64,000 nt of DNA from an uncultured Oscillospiraceae bacterium. GTDB lineage: Bacteria; Bacillota; Clostridia; Oscillospirales; Oscillospiraceae. How positions within the stretch are numbered: position 1 is the first letter of the stretch; each line of letters opens with the position of its first letter. Both the position numbers and the translations under genes were made by a program. Shown here piece by piece: positions 1-64,000 of this stretch. Location: contig CATKZW010000009.1 of NCBI GenBank assembly GCA_949841465.1, positions 1-64,000 on the forward strand, given 5' to 3'. Below the pieces are notes generated by a model. It had not been told where the DNA came from, ran no database searches, and was given only the letters and a program-made list of their open reading frames with translations.

Positions 1-287
1 TGCTCGTATTCTTCCCGATTGATGTCGCTTGGATATTGATGCATCCCAACCTCATCTCCCGCCTGTTTTTCCCTTATTATCCGCTTCTTTCTACATCTTG
101 TCAAAAGTTTTTAAACAGGCTCTTAGAGAGAGCGTCCCAAATTTTGTGTAACCTGCCAAAGCAGTGCGAATAGAAGGAAAATATAGGCAGGGGGTCGTGG
201 CGAAACGGAACCACCCCCGTTACCGTCATAATAGCGGCGGTTTGGCCGCAAGTCAAGGTACAGCCGGATCAGTCCGGCAAACGGTCC

Positions 288-2156
288 TCAAAGTAGACCG
301 CCAGCTGGGCGTGGATGATACTCCAATCCTGGCGCCGGCCTGTCCATTTTTTGGTGATGTCCATCATGGCCAGGTTTCAATTCGCCGGATTGCAGCTTTT
401 TCAGAATACCGGCGCATTTATCAGCCGTGCCGAAAAACAACACCCGATCCGGCTTTAAGGTCCCTTGCGCCGTTCTCTCATATGTTTGGATAAACTGCTG
501 GTCAGCTGCGCCCACAGTCCGGGGATTGGCCTCCATTTTGTAGACGTATTCTTTCAGCGGCACGGACTGAGCCAGCCCATCCAGCCGCTCCAGCATGATT
601 CTGGCCTGTTCCGCACCGGTGTTTTGCTGGACGAACTGCTCCAGAGTGGCCCGGACGATGGAAGGGTTGATATGCAGGGTGCGGACCAGATTTGCCTTGG
701 TCTGTTCCCGGTTGTCAGGGGGGAAATTCTTTTTGATAAGCCCCACCTGATACAGATGGTCCAGCATATCCAGCATATCGCTGATGAACTGCTCCGGGGT
801 GTCAGGCGGCAGCTCCGCCGCTGGCACGTCCTGCGTCTGGACCAGCCCATCCAACCTTGCCAGCAGCGCCTTGGCTTTTGTCAGGTCGGTATGTATCAAG
901 TCGGTATGTTCGATCAAATAGTTCAGCGGGTCACGCACACCTTCAAAATAGCCTTTCTGCATTTCATCCGCAAGGTCAGCGATGGACCGCTCCCTGGGGT
1001 CCTGAGTAAACGGGTGTTTTAGAACTCCCTCCTGATGAAGCTGCTCCATAAAATCGTATAAATCAGCGGCAAACTGTTCCAGGGTGTCAGGTGCGGCAGA
1101 GGGCGCGTCCTGCTCCGGCTGCTGGGCGGTCAGGTCAATGCCTCGCTCCTTGCAAATCTCTTGAAAATGGCGGTCAATGCTGGTGATAAGAATATTGGCG
1201 GTCTTGGAGATGGTCTCCAGACTGGCTTTCAGCTCCGGCAGGGTCTTGTCCTTGGACCATGTGGCGATGTAGCCCAGGCTGTTGGCGCTGGTCTTGATGC
1301 CGTAATACTGGCAGACGGTATAGGAGACGCTTTCCGCCTCCACTTCCTTCGTGTTTTTATCTTTCGGTTTGGGCGGTTCCTGATCCGTAATCCCAGCAGC
1401 GGCGGTGAGCTGCTCCCGCTCACGGTTGTGGAGTATGGCGTGGGTGATCTCATGGACGGCGGCACACACCGTCTGCACCTGGCTCATGCCCTCCCGGATG
1501 GTGATGCTCTGATCTTCCAGGCTCAGAAATCCGTCCAGCCCCTCCCGCAGTGGCTTGAACTGCATCGGCACCGGGGAGGTGCGCCGCAGGGCCTCCATAA
1601 ATACTTCGTACTGCTGCACATCCCCGGTCAGGCTGGAAACAAGGCTGGGAAGGGGCCTGCCCTCGGTCTGGCTCACATCGAATACCTTGACCGGGCGGAA
1701 CAGGGGAATCTCAATCTCCCGTTCCTCCATGACAACATTCCCGTCATGGTCCAATACCGGCGCTTTGGTGTCCGGGTCCAGCTTCATTTCCTCAATGTGT
1801 TTTTTGAAGGGCGTGGGGGCGATGATCGTCAAGCCCTTTTCCCCCTTTTTCACATGGCGGCCAAACTGATTCTTCCACTTATTGAATCCGGCCACATGGG
1901 TGGCGTTGGGCATCTGTATATGGATGAGGATGGTATTGTTATAGGAATAGCTGTGAAACCGGGACATGGTGCGGAGATAGTCCGCAAATTTATCGCTCTG
2001 GAACAGGTCTTGTATGTTTGCCTCAATCCCGGTCACAATTTCCTTGATCCGTTCCCGATTGCTGGGCTTTTTGTCTGCCACGGCAAAAAATCTCCTTTCA
2101 TAGAAATGGCCCCGCACAGGAAACCGAAGCGTCCCATGCGGAGCAAAATTCCGCAA
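288..2156 (-). CDS. ArdC-like / DUF1738 ssDNA-binding antirestriction-type protein of an integrative element
   Basis: 622-aa ORF; N-terminal block 'FADYLRTMSRFHSYSYNNTILIHIQMPNATHVAGFNKWKNQFGRHVKKGEKGLTIIAP' typical of ArdC N-terminal domain; downstream HEITHAI zinc-protease-like motif. Confidence 0.8.
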   Translation of the reverse strand: MRNFAPHGTLRFPVRGHFYERRFFAVADKKPSNRERIKEIVTGIEANIQDLFQSDKFADYLRTMSRFHSYSYNNTILIHIQMPNATHVAGFNKWKNQFGRHVKKGEKGLTIIAPTPFKKHIEEMKLDPDTKAPVLDHDGNVVMEEREIEIPLFRPVKVFDVSQTEGRPLPSLVSSLTGDVQQYEVFMEALRRTSPVPMQFKPLREGLDGFLSLEDQSITIREGMSQVQTVCAAVHEITHAILHNREREQLTAAAGITDQEPPKPKDKNTKEVEAESVSYTVCQYYGIKTSANSLGYIATWSKDKTLPELKASLETISKTANILITSIDRHFQEICKERGIDLTAQQPEQDAPSAAPDTLEQFAADLYDFMEQLHQEGVLKHPFTQDPRERSIADLADEMQKGYFEGVRDPLNYLIEHTDLIHTDLTKAKALLARLDGLVQTQDVPAAELPPDTPEQFISDMLDMLDHLYQVGLIKKNFPPDNREQTKANLVRTLHINPSIVRATLEQFVQQNTGAEQARIMLERLDGLAQSVPLKEYVYKMEANPRTVGAADQQFIQTYERTAQGTLKPDRVLFFGTADKCAGILKKLQSGELKPGHDGHHQKMDRPAPGLEYHPRPAGGLL

Positions 2157-2248
2157 GTAGAAGTCTATTTTGGCCCTTCGAGGGTAAAGTCACGTCCTTG
2201 GGCGGTTTGGCGTTTTGAAAACCTTGTGCCACAAGGCTTTCCGGCCCT

Positions 2249-2596
2249 CTATTTGCGGAAGTGCAAAGCTGCTTTGGCTTTCCGCTCCCGGTCCCGTCTG
2301 CGGCGCTCCCTGGCGGCGCAGGAAGGGCAGTATTTCACCGAATTGGAGCGGGAGAAAATCGGTGCGCCGCAGATACAGCAGCTTTTGACGGGCCGCGCCG
2401 ACATAATTTCTCCGTACAGCTCCCGATCCGCTGGCAGGACGGCGGCACGAAAGTATTTGCAGATCAAGGTGCTGGAAATCATCTGCGGACAGGGGCAGGG
2501 GTCCCCATCGTCCAGCGGGAGGCAGTTGCCGCCATCACAGTTGGCGCACAGGCGGCGGATGAGCTTTTTCACCCGCCGGAACTGGCTGTCATCCAT
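2249..2596 (-). CDS. Small cysteine-rich protein of the kind found in Firmicute integrative elements
   Basis: 115-aa ORF with paired Cys motifs (CANCDGGNC, CCICGAPIF, CPSC); follows the integrase remnant. Confidence 0.6.
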   Translation of the reverse strand: MDDSQFRRVKKLIRRLCANCDGGNCLPLDDGDPCPCPQMISSTLICKYFRAAVLPADRELYGEIMSARPVKSCCICGAPIFSRSNSVKYCPSCAARERRRRDRERKAKAALHFRK

Positions 2597-2639
2597 CCAG
2601 GTTATAGCCCGGATTTTGCTTTTGTATCGACATCTGGAT

Positions 2640-3707
2640 GGCGTGATAGTCTAAAAATCCTGATACAGTCCATCCATGATGTATACCGTCCGGCGGGAGT
2701 TGTCCATCTTTGTAGACTTCACCGTCTCCACGCTGTCGAGGTTTCTATGGAGTCGTCGAAGTTGCGCAGGCGGTTTCTGGTCTCGCAGACCTTGATAGAA
2801 CGGCCATCCATGTCCACGTTCTCCCAGCGCAGCCCGCACAACTCTCCCATCCGCAGTCCGGTAAACAGGTCGAAAATGATGCCGAAGGCGGCGGGCTCCG
2901 GCGCTCGGCGGGCAGCCAGAACCAGCCGGGTCTGCTCCTCCCGGTCCAGCACCCGCATCTCATGCTTTTCCGCTTTCGGGAGCCGTACCCCTTCCACCAG
3001 ATTTTCCGCCAGCAGCTTATTCTTCACTGCCTGCCCGAAGGCCAGGTGCATCATATTGCGCAGGTTCGTCAGTGTTTTGGTGGAAAGCCGCCTTTTCTTC
3101 TCAGATTCCCCTGTTCCCTCCGCTCGTTGAAAAAGCCCTGCAGGTCCTCGCCGGTCATGGTACTCATATAACGGCTGCCGATCTGAGGCTTGACGTGGCT
3201 TCGAATGAGCTGTTCATAGCTGCAATAGGTGGACAGCTTTACCGTGGGCTTCGCGTATTTCTCCAGCCTGCGGTCCATCCACTCCCCTACCGTGATCGGC
3301 TCCGCCCTCTGCGGCCCAGCGGCGGGCTTCTCAATGCTGATCTCGGTCTGGCCCGCGCCCAGTGCCGCCATGAACGCTTTGGCGTCGGTCTTGCGGCGAA
3401 AGCGTTTGGTCTTTCGCTTGCCGTCCACAAAGTAGCCCTTGGAGCTGCTTGCTGACAATGTGCAGATTCGGGCCGGGGCAACGAGAACACAGGAAAAATA
3501 TTGAAAAGATTTCTCCGAGTCAAAGGACCCGTTCATCAGCCGCAGCATAGGAATTTTGATCCGTAATGCGGATATCCTCTGCAATGGGGGTGTTGACTTC
3601 CATATCCGCATCTCTCCTGTCTCTGTGTGTCTTCTACCATATCCACGGCAGAAAATCCACAGTTTTTTCGCTGTGCGCTTTGCCAAATTTCCGAATCTTT
3701 TCGCCAT
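2640..3707 (-). pseudogene. Tyrosine recombinase/integrase, disrupted by frameshifts
   Basis: Pieces in different frames (3069-3707, 2719-3054, 2651-2839): '...TGEDLQGFFNERREQGNLRRKGG' / 'LVEGVRLPKAEKHEMRVLDREEQTRLVLAAR..GIIFDLFTGLRMGELCGLRWENVD' / 'STKMDNSRRTVYIMDGLYQDF'. Confidence 0.8.
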
Positions 3708-3713
3708 CCGGGT

Positions 3714-4169
3714 TTACAGCTCCATCCAGATGCCCTCGTCGTGGATGGCGGCCCGCTCCACGGCGCGGTAAAACCGCTGGGCCTCCTCGTTGGCCGCCAT
3801 CAGCGCGATGAGCTGGCCCGCCCCGGCCAGCTTCATCCGGCGGCGCAGCTCCGCCAGCAGGGCCTGGGCCGTCCCGGCGTGGCGGCTGCTCTTGACCACG
3901 CAGATCCAGTCCAGATAGCCGTTCACCGTGCCGTCGAACCGGCTGGCCAGGATGGAGCCGTCGATGCGGCCCACCACCCTGCCGTCCTCCCGGGCCAGCA
4001 GGGACACCGCGTTGGCAAACCGGGGGTCGTCGAAGCTGGCCTCCACCCGCCTGCGGTACGCCTCGTCGATGTCCCAGCCATAGAAGGGCTCCTCCTCCCG
4101 CAGGCGGCGTTCAAAGTCCATCACCTCCGGGATCAGCTCCCGGGTGTACTCTATGATTTCCATATTCAC
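3714..4169 (-). CDS. GNAT family N-acetyltransferase
   Basis: 151-aa ORF with GNAT pattern 'VVKSSRHAGTAQALLAELRRRMKLAGAGQLIALMAANEEAQRFYRA'. Confidence 0.8.
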   Translation of the reverse strand: MNMEIIEYTRELIPEVMDFERRLREEEPFYGWDIDEAYRRRVEASFDDPRFANAVSLLAREDGRVVGRIDGSILASRFDGTVNGYLDWICVVKSSRHAGTAQALLAELRRRMKLAGAGQLIALMAANEEAQRFYRAVERAAIHDEGIWMEL

Positions 4170-4178
4170 AGCCTCCCG

Positions 4179-7100
4179 TTACAGTTCCACCTCATGGCCA
4201 ACGTTGAAAAACCACAGGTACCGACGCTTGACGGACACTCCCGCCGCCTGGGACAGGGCCCGGGTATATGCGTCCAGCTGGGGGCGGTAGTCCTCGGCCC
4301 GGCGGCCCACCGTCTGCTCGTCCACCCGGTCCGTCTTGAAATCCACCACGGTGACCGTGCCGTCCTCCTCCGCAAACCAGCAGTCCACCACGCCCTGGAG
4401 GAGCACCTCTTCCCCCGCCTCCGCCTCAGGGTAGTAGTCCGCCGCGGGGGCCAGCAGGGAGAACTTGAACTCCCGCTCCACCCGATTTGACCGGCGCAGC
4501 CGGGCCCCCAGCCCGGAGCGGAAAAAGGCCAGGATGTCCGCCGGATTCACCGCCTCCCCCTGCTGGGGGGTGATGTACCGGCCTGTCACCAGGCGGGCGA
4601 TCTCCTCCGAAATCTCACCCAAATCATGGGTGCGGTCATAGTTGAGGTACTGCATCACCATGTGCAGGGCGGTGCCCCGCTGGGCGGGGGTGAGGGGCCG
4701 CTGCCCCTGGAACACCGGCCGGCGCAGGGCGGTCTGGGGGGCGGCGAGGTGGGGGGCGGCAGCTTTCAGCTCCACGCCGTTCTCCGCCGCCTCCGCGTCC
4801 TTCTCCCGGCCCTTGAGCTGGGTGGCGGTGAGCTTAGAGGCAATGGCGGCCGACCCCATGTGGGGATAGCGCCAGCTCAGCCGCTCGACCAGGCCGTCGG
4901 GGAGGGTTGGACCGGGCGCCTCCTCCGCCCCGCCTCCCAGGCTCTGGGGCCGCTCGAACTCCGCCCCGGACAGCAGGCGGATATCCCAGGGATAACCCTC
5001 GTCCGCCGGGGGATCGGGCCGGGGCGTGTCCACATCCGCCCAGAGGGAGGTGCTGTCCCTCCGGCACAGGGCGGGGGCCAGCACCCAGTCCGCCATGGAC
5101 CGGGCCTCTGCCATCTGCCGGGGGGGCGGCGGGCACTGGGCCTGCCCCGCCAGCGCGGCCAGGCTCCCGCCCCGGCCGTTGACGGAGGTAAGCAAAATCA
5201 GCTTGTGCTCCGCACGGGTCATGGCCACGTACAAAAGCCGCATCTCCTCCGCCCGGAGCTGCCGGCGCAGCCGCAGGGCCACCGCGTCCCGTGCGATGGT
5301 GGTGTATCGCAGGCCCCGCTGCCGATCGGTGCGCTTGGGCCCCAGCCCCAGCTCGGGGTGGAACAGGATGGTGGACTTGGCGTCCGCCTCGTTGAACTGC
5401 CGGTCCAGGCCGCACACCAGCACCACCGGGAACTCCAGCCCCTTGGACTTGTGGATGGACAGGATGCGCACGCCCCCCGTCTCGCTGCCGGGCACGGGCA
5501 CGCTGAGGCCGTTCTCCGCCATCCGGCTCAGGTGGAGCAGGAAGGCCATCAAGCCCCGGTGCCCGCCGCTCTCGAACCGGCACGCCTCGTCGTACAGGGC
5601 CATCAGGTTGGCCCGCCGCCGCTGGCCGTCGGGCAGGGCGGCGAAGACGGCGGGCACGTCCAGCTTCCCGTAGATGTACCACAGCAGGCGGTGGCTGCTC
5701 TCCTCCGCCGCCAGCTCCCGCAGCTCACCCAGCAGGGCCAGGAAGGACAGGCAGTCCTCCTCCCCCCTGGCCGCGCCGGCGGCCAGGCAGCCGTACACCG
5801 TGCCTCCGCTCCCCGCCCGGAGCAGGGCCAGCCGGTCCGGGGTGAAGCCGAACAGTGGGGAGCGCAGGGCGGCCAGCAGGGCCACGTCCTGCCGGGGGTT
5901 GTCCAGCACCTGGAGCAGGGCGACGGCCACGGAAACCTCCGTGGTGCCGAAGAACTCCTGCCCGCCCTCGGCGGACCAGGGAATGGACAGCTCGTCCAGG
6001 GCGGCGGCGTAGTACCGCAGCACGGGGTTTGGCGAGCGCAGGAGGATGACGATATCCTCCGCCCGGAGGGGCCTGTCCCCGATGGGCAGGCCGCTGTCCA
6101 GCAGCTCCCGGACGCGCCGGGCCGCTGCCCGGGCGGCGAGCAGATCCTTGTCCGTCTTTTCCTCCTCCCCCTCGTCGGCGAGGGCGGACAGGTCCACGCA
6201 GTCCAGCTCCACGCAGTACCGGCTGTCGGGGGTGAGGTCGGCACGGCCCGGCCGCAGGGCCGCGTCGTCGGTGTAATCCAGCTCCCCGGCGGCCCTGGTC
6301 ATCACGTTCCGGAATACAAAATTGACCCCGTCCAGCACCTCCGGCCGGGAGCGGAAGTTGTCCGACAGCAGGATTTTCCGCCCCTGGCCCGGATGGGCCC
6401 TGTCCGCCTGGGGAAATGCGTCAAATTTTCCCAGGAAGATGCCCGGCTCCGCCAGCCGGAAGCGGTAGATGGACTGCTTCACGTCCCCCACCATGAACAG
6501 GCTGTCCCCCGCCGACAGCGCCCCGAAGATGGCGTTCTGCACGGCGTTGGTGTCCTGGTACTCGTCCACCATGATCTCCCTGAACTGCCTGCCAACGTCC
6601 TGTGCCAAATCGCTGGGCCCGCCCTCCGGGCCGGTGAGCAGCCGCGCCGCCAGGTGCTCCCCGTCGGCGAAGTCGATGAGGCGGCGGCGCTGCTTCAGCT
6701 TGATAAACGCCGTGTCAAACTCCGCCGTCACCTCCAGCAGGGCGGTCATGGCGGGGCCCACCGCCCGCAGGTCGTCCGCCGCCTGGGCCGCCGTCACGTC
6801 GAACCGCTCCCCCAGCTTCTTGAGTTGGGCCTTGCACTGGTCCCGCAGGGCTGTCATCCGGGCCTTCAGCCCCTCGTCAAACTCCCCCCGCTTCATGCCG
6901 GGGCGGGGAAATGGGACGGGGAAGCAGGCCGCGGCGCTGTCCCAGCCCTCGCCCAGGGCGGCGCGGAGCTTTTCCAGCCCGTCCAGGGTCTCGTCCAGGG
7001 TGGGGCCGTAGTTCTTGTCCAGCAGCCCGTCCCAGGCGACCTCATTGCGCAGGGCGGTCATGGCCTCCAGCCAGTAGTCCGCCAGCTCCCGGCCGTCGGC

Positions 7101-7748
7101 CAGCAGAGCCCGGCCCCAAGGGGTGTCCTCCGGGCCCGCGCCCTGGGGCAGGACAAAGTCCCGCCGCCGGTCCATCAGCCATTTCACCGGGTCCGGCTGG
7201 GCCTGCACCTGCTTGTGGACGTACAGGACCACGTCCTCCAGGGTCTGGTCGTCCCGCTCCCCCGCCAGGGCGTCCACCAGGGCGGCGAAGGGGGCGTCCT
7301 CCCCGATATTCGCGTACCGGGCCTCCAGCACCTCCTCCAGGGCGCGGCGGCGCAGCTCCTCCCCCTCCGACTCGTCGCACAGGCGGAAGTCCGGGTCCAG
7401 GTCCGCCAGATGCCCCCACTGCCGCAGAAAGTCCAGGCAGAATGCGTCGATGGTGCAGATGGGGGCCTTGTAAACCAGGGTGGCGTTTCGCCGCAGATGC
7501 CGGTCCCCCGGCTTTTGGGCCAGGCGGGCGTGGATGGCGGCGGCAATGCGGTCCCGCAGCTCAGCGGCGGCGGCGTTGGTAAAGGTGATGACCAGGAAGC
7601 GGTCAATCTCCTCCCCCTGCTCCACATAGCCCATCAGCCGCTCCACCAGCACCCGGGTCTTGCCCGACCCGGCGGCGGCGGACACCAGCAGGTCCCCGCC
7701 CCGGTTTTCCACCACGGCCAGCTGTTCCCTTGTCAGCTCAATCGCCAT
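4179..7748 (-). CDS. addA: ATP-dependent helicase/nuclease subunit A (AddA)
   Basis: 1189 aa; UvrD motifs 'LLVSAAAGSGKTRVLVERL', 'IMVDEYQDTN', 'SIHKSKGLEFPVV'; C-terminal nuclease 'VVDFKTDRV'; next to addB. Confidence 0.95.
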   Translation of the reverse strand: MAIELTREQLAVVENRGGDLLVSAAAGSGKTRVLVERLMGYVEQGEEIDRFLVITFTNAAAAELRDRIAAAIHARLAQKPGDRHLRRNATLVYKAPICTIDAFCLDFLRQWGHLADLDPDFRLCDESEGEELRRRALEEVLEARYANIGEDAPFAALVDALAGERDDQTLEDVVLYVHKQVQAQPDPVKWLMDRRRDFVLPQGAGPEDTPWGRALLADGRELADYWLEAMTALRNEVAWDGLLDKNYGPTLDETLDGLEKLRAALGEGWDSAAACFPVPFPRPGMKRGEFDEGLKARMTALRDQCKAQLKKLGERFDVTAAQAADDLRAVGPAMTALLEVTAEFDTAFIKLKQRRRLIDFADGEHLAARLLTGPEGGPSDLAQDVGRQFREIMVDEYQDTNAVQNAIFGALSAGDSLFMVGDVKQSIYRFRLAEPGIFLGKFDAFPQADRAHPGQGRKILLSDNFRSRPEVLDGVNFVFRNVMTRAAGELDYTDDAALRPGRADLTPDSRYCVELDCVDLSALADEGEEEKTDKDLLAARAAARRVRELLDSGLPIGDRPLRAEDIVILLRSPNPVLRYYAAALDELSIPWSAEGGQEFFGTTEVSVAVALLQVLDNPRQDVALLAALRSPLFGFTPDRLALLRAGSGGTVYGCLAAGAARGEEDCLSFLALLGELRELAAEESSHRLLWYIYGKLDVPAVFAALPDGQRRRANLMALYDEACRFESGGHRGLMAFLLHLSRMAENGLSVPVPGSETGGVRILSIHKSKGLEFPVVLVCGLDRQFNEADAKSTILFHPELGLGPKRTDRQRGLRYTTIARDAVALRLRRQLRAEEMRLLYVAMTRAEHKLILLTSVNGRGGSLAALAGQAQCPPPPRQMAEARSMADWVLAPALCRRDSTSLWADVDTPRPDPPADEGYPWDIRLLSGAEFERPQSLGGGAEEAPGPTLPDGLVERLSWRYPHMGSAAIASKLTATQLKGREKDAEAAENGVELKAAAPHLAAPQTALRRPVFQGQRPLTPAQRGTALHMVMQYLNYDRTHDLGEISEEIARLVTGRYITPQQGEAVNPADILAFFRSGLGARLRRSNRVEREFKFSLLAPAADYYPEAEAGEEVLLQGVVDCWFAEEDGTVTVVDFKTDRVDEQTVGRRAEDYRPQLDAYTRALSQAAGVSVKRRYLWFFNVGHEVEL

Positions 7749-10700
7749 GTCCGTCCTCCTCCTTTCGGGCCAGCCAGTCCCAGAACTCCGCCGCCCTTAC
7801 CCCGCGCCGGTAGCGTCTGGCGTCCCCGCAGCCCTCCTCAAAGTGGCAGGCCGCCCGGTAGTCACACCAGCGGCAGGGGTTCTTGTCGGCGTTGTGCCAA
7901 TATGGGTCCGCGTCGATGTTGCCCCTAGCCAGCTCCCCGGCGGCGCGGCGCAGGGCGTCGGTGATGTACCGGTCCAGCAGCTCCATCTGCTCCCCGCTGA
8001 CCAGGTAATCCGCGCCGCCCCGGCCCGCGCTCACCGGCAGGAAGCGGAAGCCTCCCGCCGTGCGCTCCATGGCGGACAGCACGTCCCGGTCGTCCAGCAC
8101 CAGCCCCTGGCGGCGCAGCAGCCTGTCCCTGGAGCGCTGGATCTCCTCGTCGGTCATGCCCCGCTCGCCGTCCACCAGGGGGGTGCGGGCGGGGACGTAC
8201 AGCACCCCGGCGGGGACGATTTCCCCAGGGCCCAGCACCCGCTCCCCCTCCCGGCTCAGGGCAAAGAGGTAGAGCAGCATTTGAAGGCCCCGTCCGTCCT
8301 CCACGTCGGCAAAGTCGAAGCTCTTTTTTCCGGTCTTATAGTCCACCACCCGGAGGTAGCGCTTCCCGTTGTGGAGCCATTCGTCCACCCGGTCCACATA
8401 GCCGGTGAGGCGCAGGCGCACCCCCTGCTCCACCTCCACCGGGGGCAGGGCCTTCCCCGGCCCGAAGCCCAGCTCGAAGGCAGCGGGGGTGAAGTCGGAG
8501 ACGGACAGCTCCGCCGCCACGCTCTGCACCACCGCCAAAGCCGCCTGCTTCATCCGCCCGAAGAGGTAACGAAACCGGGCGGGCTCCTCCTCCAGGCCGG
8601 CCAGCACCTCCCGCTCGTAGCGGTCGGCGGCCTGCTGGGACAGCCGGCGCACCTCGTCCGCGTCGTCCAGCGGCACGCCGGCCTCCTTTGCCGTGCGCAG
8701 GGTGTTCTCCAGCACGTCGTGGACGAAGGTTCCGTAGTCAGAAGGCCGAAATTCGGCCTTCTGCCGGGGCTTGGCCTCCAGGCCGAAGCGCAGGAAGTGG
8801 CTGAAATGGCAGGAGTTGACCAGGTCCAGCCGGGTGGCGGACATGGGCGACACCGGCCCGAACAGCCGGTCCACCGCCGGACGGGACAGCCGCCCCCGCC
8901 GCCACCGGGAGGCGCTCTGGATGCGGTCCACCCGGTCGGCCAGACCGGGCACCTGCCGCAGGGCGGCGGCCACGCCGCCATCCTGCCCCGCCAGCTCCAG
9001 GGCCGCGTCCGGCGCGGACAGCCGGTCCAGGGGATCCCCGCCCCCCAAAACCGGGGCGTCGGGGAAGAGCGCCGCCAGCCGCTCCCAGAGGAAGCAGGGG
9101 GCGTGCTGGGCGTCCCCCGCCCCGGCGGCGGAATAGCTGACGTACAGCCGCTGGGAGGGCCGGGCGCAGGTCTCGTAGGCGATGGTCATCTCCCGGCGGA
9201 GCTTGTCCTCCTGCCGGGGGGCCAGCTCCACCTCCATGGCGGCCAGCACGTCCCGGTCCTGGTCGGAGAACAGCCCCGGGGAGGGGGCGCAGTCCGGAAT
9301 GGAATTGCTGTCCGCCCCCAGCAGGAACAGCGCCTTGACCTCCTTGTGGGCCATGCGGGGCGCGTCCCCCACCGTCACCGCGTCCAGGGACACGGGGATG
9401 GCCCCCACGTCGTACTGGCTCAGCACCAGGGAGAACAGCCGGGAGAACTCCTCCAGCTCCAGCTCGGTGTCCTCCAGCAGCAGGGCGCACTGCTCCAGGC
9501 CGCCCACCAGGATGTCCCACAGCTGGCGGTACTGGGCGGCGGTGTTCCGGTCGCCCCGGGCTTCCAGACTGTCCGCCCGCTGGGCCAGCCGGGTGGGCAG
9601 GTCGATATCGTCCAGCAGCTGATAGAGGGCCAGGGCGCGGCCCCTGCCCGTCTTGTCCGTTCCCTTCCGCAGCCGCTCCAGCGGCGCGACGACCCGGCGG
9701 CGCAGCTCGTCCAGCCGGGCCACAAAGGCCGCGTCCTCGTCCTCCAGCTTCTGGCCGTAGCCCTCCGGGTGCATGTCCCAGGGCTTCCGGCGGGTCCAGG
9801 CGGAACCCTTCAGATCCCAGGTCAGGACGTAGTTTTCCAGCAGGTCCCGCTCCTCGTCCGTGATGCCGGTGAGCCCGGTTTTCAGGTAGCGGAACAGCTC
9901 CTCATAGGGATAGTCCTCCGCCGCCGCGGCCAAGGCGGAGGTCACCAGGGCCAGCACCGGCTTTTCCAGCACGTCCTCCATGGCGGACAGGAACACCGGC
10001 ACGCCGTAGCGGGCGAAGGTGCTCTCGATCAGCTCCCCGTATCCGTCCAGCCGCCGGGCGCACACGGCGATGTCCCGGCAGCGGCAGCCCTCCTCCCGCA
10101 GCAGCCGCAGGATCTCGGCGGCGCACCACTCCACCTCCTGGCGGGGCGTGGCGGCTTCGATGCGGGTGAGGCCGCACTCCCCCTGCCAGGGGCTTTCCGG
10201 CATGGGCCCGAACAGGTTTTGCGCTAAAAACTCCAGAGAGGGGTGGCGGGGCAGAGGGCGGTCCAGCGTCTCCTCCATCAGGTACACGCCGTTGTCCTTG
10301 GCCAGACGGCCCAGCCGCCGCGCGGCCCGGAGGGCGGGCTGAAAGATGCCCGACGGATCGTCACCGGCGCCGCACACAAAGGCCGCCGTCAGCTCCCCCT
10401 GGGCCATCAGGGCGGACAGCACCCGCTCCTCCTGGGGGGTGAAGTCGGTGAAGCCGTAGACGTAGAACGCCATCCCCGCCGCCCAGCGGGTGTCCTCCAG
10501 CTGAACAGCCAAACGGTCCAGGCGGCCCCGGGGGTCGGCGGCCCCTTCGGCCTCCAGCGCCTGATAGGCGGCGTAGATCAGCCCCAGGTCCCGGAGCTTG
10601 TCCCCCTGACGGCCTCCCAGCTCCTCCCCGGCGGCCATCAGCGCCGCAGGCTCCACCCGGTAGGAGCGGCACTCGTCCACCGTGGCCAGCAGGCCCGTGA

Positions 10701-11052
10701 GAAACGCAGGCTTTCGGGAGGGGGCCCGGTAGGTGGTCAGCGCGTCGGACACCTGACGCAGAGCGGCGTACATCAGCAGCATCCGCCCCCCCGCGTCCAG
10801 CATGGGTGCGGCCCCGCCCCCGGCGGCGTCGGTGAGCCGTCCGGCCAGGCGGGTAAACGAGAGCACCTCGCAGGACATGGACGCTCTGCCGTATGCGCCG
10901 TCCTGGAAAGCGGCGCACATAGCCCGCTCACTCTCGTGGGAATACTGCTCCGGAACGATCAGCAGACGGCGGCGGGCCGGGGAGCGGCCCATCCGCTCCA
11001 GCAGCTCTCCCCGGATGTCCTGCCCGGCCCGGGCGTACAGCAGGTTCAGCAT
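7738..11052 (-). CDS. addB: ATP-dependent helicase/nuclease subunit B (AddB)
   Basis: Likely start MLNLLYARAGQD at 11052; 'VVDYKTGKKSFDF' nuclease motif and Cys cluster 'CRWCDYRAACHFEEGC'; overlaps addA start. Confidence 0.95.
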   Translation of the reverse strand: MLNLLYARAGQDIRGELLERMGRSPARRRLLIVPEQYSHESERAMCAAFQDGAYGRASMSCEVLSFTRLAGRLTDAAGGGAAPMLDAGGRMLLMYAALRQVSDALTTYRAPSRKPAFLTGLLATVDECRSYRVEPAALMAAGEELGGRQGDKLRDLGLIYAAYQALEAEGAADPRGRLDRLAVQLEDTRWAAGMAFYVYGFTDFTPQEERVLSALMAQGELTAAFVCGAGDDPSGIFQPALRAARRLGRLAKDNGVYLMEETLDRPLPRHPSLEFLAQNLFGPMPESPWQGECGLTRIEAATPRQEVEWCAAEILRLLREEGCRCRDIAVCARRLDGYGELIESTFARYGVPVFLSAMEDVLEKPVLALVTSALAAAAEDYPYEELFRYLKTGLTGITDEERDLLENYVLTWDLKGSAWTRRKPWDMHPEGYGQKLEDEDAAFVARLDELRRRVVAPLERLRKGTDKTGRGRALALYQLLDDIDLPTRLAQRADSLEARGDRNTAAQYRQLWDILVGGLEQCALLLEDTELELEEFSRLFSLVLSQYDVGAIPVSLDAVTVGDAPRMAHKEVKALFLLGADSNSIPDCAPSPGLFSDQDRDVLAAMEVELAPRQEDKLRREMTIAYETCARPSQRLYVSYSAAGAGDAQHAPCFLWERLAALFPDAPVLGGGDPLDRLSAPDAALELAGQDGGVAAALRQVPGLADRVDRIQSASRWRRGRLSRPAVDRLFGPVSPMSATRLDLVNSCHFSHFLRFGLEAKPRQKAEFRPSDYGTFVHDVLENTLRTAKEAGVPLDDADEVRRLSQQAADRYEREVLAGLEEEPARFRYLFGRMKQAALAVVQSVAAELSVSDFTPAAFELGFGPGKALPPVEVEQGVRLRLTGYVDRVDEWLHNGKRYLRVVDYKTGKKSFDFADVEDGRGLQMLLYLFALSREGERVLGPGEIVPAGVLYVPARTPLVDGERGMTDEEIQRSRDRLLRRQGLVLDDRDVLSAMERTAGGFRFLPVSAGRGGADYLVSGEQMELLDRYITDALRRAAGELARGNIDADPYWHNADKNPCRWCDYRAACHFEEGCGDARRYRRGVRAAEFWDWLARKEEDGHGD

Positions 11053-11304
11053 GGCGGGGCCCCCTTTCGCGTTTTTCCTACTATTATAGCAAATCCCGGC
11101 TTTGGGGGCAACCGCGCCGAGAGGCAAATTTGCTTCATGCCGGCAGGAGAAATCTGAAAAACGTGGTTGACAAACCTTTCCCGATCTGGTATGATACCTG
11201 AGCAAAAGGAAGCAGGAATGGCGCCGCCGTCCTCACCTCCCGCCGCGGGCGAAGGGGTTAACATGGTGAAACGCGCACGGCTTGGCTGTGCGGGCTTCGT
11301 TGTG

Positions 11305-11340
11305 GACGTGGGTGCCTTGCTGCATTCACGTTTTTATTTT
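11305..11340 (+). terminator. Possible leader attenuator hairpin upstream of infC
   Basis: ACGTG (11306-11310) / CACGT (11327-11331) followed by TTTTATTTT; short stem. Confidence 0.35.
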
Positions 11341-11355
11341 TGGAGGTGCGTGACC

Positions 11356-11886
11356 ATAGCTAATACGGCTCATCAGATCAACGAGGAAATCCGCGACCGG
11401 GAGGTGCGGCTCATCGGCGCCGACGGCGCTCAGCTGGGCGTCATGTCCGCTCGGGAGGCTCAGGCTCGCGCCGACGAGGCCGGGCTGGACCTGGTCAAAA
11501 TCTCTCCCACCGCCACCCCGCCCGTGTGCAAGCTCATGGACTACGGCAAGTACCGGTTCGAGCAGGCCAAGCGGGAGAAGGAGGCCAAGAAGAACCAGCA
11601 CGTGGTGGAGATCAAAGAGGTGCGGATGTCCCCCGGCATCGACATCGGCGATTTCAACACCAAGCTGCGCAATGCCCAGAAGTTTCTGGCCGAGGGCAAC
11701 CGGGTGAAGGTCACCGTCCGTTTTCGGGGCCGGGAGATGGCCCATACGGACATCGGCAAGAAGCTGCTGCTGGACTTCGCGGACCAGTGCGGCGAATTGG
11801 CCGTGCTGGACAAGGAGCCCAAGCTGGAAGGCCGGCATATGAGCATCTTCCTGTCCGCCAAGAGCGCGAAAACCAATAAGCAGTAA
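11356..11886 (+). CDS. infC: Translation initiation factor IF-3
   Basis: 'HQINEEIRDREVRLIGADGAQLGVMSAREAQARADEAGLDLVKISPTATPPVCKLMDYGKYRFE'; ORF track start is upstream; proposed rare ATA start 9 nt after GGAGG; operon with rpmI-rplT. Confidence 0.9.
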   Translation: MANTAHQINEEIRDREVRLIGADGAQLGVMSAREAQARADEAGLDLVKISPTATPPVCKLMDYGKYRFEQAKREKEAKKNQHVVEIKEVRMSPGIDIGDFNTKLRNAQKFLAEGNRVKVTVRFRGREMAHTDIGKKLLLDFADQCGELAVLDKEPKLEGRHMSIFLSAKSAKTNKQ

Positions 11887-12035
11887 GCAGAAAGCGCGGA
11901 GCCGTCGTGACCAGCGGGCTAAGACCGCAGCGCAGGGGAAGCCCAGGAGAGCTTTCCCTGAGTTGAAGGGCTTAGAACCGCGTCGCGCAACAGGCGAAGC
12001 GTGACATCATCAACTACGAAAAGGAGATAACCGTC

Positions 12036-12239
12036 ATGCCTAAAGTGAAGACCCACAGCGGCGCCAAGAAGCGCTTCAACCTGACCAAGAACGGCAAGGT
12101 CAAGCGTGCCCACGCCAACAAGAGCCACCTGCTCAACGGCCACGGTAAGACCCGCAAGCTCAAGAGAAGCCTCCGCAAGGGCGGCTACGCCGATGTGACC
12201 AACGCGGCCACCATCAAGCGCATGGTTCCCTACAAATAA
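12036..12239 (+). CDS. rpmI: 50S ribosomal protein L35
   Basis: 67 aa '[44 protein letters not shown]'. Confidence 0.97.
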
Positions 12240-12285
12240 TCAGGGACGACATCATATTTACTCAACTATAGGAGGCTGAACGACA

Positions 12286-12642
12286 ATGGCAAGAGTCAAG
12301 GGCGCAATGATGACGCGCAAGAGAAGGAACAAGATCCTCAAGCTGGCCAAGGGCTATTGGGGCGCCAAGAGCAAGCATTACAAGATGGCCAACGAGCAGG
12401 TGATGAAGTCCCTGCAGTACGCCTACGTGGGCCGCCGGCTGAAGAAGCGCGACTTCCGTCAGCTGTGGATCGCCCGCATCAGCGCCGGGTGCAAGATGAA
12501 CGGCATGAATTACTCCACCTTCATGCACGGCCTGAAGCTGGCGGGCGTGGAGATCAACCGCAAGATGCTGGCCGAGATGGCCGTCAACGACAAGGCCGCC
12601 TTCACCCAGCTCACCGAGATGGCGAAGGCTAAGCTGGCCTGA
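12286..12642 (+). CDS. rplT: 50S ribosomal protein L20
   Basis: 118 aa '[70 protein letters not shown]'. Confidence 0.97.
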
Positions 12643-12808
12643 GCGGCACAAGGTACGACATCCAAGAAGCACTGCCGGAGTCTTCTCCGGCGGTGCTTTT
12701 TTGTGCTGTCCCTGCCGCCTATCCGCTCAAACCGACCACTCATCCCCATTCGCTGGACTTTTGGATGCCGGTTGGGTATACTACAACCAGCGAGAGGAGG
12801 GAGCGCCG

Positions 12809-13252
12809 GTGAAGGTGGAAGTACAGATCGACCCCAGTCTGGACGAGCCTGTTGTCATCCTGCGCGTCCCCAGCCCCACGGAGGAGGCCGAGGCCCTGGC
12901 GGCACGCCTCCGGGGGGAGGCGGTCCCCCAGCCCTTCACCGTCTACCAGGAGCGGGAGGCGGTGCGTGTGAGCCGATCCATGGTGCTGCGGTTCTTCGCC
13001 GAGGATAAAGGGGTGTCCTGCCAGACGGGCAAGGGGGTGTTCGCCGTCCGCCAGCGGCTGTATGAGCTGGAGGAGGAGCTGGCGGGCACCCGGTTCGTGC
13101 GGGTGTCCAACTCGGAGATCGTCAACCTGGACCGGGTGACCGGCCTGGACCTGACCCTGGCAGGCACCATCCGGATGACCCTGGAGGGCGGGACGGTGTG
13201 CTGGGTGTCCCGGCGGTATGTCAAGAAGATCAAACAGGCCCTTGGACTGTGA
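12809..13252 (+). CDS. LytTR-type DNA-binding regulator
   Basis: GTG start with GAGGAGGGA RBS; 'QRLYELEEELAGTRFVRVSNSEIVNLDRVTGLDL...TVCWVSRRYVKKIKQAL' LytTR C-terminus. Confidence 0.85.
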   Translation: MKVEVQIDPSLDEPVVILRVPSPTEEAEALAARLRGEAVPQPFTVYQEREAVRVSRSMVLRFFAEDKGVSCQTGKGVFAVRQRLYELEEELAGTRFVRVSNSEIVNLDRVTGLDLTLAGTIRMTLEGGTVCWVSRRYVKKIKQALGL

Positions 13253-13267
13253 GAGGAGGCGTGCGCG

Positions 13268-14101
13268 ATGCTGGCAGACGATAAAAAACAGATGCTGATC
13301 CGGGCGCTCATTGGGGGGCTGATTGGGGCGGCCCTGCTGCTGGCTTTTGTGTGGGTGCTGGATGCCATGCCCTGGATGAGCCATATCTGGCATTTAAGGA
13401 ACCCCTTTGCCGTCTGGGGGGAATGGCTCATCGATGGCTTCGGCTGGCCGTCCCACTCGCTGCCCAACCTGTGCCTGTTCTTTCTGGCGGGTGCGGAGGT
13501 GGGCATTGCCACCCTCCCCTTTGCCGACAGCGGCAGGTCGCTGGTGGTGCGTTCCCTGACCCATTTCGCGGTGATGTCTGTGACGGTGGGGCTGTGGACG
13601 GTGCTCAACTTCGGCGTACGCGAGCTGCCCTTTTTCCTTATTTCTCTGGCGCTGGTGTACACCCTGGTGTGGCTGGGCCGCTGGGTGGGCTGGTACGCGG
13701 AGGTGGCCGCCATCCGGGAAAAGCTGGGGCTGGCCCCCGGACCGTCCCTGTTCCACTGGAAGGAGACGCTGCCCTACCTGGGCTTTGCGCTGCTGCTGTG
13801 CGACGCGCTGCCCATGACGCTGAGGGTGTTCGACGCCCCCGACGTGCCGGTGCTGGTGGGGCTGCTCCTGCCCTATCTGCTGCTGCCGGTGGGGGGCTTC
13901 ATGTCGGGGCTGTCCCTGGGGCGGCGGCACGGGTTCTGCCCGCTGTATCCTCTGGCCTGCGCCCTGTTCTACATGCCGGTGGTGTTTCTGCTGATGAATT
14001 CCAGCGCACTGTTCCACTGCGCCATTGTGCTGTTCGCGGCGCTTGCGGGCAATCTGACCGGGGCAGCCCGGCACAGGATGAAGCAGAAAAGGAAGGAGTA
14101 A
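13268..14101 (+). CDS. Multi-pass membrane protein, DUF3021-like, paired with LytTR
   Basis: 277 aa, hydrophobic; LytTR + DUF3021 pairing is a recognised arrangement. Confidence 0.6.
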   Translation: MLADDKKQMLIRALIGGLIGAALLLAFVWVLDAMPWMSHIWHLRNPFAVWGEWLIDGFGWPSHSLPNLCLFFLAGAEVGIATLPFADSGRSLVVRSLTHFAVMSVTVGLWTVLNFGVRELPFFLISLALVYTLVWLGRWVGWYAEVAAIREKLGLAPGPSLFHWKETLPYLGFALLLCDALPMTLRVFDAPDVPVLVGLLLPYLLLPVGGFMSGLSLGRRHGFCPLYPLACALFYMPVVFLLMNSSALFHCAIVLFAALAGNLTGAARHRMKQKRKE

Positions 14102-14106
14102 TAAGC

Positions 14107-14307
14107 ATGCCGGGAACGTTTATCAATTATGTTGTTTACTCCATTGCCGGCAGCCTGGTCTTCTGGTGCATCGCCATCCCTGTGGCAATCATATTCATCG
14201 CCTATCTCATCGGCATTGCGGTAATGTGTACAAAGGAACTGTGGAGAATCAGGGAGCAGACCCGGAAGGGAGCGTCGAAGCATGAAAAAACAGACCCGTC
14301 TCTATAA
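14107..14307 (+). CDS. Small membrane protein
   Basis: 66 aa MPGTFINYVVYSIAGSLVFWCIAIPVAIIFIAYLIGIAVMCTKELWRIREQ; overlaps next ORF. Confidence 0.55.
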   Translation: MPGTFINYVVYSIAGSLVFWCIAIPVAIIFIAYLIGIAVMCTKELWRIREQTRKGASKHEKTDPSL

Positions 14308-14779
14308 CATTATCCTGCCCATCTGGGCGCTGATCCTCTTTCCGCAGATCCTGGTGTTCGTCATTCCCGGCAACCTGCTGGTGGACTGCGCCGTGCTGTT
14401 TTGCACCCTGCTGGCCCTGCGGCACAGCCAAAAGGGCGCAGTGGTGAAGAAGCTGTGGTGGAAATTCTGGCTGCTGGGCTTCGCCGCCGATGGGGTGGGC
14501 ATCGTGTGGCTGTTTCTGGGGGCGTTTATCTCCCCTTACGTGCTGGGAGACCTATTTTACGATACCCTGCGATACCTGTTCCACAATCCCTTTGGACATG
14601 TTTCAGCCTTCCTGTGGACGCTGGCCGGGGTGGCCCTCGCGGGTGTGTGCATCTACTTCTTCGACATGCGGACCATGAAATCCTGTGACCTGCTCACCGG
14701 CCGGGAGAAGCGCATCATTGCCCTGACCATGGCCGCCGCCACCGCCCCTTGGCTGTTCTTCATCCCCACCCGGCTGTAA
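14282..14779 (+). CDS. Membrane protein of unknown function
   Basis: 165 aa, several predicted TM segments; last gene of LytTR cluster. Confidence 0.6.
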   Translation: MKKQTRLYNIILPIWALILFPQILVFVIPGNLLVDCAVLFCTLLALRHSQKGAVVKKLWWKFWLLGFAADGVGIVWLFLGAFISPYVLGDLFYDTLRYLFHNPFGHVSAFLWTLAGVALAGVCIYFFDMRTMKSCDLLTGREKRIIALTMAAATAPWLFFIPTRL

Positions 14780-14837
14780 AGCAGACGCCCCGGAGCCGTC
14801 AGGCCCCGGGGCGTTACACGCATTGGGGAAACAGGAT

Positions 14838-16115
14838 TCAGAACTCGGACAGGGTGACGGTACGCCCCCCGTCCAGCCGGGAGGCCTCGGCGGCCAGGGC
14901 CATCACGTGGCTCTCCACCGACACGTCCACCCCGGTGAGCCCCTCTGTGCCGCCCCCGGCGATGAGCTTACAGAAGCTGGACATCAGCCCGAAGTCCCCG
15001 CCGCCGTGGCCGGAGTACGCGCCGCCCTCCTCCCGCAGGTCGATGACCTCCTCCGGCATCCCAAACCGGCGGAGGCGGAGGACGTTTTCGCTCATGTCCC
15101 CCTCCACCTCGCCTAGGGTGCCGGTAACCTTAATCGTACGGCGGCAGTCCTGGGTGAAGGCGGTCATGGTGAAGGTGGCGTGGATGTGGTTGGCGAATTC
15201 CAGGTTCACCGTCTGGTGGTCCACCACATCGTTGTCACAGTGGAACACACAGCGGCCGTAGGGCCCCGTGCGCAGGGCGTCCCAGATCTTCTCCTCGGTG
15301 GGCTCGCTGGCCAGCACGCCGCAGGGCCACAGCGCCCCCCGGCCCCGTATGCCGGTGCGGGGGTCGGTGATGTAGATCTTCTCCGCGTCGTAGGGGCAGG
15401 AGTCTTTGCATTGGCAGCCGTCCAGGCAGCGCCTGGCCGCGCCCTGCGGGGCGTTGTCCGCCTTGAAGTAGTCCAGTGCGCCGAAGCTCTGCACCCGCAG
15501 ACAGGGCTCCCCCGCCAGCCAGCGCAGTATGTCCATATCGTGGCAGCTCTTGGCCAGGATCATGGGGCTGGTCTCGTCGGACCGCCGCCAGTTGCCCCGG
15601 ACGAAGCTGTGGGCCTGGTGCCAGTAGGCCACATGCTCCACGGCGTCAATGGTCTCGATTTTGCCGATGTCCCCCCGGCGGAGGATGGCCTCCAGGGCGG
15701 AATAGAACCGGGTATACCGCAGCACATGGCACACCACCACGGCTTTGCCCGTCTCGTGGGCCTTGCGCTGGAGGGCGCGGCACTCCTCCAGGCTGGGGGA
15801 GATGGGCTTTTCCAGCAGCACGTGGTAGCCCTTGTCCAGGGCGGCCAGAGCGGCGGGGACGTGCTGACGGTCCTGGGTGGCCACGATCATCACGTCGGCC
15901 AGCTTCGGCTGGGCCAGCAGCGCCTCATCGGAGGGGAAGCACAGCTCCCCGGGCACGCCGTACCGCTCCCGCAGCATGGTCAGCCGCTCCGGGCGGGTGT
16001 CCGCCCCGGCCACGATCTTCATCTCGTCGGGGTGCTGCTCCTGGTAGGGGGCGTAAGCCTCCAGACCCCGGGCCCCGCAGCCGCACACGGCAAAGGTGAC
16101 AGGCATATGACTCAC
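14838..16115 (-). CDS. Gfo/Idh/MocA family oxidoreductase
   Basis: 425 aa; N-terminal Rossmann 'TFAVCGCGARGLEAYAPY', 'VLLEKPISPSLEECRALQRKAHETGKAVVVCHVLRYTRFY'. Confidence 0.9.
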   Translation of the reverse strand: MSHMPVTFAVCGCGARGLEAYAPYQEQHPDEMKIVAGADTRPERLTMLRERYGVPGELCFPSDEALLAQPKLADVMIVATQDRQHVPAALAALDKGYHVLLEKPISPSLEECRALQRKAHETGKAVVVCHVLRYTRFYSALEAILRRGDIGKIETIDAVEHVAYWHQAHSFVRGNWRRSDETSPMILAKSCHDMDILRWLAGEPCLRVQSFGALDYFKADNAPQGAARRCLDGCQCKDSCPYDAEKIYITDPRTGIRGRGALWPCGVLASEPTEEKIWDALRTGPYGRCVFHCDNDVVDHQTVNLEFANHIHATFTMTAFTQDCRRTIKVTGTLGEVEGDMSENVLRLRRFGMPEEVIDLREEGGAYSGHGGGDFGLMSSFCKLIAGGGTEGLTGVDVSVESHVMALAAEASRLDGGRTVTLSEF

Positions 16116-16124
16116 TCCTTTTAC

Positions 16125-16943
16125 TCAGTCGCTTTTGGACAGGTCGGCGCCGAAGTATTTGACTGCCAGCTCGGACAGGCGGCCGTCCTGGCGCATCTCC
16201 TCCAGCGCCGCGTTGATCTCGGCCAGCAGGGAGGCGGTCTCCTCCCCTTTGCGCACGGGGATGGCGGTCTCGTTGAAGTCCGGGTCAATGCAGGCGATCT
16301 TCACGTTGGCGTCGGGGTGGGCCCTGAGATAGTCGTAGAAGGTGCCCTCGGCGTTCAGCGTGGCGTCGATCCGCCCGGTGAGCAGTAGCTCAAAGGTCTG
16401 GTTCAGATCGTCCACCGCGGTGACCTCCGCGCCGTACTTCTGAGCCACGGCGGCGTAGGTGGAGGTGATGGTGTTGGCGGTGTGTTTGCCCTCCAGGTCC
16501 TCCATAGCCTGGATGGAGTCGTCGTCCCCCCGGACGATGACGGCGGTCTTGTCGTAGGCGTAGGGGGTGGAGAAGTCATACTTTTGTTTCCGGTCCTCGT
16601 CCACGTTCACGCCGTTGACCATGATGTCGTACCGGCCGGTCTCCAGCCCTGCCAGCAGGCCGTCCCACTCCCCCTCCACAAAGGTGGCCTTCACCCCCAG
16701 GTGATCGGCGATGGCCTGGGCCACCTCCACGTCGTAGCCCACCAGCTCACCGCTCTCGTCGTGGTAGGTCCAGGGGGACCAGGTGCCCTCCATGGCCACC
16801 ACGATCTCCCCCTTGGCCAGGATGGCGGCCAGCAGGTCGCCGCCCATGTCCGTCGCCTGGGGCTTCTCCTGGGCGCAGCCCGCCAGGGCGGCCAGCCACA
16901 GCGCGGCGGCGGCAAAGGCTGCCGCAAAGCGTTTCCAACTCAT
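16125..16943 (-). CDS. Amino-acid ABC transporter substrate-binding lipoprotein
   Basis: 272 aa; lipobox 'LAALAGC', 'GTWSPWTYHDESGELVGYDVEVAQAIADHLGVKATFVEGEWDGLLAGLETGRYDIMVNGV'. Confidence 0.92.
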   Translation of the reverse strand: MSWKRFAAAFAAAALWLAALAGCAQEKPQATDMGGDLLAAILAKGEIVVAMEGTWSPWTYHDESGELVGYDVEVAQAIADHLGVKATFVEGEWDGLLAGLETGRYDIMVNGVNVDEDRKQKYDFSTPYAYDKTAVIVRGDDDSIQAMEDLEGKHTANTITSTYAAVAQKYGAEVTAVDDLNQTFELLLTGRIDATLNAEGTFYDYLRAHPDANVKIACIDPDFNETAIPVRKGEETASLLAEINAALEEMRQDGRLSELAVKYFGADLSKSD

Positions 16944-17002
16944 TGCAAAAAACTCCTTTCGATTGGTCCGCAGTCATCCCCGTTTTGGGATGGGGCGGGC
17001 GC

Positions 17003-17743
17003 TCAGCGTTCGCTCCCGCCGGTCTGGAGGAACGCGCGGGTGCGCTCCTCCTTTGGGCGCTCAAAGATTTCCTGGGAGGGCCCGGCCTCCACCACCACGC
17101 CGCCCTCCATGAACACCACTTGGCTGGACACGGTGCGGGCGAAGCCCAGCTCGTGGGTGACCACCAGCATGGTCATCCCCTCGTCCGCCAGCCGGCGCAT
17201 GACGGCCAGCACCTCCCCGGTGAGCTCCGGGTCCAGGGCAGAGGTGGGCTCGTCGAAGTAGATGATCTCCGGCTCTGCGGCGATGGCACGGGCGATGGCC
17301 ACCCGCTGCTGCTGCCCGCCGGACAGCTGGCTGGGGTAGTGGTCCATCCGGTCGGACAGCCCCACCTTGTCCAGGGCCCGGCGGCCGATTTCCTCCGCCT
17401 GGGCTTTTGGCATCTTCCGGGCCACGATCAGCCCCTCCGTCACGTTTTGCAGAGCGGTTTTGTTCAGAAACAGGTTATAGCTCTGGAACACGAAGGCGGT
17501 CTTCTTCCGCAGCCGGGCCACGTCCTTCCTGGGCACATGACCCAGCCGGAACCGCTCCCCGTCGAAGCTCAGCGTGCCCTGGTCGGCAGTTTCCAGAAAG
17601 TTGACGCACCGCAGGAGGGTGGTCTTGCCCGAGCCGCTGGGCCCCAGGATGGCCACCACGTCCCCCCTGCGGACGGTCAGATCCACCCCCTTGAGCACCT
17701 CCAGCGGGCCGAAGGACTTATGTATGTTCTGCACTTCCAGCAC
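17003..17743 (-). CDS. Amino-acid ABC transporter ATPase
   Basis: Walker [10 protein letters not shown], signature LSGGQQQR, Walker [15 protein letters not shown]. Confidence 0.95.
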
Positions 17744-17746
17744 CGG

Positions 17747-18421
17747 TCAACCCTCCTGTCTCTGATACGCGCCCAGCTTCCTCTCCCCGATGCCCTGGAG
17801 CCAGGTGAGCACGGTGGAGAACAGCAGGTACACCAGCCCCACCTCGATGTACAGCACCAGCGGCTCGTAAACCGTGGCGTTGATCTGCTCCGCGGCCCGG
17901 AACATCTCCACCACGGTGATGTTGGAGGCCAGGGAGGTATCCTTCACCATGGCGATGAGGGAGTTGGACAGCGACGGAAAGGCGGTGCGCATGGCCTGGG
18001 GCAGGATGATGCGGCGCATGGTCTGCAAATAGGACATCCCGGCGCAGTACCCCGCCTCCAGCTGCCCGGCGGGGACGGCCTCCAGCGCCGCCCGGACGGT
18101 CTCCGCGCAGTAGGCCCCCTCGTTGAGGGAGAACACGATGACGGCGGCGGGAAATGGGTCCAGGGTGACCCCCACCCGGGGCAGGCCGTAGAACACCACA
18201 AACAGCTGGACCAGCAGGGGGGTGCCCCGGAAGATCCAGATGTAAAACCGGCACAGCTGGGTGACCACCGGCACCCGCCCGAACTGGGCCAGCGCCGCCG
18301 CCACGGCGATGACCATGGCCAGGGCAAAGGCGATGGCGGTCAGCGGGATGGTGACCAGCAGGCCGGGAGCCAGTATTTTGGGAAACGAGTCCACAATGAT
18401 ATGCAGCAGGCGTTCGTCCAT
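17747..18421 (-). CDS. Amino-acid ABC transporter permease (His/Glu type)
   Basis: 224 aa; 'YIWIFRGTPLLVQLFVVFYGLPRVGV', 'EAGYCAGMSYLQTMRRIILPQAMRTAFPSLSNSLIAMVKDTSL'. Confidence 0.95.
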   Translation of the reverse strand: MDERLLHIIVDSFPKILAPGLLVTIPLTAIAFALAMVIAVAAALAQFGRVPVVTQLCRFYIWIFRGTPLLVQLFVVFYGLPRVGVTLDPFPAAVIVFSLNEGAYCAETVRAALEAVPAGQLEAGYCAGMSYLQTMRRIILPQAMRTAFPSLSNSLIAMVKDTSLASNITVVEMFRAAEQINATVYEPLVLYIEVGLVYLLFSTVLTWLQGIGERKLGAYQRQEG

Positions 18422-18510
18422 GGATGGGGCCGTTCCTTTCGTAATTTGGGTAAAAATGGAGAGGATTTGGAAGCTGAAACCTTGCGGCAGGAAATTCTAC
18501 CATATCCCTA

Positions 18511-18547
18511 GGAAAAAAGCAAGGGGTGGAGTCCACTCCACCCCCTG
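18511..18547 (-). terminator. Rho-independent terminator after hydratase gene
   Basis: GGGGTGGAG/CTCCACCCC stem; T-rich on minus strand (TTGCTTTTTT). Confidence 0.7.
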
Positions 18548-18559
18548 CCATATTTTTTG

Positions 18560-20776
18560 TTATTCCGCGTAGTAGTTGATGAGGCACCCGGCCAGGATGA
18601 CGTCCCGCTCCTCCCTGGTCAGGCCGGGCAGGGACAGGGTGAGGCCGGTCTCGCCGCCCTCCCGCAGGACGGTGGCGGTAACCTGCTCCCCGTCCCCCTC
18701 CAGCAGGGCGCGGACGCCGGGGATATACACCCGGTCGCCGGGCTGGAGGTTCAGCTCCTTCAAATCCTCGGCGATGAAGGGCAGCATGCCCCAGTTCACC
18801 ACGTTGGAGCGGTAGCGCTTGGTGGCGTACTCCTCCGCGATGTTGGCGCAGCCCCCCAGCACCCGCTGGCAGGAGGCCGCCTGCTCCCGGGCGGAGCCGT
18901 CGCCGGGCTTGAGGGCCATCACCAGGGAGCCCAGACCTGTGCGGGCGGGGTCGTACCCGCCCAGCGCCGCCTTGACCTCGGGGGCGTCCGGATTTTCCCG
19001 GCGCAGCTTTTCCACCGCCTGGACCGCCTTGGCACGGGGGACGTACTGTGGGTCCTTCCGGCTCAGGGCGAACTCGGACAGCCGCAGGGGGTTGGAGCGG
19101 TAGGAGGAGGTCTCCCCGGAGGGGATCAGCTCGTCGGTGGTGGTCACCGGGTCGTAGATGGCGGCAGCTACCGTGAGCAGCAGGTCGTCCGGCAGGGCGA
19201 TCTGCTCCGGCCAGTCGGCGATGTTGGGGCCGAACACCAGCTCCGTCTCCGGCTGGGGCCTGCCCACGCCGAAGTAGACACGGGACTTGTAGGCGGAGTC
19301 GTCATAGCTCCACTGCTCGTCAGCCCGGTCGGCGGGCACGTCGGGCAGCTCGTCCGCACCGGTGAGCACGCCGCCCATCCGGGCGGTGGCGGCGATGGAC
19401 CGGGCGTCCATCAGCGCCACGTAGGAGATCTGGCCGTCAACCGGCTTGGAGCCCTCCCGGTTGGGGAAGTTGCGGGTGGAGTGGCGGATGGAGAAGGCAC
19501 CGTTGGCGGGCACGTCCCCCGCCCCGAAGCAGGGCCCGCAGAAGCAGGAGCGGATGGACGCCCCCGCCGCCATCAGCTGGGCGATGCAGCCGTTTTTGGT
19601 CAGCTCCAGGTTGACGGGCATGGAGCCGGGGTAGCAGGACAGCCAGAAGGCGTCCGAGCCGATGGCACAGCCCTTTAAAATCTCGGCGGCCCGCTTCAAA
19701 TTCTGGTACGTGCCGCCGGAGCAGCCCGCAATCACGCCCTGGTCCACCCGGAACTGTCCGTCCGCGATCTTGTTCACCAGGGACGGGGCGTTCTTCACGC
19801 CAAGCTGCTCCGCCGCGTCCACGTCTACCTGGTGGAGCAGGTCGGCCATGTTGGCCTTGAAGTCCTTGATGGTGTAGGCGTTGGAGGGGTGGAAGGGCAG
19901 GGCGATCATGGGCTCCACCTTGTCCAGCTCCACCGTCACCACCCCGTCGTAGTACGCGCCGTCGGCGGGGGCCATCTCTTGATAGCTGTCACCCCGGCCC
20001 AGCAGGGTGAGGGCGGCCTTGGTCTGCCCGTCGGTCTGCCACACGGAGGACAGGCAGGTGGTCTCCGTGGTCATCACATCGATGCCCGCCCGGTAGTCCA
20101 TGGACAGGCTGGCCACGCCGGGGCCGAAGAACTCCATGACGGCGTTCTTCACCGCGCCGTTTTTGAAGGTGGCCCCCACCAGGGCCAGGGCCACGTCCTG
20201 GGGCCCCACGCCGGGCCGGGGCGCGCCGGTGAGGTAGACGGCGATCACCCTGGGATAGGCGATGTCATAGGTTTTGCGCAGCAGCTGGCGGGCCAGCTCC
20301 GGGCCGCCCTCGCCGATGGCCATGCAGCCGTAGGCCCCGTAGCGGGTGTGGGAATCGGAGCCCAGGATCATCCGGCCTGGGGCGGCGTACCGCTCCCGCA
20401 TATAGGAGTGGATGACGGCCTGGTGGGCGGGGACGAACTCGCCGCCGTACTTCCTGGCGGCGGACAGACCGAAGACATGGTCGTCCTCGTTGATGGTGCC
20501 GCCCACGGCGCACAGCGAGTTGTGGCAGTTGGTGAGCACATAGGGCAGGGGGAACTCCTTCATGCCGGAGGCCCGTGCGGTCTGGATGATGCCCACGTAG
20601 GTGATGTCGTGGGACGCCATGGCGTCGAAGCGGATGGACAGGCGGCCGGGGCCGCCGGACACGCTGTGGGCGGTGAGGATGGCGTGGGCCATGGTGTTCT
20701 CCCGGCCCTCTTTTGTCTCGGCGGGGACGAAACGGCCTTCTTGCCAGCGGACCGGGGACTGATGGATGGTAATCAT
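18560..20776 (-). CDS. Aconitase-superfamily hydratase (YbhJ/aconitate-hydratase-like)
   Basis: Likely start MITIHQSPVRW; 'MILGSDSHTRYGAYGCMAIGEGG', 'GCSGGTYQNLKRAAEIL', 'CFCGPCFGAGDVPANGAFSIRHSTRNFPNREGS'. Confidence 0.85.
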   Translation of the reverse strand: MITIHQSPVRWQEGRFVPAETKEGRENTMAHAILTAHSVSGGPGRLSIRFDAMASHDITYVGIIQTARASGMKEFPLPYVLTNCHNSLCAVGGTINEDDHVFGLSAARKYGGEFVPAHQAVIHSYMRERYAAPGRMILGSDSHTRYGAYGCMAIGEGGPELARQLLRKTYDIAYPRVIAVYLTGAPRPGVGPQDVALALVGATFKNGAVKNAVMEFFGPGVASLSMDYRAGIDVMTTETTCLSSVWQTDGQTKAALTLLGRGDSYQEMAPADGAYYDGVVTVELDKVEPMIALPFHPSNAYTIKDFKANMADLLHQVDVDAAEQLGVKNAPSLVNKIADGQFRVDQGVIAGCSGGTYQNLKRAAEILKGCAIGSDAFWLSCYPGSMPVNLELTKNGCIAQLMAAGASIRSCFCGPCFGAGDVPANGAFSIRHSTRNFPNREGSKPVDGQISYVALMDARSIAATARMGGVLTGADELPDVPADRADEQWSYDDSAYKSRVYFGVGRPQPETELVFGPNIADWPEQIALPDDLLLTVAAAIYDPVTTTDELIPSGETSSYRSNPLRLSEFALSRKDPQYVPRAKAVQAVEKLRRENPDAPEVKAALGGYDPARTGLGSLVMALKPGDGSAREQAASCQRVLGGCANIAEEYATKRYRSNVVNWGMLPFIAEDLKELNLQPGDRVYIPGVRALLEGDGEQVTATVLREGGETGLTLSLPGLTREERDVILAGCLINYYAE

Positions 20777-20989
20777 GTATATCTCCTCCCAAACAGGGCA
20801 ATTTGCTTTAGCATAGCAAATTGCGGCGGAAAAAGCAAGCCAAGCAGGGGATTTTGCGCCGGTCAAACTGCACAAGAAAATCGAAGAGGGGGAAAGTCTT
20901 CCGTTTTCTTTATAGTATCATGCCGTTGTTTTTTGCTATGCTGGCTAAATTTTGGGGGAAAATCTATCTCGCCAATGAAGCTATAGCGC

Positions 20990-21124
20990 AAACTGCCCCC
21001 AGCCGAAAAGGCGGAGCTGGACAAAGCCGCCGCTGAGATGGATGCCGGGGAATATGTGCCGCACAGCGCCATCAACTGGCCTGTGCAACCTGAAGTTGCG
21101 GAAGTTCCAGCTCAATTTGGTTGA
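20990..21124 (+). pseudogene. C-terminal gene fragment, possibly from a mobile element
   Basis: In-frame 'KLPPAEKAELDKAAAEMDAGEYVPHSAINWPVQPEVAEVPAQFG*' with no start; stop codon just upstream in frame. Confidence 0.45.
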
Positions 21125-21202
21125 CCAAACGAGAGAAAGCAGCTATCATAAAGACACATCGATGAAACAGAAGACTCGGCCGAGCACAGGAGGTATATCA
21201 TT

Positions 21203-21889
21203 ATGAAGCTGGGAGAAAAATTACAGCAGCTGCGCAGACAGAGCGGCCTGTCCCAGGAGCAGCTTGCCGCCCGGCTCACCGTGTCCCGGCAGGCGGTGAG
21301 CAAGTGGGAGCTGGACGAGACCATGCCGGACACAGACAACGTGGTCCAGCTCAGCCGGATTTTCGGCGTGAGCTGCGACTACCTGCTCCGGGAGGAGGTG
21401 GAGGAGCGGGATGCGTCCCCGGCCGTGCAGGAACCGGCTCAGCCTGCGCAGAGCCCGCCCCAGCCCGCCGCCCCCGGAGAGACCCACCTGACCGAGCAGG
21501 GGTGGATTCACAACGCCTTTGTACTGTCCCTAGGGCTGTGCGCCGTGGGGCTGGCAGTCGCTTTTATATTCTACCGAATCAATGGCCATACAGTCAGGCC
21601 GCTGGTCATTGGCTTTATAATTCAGCTGCTGGGTATAGTGCTGTTCGAGCTTTCCACACCCCGGATGGGTAGCGGCCGGATCTCCGCCCGGATGAGTTTT
21701 TACATGACCGCCTGCTGGCTCGTGTTTCCTAATCTGGTATGTCTGATCCTTGGATGGGGATTTGAGCACTTTGGCTGGACGGTCTCACCCCTGCGGGCAG
21801 TCACCTATTGGTTCGTCCTGTATCTGCTGCTGTGTCTGGCGGTTACCGCAGTGCTGCTCGTCCTGCGCCGCCAGCGCGCCAAAACGTGA
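21203..21889 (+). CDS. XRE-family regulator with C-terminal membrane domain
   Basis: 'LGEKLQQLRRQSGLSQEQLAARLTVSRQAVSKWELDETMPDTDNVVQLSRIFGVSCDYLL' followed by TM segments. Confidence 0.88.
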   Translation: MKLGEKLQQLRRQSGLSQEQLAARLTVSRQAVSKWELDETMPDTDNVVQLSRIFGVSCDYLLREEVEERDASPAVQEPAQPAQSPPQPAAPGETHLTEQGWIHNAFVLSLGLCAVGLAVAFIFYRINGHTVRPLVIGFIIQLLGIVLFELSTPRMGSGRISARMSFYMTACWLVFPNLVCLILGWGFEHFGWTVSPLRAVTYWFVLYLLLCLAVTAVLLVLRRQRAKT

Positions 21890-21963
21890 AAAAATTCCTT
21901 GCATCAAACCGCACCCGCCTTCCCATCCTATCCGAAGATAGAATGGAAAGGCGGGGGTTTTTT

Positions 21964-22488
21964 ATGCGCTGGCTCTGGTATTTCATCATTTACAGCTTTG
22001 CGGGCTTTCTGCTGGAGGTGGCCTTCGCCCGGGCCATCCGCCACCCCAAGCGGGACCGCAAATGCCTGCTTCTCCTGCCCCTGTGCCCGGTGTACGGCCT
22101 GGGGGCGTGCCTGATCGTCTGGCTGGCCCCCATGGGAAACGGCCCGTTGTGGGTGGCGCTGTCAGGTGGGCTGGCCGCCACCGGGGCGGAGCTCATCATG
22201 GGCGCGTTCTACCGCTTCGCGCTGGGGGTGGAGTTCTGGGACTACTCCGGGATGCCCGGCAGCCTGGGCGGGCTGGTTTGCCCGGTGTTCTCCGCCTGCT
22301 GGACGGCGCTGTCCCTGCTGCTGGTGTACGCCGTCCATCCCCTGACCGCGGCTCTGACCGCCCTCATCCCGGCCTGGCTGGGTCCCCCCGCCCTCATTGT
22401 GCTGAACGCGGATATCCTGGTGTCCTGCGTCGCCCTGCGCCGGACGGGCACCACGGAGGTCCTGCGGTGGTATGCCCCCGATTGGTAA
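21964..22488 (+). CDS. Membrane protein of the putative ABC-transporter permease (CmpB-like) family
   Basis: 'MRWLWYFIIYSFAGFLLEVAFARAIRHPKRDRKCLLLLPLCPVYGLGACLIV'; start at 21943 also possible. Confidence 0.7.
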   Translation: MRWLWYFIIYSFAGFLLEVAFARAIRHPKRDRKCLLLLPLCPVYGLGACLIVWLAPMGNGPLWVALSGGLAATGAELIMGAFYRFALGVEFWDYSGMPGSLGGLVCPVFSACWTALSLLLVYAVHPLTAALTALIPAWLGPPALIVLNADILVSCVALRRTGTTEVLRWYAPDW

Positions 22489-22604
22489 AACCCACAAAAT
22501 TACAAGGTAGCTATGAATATTCCGCAGCGCTGCCTTGACAATGGGCCGGTTTCAGCATACAATAAGGGCCAACCTGATACCCCAGGGAGAGAGGGGAGAA
22601 TCCC

Positions 22605-23609
22605 ATGATCGAATTGAAAAACGTGTCCAAGGTGTTCCCCACCGCCGAGGGCCAGCTCCACGCCCTCACCGACGTGTCCCTGACCATTGGCGACGGCGAG
22701 GTGTACGGCATCGTGGGCATGAGCGGCGCGGGCAAGTCCACTTTGGTCCGGTGCATCAACCTGCTGGAGCGGCCCACCTCCGGCCAGGTGGTCATCGACG
22801 GGGCCGACCTGTGCGCCATGAAGCAGGCGGAGCTGATCCGGCGGCGGCGGTCCATCAGTATGATCTTCCAGCAGTTCAACCTGCTGATGCAGCGCACCTG
22901 TTTGAAAAACATCTGCTTCCCCATGGAAATCGCCAAGGTGAAAAAGGCGGACGCGGAGAAGCGGGCAAGGGAGCTGCTGGAGGTGGTGGGCCTGCCCGAC
23001 AAGGCGGACGCCTACCCCGCCCAGCTGTCGGGCGGACAGAAGCAGCGCATTGCCATCGCCAGGGCCCTGGCCTGCGACCCGAAAATCCTGCTGTGCGACG
23101 AGGCCACCTCCGCCCTGGACCCCAAGACTACCCGGGACATCCTCCGGCTGGTGAAGGACATCAACCAGCGCCTGGGCATCACGGTGGTGGTCATCACCCA
23201 CGAGATGGCGGTGGTGGAGGAGATCTGCACCCATGTAGCCATCCTGGACCACGGCCATGTGATGGAGACAGGCAGGGTGGAGGAGGTGTTCTCCAACCCC
23301 CGGACCGAGGCGGGGCGCAGGCTGGTCTACCCCGACGGCGTGCGCATCGACCAGCTGCCCGCCGCCAACGTCATCCGCATCGCCTTCAACGGCGGGTCAA
23401 GCTACGAGCCCCTCATCGCGTCGCTTGCCATCGACTGCGGCGTGAAGGTGAACATACTGGGGGCGGACACCCGCAACGTCAACGGCCAGGCCTTCGGCAC
23501 CATGCTGCTGGGCCTGCCGGAGGAGCCCGCGGAGGCCGCCAAGGCCATTTCGTACATTAAAAACCAGCCCAACGTGACCATGGAGGAGGTGCGGGATTAC
23601 CATGGCTGA
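22605..23609 (+). CDS. metN: Methionine ABC transporter ATPase with NIL domain
   Basis: MIELKNVSKVF; GMSGAGKST, LSGGQKQR, LLCDEATSALDPKTT; C-terminal NIL domain. Confidence 0.95.
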   Translation: MIELKNVSKVFPTAEGQLHALTDVSLTIGDGEVYGIVGMSGAGKSTLVRCINLLERPTSGQVVIDGADLCAMKQAELIRRRRSISMIFQQFNLLMQRTCLKNICFPMEIAKVKKADAEKRARELLEVVGLPDKADAYPAQLSGGQKQRIAIARALACDPKILLCDEATSALDPKTTRDILRLVKDINQRLGITVVVITHEMAVVEEICTHVAILDHGHVMETGRVEEVFSNPRTEAGRRLVYPDGVRIDQLPAANVIRIAFNGGSSYEPLIASLAIDCGVKVNILGADTRNVNGQAFGTMLLGLPEEPAEAAKAISYIKNQPNVTMEEVRDYHG

Positions 23610-24399
23610 CTGGATCGTCTCCTTTTTCTCCATCGCCGACGCCAAGATGGTCAAGCAGATTACATACCTGGTGGACAGCATCCCCTACGCCATCTGGGAG
23701 ACCCTGTACTCCACCCTGGCCGCCACCCTGATGGCCCACCTCATCGGCCTGCCCCTGGGCATCCTGCTGGTCACCGGGGCCCAGGACGGCGTGCGGCCCC
23801 TGCCCCGGCCGCTGATGCAGGTGCTCAACGTGGTGGTCAACCTGCTGCGGTCCGTCCCTTTCCTGATTCTGATGGTGATGGTCATGCCCCTGTCCCGGAT
23901 CATCCTGGGCACCACCATCGGCACCCCCGGCATCCTCGTCCCCCTCACCGTGGCCGCCGCCCCCTTCGTGGCCCGGCTGGTGGAGAGCTCCCTGCGGGAG
24001 ATGGACCGGGGCCTCATTGAGGCTGCCCAGGCCATGGGCTGCACGAACTTACAGATCGTGTGGAAGGTGATGCTCCCGGAGAGCCTGCCCTCCCTGCTGT
24101 CCAGCTTTACCACCGCCTTCATCACCATCCTGGGCTACGGCGCCATGGCGGGGGCCATCGGCGGCGGCGGCCTGGGGGCCATGGCCATGATGGACGGCTG
24201 GACCCAGCGCCAGAAGGCGGTGCTGTACACCGCCGTGGTGGTGCTGGTCATCCTGGTGCAGATTTTCCAGTCCGTGGGCTCCCACCTGTCGGCGCGGGTG
24301 GACAGGCGGGTCAGCCGGACGGCGCGGAAGGGCGCCGCCGGCGGCAGAAAACGGCAGTTGGAGAAGGACAAGCCCATGGGCCCCCCGGGCGCCATGTGA
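23602..24399 (+). CDS. metI: Methionine ABC transporter permease
   Basis: 'LLRSVPFLILMVMVMPLSRIILGTTIGT', 'GAMAGAIGGGGLGAMAMMDGW'; overlaps metN. Confidence 0.95.
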   Translation: MADWIVSFFSIADAKMVKQITYLVDSIPYAIWETLYSTLAATLMAHLIGLPLGILLVTGAQDGVRPLPRPLMQVLNVVVNLLRSVPFLILMVMVMPLSRIILGTTIGTPGILVPLTVAAAPFVARLVESSLREMDRGLIEAAQAMGCTNLQIVWKVMLPESLPSLLSSFTTAFITILGYGAMAGAIGGGGLGAMAMMDGWTQRQKAVLYTAVVVLVILVQIFQSVGSHLSARVDRRVSRTARKGAAGGRKRQLEKDKPMGPPGAM

Positions 24400-24417
24400 C
24401 AAGCACGGTTCTTTGTT

Positions 24418-24455
24418 GGAGCGGACAAAGCCAGGGGGCTTTGCCCGCTCCTTCT
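24418..24455 (+). terminator. Probable terminator after metNI
   Basis: GGAGCGG.ACAAAGCC/GGCTTTG.CCCGCTCC hairpin followed by TTCTCT. Confidence 0.6.
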
Positions 24456-24472
24456 CTGTGCAAACTGTCTCA

Positions 24473-24501
24473 TTGACAAATCCGCTTCGATGCGTTAAAC
24501 T
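24473..24501 (+). promoter_or_regulatory. Sigma-A promoter for T-box/metQ
   Basis: TTGACA-N17-TAAACT. Confidence 0.7.
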
Positions 24502-24529
24502 AACGCTATCAACCAATCAAGTTAATATG

Positions 24530-24803
24530 TTGAAAGGCAATGATGAGGAGAGTACGCGGGGAGATACGTCACAGAGAGCCCGGGCAGCTGGAAACGGGCA
24601 CGGAAGTCCCCGCCGAACATGGCCTCGGAGCCGCGCGGCTGAGTGAGCGAACTCTTTAGGCCGCGCCGGGAGCGCCCGTCACAGCGCCAGGGTATGTCAG
24701 TACCCGGTAAGGCCCGCGCCGCGAGGTGCGGGTGAAGCAAGGTGGTACCACGAAGCGGCCGGGCCGTTCTCGTCCTTGACAGTGATGTCAGGGGCGTTTT
24801 TTT
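24530..24803 (+). ncRNA. T-box leader, methionine specifier
   Basis: T-box AAGGTGGTACCACG (24739-24752); specifier-loop context GAACATGGCC with ATG at 24619-24621; GCGGGGA/TCCCCGC stem; terminator CGTCCTTGACA-GTGA-TGTCAGGGGCG + T7. Confidence 0.92.
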
Positions 24804-24877
24804 GTACCCAAACGCCGGTGGACCCCGCGAAACGCGGTTCACATATATTTTCATCGCAAATCAAAGGAGAGATTATT

Positions 24878-25756
24878 ATGAAAAAGATCAGCAAGCTTCT
24901 TGCGCTGGCTCTGACGCTGGCTCTGGCCCTGAGCCTGTGCGCCTGCTCCGGCAGCCCCGCCGCCGACAACAGCCAGCCCGCCCAGGCCTCCCAGCCCGAC
25001 GGGGAGAGCACCACCCCCTCCGGCGAGGCGGTCACCCTGAAGGTGGGCGCCTCCCCCACGCCCCACGCCGAGATCCTTGAGGTGGCCAAGAAGATCCTGG
25101 CCGAGCAGAACATTACCCTGGAAATCGTGAAGTACGACGACTACAACCTGCCCAACGACAACGTGGAGGACGGCCAGCTGGACGCCAACTACTTCCAGCA
25201 CATCACCTACATGAACGGCTACAACCGGGATGTGGGCACCCACCTGGTGAGCGTGGCCGAGCTGCACTACGAGCCCTTCGGCATCTACGCCGGCAAGACC
25301 GCCTCCCTGGCCGACCTGCCCGACGGCGCGGACATCGCCATCCCCAACGATCCCACCAACGGCGGCCGCGCGCTGCTGCTGCTCCAGGAGCAGAACCTCA
25401 TCAAGCTGGCCGACGGCGTGGGGCTGGAGCCCTCTGTGTCCGACATCGCGGAGAACCCCCACAACTATAAGATCACCGAGCTCACCGCCAACCTGCTGAC
25501 CACCACCCTCCAGGATGTGGACGTGGCCGTCATCAACGGCAACTACGCCATCGGCGCGGGGCTGAAGGCCGGCGAGGCCCTGGCCATCGAGGCCGCCGAC
25601 GGCATCGCGGGCACCGCCTATGTGAACGTGCTGGCCGTCAAGGAGGGCCGGGAGAACGACCCCGCCATTCAGGCCCTGATCGACGCGCTGAAGTCCGAGC
25701 AGGTCAAGAGCTTCATCGACGAGACCTACGGCGGCGGCGTGGTGGCCGTGTTCTAA
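24878..25756 (+). CDS. metQ: Methionine ABC transporter substrate-binding lipoprotein
   Basis: Lipobox LCAC; 'VGASPTPHAEILEVAKKIL', 'DYNLPNDNVEDGQLDANYFQHITYM'. Confidence 0.95.
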   Translation: MKKISKLLALALTLALALSLCACSGSPAADNSQPAQASQPDGESTTPSGEAVTLKVGASPTPHAEILEVAKKILAEQNITLEIVKYDDYNLPNDNVEDGQLDANYFQHITYMNGYNRDVGTHLVSVAELHYEPFGIYAGKTASLADLPDGADIAIPNDPTNGGRALLLLQEQNLIKLADGVGLEPSVSDIAENPHNYKITELTANLLTTTLQDVDVAVINGNYAIGAGLKAGEALAIEAADGIAGTAYVNVLAVKEGRENDPAIQALIDALKSEQVKSFIDETYGGGVVAVF

Positions 25757-25775
25757 AAAACAGCATACTTCGAGA

Positions 25776-25810
25776 CAAAAACGGCGCGTGATTTCCCACG
25801 CGCCGTTTTT
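25776..25810 (+). terminator. Rho-independent terminator
   Basis: AAAACGGCGCGTG ATTTC CCACGCGCCGTTTTT. Confidence 0.85.
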
Positions 25811-25960
25811 ATCTGTCGAAAAAGTCTGCCGAAAGGCGGGCTTTTTCCCATCCATGAGGGATCATATTTAGGCGGGAGCTAAATCACCCCCTTGACAAAG
25901 GCGGAAACCCGGCCTATAATCCTTTTAGTTCAAAATAGAACAAAAAAGGAGGGACTGCAT

Positions 25961-26392
25961 ATGTATCAGGTGTTTTGGGACAATATGCTGCTGCTCAAAA
26001 AGCTCTACGACGAGGTCCTGGACCCGGTGGCCCAGGGGTGCGGGCTGACCCGGATGGAGCTGGACCTGCTGCTGTTCCTGCACAACAATCCGGGGTACAA
26101 CACCGCGGCTGCGGCGATCCGCCTGCGCCGCTGGACCAAGTCCCATGTGTCGGCGGCGGTCCACGCCCTGGAGGACAAGGGGCTGCTCTGCGTCAGCCAC
26201 CCGCCGGGGAACCGCAAGACCCTGCTCCTGGTCCCCCTGCCCGCCGCCGACGATGTCATCCGCCGGGGGGTGGACGCGCAGGACCGTTTTGTGGGGATGT
26301 TGAACCGGGGGATGACCCCGGAGGAGCTGGCTCTTGCAGAGCAGCTCATTCAAAAAATTACCCGTAACATCCGGGACATTGAAAAAAAGTGA
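25961..26392 (+). CDS. MarR family regulator
   Basis: winged-helix 'GLTRMELDLLLFLHNNPGYNTAAAAIRLRRWTKSHVSAAVHALEDKGLLCV'. Confidence 0.85.
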   Translation: MYQVFWDNMLLLKKLYDEVLDPVAQGCGLTRMELDLLLFLHNNPGYNTAAAAIRLRRWTKSHVSAAVHALEDKGLLCVSHPPGNRKTLLLVPLPAADDVIRRGVDAQDRFVGMLNRGMTPEELALAEQLIQKITRNIRDIEKK

Positions 26393-26405
26393 GGTAATCG
26401 ATTCC

Positions 26406-27170
26406 ATGTTTACATTTATCATCTGTTTTCTGGCGAGCATCGGCGCGGGCCTGGGCACCGGTTTTGCGGGGATGAGCGCCGCCGCCGTCATCAGCCCCAT
26501 GCTCATCACCTTCCTGCACATGGAGCCCTACTCAGCGGTGGGCATCGCGCTGGCCAGCGACGTTTTAGCCAGCGCCGTATCCGCCTATACTTACCACAAG
26601 AACAAGAACCTGGACGTGAAAAACGGCCTGGTGATGATGGCCTCCGTGCTGGTGTTCACCCTGGTGGGCAGCTGGGCGTCCAGCCTGGTGCCCTCCTCGA
26701 CGATGGGAGGCTTCTCCACCTTCATGACGCTGCTGCTGGGCATCAAATTCATTGTCAAACCCGTCATGACCACCAAGGAATCCATGGCCGCGGTGGACCC
26801 CAAAAAGCGGGTGGTCCAGTCCATCCTGTGCGGCATGCTCATCGGCTTCATCTGCGGCTTCGTGGGCGCGGGCGGCGGCATGATGATGCTGCTGATCCTC
26901 ACCTCCGTGCTGGGGTACGAGCTGAAAACCGCCGTGGGCACCAGTGTGTTTATCATGGCGTTCACCGCCTTCACCGGCTCCGTCAGCCACTTTATCATCG
27001 GCGGCATGCCCGATTTGCGGGTGCTGCTGCTGTGCATGCTGTTCACCCTGCTGTGGGCCAGGATCGCCGCCCGGTTTGCCAACAAGGCCAGCCCCATCGT
27101 CCTCAACCGGGCCACCGGCGCGGTGCTGGTGGTGCTGGGCGCGGCCATCCTGATTTTCAACCGGTTTTGA
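26406..27170 (+). CDS. TauE/SafE (TSUP) family membrane transporter
   Basis: 'GAGLGTGFAGMSAAAVISPMLITFL', 'GFICGFVGAGGGMMMLLILTSVLGYELKTAVGTS'. Confidence 0.85.
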   Translation: MFTFIICFLASIGAGLGTGFAGMSAAAVISPMLITFLHMEPYSAVGIALASDVLASAVSAYTYHKNKNLDVKNGLVMMASVLVFTLVGSWASSLVPSSTMGGFSTFMTLLLGIKFIVKPVMTTKESMAAVDPKKRVVQSILCGMLIGFICGFVGAGGGMMMLLILTSVLGYELKTAVGTSVFIMAFTAFTGSVSHFIIGGMPDLRVLLLCMLFTLLWARIAARFANKASPIVLNRATGAVLVVLGAAILIFNRF

Positions 27171-27281
27171 CCGATTCTGCCGGCGTGTTCCTTTTGACGC
27201 CTTTGACACCTCAAAACGATTCTCCCCTTGCAAAATACCCCACAGGTATTTATAATGGGAGGGATTACAAAAAGAGGTGTC

Positions 27282-28625
27282 ATGGCCGTGAAACAAAAGA
27301 CCGTCAAACTCTCATCCAACCGGATCATTGCCCTGGGCTTCCTGGCTATCATCCTGGCGGGGGCGCTGCTGCTCATGCTGCCCTTCGCCAACCGAGGCGG
27401 GCGCGGCCTGTCCTTTCTGGACAGCCTGTTCACCGCCACCTCCGCCACCTGCGTCACCGGCCTGGTGGTGGCGGACACCTGGACCCAGTTCAACCTGCTG
27501 GGCCAGGTCATCCTGCTGCTGCTCATCCAGGTGGGCGGGCTGGGCTATATGACCATGATGCTCCAGGCGTCGCTGATCCTGGGCCGGAAGATCGGCCTGA
27601 AGCAGCGTTCGCTGATGATGGAGAGCGTCAGCGCCCAGCGGCTCAGCGACGCGCTCAGCCTCCTGCGGTATATCCTGGGGGGCACCGCCGCCATTGAGGG
27701 CATCGGGGCGGTGCTGCTGGCCGTCCGGTTTGTGCCGGAGCTGGGGCTTGCCCGGGGGGTGTGGTACGCGGTGTTCCACAGCGTGTCCGCCTTCTGCAAC
27801 GCGGGCTTTGACCTGATGGGCTTCCGGGAGCCCTACAGCTCCCTGACCCACTATGTCTACGACCCCCTGGTGAACCTGACCGCCTGCGCCCTGGTGCTGC
27901 TGGGGGGGCTGGGCTTCCTGGTGTGGCGGGACGTGTGGGAAAACCGTCTCCGCTTCCGCCGCTACTCCCTGCACAGCAAGCTGATCCTCACCGCCACCGC
28001 CATCCTGACGGCGGGCGGCACGGTCCTGTTCTGGCTGGCGGAGCGGGACAACACCCTGGCGGGGATGACTGCCGGGCAGCAGGCGCTGGCGGCCCTGTTC
28101 CAGGCGGTGTCCCCCCGGACGGCGGGCTTCAACACCGTGGACCTGGCCGCCCTCACCAGCGGCGGCGGTTTGCTGACCATCATCCTCATGTTTGTAGGCG
28201 CGGGCCCCGGCTCCACCGGCGGCGGCGTGAAGATCACCACCGTGGTGGTGTGCCTGCTCACCCTGTCCAGCTACATCCGGGGCAGGCGGGAGGTGGGGGC
28301 CTTTAACCGGCGGCTGGACGAGGAGCAGATCCATCGGGCGGCGGCCGCGGTCACGCTGTACATGACCCTGGCCATGACCGGCGGCTTCCTGCTGCTGGCC
28401 ATCCAGCCCTTCCCCCTCCAGGACGCGCTGTTCGAGGTGTTCTCCGCCATGAGCACCGTGGGGCTGTCCACCGGCATCACCCGGGATCTGGTCCCTGTCA
28501 ACCGCCTCATCCTCACCGTCATGATGTTCTGCGGGCGCATCGGCAGCCTGTCCATGATGATGGCCCTGGCGGAGCGCACCGCCCCCCGGGTGAAGGACCC
28601 GGTGGAGAACATCGCCGTGGGCTGA
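27282..28625 (+). CDS. TrkH/KtrB family potassium transporter
   Basis: 'SLFTATSATCVTGLVVADTWTQF', 'AGPGSTGGGVKITT', 'FSAMSTVGLSTGITRDL' selectivity-filter repeats. Confidence 0.93.
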   Translation: MAVKQKTVKLSSNRIIALGFLAIILAGALLLMLPFANRGGRGLSFLDSLFTATSATCVTGLVVADTWTQFNLLGQVILLLLIQVGGLGYMTMMLQASLILGRKIGLKQRSLMMESVSAQRLSDALSLLRYILGGTAAIEGIGAVLLAVRFVPELGLARGVWYAVFHSVSAFCNAGFDLMGFREPYSSLTHYVYDPLVNLTACALVLLGGLGFLVWRDVWENRLRFRRYSLHSKLILTATAILTAGGTVLFWLAERDNTLAGMTAGQQALAALFQAVSPRTAGFNTVDLAALTSGGGLLTIILMFVGAGPGSTGGGVKITTVVVCLLTLSSYIRGRREVGAFNRRLDEEQIHRAAAAVTLYMTLAMTGGFLLLAIQPFPLQDALFEVFSAMSTVGLSTGITRDLVPVNRLILTVMMFCGRIGSLSMMMALAERTAPRVKDPVENIAVG

Positions 28626-28627
28626 GC

Positions 28628-31051
28628 TCACCGCCCGGCCGGGAAGGCGGCCTGCGCCGCCCGCAGCAGCAGCTCCACGCCCCCGGCCCGGTAGCCGCTG
28701 GCGCTGTACAGGGCCAGCCCGGCCCCGTCGCACAGCACGGCCAGCGGGGGCAGGTCCGGGTCCCGGCCCAGGTGGCGGGCCACGGCCTCCAGGTCATAGG
28801 CCCAGTCGTCCAGCAGGACCCGCGCCCAGGGAAGACGCCCCAGCGCCGCGGCCAGGGTGGGCTGGGACAGACTGTCCCGGCTCCGCACCAGGAACAGGGG
28901 CCGGAGGGGCAGCGCGTTCACCTCCCCCGCCCGCTCCATCAGCTCGTTGAGCACATGCTCGGTGGGCTCTCCCCCCTCCTCCAGCCAGAGGGCCAGCACC
29001 GGGCCGTCCCCCATCCGGAACAGGTCGGGGATGGACGCCCCGTCCAGCGCTTCCGCAGCCAGGGCGGGCAGGGCCTGACGGCTGAGCAGGTCGTCCGCCG
29101 ACCAGGGGCGGCGGCCCAGGGGCACGGTCCGCTCCGCGCCCGGGGCCAGGGCGATCTCACAGGCGCGGGCGCACTGATCCCCCGCCGGGAGGCGCACCGG
29201 GGTCGTCTGGCGGGACGGTCCGGCGGGCAGGTCCAGGGACAGGCAGCCAGTCCCCCAGCCCCCGCCGCGGGAGAGCCTCTGCCAGCCCGTCCCCGTCCGG
29301 CGGGAGAGGGACCAGTCCTGCCCCGCCCGCAGGGGCCGCCCGTCCGGCGCAGTCAGGCGAAGGGTTCCGGTCCGCTCCGGCTCCACCGTCCGGAAGCGGC
29401 CGCCGGCCCAGTATTCCGGCATCCCGTCCAGGGGACGGAGCCGGGCGGGGACGCCCAGCGTCCGCAGGGCGGCGATGAACAGCAGGCGGCGGCTTTTTTC
29501 ATCACACCGTCCGGCTGACAGGGCCTCCGCCGGGGTCCAATACAGATTGCCATAGGCGGGCGCACAGTGGGCGGCGTCCGCCTTAACTTTTGCCCAGAGA
29601 TCGCCGGGCTCTCCCGCCCAGCCATCCAGCCACCGGGTTATCGGCCCCCGCCAAGGGGTCAGCGGCTCCAGGGAAATCCGGGGGCAGGCGGCATACTGCC
29701 AGTAGATATCCTCCGGCGCCCCGGCGGACCGGGGCGGGAGAAGGCTGAAATGATCCTCCAGGGTGTTCCGGGTCACGTCCCGCAGGTCCTTGGCCGACAG
29801 GGTGCGGACCAGCCGCTCCCAGTCCTGACCGTCCGCGCCCTCCAGGAAGGGCCGGATTTCCTCCCAATTGCCCCGCGCGGCGGTCCGCAGGTCCTCCCAC
29901 TCCGGCCGGCCAGGGCGGGAAAAACCCGCCAGCCGCCGCTGCCGCACCTCGGCCCCCCGGCGCAGCGTCTCGGCCCGCGCCGCTTTCATCCCGCCGCTCA
30001 GCACAGCGGGGGCGGGGCGGTTGTCTGCCGGGGCGCGGAAATCAAAGTCGGTCCAGGGGGCGTCCCCCGCCGGGGGCGGGGCCAGATGGAGGACAACCCC
30101 ACCCGGCCCGCACTCCCCCTCCGCCGTCAGGCCGTCCAGCGCCGCCACCACGTGGAGGCTCCCCCGGCCCAGCGCGGCCCTGGCTGTGCCGTCCCCGTCT
30201 GCGGTGAGGACGGCAATGGTGTGGAAGCTGGCCTCATTGAGGATTTGGAGGTAAAATTTTGCCCCGGCGGCGGGCTTCCCGTCCGCCAGCGCCCGGAAGG
30301 CGTAGTCCGCCGTGTCCGCGTAGCGGGCGGTCTGGTTGAACCAGGACACGTCTCCCTCCCGGCCCAGGGGCGTCCCGTGGACGGGGGAACCGCCCGCCCC
30401 AAACACCCGGCTGTGTACCAGCACGGCCCGGGAGGCGGCGGTGTTGAACCATCCCCGGTCCAGCACCGGCTCCGGCTCACAGGCTCCCAGGAACCGCCAG
30501 CGGCTGCCGCACAGGGTCTCCACCCAGGCGTGGTTGTCGTCGCAGTGGGACCACCGGGGGGCATATACCTGGCGGGCGGGTATGCCCACGCTGCGCAGGG
30601 CGGACACCAGGAAGGCGGACTGCTCTCCGCAGCGCCCGCTGCCGCAGCGAAAGACGGTGAGGGGGCCGGCGGTGCGGTCGTCCTGGGCCTGATAGGACGC
30701 ATGCTCACAGCACCAGCGGTTGACCTCCAGCACCCGCTCCTCCATGGCGGGCAGGTCCTTGACGCGGGGCCAGAGCGCGTCGTGGAAGAGCGCCCGGTGG
30801 AAGGATAAATCCTCGTCGTTCACCCGGGGAAACAGCACGTAGTGGGCGAAAACCTCCCAGTCCAGCGCCCCGCACCAGGGGGCCGTCTCCCGCAGGGAGA
30901 CGGCGTGCCGGGCGAAGCGGAGAAACAGCTGGGCCGGATAGCAGTCCAGGTCGCTGGTCGGCAGGTGGCTCCGGAGGAACGCCATTGATTCAGCCAGCTC
31001 CCCGGTCAGCGGGGCCGTCAGGCTTTCCCAGTCCTCGTATCGAAACGGCAT
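28628..31051 (-). CDS. Transglutaminase-like domain protein with a second TGase-like segment and C-terminal thioredoxin-like segment
   Basis: ~807 aa; 'GRCGEQSAFLVSALRSVGIPARQVYAPRW..DDNHAWVET' and later 'GRCDEKSRRLLFIAALRTLGVPARLRPL'. Confidence 0.75.
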   Translation of the reverse strand: MPFRYEDWESLTAPLTGELAESMAFLRSHLPTSDLDCYPAQLFLRFARHAVSLRETAPWCGALDWEVFAHYVLFPRVNDEDLSFHRALFHDALWPRVKDLPAMEERVLEVNRWCCEHASYQAQDDRTAGPLTVFRCGSGRCGEQSAFLVSALRSVGIPARQVYAPRWSHCDDNHAWVETLCGSRWRFLGACEPEPVLDRGWFNTAASRAVLVHSRVFGAGGSPVHGTPLGREGDVSWFNQTARYADTADYAFRALADGKPAAGAKFYLQILNEASFHTIAVLTADGDGTARAALGRGSLHVVAALDGLTAEGECGPGGVVLHLAPPPAGDAPWTDFDFRAPADNRPAPAVLSGGMKAARAETLRRGAEVRQRRLAGFSRPGRPEWEDLRTAARGNWEEIRPFLEGADGQDWERLVRTLSAKDLRDVTRNTLEDHFSLLPPRSAGAPEDIYWQYAACPRISLEPLTPWRGPITRWLDGWAGEPGDLWAKVKADAAHCAPAYGNLYWTPAEALSAGRCDEKSRRLLFIAALRTLGVPARLRPLDGMPEYWAGGRFRTVEPERTGTLRLTAPDGRPLRAGQDWSLSRRTGTGWQRLSRGGGWGTGCLSLDLPAGPSRQTTPVRLPAGDQCARACEIALAPGAERTVPLGRRPWSADDLLSRQALPALAAEALDGASIPDLFRMGDGPVLALWLEEGGEPTEHVLNELMERAGEVNALPLRPLFLVRSRDSLSQPTLAAALGRLPWARVLLDDWAYDLEAVARHLGRDPDLPPLAVLCDGAGLALYSASGYRAGGVELLLRAAQAAFPAGR

Positions 31052-31220
31052 GTGATCGTCTCCTTTTTTGACGTTCAATGGAATTGTCCGTCAACTATTA
31101 TAGTGTGTCCGAGCAAAAAGTCCAGGCCCATTTTCAAGGGGAAGGCCGCCAAGCGCAAAAAAGGGAAGGCCGCACAAAACCCGCGGCCTTCCCTTGTGTA
31201 TAGAGGGTGATTGTCAAAGC

Positions 31221-32150
31221 TCAGTCCGCGAACAGCGGGGTGGACAGGTAGCGGTCGCCAGTGTCGGGCAGCAGGGCCACGATGGTCTTGCCCCTGTTAT
31301 CCGAGCGCTTGGCCAGCTGGACGGCGGCCCACACCACCGCACCGGAGGAAATGCCCACCAGCACGCCCTCAGCCCGGCCAACCTGCCTGCCGGCGGCAAA
31401 GGCGTCCTCGTTTTCCACGGTGATGATCTCGTCGTATACCGCCGTGTTCAGCACATCGGGCACGAAGCCCGCGCCGATGCCCTGGATCTTGTGGGCCCCG
31501 GCGGCGCCCCCGCTCAGCACAGGGGAGGAGGCGGGCTCCACCGCCACCACCTTCACGTTGGGGTTTTGGCTCTTGAGGTACTCGCCCACGCCGGTGATGG
31601 TGCCGCCAGTGCCCACGCCGGCTACAAAGATATCCACCTTCCCGTCGGTGTCCGCCCAGATCTCCGGACCGGTGGAGGCGCGGTGGGCGGCGGGGTTGGC
31701 GGGGTTGACGAACTGGCCGGGGATGAAGCTGCCGGGGATCTCCTTGGCCAGCTCATCCGCCTTGGCGATGGCCCCCTTCATGCCCTTGGCCCCCTCGGTG
31801 AGCACCAGCTCCGCGCCATAGGCGCGCATCAGCTGGCGGCGCTCCATGCTCATGGTCTCGGGCATGACGATGATGATGCGGTAGCCCCGGGCGGCGGCCA
31901 CGGAGGCCAGGCCGATGCCGGTGTTGCCGGAGGTGGGCTCGATGATGACAGAGCCGGGCTTCAGCAGGCCCTTTTCCTCCGCGTCGTCAATCATAGCCTT
32001 GGCGATGCGGTCCTTTGCGCTGCCCGCCGGGTTAAAATACTCCAGCTTGGCCAGGACGCGGGCCTCCAGGCCCTCGGCCCGCTCGATGCGGGTCAGCTCC
32101 AGCAGGGGGGTGCGGCCGATCAGCTGGTCGGCGGAAGTGTAGATGCCCAT
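31221..32150 (-). CDS. cysK: Cysteine synthase A
   Basis: '[26 protein letters not shown]', '[31 protein letters not shown]', '[16 protein letters not shown]'. Confidence 0.96.
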
Positions 32151-32189
32151 GATGAATTCCTCCTCAAAGTTATGTGGGTACGGATTCCC

Positions 32190-32218
32190 TATAAACCAAT
32201 TTTTCCCGTGGGTTTATA
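32190..32218. promoter_or_regulatory. Inverted-repeat operator candidate upstream of cysK
   Basis: TATAAACC-N13-GGTTTATA between divergent cysK and Rrf2 genes. Confidence 0.55.
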
Positions 32219-32336
32219 AGGATTATACACCGGCGGCCCTCCCCTGTCAATGGCAGAATGGGAAAAATCCGGCCGTCCCCTTGATTACCAACTAACCATA
32301 TCGTATAATAGGTTTATATGGAAGGAGGGGCTGCCC

Positions 32337-32768
32337 ATGCTTATCTCTACCAGGGGGCGCTACGCCCTGCGGGTGATGATCGACCTGGCCGAGCATCAAT
32401 CGGCCGGGTACATCCCCCTGAAGGAGATCGCCCAGCGCCAGGGCATCTCGGAAAAATATCTGGAGAGCATCATCAAGCTGCTGGTCAAGGCCCGGCTGCT
32501 CTCCGGCGTCCGGGGCAAGGGCGGCGGCTACCGGCTCACCCAGCCCCCCGAGCTGTGCACGGTGGACGCCATCCTGCGCCTCACGGAGGACTCACTGGCC
32601 CCGGTGTCCTGCCTGGAGGAGGGGGCGGACCCCTGCGCCCGGGCGGCGGAGTGCCGCACCCTGGCCCTGTGGCAGGGGCTGGACAAGGTGATCCGGGACT
32701 ATCTCACCGGCGTCACCCTGGCCGATCTGATCCGGCCCGGCGAGGACGGCGGCAGCTACGTGATTTGA
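32337..32768 (+). CDS. Rrf2 family regulator (CymR/IscR-like)
   Basis: 'MLISTRGRYALRVMIDLAEHQSAGYIPLKEIAQRQGISEKYLESIIKLLVKARLLSGVRGKGGGYRLTQPP' with downstream Cys residues. Confidence 0.92.
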   Translation: MLISTRGRYALRVMIDLAEHQSAGYIPLKEIAQRQGISEKYLESIIKLLVKARLLSGVRGKGGGYRLTQPPELCTVDAILRLTEDSLAPVSCLEEGADPCARAAECRTLALWQGLDKVIRDYLTGVTLADLIRPGEDGGSYVI

Positions 32769-32826
32769 ACCCCGCCTGAGCGAAAAAAACGCCTGAGCCG
32801 CACGCAGGGCAGCTCAGGCGGAGTTT

Positions 32827-32982
32827 TCATACCACTTTGATGTCGGTGTGCTCCAGATACCGGCGGTCGTCCAGCACGTAGGCCCGCAGCCCCCGCTGGG
32901 GCAGGCGCTTCACATCCATGCTGGACTCCTCACCCCGGAACTCCTCCCGGATGGGCAGTGCGCCACAGTCAAGCGCACTCAA
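32827..32982 (-). CDS. Small ORF or truncated gene, TTG start
   Basis: LSALDCGALPIREEFRGEESSMDVKRLPQRGLRAYVLDDRRYLEHTDIKVV*; weak RBS; just downstream of the kinase gene. Confidence 0.3.
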   Translation of the reverse strand: MSALDCGALPIREEFRGEESSMDVKRLPQRGLRAYVLDDRRYLEHTDIKVV

Positions 32983-33001
32983 TCATTTTCCTTCAAACGG
33001 T

Positions 33002-33904
33002 TCAAAAGGTATCCAGCAGGGCCAGCACCTCAGGCTTGGTGGCCAGGCCGTCGGAGAAGGCGGTGGCGGACCCGGCGGCGGCGCCCATGCGGTGGGCGGC
33101 GGCGTAGTCCCCGGTCTTGAGCCAGCCCGCCAGGAAGCCCGCCACCATGGAATCGCCCGCGCCCACGGAGTTGCGGACCTTGCCGCGGGGTACGCCCAGC
33201 CGGTGGCAGCCGCCGGTCTCGTCCAGCAGCAGGGAGCCGTCCCCGGCCATGGACACCAGCACGTTGCGCGCGCCCTTCTTCTGGAGCTGCCTGGCGCAGT
33301 CCACGATCTCCTGGTCGGCGGTCAGGGTCCTGCCGAAAATCTCGCCCAGCTCGTGGTTATTGGGCTTGACGAGGAAGGGCTTGTAGGGCAGCACGGCGCA
33401 CAGCAGGTCCCGGGTGGCGTCCACCACAGTGAGGATGCCCCGGCCCTCCAGCCTGGCCAGGATCTTCTGGTAGACGTCGTCGGGCAGGGATGCGGGGATG
33501 GAGCCGGACAGGTCCAGCACGTCCCCGTTCTCCAGGCGGTCCAGCCTGCCGAACAGCTCTTCCAGCGCGGCGGCGGGGATGGCGGGGCCCCGACCGTTGA
33601 TCTCGGTCTCCTCCCCCGCCTTGATCTTCACGTTGATGCGGGTGAGCCCCTCAGGCAGCCAGATGAAGTCGGTCCGGATCCCGCTGTCCCGCAGGCCGCG
33701 GTCCAGCGCCTGTCCGGTGAACCCGGCCAGGAATCCAAGGGCGACGTTTTCGATGCCCAGATTGCGCAGGACGGTGGACACGTTGATCCCCTTGCCGCCG
33801 AACTGCACCTCCTCGCTCCGGGTGCGGTTGATGTCCCCGGCCCGGAACCCATCCATACGGACCACGTAGTCCAGGGCGGGGTTGAACGTGACGGTGTAAA
33901 CCAT
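33002..33904 (-). CDS. fruK: 1-phosphofructokinase (PfkB family)
   Basis: 'MVYTVTFNPALDYVVRM', 'VQFGGKGINVSTVLRNLG', 'VRNSVGAGDSMVAGFLAG'. Confidence 0.9.
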   Translation of the reverse strand: MVYTVTFNPALDYVVRMDGFRAGDINRTRSEEVQFGGKGINVSTVLRNLGIENVALGFLAGFTGQALDRGLRDSGIRTDFIWLPEGLTRINVKIKAGEETEINGRGPAIPAAALEELFGRLDRLENGDVLDLSGSIPASLPDDVYQKILARLEGRGILTVVDATRDLLCAVLPYKPFLVKPNNHELGEIFGRTLTADQEIVDCARQLQKKGARNVLVSMAGDGSLLLDETGGCHRLGVPRGKVRNSVGAGDSMVAGFLAGWLKTGDYAAAHRMGAAAGSATAFSDGLATKPEVLALLDTF

Positions 33905-34229
33905 GGCGAAACCTCCTTTGAGATGATTGAAAATGATTTTTTCTGTGACTTCCGTTTGGATTAACTGCATGGTACACCCAAAAAAGATAATCGTCAATTT
34001 TTTATAATAATTTTCGGTCGCAAAAAATCGGACCAGGATTCAGCAATTGTGCGCAAAAATTAAAAATCAATCAAAACAAGTCAGGACGAAGCACATCCTG
34101 TCAAGGCGGCCCCATCAACCGCAGGCATTTCCCAGGCCGTCGGGCCGTTTTTACGAAAAACCATTGTCTTTTCCCTCCAACCTATGGTATGATGGGCCAG
34201 ATCAATTTTGAAGGAGCGGCAAAATAACC

Positions 34230-35831
34230 ATGATAACTGTCACTGACCTGAGCCTCAACTACAGCGGCACCCCGCTGTTCTCCCACGTGGACCTGCAGTT
34301 CGACCGGGGCAACTGCTACGGCATCATCGGCGCCAACGGCGCGGGCAAGTCCACCTTTTTGAAGATTCTCTCCGGCGAGCTGGACTCCACCTCCGGCGAG
34401 GTGAGCATTCTGCCAAACATCCGCATGTCCGTGCTGAAGCAGGACCAAAACGCCTACGACGCCTACAGCGTGATGGACACCGTCATCATGGGCAACCAGC
34501 GGCTGTACGACATCGGCAAGCAGAAGGACGCGCTCTACGCCAAGGAGGAGATGACCGACGAGGACGGCCTGCTGGCCTGCCAGCTGGAGGAGGAGTACGC
34601 CGAGCTGGGCGGCTGGGAGGCGGAGAGCAACGCCAGCCGCATTCTCCAGGGCCTGGGCGTGGGCACCGAGCACCACGAGGGGGGCATGGCCACCCTGGAC
34701 CCCCGCCTGAAGGTGAAGGTGCTGCTGGCCCAGGCGCTGTTCGGCAGCCCGGACCTGCTGATGATGGACGAGCCCACCAACAACCTGGACATCGACGCGG
34801 TGAACTGGCTGGAGGACTTCCTGCTGGACTTCGAGGGCACTGTCATCGTGGTGTCCCACGACCGGCACTTCCTCAACACCGTGTGCACCCACATCGTGGA
34901 CATCGACTACAATAAGATCAAGATGTATGTGGGCAACTACGACTTCTGGTACGAGTCCTCCCAGCTGGTGCAGCAGCTGGTGAAGAACCAAAACAAGCGC
35001 AACGAGGAGAAAATCAAGGAATTGCAGGACTTTATCTCCCGCTTCTCCGCCAACAAATCCAAGTCCAAGCAGGCCACCGCCCGGCGCAAGCTGCTGGACA
35101 AGCTGACGGTGCAGGAGATGCCCGCCTCCTCCCGGCGGTACCCCTTCGTGGGCTTCACCCCGGACCGGGAGGTGGGCAAGGACATCCTGTTCGTCACCGA
35201 CGTGAGCAAGACCATCGACGGGGTGAAGGTGCTGGACAAGGTGTCCTTCATCGTGGGCCATGACGAAAAGATCGCCTTCGTGGGGGACAACGAAAACGCC
35301 CACACGGCGCTGTTCAAGATTCTGGCCGGGGAGATGGAGCCCGACGAGGGCACCGTCAAATGGGGCCAGACGGCCACGTTTTCCTACTTTCCCAAGGACA
35401 ACACCCCCTACTTTGAGGACTGTGAGGACGACCTGGTCCAGTGGCTGCGCCAATTCTCCCGTGACCCCCAGGAGCAGTACCTCCGGGGCTTCCTGGGCCG
35501 GATGCTGTTCTCCGGGGAGGAGGTCCACAAGCCGGTGAAGGTTTTATCCGGCGGGGAGAAGGTGCGGTGCATGCTGTCCCGGATGATGCTGTCCGGGGCC
35601 AACGTGCTCATGCTGGACCAGCCCACCAACCACCTGGACCTGGAGTCCATCGCGGCGCTGAACAAGGGCCTGGAGGCGGTAAAATGCAACGTGCTGGTGG
35701 CCTCCCACGACCACCAGCTCATCCAGACCGTATGTAACCGGGTGTTCGACTTCACTGCGGACGGCAAGCTCATCGACAGCAAGACCACCTACGACGAGTA
35801 TCTGGACCGCCTGCACGAGACGGCCCAGTAG
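34230..35831 (+). CDS. ABC-F family ATPase
   Basis: Two ABC cassettes with linker; 'GANGAGKSTFLKIL', 'LMMDEPTNNLDIDAVNWLEDFL', 'LMLDQPTNHLDLESI'. Confidence 0.92.
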   Translation: MITVTDLSLNYSGTPLFSHVDLQFDRGNCYGIIGANGAGKSTFLKILSGELDSTSGEVSILPNIRMSVLKQDQNAYDAYSVMDTVIMGNQRLYDIGKQKDALYAKEEMTDEDGLLACQLEEEYAELGGWEAESNASRILQGLGVGTEHHEGGMATLDPRLKVKVLLAQALFGSPDLLMMDEPTNNLDIDAVNWLEDFLLDFEGTVIVVSHDRHFLNTVCTHIVDIDYNKIKMYVGNYDFWYESSQLVQQLVKNQNKRNEEKIKELQDFISRFSANKSKSKQATARRKLLDKLTVQEMPASSRRYPFVGFTPDREVGKDILFVTDVSKTIDGVKVLDKVSFIVGHDEKIAFVGDNENAHTALFKILAGEMEPDEGTVKWGQTATFSYFPKDNTPYFEDCEDDLVQWLRQFSRDPQEQYLRGFLGRMLFSGEEVHKPVKVLSGGEKVRCMLSRMMLSGANVLMLDQPTNHLDLESIAALNKGLEAVKCNVLVASHDHQLIQTVCNRVFDFTADGKLIDSKTTYDEYLDRLHETAQ

Positions 35832-35859
35832 AGTCAGCGCAGTTGAAAATCGAAACAGA

Positions 35860-35970
35860 AGGGGGGAGCGGCCTTCCCTGTTGGGGACAGTTCATACCAA
35901 GGCAGAAACCCTGCCCCTTTCTGCGCGCCCTGGCGGGAACCGTCCCCGCTGGGGAAGGCCGCTCCCCCCT
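35860..35970. repeat. Long imperfect inverted repeat / hairpin element
   Basis: Perfect 19-bp arms AGGGGGGAGCGGCCTTCCC (35860-35878) / GGGAAGGCCGCTCCCCCCT (35952-35970); inner arms GGGGACAGTTC / GAACCGTCCCC (one mismatch); apical GGCAG/CTGCC. Confidence 0.85.
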
Positions 35971-36071
35971 CCACCGGCAACGTGATATTAACTTTTCCAT
36001 CCCTGGGGGAGGGTTCCCCCTCTATCCGCGCACCGGCTTCGTAACAAAACCAGCCCCGCCGGCAGTCCCGG

Positions 36072-36263
36072 TCAGAGCTCCGGGGAGTGGAACAGGTCCG
36101 GGTCCTGCCAGTAGTCCAGGTCGACGCCCGCCCTGGGAGGGGTGGACTGGGGTCCGGCCTGAATGCGTCCCGCCACCAGGCTGGACAGGTCCTCATAGGG
36201 GGGCGGGCGGTAGCGCGGGTCCTCGGCCGCCAGCTCCCGCTCGTCAGGCATCTCGTGCTTCAT
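36072..36263 (-). CDS. Small hypothetical protein
   Basis: 63 aa MKHEMPDERELAAEDPRYRPPPYEDLSSLVAGRIQ...; RBS GGAGGAATA. Confidence 0.6.
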   Translation of the reverse strand: MKHEMPDERELAAEDPRYRPPPYEDLSSLVAGRIQAGPQSTPPRAGVDLDYWQDPDLFHSPEL

Positions 36264-36324
36264 TGCATATTCCTCCTTTCAAAACAGGGGGCGGAGGACG
36301 CAGCCGCCCTCCGCCCCTGCCAAC

Positions 36325-36480
36325 TCAGTAGCCCCGGTTGTTGTTCCGGTTCTCAGGGTTGTTGGAGTCCTTCTTGTTCTGGCTGTTCTGCTGATTGCGG
36401 TTCTGGCCGCTCTGCTGGTTCTGATTCTGGCTGTTCTGACGGTTCTTGTTTTCAGTGTTGTTGTAGTTGCGGTTATCCAT
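36325..36480 (-). CDS. Asn/Gln-rich microprotein
   Basis: 51 aa MDNRNYNNTENKNRQNSQNQNQQSGQNRNQQNSQNKKDSNNPENRNNNRGY; AGGTG RBS; below ORF-track size cut-off. Confidence 0.65.
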   Translation of the reverse strand: MDNRNYNNTENKNRQNSQNQNQQSGQNRNQQNSQNKKDSNNPENRNNNRGY

Positions 36481-36643
36481 GATTATCACCTCACGCAGGA
36501 CAGTATGCCACCGTTTTTGACGGGCTATACGGGCTGGAAAAATTTTTTAAAAAATAGTACCCTTTTATGACACTCTGTGTTATAATACTGTCGAAAAAAC
36601 GCCGCGGGCGCTCAGGCCCCCGGCCGGGAAAGGTGGATGCCGT

Positions 36644-37099
36644 ATGAAATGTCCGTACTGCACCTATTTGGAGAGCAGGGTGGTGGACTCCCGTCCTGCG
36701 GACGAGGGGAGCACCATCCGGCGGCGCCGGGAGTGCCTGTCCTGCCACAAGCGCTTCACCACCTACGAGATTGTGGAAAGTCTGCCCCTGATGGTGGTCA
36801 AGCGGGACGGCAGCCGCCAGGCCTTTGACCGGAACAAGCTGCTGGGCAGCATGATGAAGGCCTGCGAGAAGCGCTCGGTGTCCATCGCCACGCTGGAACG
36901 GCTGACCGACGAGGTCGAGCAGAGCATGCAGAACGAGATGGAGCGGGAGGTGCCCACCACCGAGATCGGCGAACTGGTGATGGAGAAGCTGAAGGATGTG
37001 GACGAGGTGTCCTACGTCCGCTTCGCGTCGGTGTACCGCCAATTCAAAGACCTGCAGACGTTCATGGCCGAGCTGACCAAACTGCTGGAGGAAAAATAG
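36644..37099 (+). CDS. nrdR: Transcriptional repressor NrdR
   Basis: '[42 protein letters not shown]'. Confidence 0.97.
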
Positions 37100-37107
37100 A
37101 ACCGCAA

Positions 37108-37141
37108 GCCCGCCGGGAGGAGAACGCCCGGCGGTTTTTTT
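37108..37141 (+). terminator. Terminator after nrdR
   Basis: CCGCCGGG...CCCGGCGG + T7. Confidence 0.85.
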
Positions 37142-37260
37142 GTCCAAAGGCGGAACGCACCCCGGCTGCAAAAATCTGTCAGAAGCTGGCACTCTCTCCG
37201 GCCGATTGTGAACGGAAAGTGAATTTTTTGGTTTCAGCCCAAAATTTTTGAAATAGGGGG

Positions 37261-37289
37261 TTGATTTTTTTTGATAGAGGGGGTATTAT
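37261..37289 (+). promoter_or_regulatory. Sigma-A promoter of groESL
   Basis: TTGATT-N17-TATTAT. Confidence 0.7.
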
Positions 37290-37300
37290 CATACTCGAAG

Positions 37301-37327
37301 TTAGCACTCAAGGAAAAAGAGTGCTAA
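37301..37327 (+). promoter_or_regulatory. CIRCE (HrcA operator)
   Basis: TTAGCACTC-N9-GAGTGCTAA, exact consensus. Confidence 0.97.
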
Positions 37328-37377
37328 CCCGTTTGAAACCGTTTATACGTATATCAACATATAAGGAGGAACCAACT

Positions 37378-37662
37378 ATGAATCTCAAACCCCTGTCTGA
37401 CCGCGTGATCCTCAAGGCCCTGGAGGCCGAGGAGAAGACCAAGGGCGGCATCATTCTCACCGCCAACGCCAAGGAGAAGCCCGAAATGGCCGAGGTGGTG
37501 GCCGTGGGTCCCGGCGGCACGGTGGACGGCAAGGAGGTCGTCATGACCGTAAAGGTGGGCGACAAGGTGCTCACCAGCAAGTATTCCGGCACCGAGGTCA
37601 AGGTGGACGGCGAGGAGTACACCATCGTCCGCCAGAACGATATTCTCGCGATTGTCGAGTAA
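37378..37662 (+). CDS. groES: Co-chaperonin GroES
   Basis: 'MNLKPLSDRVILKALEAEEKTKGGIILTANAKEKPEMAEVVAVGPG'. Confidence 0.97.
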   Translation: MNLKPLSDRVILKALEAEEKTKGGIILTANAKEKPEMAEVVAVGPGGTVDGKEVVMTVKVGDKVLTSKYSGTEVKVDGEEYTIVRQNDILAIVE

Positions 37663-37700
37663 TCCACGTTTGTTAACACATCTCAAATATTTGGAGGTAA

Positions 37701-39332
<1,632 letters not shown>

Positions 39333-39347
39333 AATAAAAATTCAGCA

Positions 39348-39380
39348 AATGGGCGGCAGCGAAAGCTGCCGCCCATTTAT
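39348..39380 (+). terminator. Terminator after groEL
   Basis: AAATGGGCGGCAGC GAAA GCTGCCGCCCATTT. Confidence 0.8.
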
Positions 39381-39403
39381 TCGGACAAAGCGCATGATAA
39401 AAT

Positions 39404-39454
39404 GCCTGCGGCGGCAGGTCGGCTCAAATAAAGCCGTCCTGTCCTGCCGCAGGC
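39404..39454 (-). terminator. Hairpin downstream of MCP gene
   Basis: GCCTGCGGCGGCAGG ... CCTGCCGCAGGC with inner CGGCT/AGCCG. Confidence 0.55.
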
Positions 39455-39484
39455 GTTTCGATTCTCTGCGTCTATGTCAGCCGA

Positions 39485-41458
39485 TCATCCCCCGGCCATG
39501 GTAAACTGATCCACCAGCGACTTCAACCCGGCCGCCTCGGCGGAGAGCTCCTCGCTGGCCGCGGCGCTCTCCTCGGCGGTGGCGCTGTTGGTCTGCACCA
39601 CGGAGGAAATCTGGTCGATGCCCTCGGTGACCTGTGCCAGGGCGGCAGTCTGGTTTTCCACGGCCTCCACCACCAGGTCCATCTGGCTGGACACGCTGTC
39701 CGCGATCTCGCTGGTCCGCTCCAGGGATTCGGTCACCCGCTCCACTGCCCGGCCGCCCTCGAAGACGGAGGCAATGGAGCTCTCAATCAGCTCCTTGGTG
39801 GCCTTGGCCGCCTCGTCAGACTTGGAGGCCAGGTTGCGCACCTCATCGGCCACCACCGCGAAGCCCTTTCCGGCGGCGCCCGCCCGGGCGGCCTCCACTG
39901 CGGCGTTCAGCGCCAGGATGTTGGTCTGGAACGCAATGGTTTCGATGGCCGCGATGATCTTGGAGATCTCCTCGGAGGATCTGGATATGCTTTCCATAGC
40001 CGCGTTCAGCTCCTTGACGTGCTCCACGCTGGTGCGCAGCTGGGCGCCGGACTGAACCACGGACCGGCCCGCCTCCCCTGCGGCGGCCGCGGTCTTTTTG
40101 GCGTTGGCGGAGATGTCGTTGATGGTGGCCGCCAGCTCCTCCACGGAGCTGGCCTGCTCCATGGAGCCCTGGCTCAGCGTCTGGGCCCCGACGGACACCT
40201 GGCTGCTGGCGGCGGATACCTGCCCGGCGGCGGCGTTGATCTGGCGCAGGGTGCCGCTGAGCTCCAGCTTCATCGTGCGCATGGACAGCAGGATGCTCTG
40301 AAATCCCCCCACGTAGGCGTCACGGTGGCTGGACTGGATGTCAAAATTCTTGTTCGCCATCTCGGTGAGCAGATAGTCGATGTCGTTGATGATGGTGTTC
40401 AGCCCTGCCACCATCGACGCCGTGGAGCGGGTCAGCTCCGCCGTCTCATCCTGACCGGTGGCCTGGGGGACGGGGGACTTCAAATCGCCCTCCACCAGCA
40501 GCTTCATCCGTTCGGCGCACGCCCGCATGGGCACGCTGATGCTGCTGGACAGCTTCAGCGCCACCACGATGGAGGCCGCGATGGAGACCGCGACCACCAG
40601 CACGCTGATGAGGATGCCAAAGTATGTATCCGCCAGATAGTTTGACTTGGGCGAGGCCACGGCGAGGCTCCAGCCGTCGGTCCCGCTCACGGGGGCGTAG
40701 GCCAGAAAGCGGGGCCCGTCGTCGGCGCGGATGGAGCCGAACCCGTTCTCCCCCCTGCGCATGGCCGCATGGAGGGCGGCATTGCTTTTCAGGGCGGCGT
40801 CGCTCAGGGCCTCCCGTTCAATGTTCTGGGTGGTGATGGTGTCCAGCGTGATGTCGGCGATGGTGTCGCCGGACTTGTTGATCATATAGGCCCGGCAGTT
40901 CTCACCGATCTTGATGGAGGAGACGATGTCATTCAGAAAGGTCTCCTGGGGCACAAAATACACCACGCCCACAATCCGGCCGTCGCGGCTTCCGCCCTCA
41001 TAGAGGGGCGCGGCCACTATGATGGACAGCTCTCCTGTAATTTTGCTGACCAGCGGCTCGGACACATAGATATTGCCCTGCATGGCCTGCTTCACATACT
41101 CCCGGTCCGAGTAATCGTTGCCGTCGAAAATGCTGTAGCCGTTGACGCCGATGACGTTGCCCCGCCGGAAGCCGTGCATGGCGACGCGCTCGTCGATGAT
41201 GGCGCGCTTCTCCTCCAGCTCCACGCCGTCATCGGACAGCTGCGGAATACAGCCGGTGTCTATGGCCACGTTCTTGTAGGCCGTCAGTTCCTGCTCAATG
41301 CGCTGTGCCGCCAGCACCGCCGTCTCGCTCATCAGCTGGTCCACCGTGGCGACGGTGCTCCGGTAGCTGAGCGCGCTGCTGGCCGCCCCCACGGCGATCA
41401 GCGCGGTTAAAACGGTTGCCATCAAGCATACTGTGATTTTTGTACGAATGCTTTTCAT
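39485..41458 (-). CDS. Methyl-accepting chemotaxis protein with Cache-type sensor
   Basis: 657 aa; TM, periplasmic sensor, HAMP-like region, '[53 protein letters not shown]'. Confidence 0.95.
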
Positions 41459-41714
41459 CTCTCTTCACCTCAAAATGATTGTTTCCGGAGCCAATGTCTC
41501 CTCAACAGGGGAGCTTACACCTATTATAGAGTCTGGAAAGTTGACCTGTCAACAGCTTTTATCTGCGCTTTTCATAATCACCGGTTTCCGGGATGGTATG
41601 CGGGCCTTTTTTGTCAAAGGCATCTTTTCTTCCCAAGCGGCGGCGCGGGCGGCCCCATCGTCATATTCCGCCGGCGCGATCGGCCGCCGTCCGGGCCTTT
41701 CGCGCAATCTCTGC

Positions 41715-41743
41715 TTGCAATCTCCTGCGGGTTCTGTTATAAT
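41715..41743 (+). promoter_or_regulatory. Sigma-A promoter (rightward)
   Basis: TTGCAA-N17-TATAAT. Confidence 0.75.
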
Positions 41744-41749
41744 CGACAT

Positions 41750-41986
41750 GGAACAACAAAAATGCGGCAGCCCCCGGGTGTGTCACCACCCGAGGGCCTG
41801 CGCAGGTGGCTACAACACCTACACAACGGCCATTCGGCCGCACCGCAGGCTCATTATACGACAAACCGTCTCTTTTCGCAAGGGGCGTTTTGGCCGTTTG
41901 CAAAATAATGTCCTTGTGGTTGTGTGCAATGGGGAGCTTATGGCTTCTTAAGCGCTGTGTAGGGGGAACCCTGCACGGCGTTTTTG
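41750..41986 (+). ncRNA. Candidate structured non-coding RNA
   Basis: Starts after TTGCAA-N17-TATAAT; hairpins CCCCCGGGTG/CACCCGAGGG, closing stem GCCTGCG/CGCAGGC around two inner hairpins, CATTAT/ATAATG, GCTTA/TAAGC; ends CGCTGTGTAGGG/CCCTGCACGGCG + T5; no credible CDS. Confidence 0.6.
41853..41881 (-). promoter_or_regulatory. Sigma-A promoter (leftward) facing the first
   Basis: TTGCGA-N17-TATAAT on minus strand. Confidence 0.7.
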
Positions 41987-42104
41987 TTTTCCCCCGGTCC
42001 TTGGGGGCGCGGCCGGAACCCGGCGGCCGAGGCCCTGCCCAGGGGGGCTCAGGCCCCCCTGCGGCGGCTGTGGCGGAAGACGGGATAGAAAAAAGGAGGT
42101 TGGA

Positions 42105-42545
42105 ATGGTATCAGGAGATATCCTGATCCGGATGGGGGACGTTCTGATTGGCGGCGGGGACATTTTGATCCTGGCGGTCCTGTTGGGATTTGTCCTGCTC
42201 TGGGCGGCCGGGACGGTTTCGGAACGCGCCTGTGCCAGGCGGGACGAGCGGGTGCTCCAGGCGGCGCACGCCTATGACATTGGGGAGGGCGTGACCCTGC
42301 GTCAGGGCGTGGAGGCATATTTTGGCGGGGAAGGTGACTGGTATGTAACCTGCTCTACAGTTTACCTGTTTGCCGCCGCCCCGGACGGCAGATATCCCCA
42401 GGCGGCGGTATTGATCGACCTGGAGAGCTGGACGCTGGAGGTATTTAAGTTTGAGCCGTATTTCACCCGGGAGGGCATCAACCGCGCGGACGCCCTGCTC
42501 GGGACCCTGATCCGGGCGGCAAAGGGCCGGACGGCGGGCCCGTGA
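42105..42545 (+). CDS. Small membrane-anchored hypothetical protein
   Basis: 146 aa with one N-terminal TM; AGGAGG RBS. Confidence 0.6.
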   Translation: MVSGDILIRMGDVLIGGGDILILAVLLGFVLLWAAGTVSERACARRDERVLQAAHAYDIGEGVTLRQGVEAYFGGEGDWYVTCSTVYLFAAAPDGRYPQAAVLIDLESWTLEVFKFEPYFTREGINRADALLGTLIRAAKGRTAGP

Positions 42546-42606
42546 AGCGCGGGGGATGGCGGGGCGGGGCCCGTGGCCCTGAGCCCGCCTTTCCCGCGCC
42601 GCCCTG

Positions 42607-42635
42607 TTGACAGCGGCGGGAAAACCTGCTATACT
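42607..42635 (+). promoter_or_regulatory. Sigma-A promoter of ABC-F leader
   Basis: TTGACA-N17-TATACT. Confidence 0.85.
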
Positions 42636-42665
42636 GGGTTCAACTTCATAGAAAAGGGTGAAAGA

Positions 42666-42677
42666 ATGCGCAAGTAA
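42666..42677 (+). CDS. Leader uORF MRK*
   Basis: ATGCGCAAGTAA preceded by AAAGGGTG; upstream of terminator and ABC-F gene. Confidence 0.5.
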   Translation: MRK

Positions 42678-42796
42678 GTCGAACTTCAAGCTGTGAACAA
42701 TGAGTTGAGGTCCATGTCACATGGGCCTGGGCTTTCATGGCGCGAAGGGCGGCTTGCTGACCGGGGGCATTCTGTGCCCCTGCCTTTTCGTCATGT

Positions 42797-42829
42797 AAAC
42801 CGTCTTTCTGTCATGAAAGACGGTTTTTT
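42797..42829 (+). terminator. Attenuator-type terminator upstream of ABC-F gene
   Basis: AAACCGTCTTTC TGTCAT GAAAGACGGTTT + TTT; ends ~23 nt before the ABC-F start. Confidence 0.85.
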
Positions 42830-42852
42830 CATGTTGAAAGGAGCGGATGCGT

Positions 42853-44412
42853 ATGTTACAGGTGAAAAATCTCACTGTCACCCATAAAAAAGACCTGACC
42901 ACCCTGGTGGAGGGGCTGTCCTTCACGCTGGCCCCCGGCGACCGGGCGGCCCTCATCGGCGAGGAGGGCAACGGCAAATCCACCGTCCTCAAGCTGCTGT
43001 ACGACCCGGCCCTGGCCGAGCCCTACGCGGAGTGGACGGGGGAGATCGTGGACCGGGGCCTGCGCAAGGGCTGGCTGGCCCAGGAGCTGACGCAGGAGGA
43101 GCTTGCCCTGCCGGTGTGGGAGTTCTGCCAGCGCGCCCCGGCCTTTGACGGCGCGGACCCCAAGGCGCTGGACCGGGCAGCCCGCCAGGTGGGGCTGGGG
43201 GCGGAGCTGTTCTGGGACGGGCGGCCCCTGTCCACCCTGTCCGGCGGGGAGCGGGTGAAGCTGCGGCTGGCCCTGCTGCTGCTGGACGGCCCCGACGTGC
43301 TGCTGCTGGACGAGCCCTCCAACGACCTGGACTTACAGACCGTAGAGTGGCTGGAGGAGTTTCTATTGGGGTGTAAAGTGCCGGTGCTATACATCTCCCA
43401 TGACGAGACGCTTTTGGAGCGCACCGCCAACGTGGTCATCCACCTGGAGCGGCTGCGGCGGCGGACGGTGTCCCGGTGCGCGGTGGTCCGGACAGGCTAC
43501 CGGGAGTACGTGGAGCGGCGGCAGGCGGGCTTTGCCCACCAGGAGCAGGTGGCCCGGAAGGAGCGGGCGGAGTACGACGCGAAAATGGAGAAGTTCCGCC
43601 AGATACGGGACAAAGTGGAGCACGCCCAGGCCACAGTCCCCCGCTATAATTCCGCCGGCATCCCCAACCCGTCCGCCGGGCGGCTGCTGAAAAAGAAGAT
43701 GCACACGGTGCTGTCCATGGGCCGCCGCTTCGAGCGGGAAAAGGAGGACATGACCGCCCTGCCCGAGTGGGAGGAGGCCATCTTGACTGCCTTTGACGCG
43801 GGGCGGTCCGCCTTTCCCGCGGGCAAGACGGCCCTGCGGCTGGACCTGCCCCAGCTGAGGGCCGGGGACCGGATGCTGGCCCGGGACGTGCGCCTGTGGG
43901 TGGACGGCGGGGAGAAGATCGGCATCGCGGGCCCCAACGGGGCGGGGAAGTCCACGCTCCTGAAGCTTGCGGCGGAGGAACTTCTGCCCCGGCGGGACCT
44001 GCGGGCGGCGTATATGCCCCAGGACTACGGCGACCTGCTGCTGGGGGACAAAACGCCGGTGGAGGTGCTGGCCCCAAGCGGCAGAAAGGAAGACGTGACA
44101 AGGGCCCGCACTTTACTGGGAAACATGAAGTACAAGGCGGAGGAGATGGAGCACCCGGCAGCGGGGCTGTCCGGGGGCCAGCGGGCGAAGCTGCTGTTTT
44201 TATCCATGGTGCTGAACGGGGCCAATGTGCTGGTGCTGGACGAGCCCACCCGGAACTTTTCGCCCCTGTCCGCGCCGGTGATCCGGCGGGTGCTGGAGGA
44301 TTTCCCCGGAGTTATCATCAGCGTGTCCCATGACAGAACGTATTTGGAGCAGGTGTGTACCCGCGTGCTGGAGCTGACCCCGGACGGTCTGAAAGAGTGC
44401 CGGTGGGAATAA
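42853..44412 (+). CDS. ABC-F ATPase, antibiotic-resistance-type (ribosome protection) candidate
   Basis: Two cassettes; 'VLLLDEPSNDLDLQTVEWLEEFLLGCKVPVLYISHDETLLERTA', 'LVLDEPTRNFSPLSAPVIRRVLEDFPGVIISVSHDRTYL'. Confidence 0.85.
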   Translation: MLQVKNLTVTHKKDLTTLVEGLSFTLAPGDRAALIGEEGNGKSTVLKLLYDPALAEPYAEWTGEIVDRGLRKGWLAQELTQEELALPVWEFCQRAPAFDGADPKALDRAARQVGLGAELFWDGRPLSTLSGGERVKLRLALLLLDGPDVLLLDEPSNDLDLQTVEWLEEFLLGCKVPVLYISHDETLLERTANVVIHLERLRRRTVSRCAVVRTGYREYVERRQAGFAHQEQVARKERAEYDAKMEKFRQIRDKVEHAQATVPRYNSAGIPNPSAGRLLKKKMHTVLSMGRRFEREKEDMTALPEWEEAILTAFDAGRSAFPAGKTALRLDLPQLRAGDRMLARDVRLWVDGGEKIGIAGPNGAGKSTLLKLAAEELLPRRDLRAAYMPQDYGDLLLGDKTPVEVLAPSGRKEDVTRARTLLGNMKYKAEEMEHPAAGLSGGQRAKLLFLSMVLNGANVLVLDEPTRNFSPLSAPVIRRVLEDFPGVIISVSHDRTYLEQVCTRVLELTPDGLKECRWE

Positions 44413-44466
44413 GCCGATTTGAATTTATGGATGAGTTATAAAGAATATTCCACACAGGGGCATGGG

Positions 44467-44505
44467 AAAGGGACCCTGACAATCCAAATTGTCAGGGTCC
44501 CTTTT
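44467..44505. terminator. Bidirectional terminator
   Basis: AAAGGGACCCTGACAAT CCAA ATTGTCAGGGTCCCTTT, 17-bp perfect stem. Confidence 0.9.
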
Positions 44506-44564
44506 GTAAAATACAGCGTATTTATAACAGATTGTTGTCAAAATCTTGGCTTGGAGCGGGCCGC

Positions 44565-45632
44565 TCACTCCACGGGTACGGTCCAGCCGTGGGTGTCCTC
44601 CAGGGTGCCCCACTGGATGCCGGTGAGGGTGTCGTACAGCTTCTGGGTCAGGGGGCCGATGTTCCCGCCGCTGACGGTCTCCCTGCGGTCCTCCCAGGCC
44701 AGCAGGCCGATGGGGGACACCACCGCCGCCGTGCCGGTGCCCCAGGCCTCCTCCAAAGCGCCCGCCTGGGCGGCGTCGAACAGCTCCTGGGCCGAGATGA
44801 GCCGCTCCTCCACTGGGATGCCCCAGCCGCGGATCAGCTCCAGGCAGCTCTTGCGGGTGATGCCGGGCAGGACGGAGCCGGTGAGCTCCGGGGTGATGAC
44901 GGCGCCGCCGATCTTGAACATCACGTTCATGGAGCCGACCTCTTCAATATACCTGCGGTGGACGCCGTCCAGCCACAGCACCTGGGAGAAGCCCTGCCCC
45001 TCCGCCCGCTCCCCGGCGCGGATGGAGGCGGCGTAATTGCCGCCGCACTTGGTGAAGCCAGTGCCGCCCTTGACGGCGCGCACATCCTCGTCCTCCACGT
45101 AAATCTTCACAGGGTTGAGGCCCTCGGGGTAATAGGCCCCCACGGGGCAGCAGATGACGGCGAACAGGTAGCTGTGGGAGGCGTGCACGCCCAGGCTGTT
45201 GTCGGTGGCGATGATGAAGGGGCGGATATACAGGGAGGTGCCTATTTTGCCGGGGACCCAGGCCTGATCCGCCCCCACCACGGCCTTGACGGCCTGGACA
45301 AAGTCCTCCTCGGGGATCTCGGGGATGCACATGCGGCGGCAGGAGGAGTTCATCCGCTTGGCGTTCTCATAGGGGCGGAAGAGCTGCACCCTGCCGTCGG
45401 GGGTACGGTAGGCCTTCATGCCCTCGAAGATCTCCTGGGCGTAGTGGAACACCATGCAGGACAGCTCGAAGGGCAGGGGCCCGTAGGGCACCACCCGCGG
45501 GTCGTGCCAGCCCTGGCCGGCGTCGTAGTCCATCAGGAACATGTGGTCGGTGAAGGTCCTGCCGAACACCAGGGTGTCGGGATCGGGCTGGGGCTTGAGC
45601 TGCGCGGCGCGGGTGATTTTGATATCCAGCAT
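44565..45632 (-). CDS. ilvE: Branched-chain amino acid aminotransferase
   Basis: 'FGRTFTDHMFLMDYDAGQGWHDPRVVPYGPLPFELSCMVFHYAQEIFEGMKAYR'. Confidence 0.95.
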   Translation of the reverse strand: MLDIKITRAAQLKPQPDPDTLVFGRTFTDHMFLMDYDAGQGWHDPRVVPYGPLPFELSCMVFHYAQEIFEGMKAYRTPDGRVQLFRPYENAKRMNSSCRRMCIPEIPEEDFVQAVKAVVGADQAWVPGKIGTSLYIRPFIIATDNSLGVHASHSYLFAVICCPVGAYYPEGLNPVKIYVEDEDVRAVKGGTGFTKCGGNYAASIRAGERAEGQGFSQVLWLDGVHRRYIEEVGSMNVMFKIGGAVITPELTGSVLPGITRKSCLELIRGWGIPVEERLISAQELFDAAQAGALEEAWGTGTAAVVSPIGLLAWEDRRETVSGGNIGPLTQKLYDTLTGIQWGTLEDTHGWTVPVE

Positions 45633-45736
45633 AAGGAGCGCTCCTTTTCCGATGTAAAGTAATGATATTATAACAGTGCCGCGGCCCGGGCGCAATGGTG
45701 ATTTTGCCAAAATAGTGTCTTCAAAGCACCGCGGGT

Positions 45737-45946
45737 TCAATCTGTCCGGTCGGAACGGCCCAAAAGGTAGTCGGTGGTCACTTCAAAAAAGTCCGCCAAC
45801 GCCATCAGTTTTTCGTATTCCGGGCGATGTTCGCCGCTTTCATAATACTGATATGCCCGCAATTTTAATCCCAAATAGTCTGCAACTTGAGTTTGGGTGA
45901 CACCTTTTTTTTGGCGCAGTTCTTTTAGCCGTTCAGCAAGTTTCAT
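45737..45946 (-). CDS. Short XRE-family regulator
   Basis: 69 aa MKLAERLKELRQKKGVTQTQVADYLGLKLRAYQYYESGEHRPEYEKLMALADFFEVTTDYLLGRSD. Confidence 0.88.
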   Translation of the reverse strand: MKLAERLKELRQKKGVTQTQVADYLGLKLRAYQYYESGEHRPEYEKLMALADFFEVTTDYLLGRSDRTD

Positions 45947-45963
45947 ATTTTTATGTTCTCCTC

Positions 45964-46014
45964 TTGACATGCATAGTTTGTGCGTAGTATAATATGCATG
46001 AGCCATGCGTATTA
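45964..46014. promoter_or_regulatory. Divergent promoter/operator region for XRE and partner gene
   Basis: TTGACA-N18-TATAAT; inverted repeat TAATATGCAT-N5-ATGCGTATTA (one mismatch). Confidence 0.6.
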
Positions 46015-46048
46015 TAAACATATTTATTTTTTGAAAGGAGAGATTTTT

Positions 46049-46303
46049 ATGACTGATTTGATGGACGCTTTCTATACTTGTGCAAAAAAAGTTCTTGTTG
46101 AGGACATTTTGAACGAGGATGGTGAATATTTCAGCCGAACACGTATGATTGAACATGAATTGAAACAGCTTAATGCCGCTGTAGATAAAAGCACAGCCCA
46201 GTGTGTGGATGATTTGGTGACTGAACAGGCGGCGATTGGCGAATTGCGGGAGTGTGCCTGCTTCCGTGCGGGGTTTCGGATGGCGTTGGAGCTGACACGG
46301 TGA
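46049..46303 (+). CDS. Small hypothetical protein divergent from XRE
   Basis: 84 aa MTDLMDAFYTCAKKVLVEDILNEDGEYFSRTRMIEHELKQLNAAVD... Confidence 0.7.
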   Translation: MTDLMDAFYTCAKKVLVEDILNEDGEYFSRTRMIEHELKQLNAAVDKSTAQCVDDLVTEQAAIGELRECACFRAGFRMALELTR

Positions 46304-46416
46304 GGGACTTGCTCACTGCCCAAAAGCAAGCAAAGGAGCGGATAAACACCCCGGAGGAAACCACCAGCCGTTCAGGCGCAGGTGGTGACATACACAAACG
46401 AAACGTGTTTGCAGAC

Positions 46417-46452
46417 AAAAAGCCCCCGCCGGAACCCGGCAGGGGCTTTTGC
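46417..46452 (-). terminator. Terminator after tRNA-Gly
   Basis: AAAAGCCCCTGCCGGGTTCCGGCGGGGGCTTTTT on minus strand. Confidence 0.8.
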
Positions 46453-46455
46453 ATG

Positions 46456-46531
46456 TGGAGCGAGTGACGAGGCTCGAACTCGCTACCTCCACCTTGGCAA
46501 GGTGGCGCTCTACCAGATGAGCTACACTCGC
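46456..46531 (-). tRNA. tRNA-Gly (anticodon GCC)
   Basis: GCGAGTGTAGCTCATCTGGTAGAGCGCCACCTTGCCAAGGTGGAGGTAGCGAGTTCGAGCCTCGTCACTCGCTCCA; cloverleaf, encoded CCA. Confidence 0.96.
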
Positions 46532-46693
46532 AACGGACAAGAGGGATTATAACAGGATTGGGGCGTGTTGTCAAGAGGAAATTAAAATTTTTCTTCTAAA
46601 AGAACAAATTTTCGATTTTGACTGGAATTTCCGGGCTGGGTGTGCTAATATAATAAATTGACTTTGTATTGCCCGTCCCCGCGGCGGGCAGCC

Positions 46694-47569
46694 ATGATAA
46701 ATGAGGTGAGCGCATTGAAATTCTGGATGGCTGCGGTGTTAGGCGTCGTTCAGGGGGTGGCGGAGTTCCTGCCCATCTCCAGCTCGGGGCACCTGTCGCT
46801 GCTGCAATATTTCTTCCGCATGGAGGAGCCGGACGCTTTGTACAACATCCTGCTCCACTTTGCCACGCTGGTGGCGGTGTGCGTGGTGTACCGGCAGGAC
46901 ATCGCGGACATGGTCCTGGAGTTCTTCCGCTGGATCGGCGATTTGGCCTCCGGGCGGAGGGAGCGGGGCAATCCGCCGGAGGCCCGGCGGATGATCCTGC
47001 TGCTGATCCTGGGCACCCTGCCCCTGTTCCTGGTGCTGCCCCTGGACGACTTTGTGGAGGGGCTGGGGGCCAGCCCGTTGTTCGTGTCCGTCATGCTGCT
47101 GGTGACGGGCTGCATCCTGTTCCTGTCCGACCGGTACGGCGGCGGGCGGAAAAACGGCCGCACCGCCACGGTGCAGGACGTGCTGCTGGTTGGGCTGGCC
47201 CAGGGCTTGGCCACCATCCCCGGCCTGTCCCGCTCCGGCACCACCATCTCCGCCGGCATGGCCCTGGGCTTCGAGCGGAACTTCGCCGTGCGGTTCTCCT
47301 TCCTGCTGTCCCTGCCCGCCGTGCTGGGGGCCACGCTGCTCAAGGTGGTCAAGGTGGCAAAGGCCGGCGATTTTGACGCCGAGCTGCTGCCCATGTACCT
47401 AACCGGCATGGTCATCGCCGGGGTGGTGGGCTACTTCTCCATTTCCCTGGTAAAGCTGCTGGCCAGCAAGGGCAAATTCGGCAGCTTCGCCTACTATTGC
47501 TGGATCGTGGGCGCGGTATCTATCATCGCCTGCTTTGTGCTCCCGATGCTCACCCCTGCCGCATCCTGA
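46694..47569 (+). CDS. uppP: Undecaprenyl-diphosphatase
   Basis: 'AAVLGVVQGVAEFLPISSSGHLSLLQYFF', 'GLAQGLATIPGLSRSGTTISAGMALGFERNFAVRFSFLLSLPAVLGA'. Confidence 0.95.
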   Translation: MINEVSALKFWMAAVLGVVQGVAEFLPISSSGHLSLLQYFFRMEEPDALYNILLHFATLVAVCVVYRQDIADMVLEFFRWIGDLASGRRERGNPPEARRMILLLILGTLPLFLVLPLDDFVEGLGASPLFVSVMLLVTGCILFLSDRYGGGRKNGRTATVQDVLLVGLAQGLATIPGLSRSGTTISAGMALGFERNFAVRFSFLLSLPAVLGATLLKVVKVAKAGDFDAELLPMYLTGMVIAGVVGYFSISLVKLLASKGKFGSFAYYCWIVGAVSIIACFVLPMLTPAAS

Positions 47570-47587
47570 AACAGGAGGATTCCTGAA

Positions 47588-50392
47588 ATGGCTTCCACAC
47601 AAAAGAGAAACAGCAATTCCGGCGGCTCCGCAAGCCGCTCGTCCTCCAGCTCCAAAACAGGCGGCAAACGGGCCGCGTCCGGGTCCTCCCGGACGTCCTC
47701 CGCCTCCAAAAGCCGCTCCTCCCGCAGATCCGCCCCCCAGAAAAAGCCCTACCGCCGGGAGGTCGGCGGATGGGTGTGCCTGCTGCTGGCCCTGTTCGGC
47801 GCTATCGGCTATTTCAAAACGGAGGAGGGGGCGTTCATCGCCCTGTTCTGCGACCTGTTGAAGGGGCTGGTGGGCTACGGCTTCTACATCGCCCCGCCCA
47901 TGCTGCTGGCAGCGGCGGTGGTGCTGCTCTTCCATCGGGGCCGCCCCGTCCGCCTGCGCACGGCGGGGACGCTGCTTCTCCCCGTGCTGGCCGGGGCGCT
48001 GCTCCACCTGCTGCTGTGCAAAACCGAATACGAGCAGGGCCTGGCCCTGGTGGGCCAGCTGTGGCTGGACGGCAGGGCCATGGCCTCCGGCGGCGTGGTC
48101 AGCGGTTTGATCGCCACGGCCTTCCGCTTCGCCTTTACCACGGTGGGAGCGGTGATCATCCTGCTGCTGCTCAGCGCGGCGGCGGCGCTGTGCGCCCTGC
48201 GGCTGACCCCCACGGACATTCTGGACTACCTCCGGGAGCGCCGGGATACCCGCCCGGAATACGACCCTGACGACTACCCCCAGCAGCCCGCCCGCAAGCC
48301 CGCCAGAAAGGAGCCGGAGCCGGTCCCCGCCCCTCGGCAGCGGAAGGCCGCCATCGACATCCCGGTGGACGACGGCCCCCTGCTGGCCAAAAAGCCCACC
48401 ACCCCTGTGACCACCGTGCGCAAGAAGTCCTTTTTTGACAAGGTGGCGGGGGTGGCCGCCCCTGGGCAGAAGGACAAGCCCCAGCCCATCCTGGAGGAGG
48501 AGCCGCCGGAGTATGAGGACGTGCCCGAGCTGCGCCCCATGAAGGAGCCCCCCCGCACCCCCAAGCCGGGCCCTGCGGCCCCGCCACCCGCGTCGGTGGA
48601 CGACCTGCTGCCGCCCCCGGCCCCGGTGCCCCTCCAGGCGGAACCCGCCCCCGCCCCCGCGGTTGAGGAGGCCCCCGTCCCGCCCCCCATCGTCCGGGAG
48701 GACCCGGTGCCCCCCCCGGTGATCCGGGAGCCGGAGGTGCCCAAGGCCGCCCCCAAGCTGTCCAAGGAGGAGGAGCGGGCCCAGGTCCAGCAGGAGCTGG
48801 CCCGGGAAATCCAGGCGGGCATGGAGCAGGACACCCCGGCCTACCGCTACCCCCCCGTGTCCCTGCTGGACCAGGGCGGGGGCGGCGATCCCGCCGCGGC
48901 GGACGGCGAGCTCCAGGCCAACCAGCAGCGCCTTCAGGACGCGCTGCAGTCCTTCGGGGTCAGCGCCCGCATCGTCAACGTGATCCGGGGGCCCTCCATC
49001 ACCCGGTATGAGCTGGAGCTGGACCAGGGAGTGAAGCTGAACAAGCTAACCAACCTGTCCGGCGACATCGCCCTGGCCTTGGGCGCGTCCGCCGTGCGGG
49101 TGGCCCCCATCCCCAACAAGATCTCCACCGTGGGCATCGAGGTGCCCAACCGGTATAAGAGCATGGTGTGCGTCCGGGATATCCTGGCCTCCAAGGCCTT
49201 TACCGACAGCCCCTCCAAGGTGGCCTTCGCCGTGGGCAAGGACATCAGCGGCAGGCCCATCGTGGGCAATATCGCCAAGCTGCCCCACATGCTCATCGCG
49301 GGCACCACCGGGTCGGGCAAGTCGGTGTGCACCAACTCCCTCATCATCTCCCTGCTGTACAAGGCCACGCCGGAGGAGGTCCGGCTCATCATGGTGGACC
49401 CCAAGATGGTGGAGCTGAGCATCTACAACGGCATCCCCCACCTGCTCATACCCGTGGTCACCGACCCGAAAAAGGCCGCCGGGGCCCTGCAGTGGGCGGT
49501 GAGCGAGATGATGAAGCGGTATCAGAAGTTCTCCGAGATCGGGGCCAGGGACCTGGCCACCTACAACGAACGGGCCAAGCGGCAGGAGGATCTGGACACC
49601 ATGCCCCAGATCATCATCGTCATCGACGAGCTGGCCGACCTGATGCTGGTGGCGGCCAAGGAGGTGGAGGAATCCATCTGCCGGGTGGCCCAGATGGGCC
49701 GCGCGGCGGGCATGCACCTGATTATTGCCACCCAGAGCCCCCGGGCCGACGTGATCACCGGCCTGATGAAGGCCAACATCCCCAGCCGCATTGCCCTAGC
49801 GGTGGCCTCCAGTTTGGAGTCCCGCATCATCCTGGACACCACCGGCGCGGAAAAGCTGGTGGGCCAGGGCGACATGCTGTACGCCCCCTTGGGGCAGGAC
49901 AAGCTGCGGGTCCAGGGCTGCTTCATCACGGACGAGGAGCGGGCCAACGTGGTGGACTTCATCAAGGAGGGCGCCTCCGCCCAGTACGACGAGTCCGTCA
50001 TGCACGAGATTGAGAAAAACGCCGAGGACAAGGAAAAGGCCGCCAAGGGCGTGGGCGGGTCCGACCCGGTTGGCGGGGGCGGAAACGACTACGACGAGCT
50101 GCTGCCCGCCGCCATCGACGTGGTCCTGGAGGTGGGGCAGGCCTCCGTGTCCATGCTCCAGCGCCGGTTGAAGCTGGGCTACGGCCGGGCCGCCCGGCTG
50201 GTGGACCAGATGGAGGAGAAGGGGGTCGTGGGACCCTTCGAGGGCTCCAAGCCCCGGCAGCTGCTCATCACCAAGGAGCAGTGGGCGGAGATGCAGTACA
50301 AGCAGGACATGGCGCCCGTGGTGCCGGAGGAGCTGCCCTTCGAGGGGGACGCGGTGCCCCAGGACCGGGACACGCCGCCCTTTGACGCATAA
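47588..50392 (+). CDS. DNA translocase FtsK/SpoIIIE
   Basis: 934 aa; N-terminal TM and Pro-rich linker; 'MLIAGTTGSGKSVCTNSLIISLLYKATPEEVRLIMVDPKMVELSIYNGIPHLL'; gamma domain C-terminus. Confidence 0.96.
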   Translation: MASTQKRNSNSGGSASRSSSSSKTGGKRAASGSSRTSSASKSRSSRRSAPQKKPYRREVGGWVCLLLALFGAIGYFKTEEGAFIALFCDLLKGLVGYGFYIAPPMLLAAAVVLLFHRGRPVRLRTAGTLLLPVLAGALLHLLLCKTEYEQGLALVGQLWLDGRAMASGGVVSGLIATAFRFAFTTVGAVIILLLLSAAAALCALRLTPTDILDYLRERRDTRPEYDPDDYPQQPARKPARKEPEPVPAPRQRKAAIDIPVDDGPLLAKKPTTPVTTVRKKSFFDKVAGVAAPGQKDKPQPILEEEPPEYEDVPELRPMKEPPRTPKPGPAAPPPASVDDLLPPPAPVPLQAEPAPAPAVEEAPVPPPIVREDPVPPPVIREPEVPKAAPKLSKEEERAQVQQELAREIQAGMEQDTPAYRYPPVSLLDQGGGGDPAAADGELQANQQRLQDALQSFGVSARIVNVIRGPSITRYELELDQGVKLNKLTNLSGDIALALGASAVRVAPIPNKISTVGIEVPNRYKSMVCVRDILASKAFTDSPSKVAFAVGKDISGRPIVGNIAKLPHMLIAGTTGSGKSVCTNSLIISLLYKATPEEVRLIMVDPKMVELSIYNGIPHLLIPVVTDPKKAAGALQWAVSEMMKRYQKFSEIGARDLATYNERAKRQEDLDTMPQIIIVIDELADLMLVAAKEVEESICRVAQMGRAAGMHLIIATQSPRADVITGLMKANIPSRIALAVASSLESRIILDTTGAEKLVGQGDMLYAPLGQDKLRVQGCFITDEERANVVDFIKEGASAQYDESVMHEIEKNAEDKEKAAKGVGGSDPVGGGGNDYDELLPAAIDVVLEVGQASVSMLQRRLKLGYGRAARLVDQMEEKGVVGPFEGSKPRQLLITKEQWAEMQYKQDMAPVVPEELPFEGDAVPQDRDTPPFDA

Positions 50393-50413
50393 TTGAACTG
50401 TAACAGGCGCAAA

Positions 50414-50444
50414 AAAGGAGCCTCCCAGGCCGGGAGGCTCCTTT
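50414..50444. terminator. Bidirectional terminator
   Basis: AAAGGAGCCTCCC AGGCC GGGAGGCTCCTTT. Confidence 0.85.
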
Positions 50445-50454
50445 CTATGTCTGG

Positions 50455-52914
50455 TTACTGCGGCTTCACAATGAGGTTGACCAGACGGCCGGGCACCACA
50501 ATGGTCTTGACCAGGGCCATGCCGGCCGTGAACTTCTGCACCTTGGGGTCGGCCTGGGCGGCGGACACAATGGCGTCGTTGTCCGCGTCCGCCGGGACCA
50601 CGATATTGGCCCGCACCTTGCCGTTCACCTGCACCGCCATCTGCACCGTGTCGGCCACGGTCTTGCTCTCGTCGTACTCCGGCCAGCTCTGCTGGCACAC
50701 GAAGCCCTCGCCGCCCAGCATCTCCCACAGCTCCTCCGCCACGTGGGGGGCGAAGGGGGACAGCAGGGTGATCAGCGTGCGCATGTCGCCCCTGGAGCAG
50801 CCGTTCTTCTGGAAGTCGCCCACCAGGGTCATCATGGCGGCAATGGCGGTGTTGAACTTCATGGCCTCGATGTCGTCGGCCACCTTTTTGATGCACTTGT
50901 GGATGCCCGCCTCGTTCTCGCGGGTGTACGACAGGCTGTCCGAGCAGCTCTCCGCCAGGTTCCACACCTTGTCCAAAAAGCGCTTGCAGCCCTTGACGGC
51001 GTTGTCCGACCACACCGCGGCCTGCTCAAAGTCGCCGATGAACATGGTGTACAGCCGCAGGGTGTCCGCGCCGTAGGCGGCCACGATGTCGTTGGGGTTG
51101 ACCACGTTGCCCCGGGACTTGGACATCTTCTCGCCGCCCTCGCCCAGAATCATGCCGTGGCTGGTGCGCTTCTGATAGGGCTCCTTGGTGGGCACCACCC
51201 CGATGTCGTACAGGAACTTGTGCCAGAACCGGGAGTAGAGCAGGTGGAGGGTGGTGTGCTCCATGCCGCCGTTGTACCAGTCCACCGGGGACCAGTACTC
51301 CAGCGCCTCCTTGGAGGCCAGCGCCTTGTCGTTGTGGGGGTCCATATACCGCAGGAAGTACCAGGAGGACCCGGCCCACTGGGGCATGGTGTCCGTCTCC
51401 CGCTTGGCGGGGCCGCCGCAGCAGGGGCAGGTGGTGTTGACCCAGTCGGTGATCTTGGACAGGGGGGACTCGCCGTCGTCGGTGGGCTCGTAGCTCTCCA
51501 CCTCGGGGAGCAGCAGAGGAAGCTGGTCCTCGGGCAGGGGCACCCAGCCGCACTTTTCACAGTTCACCATGGGGATGGGCTCGCCCCAGTAGCGCTGGCG
51601 GGAGAACACCCAGTCCCGCAGCTTGTAGTTCACCTTGGCCTCGCCGATGCCCTTCTCCTCCAGCCAGCGGGTGACAACGGGGATGGCGTCCTTGACGGTG
51701 AGGCCGTTGAGGAAATCGGAGTTGACCATGATGCCGGTGTCGTCCTTGGCGGTAAAGGCGGCGTTCTGCACATCTTCGCCGCCGGACACCACCTCGATAA
51801 TCTCACAGCCAAATTTTTTGGCAAACTCCCAGTCCCGGTCGTCGTGGGCCGGGACTGCCATAATCGCGCCGGTGCCGTAGGTGGACAGCACGTAATCGGA
51901 GATGAAGATGGGGATCTCTCGACCGTTGACGGGGTTGACCCCCCGCACGCCGTCCAGCTTCACGCCGGTCTTCTCCTTGTTCAGCTCGGTGCGCTCCAGG
52001 TCGGACTTGGATGCGGCGGCCTTCTGGTACGCCGTTACCTCATCCGCGTTGTTCAGCTTTCCCGCATCCAGCCAGTCTTTCACCAGCCCGTGCTCCGGGG
52101 ACAGCACCATATAGGTGGCGCCAAAAAGGGTGTCCGGCCGGGTGGTGAACACGGTGATGTCGTCTCCGGCGGTGGACTTGAAGGTGACCTCCGCACCGGT
52201 GGACCGGCCGATCCAGTTGCGCTGCTGGATTTTCACCCGCTCGATGAAGTCCACGTCGTCCAAATCGTCGATGAGCCGCTGGGCGTACTCGGTGATCTTC
52301 AGCATCCACTGGGACTTCTCCTTACGGATGACGGGGGCGCCGCAGCGCTCGCACACGCCCTCCACCACCTCCTCGTTGGCCAGCACGCACTTGCAGGAGG
52401 TGCACCAGTTCACCGGCATGGTGGCCTTGTAGGCCAGGCCCTTCTTGTAGAGCTGGAGGAAGATCCACTGGGTCCATTTGTAATAGCTTGGATCAGTCGT
52501 ATCGACTGTCCTGTCCCAGTCGAAGCCGAAGCCCAGCATTTTCAGCTGGCTGGTAAAGTTCTGGATGTTGTCCCTGGTAACCGTTGCGGGGTGGATGTGG
52601 TTCTTGATGGCGTAGTTCTCCGTGGGCAGGCCGAAGGCGTCGAAGCCGATGGGGAACAGCACGTTGAAGCCGTCCATCCGCTTTTTGCGGGTGACGATGT
52701 CCATGGCGGTGTAGGGCCGGGGGTGGCCCACGTGGAGCCCCTGACCGGAGGGGTAGGGGAACTCGATGAGGCCGTAGAACTTGGGCTTGTCGCTGTGGTC
52801 GGCCGCGGCGTATACCTTGGCCTCTTCCCAGCGCTTCTGCCACTTGGGCTCAATGGCGGCGAAATCGTATTTCAATGAAAACACTCCCTTGGGTGACAAA
52901 TTTTCAATTTTCAT
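50455..52914 (-). CDS. leuS: Leucyl-tRNA synthetase
   Basis: '[22 protein letters not shown]', '[27 protein letters not shown]'; real start may be downstream (~52875). Confidence 0.96.
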
Positions 52915-53035
52915 ATTATAATGGAAATCGGCGGGGATTGCAAGTGTCTGGCGGGAAAAGAGGGAGAAAAAGGCGTTCCCGCCGCCCCAGGAGCGCCAAA
53001 AACCCCTCCGCTTCCGCCCGAGGGCCTTCCCGCGC

Positions 53036-54262
53036 TCAGAAGGGCACGTCCCCGTCTTCTTCCGGCTCCCGCTCCGGGGCCAGGGCCGCCACGGTCACCG
53101 CCCCGCTGCCGTATTTGGAGCGGATGGCGTCCATGGCCCGCTCCAGCTTTTCCACCCGGTCCCGCTGCCGGGGCGCGGCGGCCTGGAACAGGTCCAGCTG
53201 CTCCACAGCCTCGCCCTCGGGGACCAGGCCGCTGGCGGTGAGGGTGATGGCCCGGATGGGCGCCCCCGGCTTCCAGCTGCGGGCGATGATGTCCATGGCC
53301 GCCTGGAACAGCTCCCGGGCGGTGCTGGTGGGGGCGTCCAGGGGCCGCTGGCGGCAGATGTCCTTAAAGCCCGGGTCCCGGATGGCGACCTGGAGCGTCG
53401 CCGCCTTCATACCGTGCTTTCTCAGCCGCACCGCCACCTGGTCGGCCAGCATGGCCACCCCCCGGCGCACCTCGTCCCTGCGGGTCAGGTTGTGGGAGAA
53501 GGTCTCCCCGTTGCCCACCGATTTGGGGGGCGTGTACGTCCCCGCCGGGGCCACAGGGCTGTGCTCCAGGCCGTTGGCGTACTCCCACAGCTGGCTGCCC
53601 TGCTTGCCCAGCAGCTCGGTAAGGGCGTTCCGGTCAAAGGCGGCCAGCGCCCCGATGGTGGTCACGCCGTACTGGGCCAGCACCTTGGCCGCCGCCCTGC
53701 CTACGAATAAAAGATCGGTGACGGGCAGGGGCCACACGATCTCCTTAAAGTTCTCCCTGGAGATGACGGTGGTGGCATCCGGCTTCTTGTAGTCGCTGCC
53801 CAGCTTGGCAAACACCTTATTAAAGGACACCCCCACCGAGATGGTCAGCCCCAGCTCCTCCCGGACGGTGTTCCGGATGCGGTCGGCCAGCGCCTTCGGG
53901 TCGCCGCCGAACAGGTGGAGGGTGCCGGTCACATCCAGCCAGCTCTCATCGATGCCGAAGGGCTCGATCAGGTCGGTAAAGCGGTCGTAGATGGCGTTCA
54001 CCTTTTTGGAATACTCTGCGTACAGCCTCCGGGTGGGGGGGAGGAGCACCAGCTCGGGGCACTTCTGCCTGGCCTGCCAGATGGTTTCCGCCGTGCGCAC
54101 GCCGAACTTCTTGGCAGGCTCGTTTTTAGCCAGGATAATGCCGTGGCGGCTCTTGGGGTCGCCGCACACCGCCGTGGGCACCGTGCGCAGCTCGGGGTGG
54201 GACAGCAGCTCCACCGAGCAGTAGAAGCTGTTGCAGTCACAGTGATAGATGACCCGTTCCAT
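53036..54262 (-). CDS. dinB: DNA polymerase IV (Y family)
   Basis: '[30 protein letters not shown]', '[18 protein letters not shown]', '[30 protein letters not shown]'. Confidence 0.95.
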
Positions 54263-54392
54263 GGCGCGACCCCCTTTGCGGATAGTATACATCTTCTGTT
54301 CTCAATTGTCAAACATTAGTTCAAAAAATTCTTGCATTCCAGCCGTCCATCTGATATAATAGCATGGCATACGGAAGACAGGAGGATTGCAT

Positions 54393-54956
54393 ATGGACAT
54401 TTATCAGCATTGCCCGACATTGGAAAACCACCGCTTTTTGCTGCGCTTTGTGGAGGAAGAGGACTGCGCTGACCTGCTGGAGGTGTACAGCGACAAGTAT
54501 GCCCTGCCCTTTTTTAACAGCGACAACTGCGACGGGGACAATTTTTATTACGACACCCCGGAGCGGATGGGGGACGCGCTCCGATTTTGGAAGCAGGCGT
54601 ATCAAAACGGCTGGTTTGTTCGGTGGTCCATTGTGGACCGCACCGCGTCGAAGGTTATCGGAACGGCAGAGGTGTGCCGGCGCGTCTCCGACGACGTGTT
54701 CAACGGCGCGGGAATTCTGCGCCTGGACGTGAAAAGCAGCTGCGAAACGGAGGATAACCTGGCCGAAATCGCCGCGCTTATCATCCCGACGGTCTTTGAG
54801 GCGCTGGACTGCGGCATCATCATCACAAAAGCGCCTATCTACGCCATTGAACGCATCCGTGCGGTACAGCGGCTGGGCTTCACCCAATCGGAACACCTCC
54901 TGATCGGGAAAACAGGATACCCTTACGACGGGTATTGGACATTGGCACACCCCTGA
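54393..54956 (+). CDS. GNAT family N-acetyltransferase
   Basis: 'MDIYQHCPTLENHRFLLRFVEEEDCADLLEVYSD', 'IIITKAPIYAIERIRAVQRLGFTQSE'. Confidence 0.75.
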   Translation: MDIYQHCPTLENHRFLLRFVEEEDCADLLEVYSDKYALPFFNSDNCDGDNFYYDTPERMGDALRFWKQAYQNGWFVRWSIVDRTASKVIGTAEVCRRVSDDVFNGAGILRLDVKSSCETEDNLAEIAALIIPTVFEALDCGIIITKAPIYAIERIRAVQRLGFTQSEHLLIGKTGYPYDGYWTLAHP

Positions 54957-54964
54957 TGAGAAAC

Positions 54965-54996
54965 CGCGCCCCCTCCGCGGCTGCAGAGGGGGCGCG
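54965..54996. terminator. Hairpin terminator between convergent genes
   Basis: CGCGCCCCCTC ... GAGGGGGCGCG. Confidence 0.6.
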
Positions 54997-55003
54997 AATG
55001 TGT

Positions 55004-56113
55004 TTACCCGATAAACTGTATGCTGTTGACGCATACGAAGTACAGGCGGTTCTTGTTGTCGTTGGCCAGCACCAGCACATTGCCCACGGTGCCCAGCAGG
55101 GTCACGTTCTGGAGCAGCAGCAGCCCCGCCGCCAGGGATACCCGGCGGCTCAGGTTGTTCTGGGCCAGGGTGGACAGCAGCCCCGCCGCGCAGCAGCAGT
55201 CCCGGCCGTCGCAGGCGCAGGAACACCAGTCCTGCCCGCAGGGGTCGCCGCAGGGGTTCAGCCGCTGAGCCAACCGCTGGCGCAGGCAGCGGAAGTTCCG
55301 CGCCGTCACCTCAGAGCCCTTGAGCTCACCCTCGGGGCAGGCCGCCGCAGCCTGGATGACCACCGCGTCCAGCTCACACAGGGACACCTGGCTGGCGGTA
55401 AAGGCACAGCGCTTGCCGCAGGCAGTGTAGAGCTCGGCGTCGATGTCCAGCAGGTCGCAGCTGCACGGCGCAAACCGCTTGAAGCTGCCGGACAGAGCGC
55501 CTAGGTTGTCGGACGCCCCGCTGGGGCTGCAGGGAGGGGGAGGCGGCATATTGGGCTTGCCCGCGGTCCCGACAGCGCTGGTGCTGCCGCCGGTATCGCC
55601 GCCGGCGCTGCCTGCCTCCGCCTGGGCGGCGGCACCGGCGTTGTTCCAGGCGGCATCATTGGAAGCGGGTTTGCCGCCGCTCTTCAGGTTCGTCCCGGCG
55701 GTGTAGGTGTTGGTGATGAAGGCCGCCGCGTCAAAATCCAGCAGGCCGGAGATCTGTCGGTCACACAGCAGGGACAGCGCCGCCCGGAAGCTCTGCTTGC
55801 AGCAGCAGCCCTCCTCCACCTGGGGGGGCCTGGGGGTCGGACAGTGCGCCGGACGGCAGCAGCAGATCATCTGCCGGCAGCAGCAATCCTGCCCCTGACC
55901 GCAGTCGTCCGGCGGGCAGTCGGGGCTGGTCCCGCCGCAGCCGCAGCTGCAGCCCGCGGGAGGCATAGAGGCGCCGCCGCAGCCACAGCCCGTGGAACCG
56001 TCGCTCGTCTCTTGGGCGAACGGCCGGTCCGGCAGCCTTCCGGCTGCCCCGGCGAACTCCTCCGCGGACACGGGCTTGCCCATGGAGGGTCCGTTCAGAT
56101 AGAATTGACTCAT
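55004..56113 (-). CDS. Cysteine-rich hypothetical protein (possible spore-coat/surface or metal-binding)
   Basis: 369 aa from MSQFYLNGPS; 35 Cys including four CCC triplets; RBS AAAGGAG. Confidence 0.7.
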   Translation of the reverse strand: MSQFYLNGPSMGKPVSAEEFAGAAGRLPDRPFAQETSDGSTGCGCGGASMPPAGCSCGCGGTSPDCPPDDCGQGQDCCCRQMICCCRPAHCPTPRPPQVEEGCCCKQSFRAALSLLCDRQISGLLDFDAAAFITNTYTAGTNLKSGGKPASNDAAWNNAGAAAQAEAGSAGGDTGGSTSAVGTAGKPNMPPPPPCSPSGASDNLGALSGSFKRFAPCSCDLLDIDAELYTACGKRCAFTASQVSLCELDAVVIQAAAACPEGELKGSEVTARNFRCLRQRLAQRLNPCGDPCGQDWCSCACDGRDCCCAAGLLSTLAQNNLSRRVSLAAGLLLLQNVTLLGTVGNVLVLANDNKNRLYFVCVNSIQFIG

Positions 56114-56320
56114 GAGTACGCTCCTTTCACCGGCCCTGGCCCAGGAAGGTCCGCCGCTCCCGCCGGGGCCGGGGTCAGGCGCGGGAGGGTGGGTACAGCG
56201 CCCGCCTGGGTGCACTCCAGTCTATGCCCCAGGCCGGTTTGCGGACACCCGCCCGGCCTGTCCTGTCCCATAAAACACCCCGGATCAAAAATCCAGATTT
56301 GGTGGATTTCCATCTTGCTG

Positions 56321-56349
56321 TTGACATAGACCACAAGATATAGTATGAT
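56321..56349 (+). promoter_or_regulatory. Sigma-A promoter of nrdD
   Basis: TTGACA-N17-TATGAT. Confidence 0.8.
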
Positions 56350-56391
56350 GATGAAGCGCCCTCAATTTTCCTCAGATACAATATATTGTAT
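56331..56391 (+). promoter_or_regulatory. Two NrdR-box-like sites upstream of nrdD
   Basis: 56376-56391 ATACAATATATTGTAT (perfect palindrome); 56331-56346 related CAAGATATAGTAT. Confidence 0.75.
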
Positions 56392-56439
56392 GTTGGACCA
56401 TTGGCGCACACAAAATATTACGATTTAGGAGTGTCCGCA

Positions 56440-58566
56440 ATGAAAGTCATCAAGAGAGACGATTCCATCGTCGAGTTCGACCGCGCAAAGATTGTAGCTG
56501 CCATCCAGAAGGCTAATCTGGCGGTGGACGAGCCCTATCGCCTTGATGATGGGTCCATCGACGCCATTGCCGACACCGTGGCCGCCACAAAGGGCCGCAA
56601 GCGCCTGCTGGTGGAGGATATCCAGGATATGGTGGAGACCAAGCTGATGGCCGCCGGGAAATACGAGCTGGCCAAGGCCTATATCATCTACCGCTACACC
56701 CGTGCCCTGGTGCGCAAGGCCAACACCACCGACGAATCTATCCTCTCCCTGATCCGCAACGACAACAAGGAGCTGGCGGAGGAAAACGCCAACAAGAACA
56801 CCGCCATCGCCTCCACCCAGCGGGACTACATCGCCGGCGAGGTGAGCCGGGACCTGACCCGGCGCATCCTCCTCCCCGAGCACATCTCCAAGGCCCACGA
56901 CGAGGGCGTGTTCCACTTCCACGACGCGGACTACTTCGTCCAGCACATCTTCAACTGCTGCCTGGTGAACATCGGCGACATGCTGGACAACGGCACCATG
57001 ATCAACGGCAAGCTCATCGAGTCCCCCAAGAGCTTCCAGGTGGCCTGCACCGTGGTCACCCAGATCATCTCCTGCGTGGCCTCCAACCAGTACGGCGGGC
57101 AGTCCGTGGAGGTCAGCCACCTGGGCAAATACCTGCGCCTCACCTACGAAAAGTATATGCGCAAGACCCGGGAGACCGCCCCGGAGCTGGACGACACCAC
57201 AGTGGAAAAGCTGGCCCGGGCCCGCACCAGGGACGAGCTGAAGAGCGGCGTGCAGACCATCCAGTACCAGATCAACACCCTGATGACCACCAACGGCCAG
57301 TCCCCCTTCGTCACCCTGTTCCTGGTCCTCCGGGATGGCGACCCCTACATGGAGGAAAACGCCGCCATCATCAAAGAGATCCTCACCCAGCGTCTGGAGG
57401 GCATCAAGAACGAGAAGGGCGTGTACATCACCCCCGCCTTCCCCAAGCTGGTGTACGTGCTGGACGAGTGCAACAACCTGACCGGCGGCAGGTATGATTA
57501 CCTCACGGAGCTTGCCGTCCAGTGCTCCGCCAAGCGGATGTACCCCGACTACATCTCCGCCAAGAAGATGCGGGAGCACTACGAGGGCAACGTGTTCTCG
57601 CCCATGGGCTGCCGGTCCTTCCTGGCCCCCTGGAAGGACGAGAACGGGAATTATAAGTTCGAGGGCCGGTTCAACCAGGGCGTGGTGTCCATCAACCTGC
57701 CCCAGATCGGCATCCTTTCCGGCCAGGACGAGGACAAGTTCTGGTCCCTGCTGGAGGAGCGGCTGGAGCTGTGCTTCGAGGCGCTGATGTGCCGCCACAA
57801 CGCCCTGAAGGGCATCCGCTCCGACGTGTCCCCCATCCACTGGCAGTACGGCGCCATCGCCCGGCTGGACAAGGGGGAGACCATCGACAGCCTGCTCTAC
57901 GGCGGATACTCCTCCATCTCCCTGGGCTACATCGGGCTGTATGAGGTGACCAAGCTGGTGAAGGGCTGCTCCCAGACCGAGCCGGAGGGGGAGGACTTCG
58001 CCCTCCGGCTGATGAACCACCTGCGCGAGACCACCGACCGCTGGAAGAAGGAGACCAACATCGGCTTCGCCCTGTACGGCACTCCGGCAGAGAGCCTGTG
58101 CTACCGCTTCGCCCGCATCGACAAGGAGCGCTTCGGCACCATCCCCGACGTGACGGACAAGGGCTATTACACCAACAGCTACCACGTGGACGTGCGGGAG
58201 GACATCGACGCCTTCTCCAAGTTCACCTTCGAGAGCCAGTTCCAGAAGATTTCCGCCGGCGGCTGCATCTCCTACGTGGAGATCCCCAACATGCGCCACA
58301 ACCTGGAGGCGCTGAAGGACGTGGTGCGCTTCATCTACGACAACATCCAGTACGCCGAGTTCAACACCAAGAGCGACTACTGCCAGGTGTGCGGCTACGA
58401 CGGCGAGATCATCGTCAACGAGGACAACGAGTGGGAGTGCCCCTGCTGCCACAACAAGGACCACGCCAAGATGAACGTCACCCGGCGGACCTGCGGCTAT
58501 CTGGGAGAGAATTTCTGGAACGAGGGCAAGACCAAGGAGATCGCGTCCCGCGTTCTGCATCTGTGA
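56440..58566 (+). CDS. nrdD: Anaerobic ribonucleoside-triphosphate reductase
   Basis: ATP-cone 'MKVIKRDDSIVEFDRAKIVAAIQKA'; C-terminal 'CQVCGYDGEII..WECPCCHNKDHAKMNVTRRTCGYLGENFWNEGKTKEI'. Confidence 0.97.
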   Translation: MKVIKRDDSIVEFDRAKIVAAIQKANLAVDEPYRLDDGSIDAIADTVAATKGRKRLLVEDIQDMVETKLMAAGKYELAKAYIIYRYTRALVRKANTTDESILSLIRNDNKELAEENANKNTAIASTQRDYIAGEVSRDLTRRILLPEHISKAHDEGVFHFHDADYFVQHIFNCCLVNIGDMLDNGTMINGKLIESPKSFQVACTVVTQIISCVASNQYGGQSVEVSHLGKYLRLTYEKYMRKTRETAPELDDTTVEKLARARTRDELKSGVQTIQYQINTLMTTNGQSPFVTLFLVLRDGDPYMEENAAIIKEILTQRLEGIKNEKGVYITPAFPKLVYVLDECNNLTGGRYDYLTELAVQCSAKRMYPDYISAKKMREHYEGNVFSPMGCRSFLAPWKDENGNYKFEGRFNQGVVSINLPQIGILSGQDEDKFWSLLEERLELCFEALMCRHNALKGIRSDVSPIHWQYGAIARLDKGETIDSLLYGGYSSISLGYIGLYEVTKLVKGCSQTEPEGEDFALRLMNHLRETTDRWKKETNIGFALYGTPAESLCYRFARIDKERFGTIPDVTDKGYYTNSYHVDVREDIDAFSKFTFESQFQKISAGGCISYVEIPNMRHNLEALKDVVRFIYDNIQYAEFNTKSDYCQVCGYDGEIIVNEDNEWECPCCHNKDHAKMNVTRRTCGYLGENFWNEGKTKEIASRVLHL

Positions 58567-58621
58567 GCCAGCAAAAAGGGGCGGTCCAGGCCGCCCCTTT
58601 TTCCCATCAAAGGAGTTTATT

Positions 58622-59149
58622 ATGAATTATGCCGCAATTAAATGGGCAGACGTGGCCAACGGCCCCGGAGTGCGGGTGTCCCTGTTCGTGTCCGGGTGCA
58701 CCCACCATTGTCCGGGGTGCTTCAACGAGGAGGCCCAGGATTTCAATTACGGCCAGCCCTTCACCCAAGTGGAGGAGGACAAGATCCTCCAGGCCCTCTC
58801 CCCCGCCCACATCAAGGGCCTGTCCCTGCTGGGCGGCGAGCCCTTCGAGCCGGACAACCAGCGGGCTCTGCTCCCCTTCCTGCGGCGGGTGAAGGAAGCG
58901 CATCCGCAAAAGGAGATCTGGTGCTACTCCGGCTACACCCTGGACGGGGAGTTGTGGCAGCCCAGCCGCGCCCGGTGCGAGTGCACCGACGAGATGCTGC
59001 CCCTCATCGACGTATTGGTGGACGGGCCCTTTGTGGAGGCGGAAAAGGACCTGAACCTCCGCTTCCGGGGCTCCTCCAACCAGCGGATTTTGAACGTCCC
59101 CGCCAGCCTGGAGGCCCATGCGCCCGTCCCCTGGGACGGCCTTCTTTAG
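58622..59149 (+). CDS. nrdG: Anaerobic RNR activating protein (radical SAM)
   Basis: 'VANGPGVRVSLFVSGCTHHCPGCFNEEAQDF', 'LSLLGGEPFEPDN'; follows nrdD. Confidence 0.96.
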   Translation: MNYAAIKWADVANGPGVRVSLFVSGCTHHCPGCFNEEAQDFNYGQPFTQVEEDKILQALSPAHIKGLSLLGGEPFEPDNQRALLPFLRRVKEAHPQKEIWCYSGYTLDGELWQPSRARCECTDEMLPLIDVLVDGPFVEAEKDLNLRFRGSSNQRILNVPASLEAHAPVPWDGLL

Positions 59150-59240
59150 ACCGCTGACGCGCGTTTGCCATGACCTGTCTCGTTTATGCCCGGCTGCCAA
59201 AGCATTGCCGAATTTAAGAATTGGATTAGGAGGTTTTGTT

Positions 59241-59684
59241 ATGACCGCTCCCGTCTCCGTCAAGCTCCTGAACCATCGGGCCAAGCTGCCTGTCTACGGC
59301 TCCCCGGACGCCGCCGGGGCCGACCTGTACGCCCTCACCGACGGCCCCATTACCATCGCTCCGGGCCAGACCGTGCTGATCCACACCGGCATCGCCCTGG
59401 CCATACCCAGAGGGTATGTGGGGCTGGTGTACGCCCGCTCGGGGCTGGCCACCAAGGAGGGGCTGGCCCCCGCCAACAAGGTGGGCGTCATCGACGCCGA
59501 CTACCGGGGGGAGCTGATGGTGTCGCTCTACAACCAGAGCCGGGCGAACCGCGTGGTGGAGTGCGGCGACCGCATCGCCCAGCTGGTGGTCACCCCCTAC
59601 CTCACCGCCGAATTTGCCCAGGTGGAGGAGCTGGACGGCACCCAGCGGGGCTCGGGCGGCTTCGGCTCCACCGGGACGAAATAA
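59241..59684 (+). CDS. dut: dUTP diphosphatase
   Basis: 'DAAGADLYAL', 'YARSGLATKEGLAPANKVGVIDADYRGEL', 'RGSGGFGSTG'. Confidence 0.96.
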   Translation: MTAPVSVKLLNHRAKLPVYGSPDAAGADLYALTDGPITIAPGQTVLIHTGIALAIPRGYVGLVYARSGLATKEGLAPANKVGVIDADYRGELMVSLYNQSRANRVVECGDRIAQLVVTPYLTAEFAQVEELDGTQRGSGGFGSTGTK

Positions 59685-59720
59685 AAACGACAGCCCCGCC
59701 GCCGGCGGGGCTGTCGTTTT
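59684..59720. terminator. Bidirectional terminator
   Basis: AAAACGACAGCCCCGCC GCC GGCGGGGCTGTCGTTTT. Confidence 0.9.
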
Positions 59721-59728
59721 CTATGGGG

Positions 59729-60508
59729 TCAGTGGTGGCCGTGGCCGAAGATCAGCAGCACGCCCAGGGCAAAGCCCAGCACCGTGGACAGGACGGGCCA
59801 GCGGGACTTCCACTGGAGGGCCGCCTCGGGCAGCAGCTCGAAAAACACCACGTACAGCATAGCGCCGCCCGCCAGGCTCAGAGCCGCGGCCAGGGCCGCC
59901 TCGGCCTGGCGGCCCACCAGGTAGCCCAGCAGCGCCCCCAGTACGGTGGGCACGCCGCTCAGCGCCGCCACGGCGATGGCGGAGGCGGTTTTGGAGCCGT
60001 CGTGGAGCAGGGGGACGGCAATGCTCATGCCCTCCGGCAGGTTGTGCAGGCCGATGGTCACCGCCGCCAGCACACTGGCCAGGCAGATGCCCTGCACCGC
60101 CACCGCGGCCCCCACCGCCATGCCCACCGGCACGTTGTGCAGGGCCACCGCCGCCGCCAGCACAATGCCCGCCGTGTGCAGGTCGTGATGGCCGCAGGCA
60201 CAGTGGTGAGGATTGGCCTCGTCCTCGTGGTGGGCGCTCTTGTCGATCCAGCAGTTGAGCAGCCACGTCACCCCAAAGCCCAGCACCAGCAGCACCGGCG
60301 TCATGGGCAGCCAGGGGGAGGCCTCAATGGCCTCCGGCACCATGTCCAGGGCCACGATGGACAGCATCAGCCCCCCGGTGAAGCTGAGCAGCAGGCTGGT
60401 TGCCTGGGGGGACTCCCGCTTGAACAGGGCGGCCAGGCCGCCGCCCAGGGCCAGACCGCCCACGCCGGTGGCGGCGGTCAGAAGGATCACAAATAAAATG
60501 GGGTTCAT
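59729..60508 (-). CDS. ZIP family metal transporter
   Basis: 'FTGGLMLSIVALDMVPEAIE', 'ALHNVPVGMAVGAAV', 'VTIGLHNLPEGMSIAVPL', His-rich loop HHCACGHHDLH. Confidence 0.92.
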   Translation of the reverse strand: MNPILFVILLTAATGVGGLALGGGLAALFKRESPQATSLLLSFTGGLMLSIVALDMVPEAIEASPWLPMTPVLLVLGFGVTWLLNCWIDKSAHHEDEANPHHCACGHHDLHTAGIVLAAAVALHNVPVGMAVGAAVAVQGICLASVLAAVTIGLHNLPEGMSIAVPLLHDGSKTASAIAVAALSGVPTVLGALLGYLVGRQAEAALAAALSLAGGAMLYVVFFELLPEAALQWKSRWPVLSTVLGFALGVLLIFGHGHH

Positions 60509-60604
60509 GTCTCCGCGCTCCTAAGCATGTTGTGCCGGGCAGGCCGCGGGGGCCCGTCCGGGAAGTATTATCTTAGCATAGGAACGGCATAAACGCAAGC
60601 AAAA

Positions 60605-60964
60605 TTATCCTTTCCGGAACAATTCCCGCAGACCGATGACGATCAGGAAGCCGCCGAAGCATTTTTGCAGCAGCTCCACGTCCAGCGCCGTGGCCGCCCA
60701 GGCGGTGAGGGCGGAGCACGCCAGTCCCGCCCCTATGGCGGGGAGCAGGGCCCGCTTTTCCACGCAGCCGTTTTTGAAGTGAGCGGGCAGGGCGGCAGCG
60801 GCGGCGGGCAGGAAGTAGAGCAGGTTGACCCCCTGGGCCAAGGTCTGGGGCACCCCGGCAAAGCTGGTCATGTAGATGAGCAGCAGTGAACCGCCCCCCA
60901 CCCCAAAGCCGGACAGCACCCCCGTAACCGCCCCGGCCAGGGCGGCAATGAGCCAGTCTTTCAC
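60605..60964 (-). CDS. Half-size TSUP (TauE/SafE) transporter, second half
   Basis: GTG start overlapping upstream stop (GTGA); 'AGAVTGVLSGFGVGGGSLLLIYMTSFAGVPQTLAQGVNLLYFLPAAAAALPAHFKNG'. Confidence 0.8.
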   Translation of the reverse strand: MKDWLIAALAGAVTGVLSGFGVGGGSLLLIYMTSFAGVPQTLAQGVNLLYFLPAAAAALPAHFKNGCVEKRALLPAIGAGLACSALTAWAATALDVELLQKCFGGFLIVIGLRELFRKG

Positions 60965-61326
60965 AGGAATGCCCTCACTCCGCCGTACAGGATCAGCAGC
61001 GCGAAGCCCCGGCGCAGCCACACCATGGATATTTTCTGGAACAGCTTCCCCCCCACCAGGCCGCCCACCAGGCCGCCCGCCAGGTAGGGCAGGGCCAGCG
61101 CCAGGTCCAGCTGCCCCCGGAACCAGTAGATCCCCGCGGACAGCGCGCACAGCGGCGCGATTACCGCCACCGAGGTGGCGAAGGCCTTCCGCTGGTCCAG
61201 GCCGCACTTACCCGCCAGCAGAGGCACCAGCACCTGACCGCCGCCCCCGCCGAAAAAGCCGTTTACCACCCCGGCCGCGCCCCCCGCCAGCGCGTACCAG
61301 ATGGTCTTTGATTTTTTCTCCGACAC
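60961..61326 (-). CDS. Half-size TSUP (TauE/SafE) transporter, first half
   Basis: 121 aa; 'AGGAAGVVNGFFGGGGGQVLVPLLAGKCGLDQRKAFATSVAVIAPLCALSAGIYWFRG'. Confidence 0.8.
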   Translation of the reverse strand: MSEKKSKTIWYALAGGAAGVVNGFFGGGGGQVLVPLLAGKCGLDQRKAFATSVAVIAPLCALSAGIYWFRGQLDLALALPYLAGGLVGGLVGGKLFQKISMVWLRRGFALLILYGGVRAFL

Positions 61327-61461
61327 CGAATATCACCCCCTGTCAGTGTGCCGCCGGTGGAAAAAAATATTCCTTTACACAACGAAAAAAGTGTAAAAGA
61401 ACGGCCCCTTGCGTCAGTGCAAAAAAACCGGTATAATGTTTCAAGATTTGGAGAAAGAGTG

Positions 61462-62028
61462 ATGGAAGTGCCAAAATCTACCAAGAACGAGATTATGACC
61501 GCGCTGGGCCAGCTGCTCCAGTCCAAACGGCTGGACGACATCACCGTCACCGAGCTGGTGGAGCGGTGCAACATCTCCCGGCAGGCGTTCTATTACCACT
61601 TCTCCGACCTGTACGGCGTGGTGGACTACGGCATCCAGCAGTTCCTGGAGCAGTTTAGGGTGCCCAGCCCGGAGAAATGGCGGGAGGTCATGGAACAGAC
61701 GCTGACTTTGCTGCGGGAGCACCGCACCCTGGTGCTCAATGTCTACCGGGCCTATGAGCGCAGCTATGTGGAGCACGACCTGCGTCAGTGGGCCATGCCG
61801 CTGGTGGGGGCCCGGGTCCGGCTGGCGGCCCGGCAGTTCAGCGTGACGGAGGACCAGATCGTCTTTATGACGGAGCTGCTCACCGAGGGGCTGGCCAGCA
61901 TCGTGCTCAGCTGGGTGGAGCGGGGCATGCCCTCCAGCGTCATTGAGAGGATGGACGACTTCGACATTTTGGTGGAGGGGTGCCTGGAGTATACCATGGA
62001 GCATCTGGCTCAGAAGAATAAGAAGTGA
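61462..62028 (+). CDS. TetR/AcrR family regulator
   Basis: 'STKNEIMTALGQLLQSKRLDDITVTELVERCNISRQAFYYHFSDLYGVVDY'. Confidence 0.9.
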   Translation: MEVPKSTKNEIMTALGQLLQSKRLDDITVTELVERCNISRQAFYYHFSDLYGVVDYGIQQFLEQFRVPSPEKWREVMEQTLTLLREHRTLVLNVYRAYERSYVEHDLRQWAMPLVGARVRLAARQFSVTEDQIVFMTELLTEGLASIVLSWVERGMPSSVIERMDDFDILVEGCLEYTMEHLAQKNKK

Positions 62029-62273
62029 TTGCAGGCGGAAACAACATAATTCGACAATATTTTACATCCGGCCGGGCCCTGTCAGAGTTTTGAACGGGCC
62101 CGGTTTTCTGTCTATGGAACATTGTTCCGGAAGAAGGTATGATGGCGCTGACCAACAGGGGCGGCGCTGTTTTAACGCGGCCCAAACACAATGGAAACAT
62201 AACGGATACGACCGGCTGCTACCATGCGCTTCAAGGGGCAGCCCCCAGAAAGACAGAAAGGATCGTGTGAACA

Positions 62274-63665
62274 ATGAGTATGATGAACAGCGTGAAACGG
62301 GCCGGATTCCGGGCCATGTACGGATATCTGGACAAGGACCCCGACGCCAATATCCCCCGGCTGATGGACTGGGTGGACCGGTTCGCGGGAAACGGCCCCA
62401 ACAGCTTCCCCACCCAGCGGGCCGCCTTCCGCAGGGTGATTGAGAACCCGGACAACAACTGGTACCGCCTGATCCGCTCCATGTGGACGGACATCGACGA
62501 CGAGGTGCGCAAGACCTTCTTCGAGAATTTCATGCTCAACGGCAACCTCATCGGCTGGGCCACCCAGGAGGAGGCCAGGGAGCGCTACGGCTGCAACATC
62601 CCCTGGGCCATCCTGCTGGACCCCACCTCCGCCTGCAATCTGCACTGCACCGGCTGCTGGGCGGCGGAGTACGGCAACAAGCTGAATCTGAGCTTCGACG
62701 AGATCGACAGCATCATCACCCAGGGCAAAAAGCTGGGCGTGTACATCTACATCTACACCGGCGGCGAGCCCATGGTGCGCAAGGACGACCTCATCGCCCT
62801 GTGCAACAAGCACAGCGACTGCGAGTTTTTGTGCTTCACCAACGCCACCCTCATCGATGAGGACTTCGCCGACCAGATGCTGCGGGTGAAGAACTTCGTC
62901 CCGGCCATCAGCGTGGAGGGCTTCGAGGAGGCCACCGACGGCCGCCGGGGGGACGGCGTGTTCCGGAAGGTCCGCCGGGCCATGGAGATTTTGAAGGCGC
63001 GCAAGCTGCCCTTCGGCACCTCCTGCTGCTACACCAGCGCCAACCTGGACTCCATCAGCTCGGAGGAGTTCGTGGACCAGCTCATTGAGTGGGGGGCCAA
63101 ATTCGCGTGGTACTTCCATTACATGCCGGTGGGCAACGACGCCGCAACCGAGCTGCTGCCCACCCCGGAGCAGCGGGAGGAGATGTACAACAAGGTCCGG
63201 GCCTACCGCCGCACCAAGCCGCTGTTCATCATGGACTTCCAGAACGACGGGGAGTACGTGGGCGGCTGCATCGCCGGGGGCCGCCGCTACCTCCACATCA
63301 ACGCCAACGGGGACGTGGACCCCTGCGTGTTCATCCACTACTCCGACTGCAACATCCGGGAGAAGTCCCTGCTGGACTGCCTGCGCTCCCCCATGTTCAT
63401 GGCCTATCACGACGGCCAGCCCTTCAACGACAACCACCTGAAGCCCTGCCCCATGCTGGAAAACCCGGAAAAGCTGCGGGAAATGGTGGCCAAAACGGGG
63501 GCAAAATCCACCGATCTCCAGTCCCCGGAGACGGCGGAGCACCTGTGCGCCAAGTGCGACGGCTACGCCCAAGCCTGGGACGAGACGGCGGAGCGCCTGT
63601 GGAGCTGCGGTCACGGCTGCGCGGGCTGCGCCCAGCACTGCGCGGAGCAGAAGGAGGCCGGCTGA
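62274..63665 (+). CDS. Radical SAM/SPASM-type protein
   Basis: 463 aa; 'DPTSACNLHCTGCWAAEYG', 'IYTGGEPMVRKDDLI'; later Cys clusters incl. 'CGHGCAGCAQHC'. Confidence 0.88.
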   Translation: MSMMNSVKRAGFRAMYGYLDKDPDANIPRLMDWVDRFAGNGPNSFPTQRAAFRRVIENPDNNWYRLIRSMWTDIDDEVRKTFFENFMLNGNLIGWATQEEARERYGCNIPWAILLDPTSACNLHCTGCWAAEYGNKLNLSFDEIDSIITQGKKLGVYIYIYTGGEPMVRKDDLIALCNKHSDCEFLCFTNATLIDEDFADQMLRVKNFVPAISVEGFEEATDGRRGDGVFRKVRRAMEILKARKLPFGTSCCYTSANLDSISSEEFVDQLIEWGAKFAWYFHYMPVGNDAATELLPTPEQREEMYNKVRAYRRTKPLFIMDFQNDGEYVGGCIAGGRRYLHINANGDVDPCVFIHYSDCNIREKSLLDCLRSPMFMAYHDGQPFNDNHLKPCPMLENPEKLREMVAKTGAKSTDLQSPETAEHLCAKCDGYAQAWDETAERLWSCGHGCAGCAQHCAEQKEAG

Positions 63666-63837
63666 CCAAACCCGCGTCCCCAGCCCCCGGCGGGGCTGGG
63701 GACGCGTTGGTAAAATTGCCTCTTGCAATTTTTCCAGAGTGTGCTACAATATCCACGGTCGCCGCACTTTGTGCGGCGGCCTGCAAAACGACAACTGAAT
63801 ACAGTTGCGAGAAATGCAGTAGAAAGGAAGAAGCAAA

Positions 63838-64000
63838 ATGCCCAAGTTTGTCAAACGGGCCCTTTTGCTGCTGGTCGTCATCGCCATGCTGCCGGTTTCA
63901 CTGTACGGGTGTACAGGAGACACGGAGCCCACGCCCTCCACGGTCGTGAGCGACAGCGGGAGCGAACCGACCGCTGCACAATCGGGCGAGTTACCCAACG
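63838..64000 (+). CDS. Lipoprotein, truncated by window end
   Basis: MPKFVKRALLLLVVIAMLPVSLYGCTGDTEPTPS...; lipobox; open at the right edge. Confidence 0.65.
   Translation, partial: MPKFVKRALLLLVVIAMLPVSLYGCTGDTEPTPSTVVSDSGSEPTAAQSGELPN

Follow-up and report, generated by a model that had tools for sequence, protein, structure and literature searches.

A conserved leader with a three-codon uORF as a probable ribosome-mediated attenuator of a resistance-like ABC-F gene in gut Oscillospiraceae

The window analyzed here, a 64,000-nucleotide stretch of DNA from an uncultured Oscillospiraceae bacterium, carries on its plus strand (42853-44412) a gene encoding an ABC-F ATPase of 519 amino acids. 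Its two NBDs, with the motifs DEPSNDLD in NBD1 and DEPTRNFSPLS in NBD2, are joined by an extended linker and there is no membrane part; the predicted model of the protein had a pLDDT of 89. The start of the open reading frame was placed at 42853; the ATG at 42847, though in frame, is not conserved. A second ABC-F gene of the window (533 amino acids, about 34150-35766) encodes a protein that grouped with E. coli YbiT (SH-aLRT 100) and is thus of the housekeeping type. Two perfect TTGACA-18-TATAAT promoters were also found, at 41552-41523 on the minus strand and at 45964-45993 on the plus strand, the former pointing into a chemoreceptor-like gene (39485-41458).

The features of the leader that precedes the 519-residue ABC-F all lie on the plus strand. 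A sigma-70-type promoter (42607-42635) was read from the sequence as TTGACA (42607-42612) and TATACT (42630-42635) separated by a 17-nt spacer, with an extended -10 element (TG). A promoter scan scored it at 11 of 12 consensus matches, and when 37 leaders were scanned most had a promoter match at the equivalent position. Downstream lie a Shine-Dalgarno (SD) region, AAAAGGGT (42652-42659), near-invariant in 26 leaders, and a uORF, ATG CGC AAG TAA (42666-42677), which encodes Met-Arg-Lys in the start context AAAAGGGTGAAAGA-ATG and is proposed here as the drug sensor. An earlier, sequence-only reading had described both the promoter and the MRK uORF, and both could be read directly in 42600-42855; the arrangement it gave as AAAGGGTG-N-ATG was slightly off in its spacing, five bases separating GTG from ATG. 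A longer uORF beginning at that upstream GTG (GTG AAA GAA ...) was considered and rejected: the GTG overlaps the SD region and is lost in leaders L029, L141 and L145, in which the ATG and the early stop are retained.

The uORF was compared across the 37 leaders. The ATG was invariant in all of them, and a stop codon, TAA or TGA, was always kept after three or four codons, the sole change in length being an in-frame insertion of 3 nt. The encoded peptides were MRK (26 leaders), MRNK (4), MNK (3) and, in the rest, MEK, MIK, MRI or MRL, and the uORFs of distant relatives, at 54–58% protein identity, encoded MRK, MING, MIDG, MIIE, MTK or MLK. Fixed start, stop and frame combined with a variable peptide would suit a sensor of drugs that prevent formation of the first peptide bonds, and this variability argues against the sensing of one particular amino acid. 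It bears directly on the possibility of an attenuator in which amino-acid starvation would be sensed at the uORF codons for Arg or Lys. That MRK is the commonest peptide would agree with such a sensor. However, each of the two residues is replaced in relatives (MNK, MEK, MIK, MRL, MRI, MING, MIIE), the uORF offers only one Arg and one Lys codon, and the downstream gene is not biosynthetic, which makes this the least probable of the explanations weighed here.

The leader RNA had a predicted folding energy of -92.2 kcal/mol versus -57.0 ± 4.7 for shuffled sequences (z = -7.5). This value, together with conservation and covariation across dozens of species, places the leader far beyond chance. 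An intrinsic terminator with a 12-bp stem (42797-42826) and a U-run occupies 42797-42832, just before the ABC-F start, and its two strands compensate for each other across leaders, none of 5000 permutations being as good. The SD of the ABC-F gene, GAAAGGAG (42836-42843), is located 3' of the U-run; when its sequestration was considered as a further layer of control, acting on translation, it was predicted to be mostly paired in every state modelled, the full-length RNA included. When the RNA was compared with Rfam 15, also at a permissive threshold, no family reached the gathering threshold and the matches were at chance level, the strongest by bit score being to PyrR with 21 bits versus a cut-off of 54. 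A leader that binds a ligand or a protein, acting like a riboswitch or through an antiterminator protein with the uORF as an incidental feature, would account for an RNA that is long, very stable and conserved. It is nonetheless very improbable, if marginally less so than a starvation sensor, given the lack of matching Rfam families and the survival of the uORF ATG, stop and frame through 3-nt insertions and stop-codon changes.

Two alternative long-range structures were found in the leader. In the repressed state, an anti-antiterminator (42674-42757) is predicted to form by pairing of 42674-42696, a strand that contains the uORF stop codon, with 42735-42757, and it bears an apical hairpin (42709-42716 paired with 42720-42727). 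The repressed-state structure was paired in 96.4% of cells across 26 leaders, versus 42–47% in slid controls; in 14 pairs both partners varied, and the anti-antiterminator strands of each clade paired best with their own partners among 5040 clade permutations. A closing helix (42657-42792) joins the uORF SD region (42657-42664) to 42785-42792; it was 98.1% paired and mostly invariant, with one position changed on both sides. In this helix the SD region of the uORF faces the nearly invariant CUUUUCGUC (A1 columns 10-17 paired with 204-211), and its conservation is stronger than attenuation alone explains.

The second structure, the antiterminator (42735-42816), would pair 42735-42761 with 42790-42816 and thereby capture the 5' arm of the terminator together with its loop; a hairpin (GGGGGCA/TGCCCC, 42762-42782), present in both predicted states, forms its apex. 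It was paired in 92.4% of cells versus 31–51% in slid controls, its loop-pairing helix reached 97.8% with changes on both sides, and it was possible in 26 of 26 leaders with energies of -24 to -38 kcal/mol. A 9-bp antiterminator drawn by eye failed the clade-swap test (0.198). Constrained folding yielded a longer version that takes in the terminator loop and passed it, own-clade pairing being better than swapped pairing except in 6 of 5040 arrangements (0.0012). Since the anti-antiterminator and the antiterminator share the strand 42735-42757, they cannot coexist.

The consequences of a ribosome on the uORF were explored by masking its footprint during folding. With a stalled ribosome masked and the terminator complete, the predicted probability of the terminator in the window fell from 0.97 to 0.22–0.39 and the antiterminator fold was predicted, whereas it stayed at 0.97 with control masks placed elsewhere. 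Under the same conditions only 11 of the 37 leaders flipped at equilibrium, the terminator being favoured in most, so kinetics must contribute to the mechanism. In the window, before the 3' arm of the terminator is made, the best fold already contains the antiterminator even without a ribosome; hence repression must rest on an anti-antiterminator that forms early. Leaders from distant relatives, which lay outside the derivation of the model, had the same layout: folded freely, they formed an anti-antiterminator around the uORF, and with the ribosome masked and the 3' arm of the terminator still to be made, most of them folded into the antiterminator. Taken from comparative and folding evidence, the two structures appear to be mutually exclusive states tied to the position of the ribosome on the uORF. 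An attenuator-type leader with a three-codon uORF had already been proposed by the sequence-only reading, and the set of anti-antiterminator, antiterminator and terminator with covariation bears this out; so does the finding, at 42797-42832, of the 12-bp stem and T-run that it had noted just 5' of the ABC-F start. The two further hairpins of that reading are present, and they are really the apices of the long anti-antiterminator helix and of the antiterminator.

The reading that we favour, with a probability of about 0.78, is that the leader is a ribosome-mediated transcription attenuator silencing an intrinsic, chromosomal ribosome-protection ABC-F except in the presence of a drug that prevents the first peptide bonds from forming. 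In the absence of drug, ribosomes would translate the short uORF to its end and depart; the strand that surrounds the stop codon would pair with 42735-42757, and the terminator would form just before the ABC-F start. In its presence, a ribosome held at the start of the uORF or at the next codon would cover the 5' strand of the anti-antiterminator; the 3' strand, now free, would pair with the loop of the terminator and its 5' arm, allowing RNA polymerase to read through. Computation established the conservation of the uORF and of the three RNA structures, predicted the flip for the window and gave the protein an ARE-like architecture. Stalling at the uORF and protection of the ribosome by the ABC-F are presumed in this scheme, and the inducers would most likely be pleuromutilins, lincosamides and streptogramin A.

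Comparable leaders have been described. The vmlR gene of Bacillus subtilis (ARE2) is controlled by a tripeptide uORF, MIN, and its leader shares with the present one an anti-antiterminator that holds the uORF, an antiterminator apexed by a hairpin and a terminator 5' of the ABC-F gene (PMC9226507). This likeness is one of layout; the uORF peptide differs and the vmlR product belongs to another ABC-F lineage. An MRK uORF put in vmlR kept induction by lincomycin, less efficiently than the native uORF and with a two-fold lower MIC. The cplR leader of Clostridioides and Clostridium (ARE1) is likewise located on a clostridial chromosome, with a three-codon uORF of the MR type (MR[I/M]) and a terminator that adjoins the gene start (PMC10201436). 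In cplR, however, the terminator stem sequesters the SD of the gene, whereas here the SD is 3' of the U-run, and the present protein is not CplR (143 bits versus a cut-off of 780). The leader of lmo0919/vgaL in Listeria, compared with cplR leaders in PMC10201436, also precedes a PLSA ABC-F, but one of a different family. By analogy, the leader would work like the vmlR and cplR systems, and its ABC-F, examined for membership in their protein families, fell outside them. The uORF-controlled attenuator is real and of a known type, and the RNA element itself appears undescribed in the resources searched.

The architecture of the protein was assessed by the length of the linker, defined as the distance from the NBD1 H-loop to the NBD2 Walker A, and by that of the arm. 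Linkers of 169–179 residues and arms of 88–93 were found in this lineage, compared with 164–177 and 46–96 in PLSA and macrolide resistance ABC-Fs (CplR-like, Lsa(E), VmlR, VmlR2, Sal(B), Msr) and with 140–148 and 116–131 in housekeeping ABC-Fs (EttA, Uup, YbiT, YheS and an ABC-F of the same genome on contig C70; the arm value of YbiT, an artefact, was left out). The protein therefore has the long linker and short arm of the PLSA type, unlike the housekeeping EttA/Uup/YbiT/YheS architecture, with its short linker of 140–144 residues and long arm of 116–124.

Among the NCBIfam resistance families in the matches listed, the protein scored below every curated cut-off: CplR (ARE1, NF043038) gave 143.5 bits versus 780, Vga 181 versus 725, Lsa 129 versus 750, Sal 146 versus 725, Msr 165 versus 680, OptrA 133 versus 1450, and the generic resistance model 259 versus 380. 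PoxtA and VmlR had no family model among the 25 NCBIfam matches listed, and in the tree both were apart from this lineage. A profile search against solved structures retrieved VmlR2 (256 bits), Sal(B) (212) and VmlR (206) at the top, all three with a similar linker length, with the housekeeping YheS, Uup and ABCF1 close behind (about 198–202). VmlR2 was also the top match of a fold search, in which VmlR2, Sal(B) and VmlR showed about 21–28% identity. These three proteins nevertheless did not group with the present one in the tree. A phylogeny with ARE ABC-F proteins, a kind of check that the sequence-only reading had proposed, set the protein apart in a separate lineage (SH-aLRT 100) with a long stem and left it unplaced; a position beside one of the known ARE families was looked for and not obtained in this tree, whose branches are long. 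Literature searches found no paper on the family. On sequence grounds, the ABC-F belongs to none of the named resistance families compared, and its separate lineage appears undescribed in the resources searched.

The same attenuator might instead control an EttA-like translation-stress factor, the uORF reporting any defect of initiation or early elongation. Scores below the NCBIfam resistance cut-offs, profile scores of YheS, Uup and ABCF1 near those of VmlR and Sal(B), and the unplaced position in the tree would all be compatible with a stress factor. We consider it unlikely, though less so than the other alternatives, because the lengths of linker and arm agree with those of PLSA-type resistance ABC-Fs rather than with those of housekeeping proteins, the distribution of the gene is patchy, and separate housekeeping ABC-Fs exist in the same genome. 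A resistance-type ABC-F had been proposed earlier on the ground that DEPTRNFSPLS marks clostridial proteins of that type. This reason fails: the motif is near-invariant within the present lineage, which is all that it marks, and none of the CplR-like, Lsa(E), Msr, OptrA, PoxtA, VmlR, VmlR2 and Sal(B) sequences in the comparison has it. The proposal itself fits an interdomain linker that is long and an arm that is short, as in PLSA-resistance ABC-Fs, and a resistance-type protein is the likelier conclusion despite the failed motif argument. In NBD2 (44241-44273, second Walker B and D-loop), DEPTRNFSP replaces DEPTNHLD with loss of the D-loop Asp, and the Ser-Pro is fixed throughout the lineage. 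A comparable HLSP occurs in an ABC-F of Streptomyces (L135, second gene).

Orthologs of the ABC-F were present in 38 of 119 sampled relatives (54–89% identity), a patchy distribution typical of an accessory gene. A scan of named genomes identified 33 ortholog loci in Oscillospiraceae and Lachnospiraceae, carriers including Pseudoflavonifractor sp. An85 and Eisenbergiella. The same leader was found in nearly all close orthologs, and related leaders with other short uORFs at 54–58% protein identity. A covariance model of the leader detected exactly one copy in the genome of the window (E 5e-37), a single copy each in 29 of the 42 congeners and a few copies in sister genera; outside the genus, none was found in 391 genomes sampled from the class. 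In the loci inspected the leader was always 5' of this ABC-F and never before other genes. An origin in mobile elements was also considered and set aside, as no match of at least 60% identity was found in plasmid or phage collections.

These data raise the possibility, for which we see even odds, of a new resistance-type ABC-F subfamily in gut Oscillospiraceae and Lachnospiraceae, with the NBD2 D-loop Asp lost (NFSP for NHLD), mostly under uORF attenuation and with a drug spectrum of its own, its leader being a new RNA family. The favoured reading predicts that common gut anaerobes possess an inducible and intrinsic resistance to ribosome-targeting drugs that has so far gone unlisted; it would help to account for differences in their survival under clindamycin-type drugs. 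Natural variation of the uORF (MRK, MRNK, MNK, MEK, MIK, MRL, MRI and others) provides a ready test set for the question of how far the peptide of tiny uORFs matters in drug sensing.

Some ortholog loci departed from the common arrangement. Loci L064, L065, L140 and L143 had no attenuator at the gene start. In the first three, the ABC-F gene follows the 3' end and terminator of a neighbour that looked alaS-like on inspection, and has its own promoter; this lineage seems to have lost the regulation. Palindrome-rich insertions were observed between the leader terminator and the ABC-F SD, of tens of nucleotides in L045 and of about 200 nt in L060.
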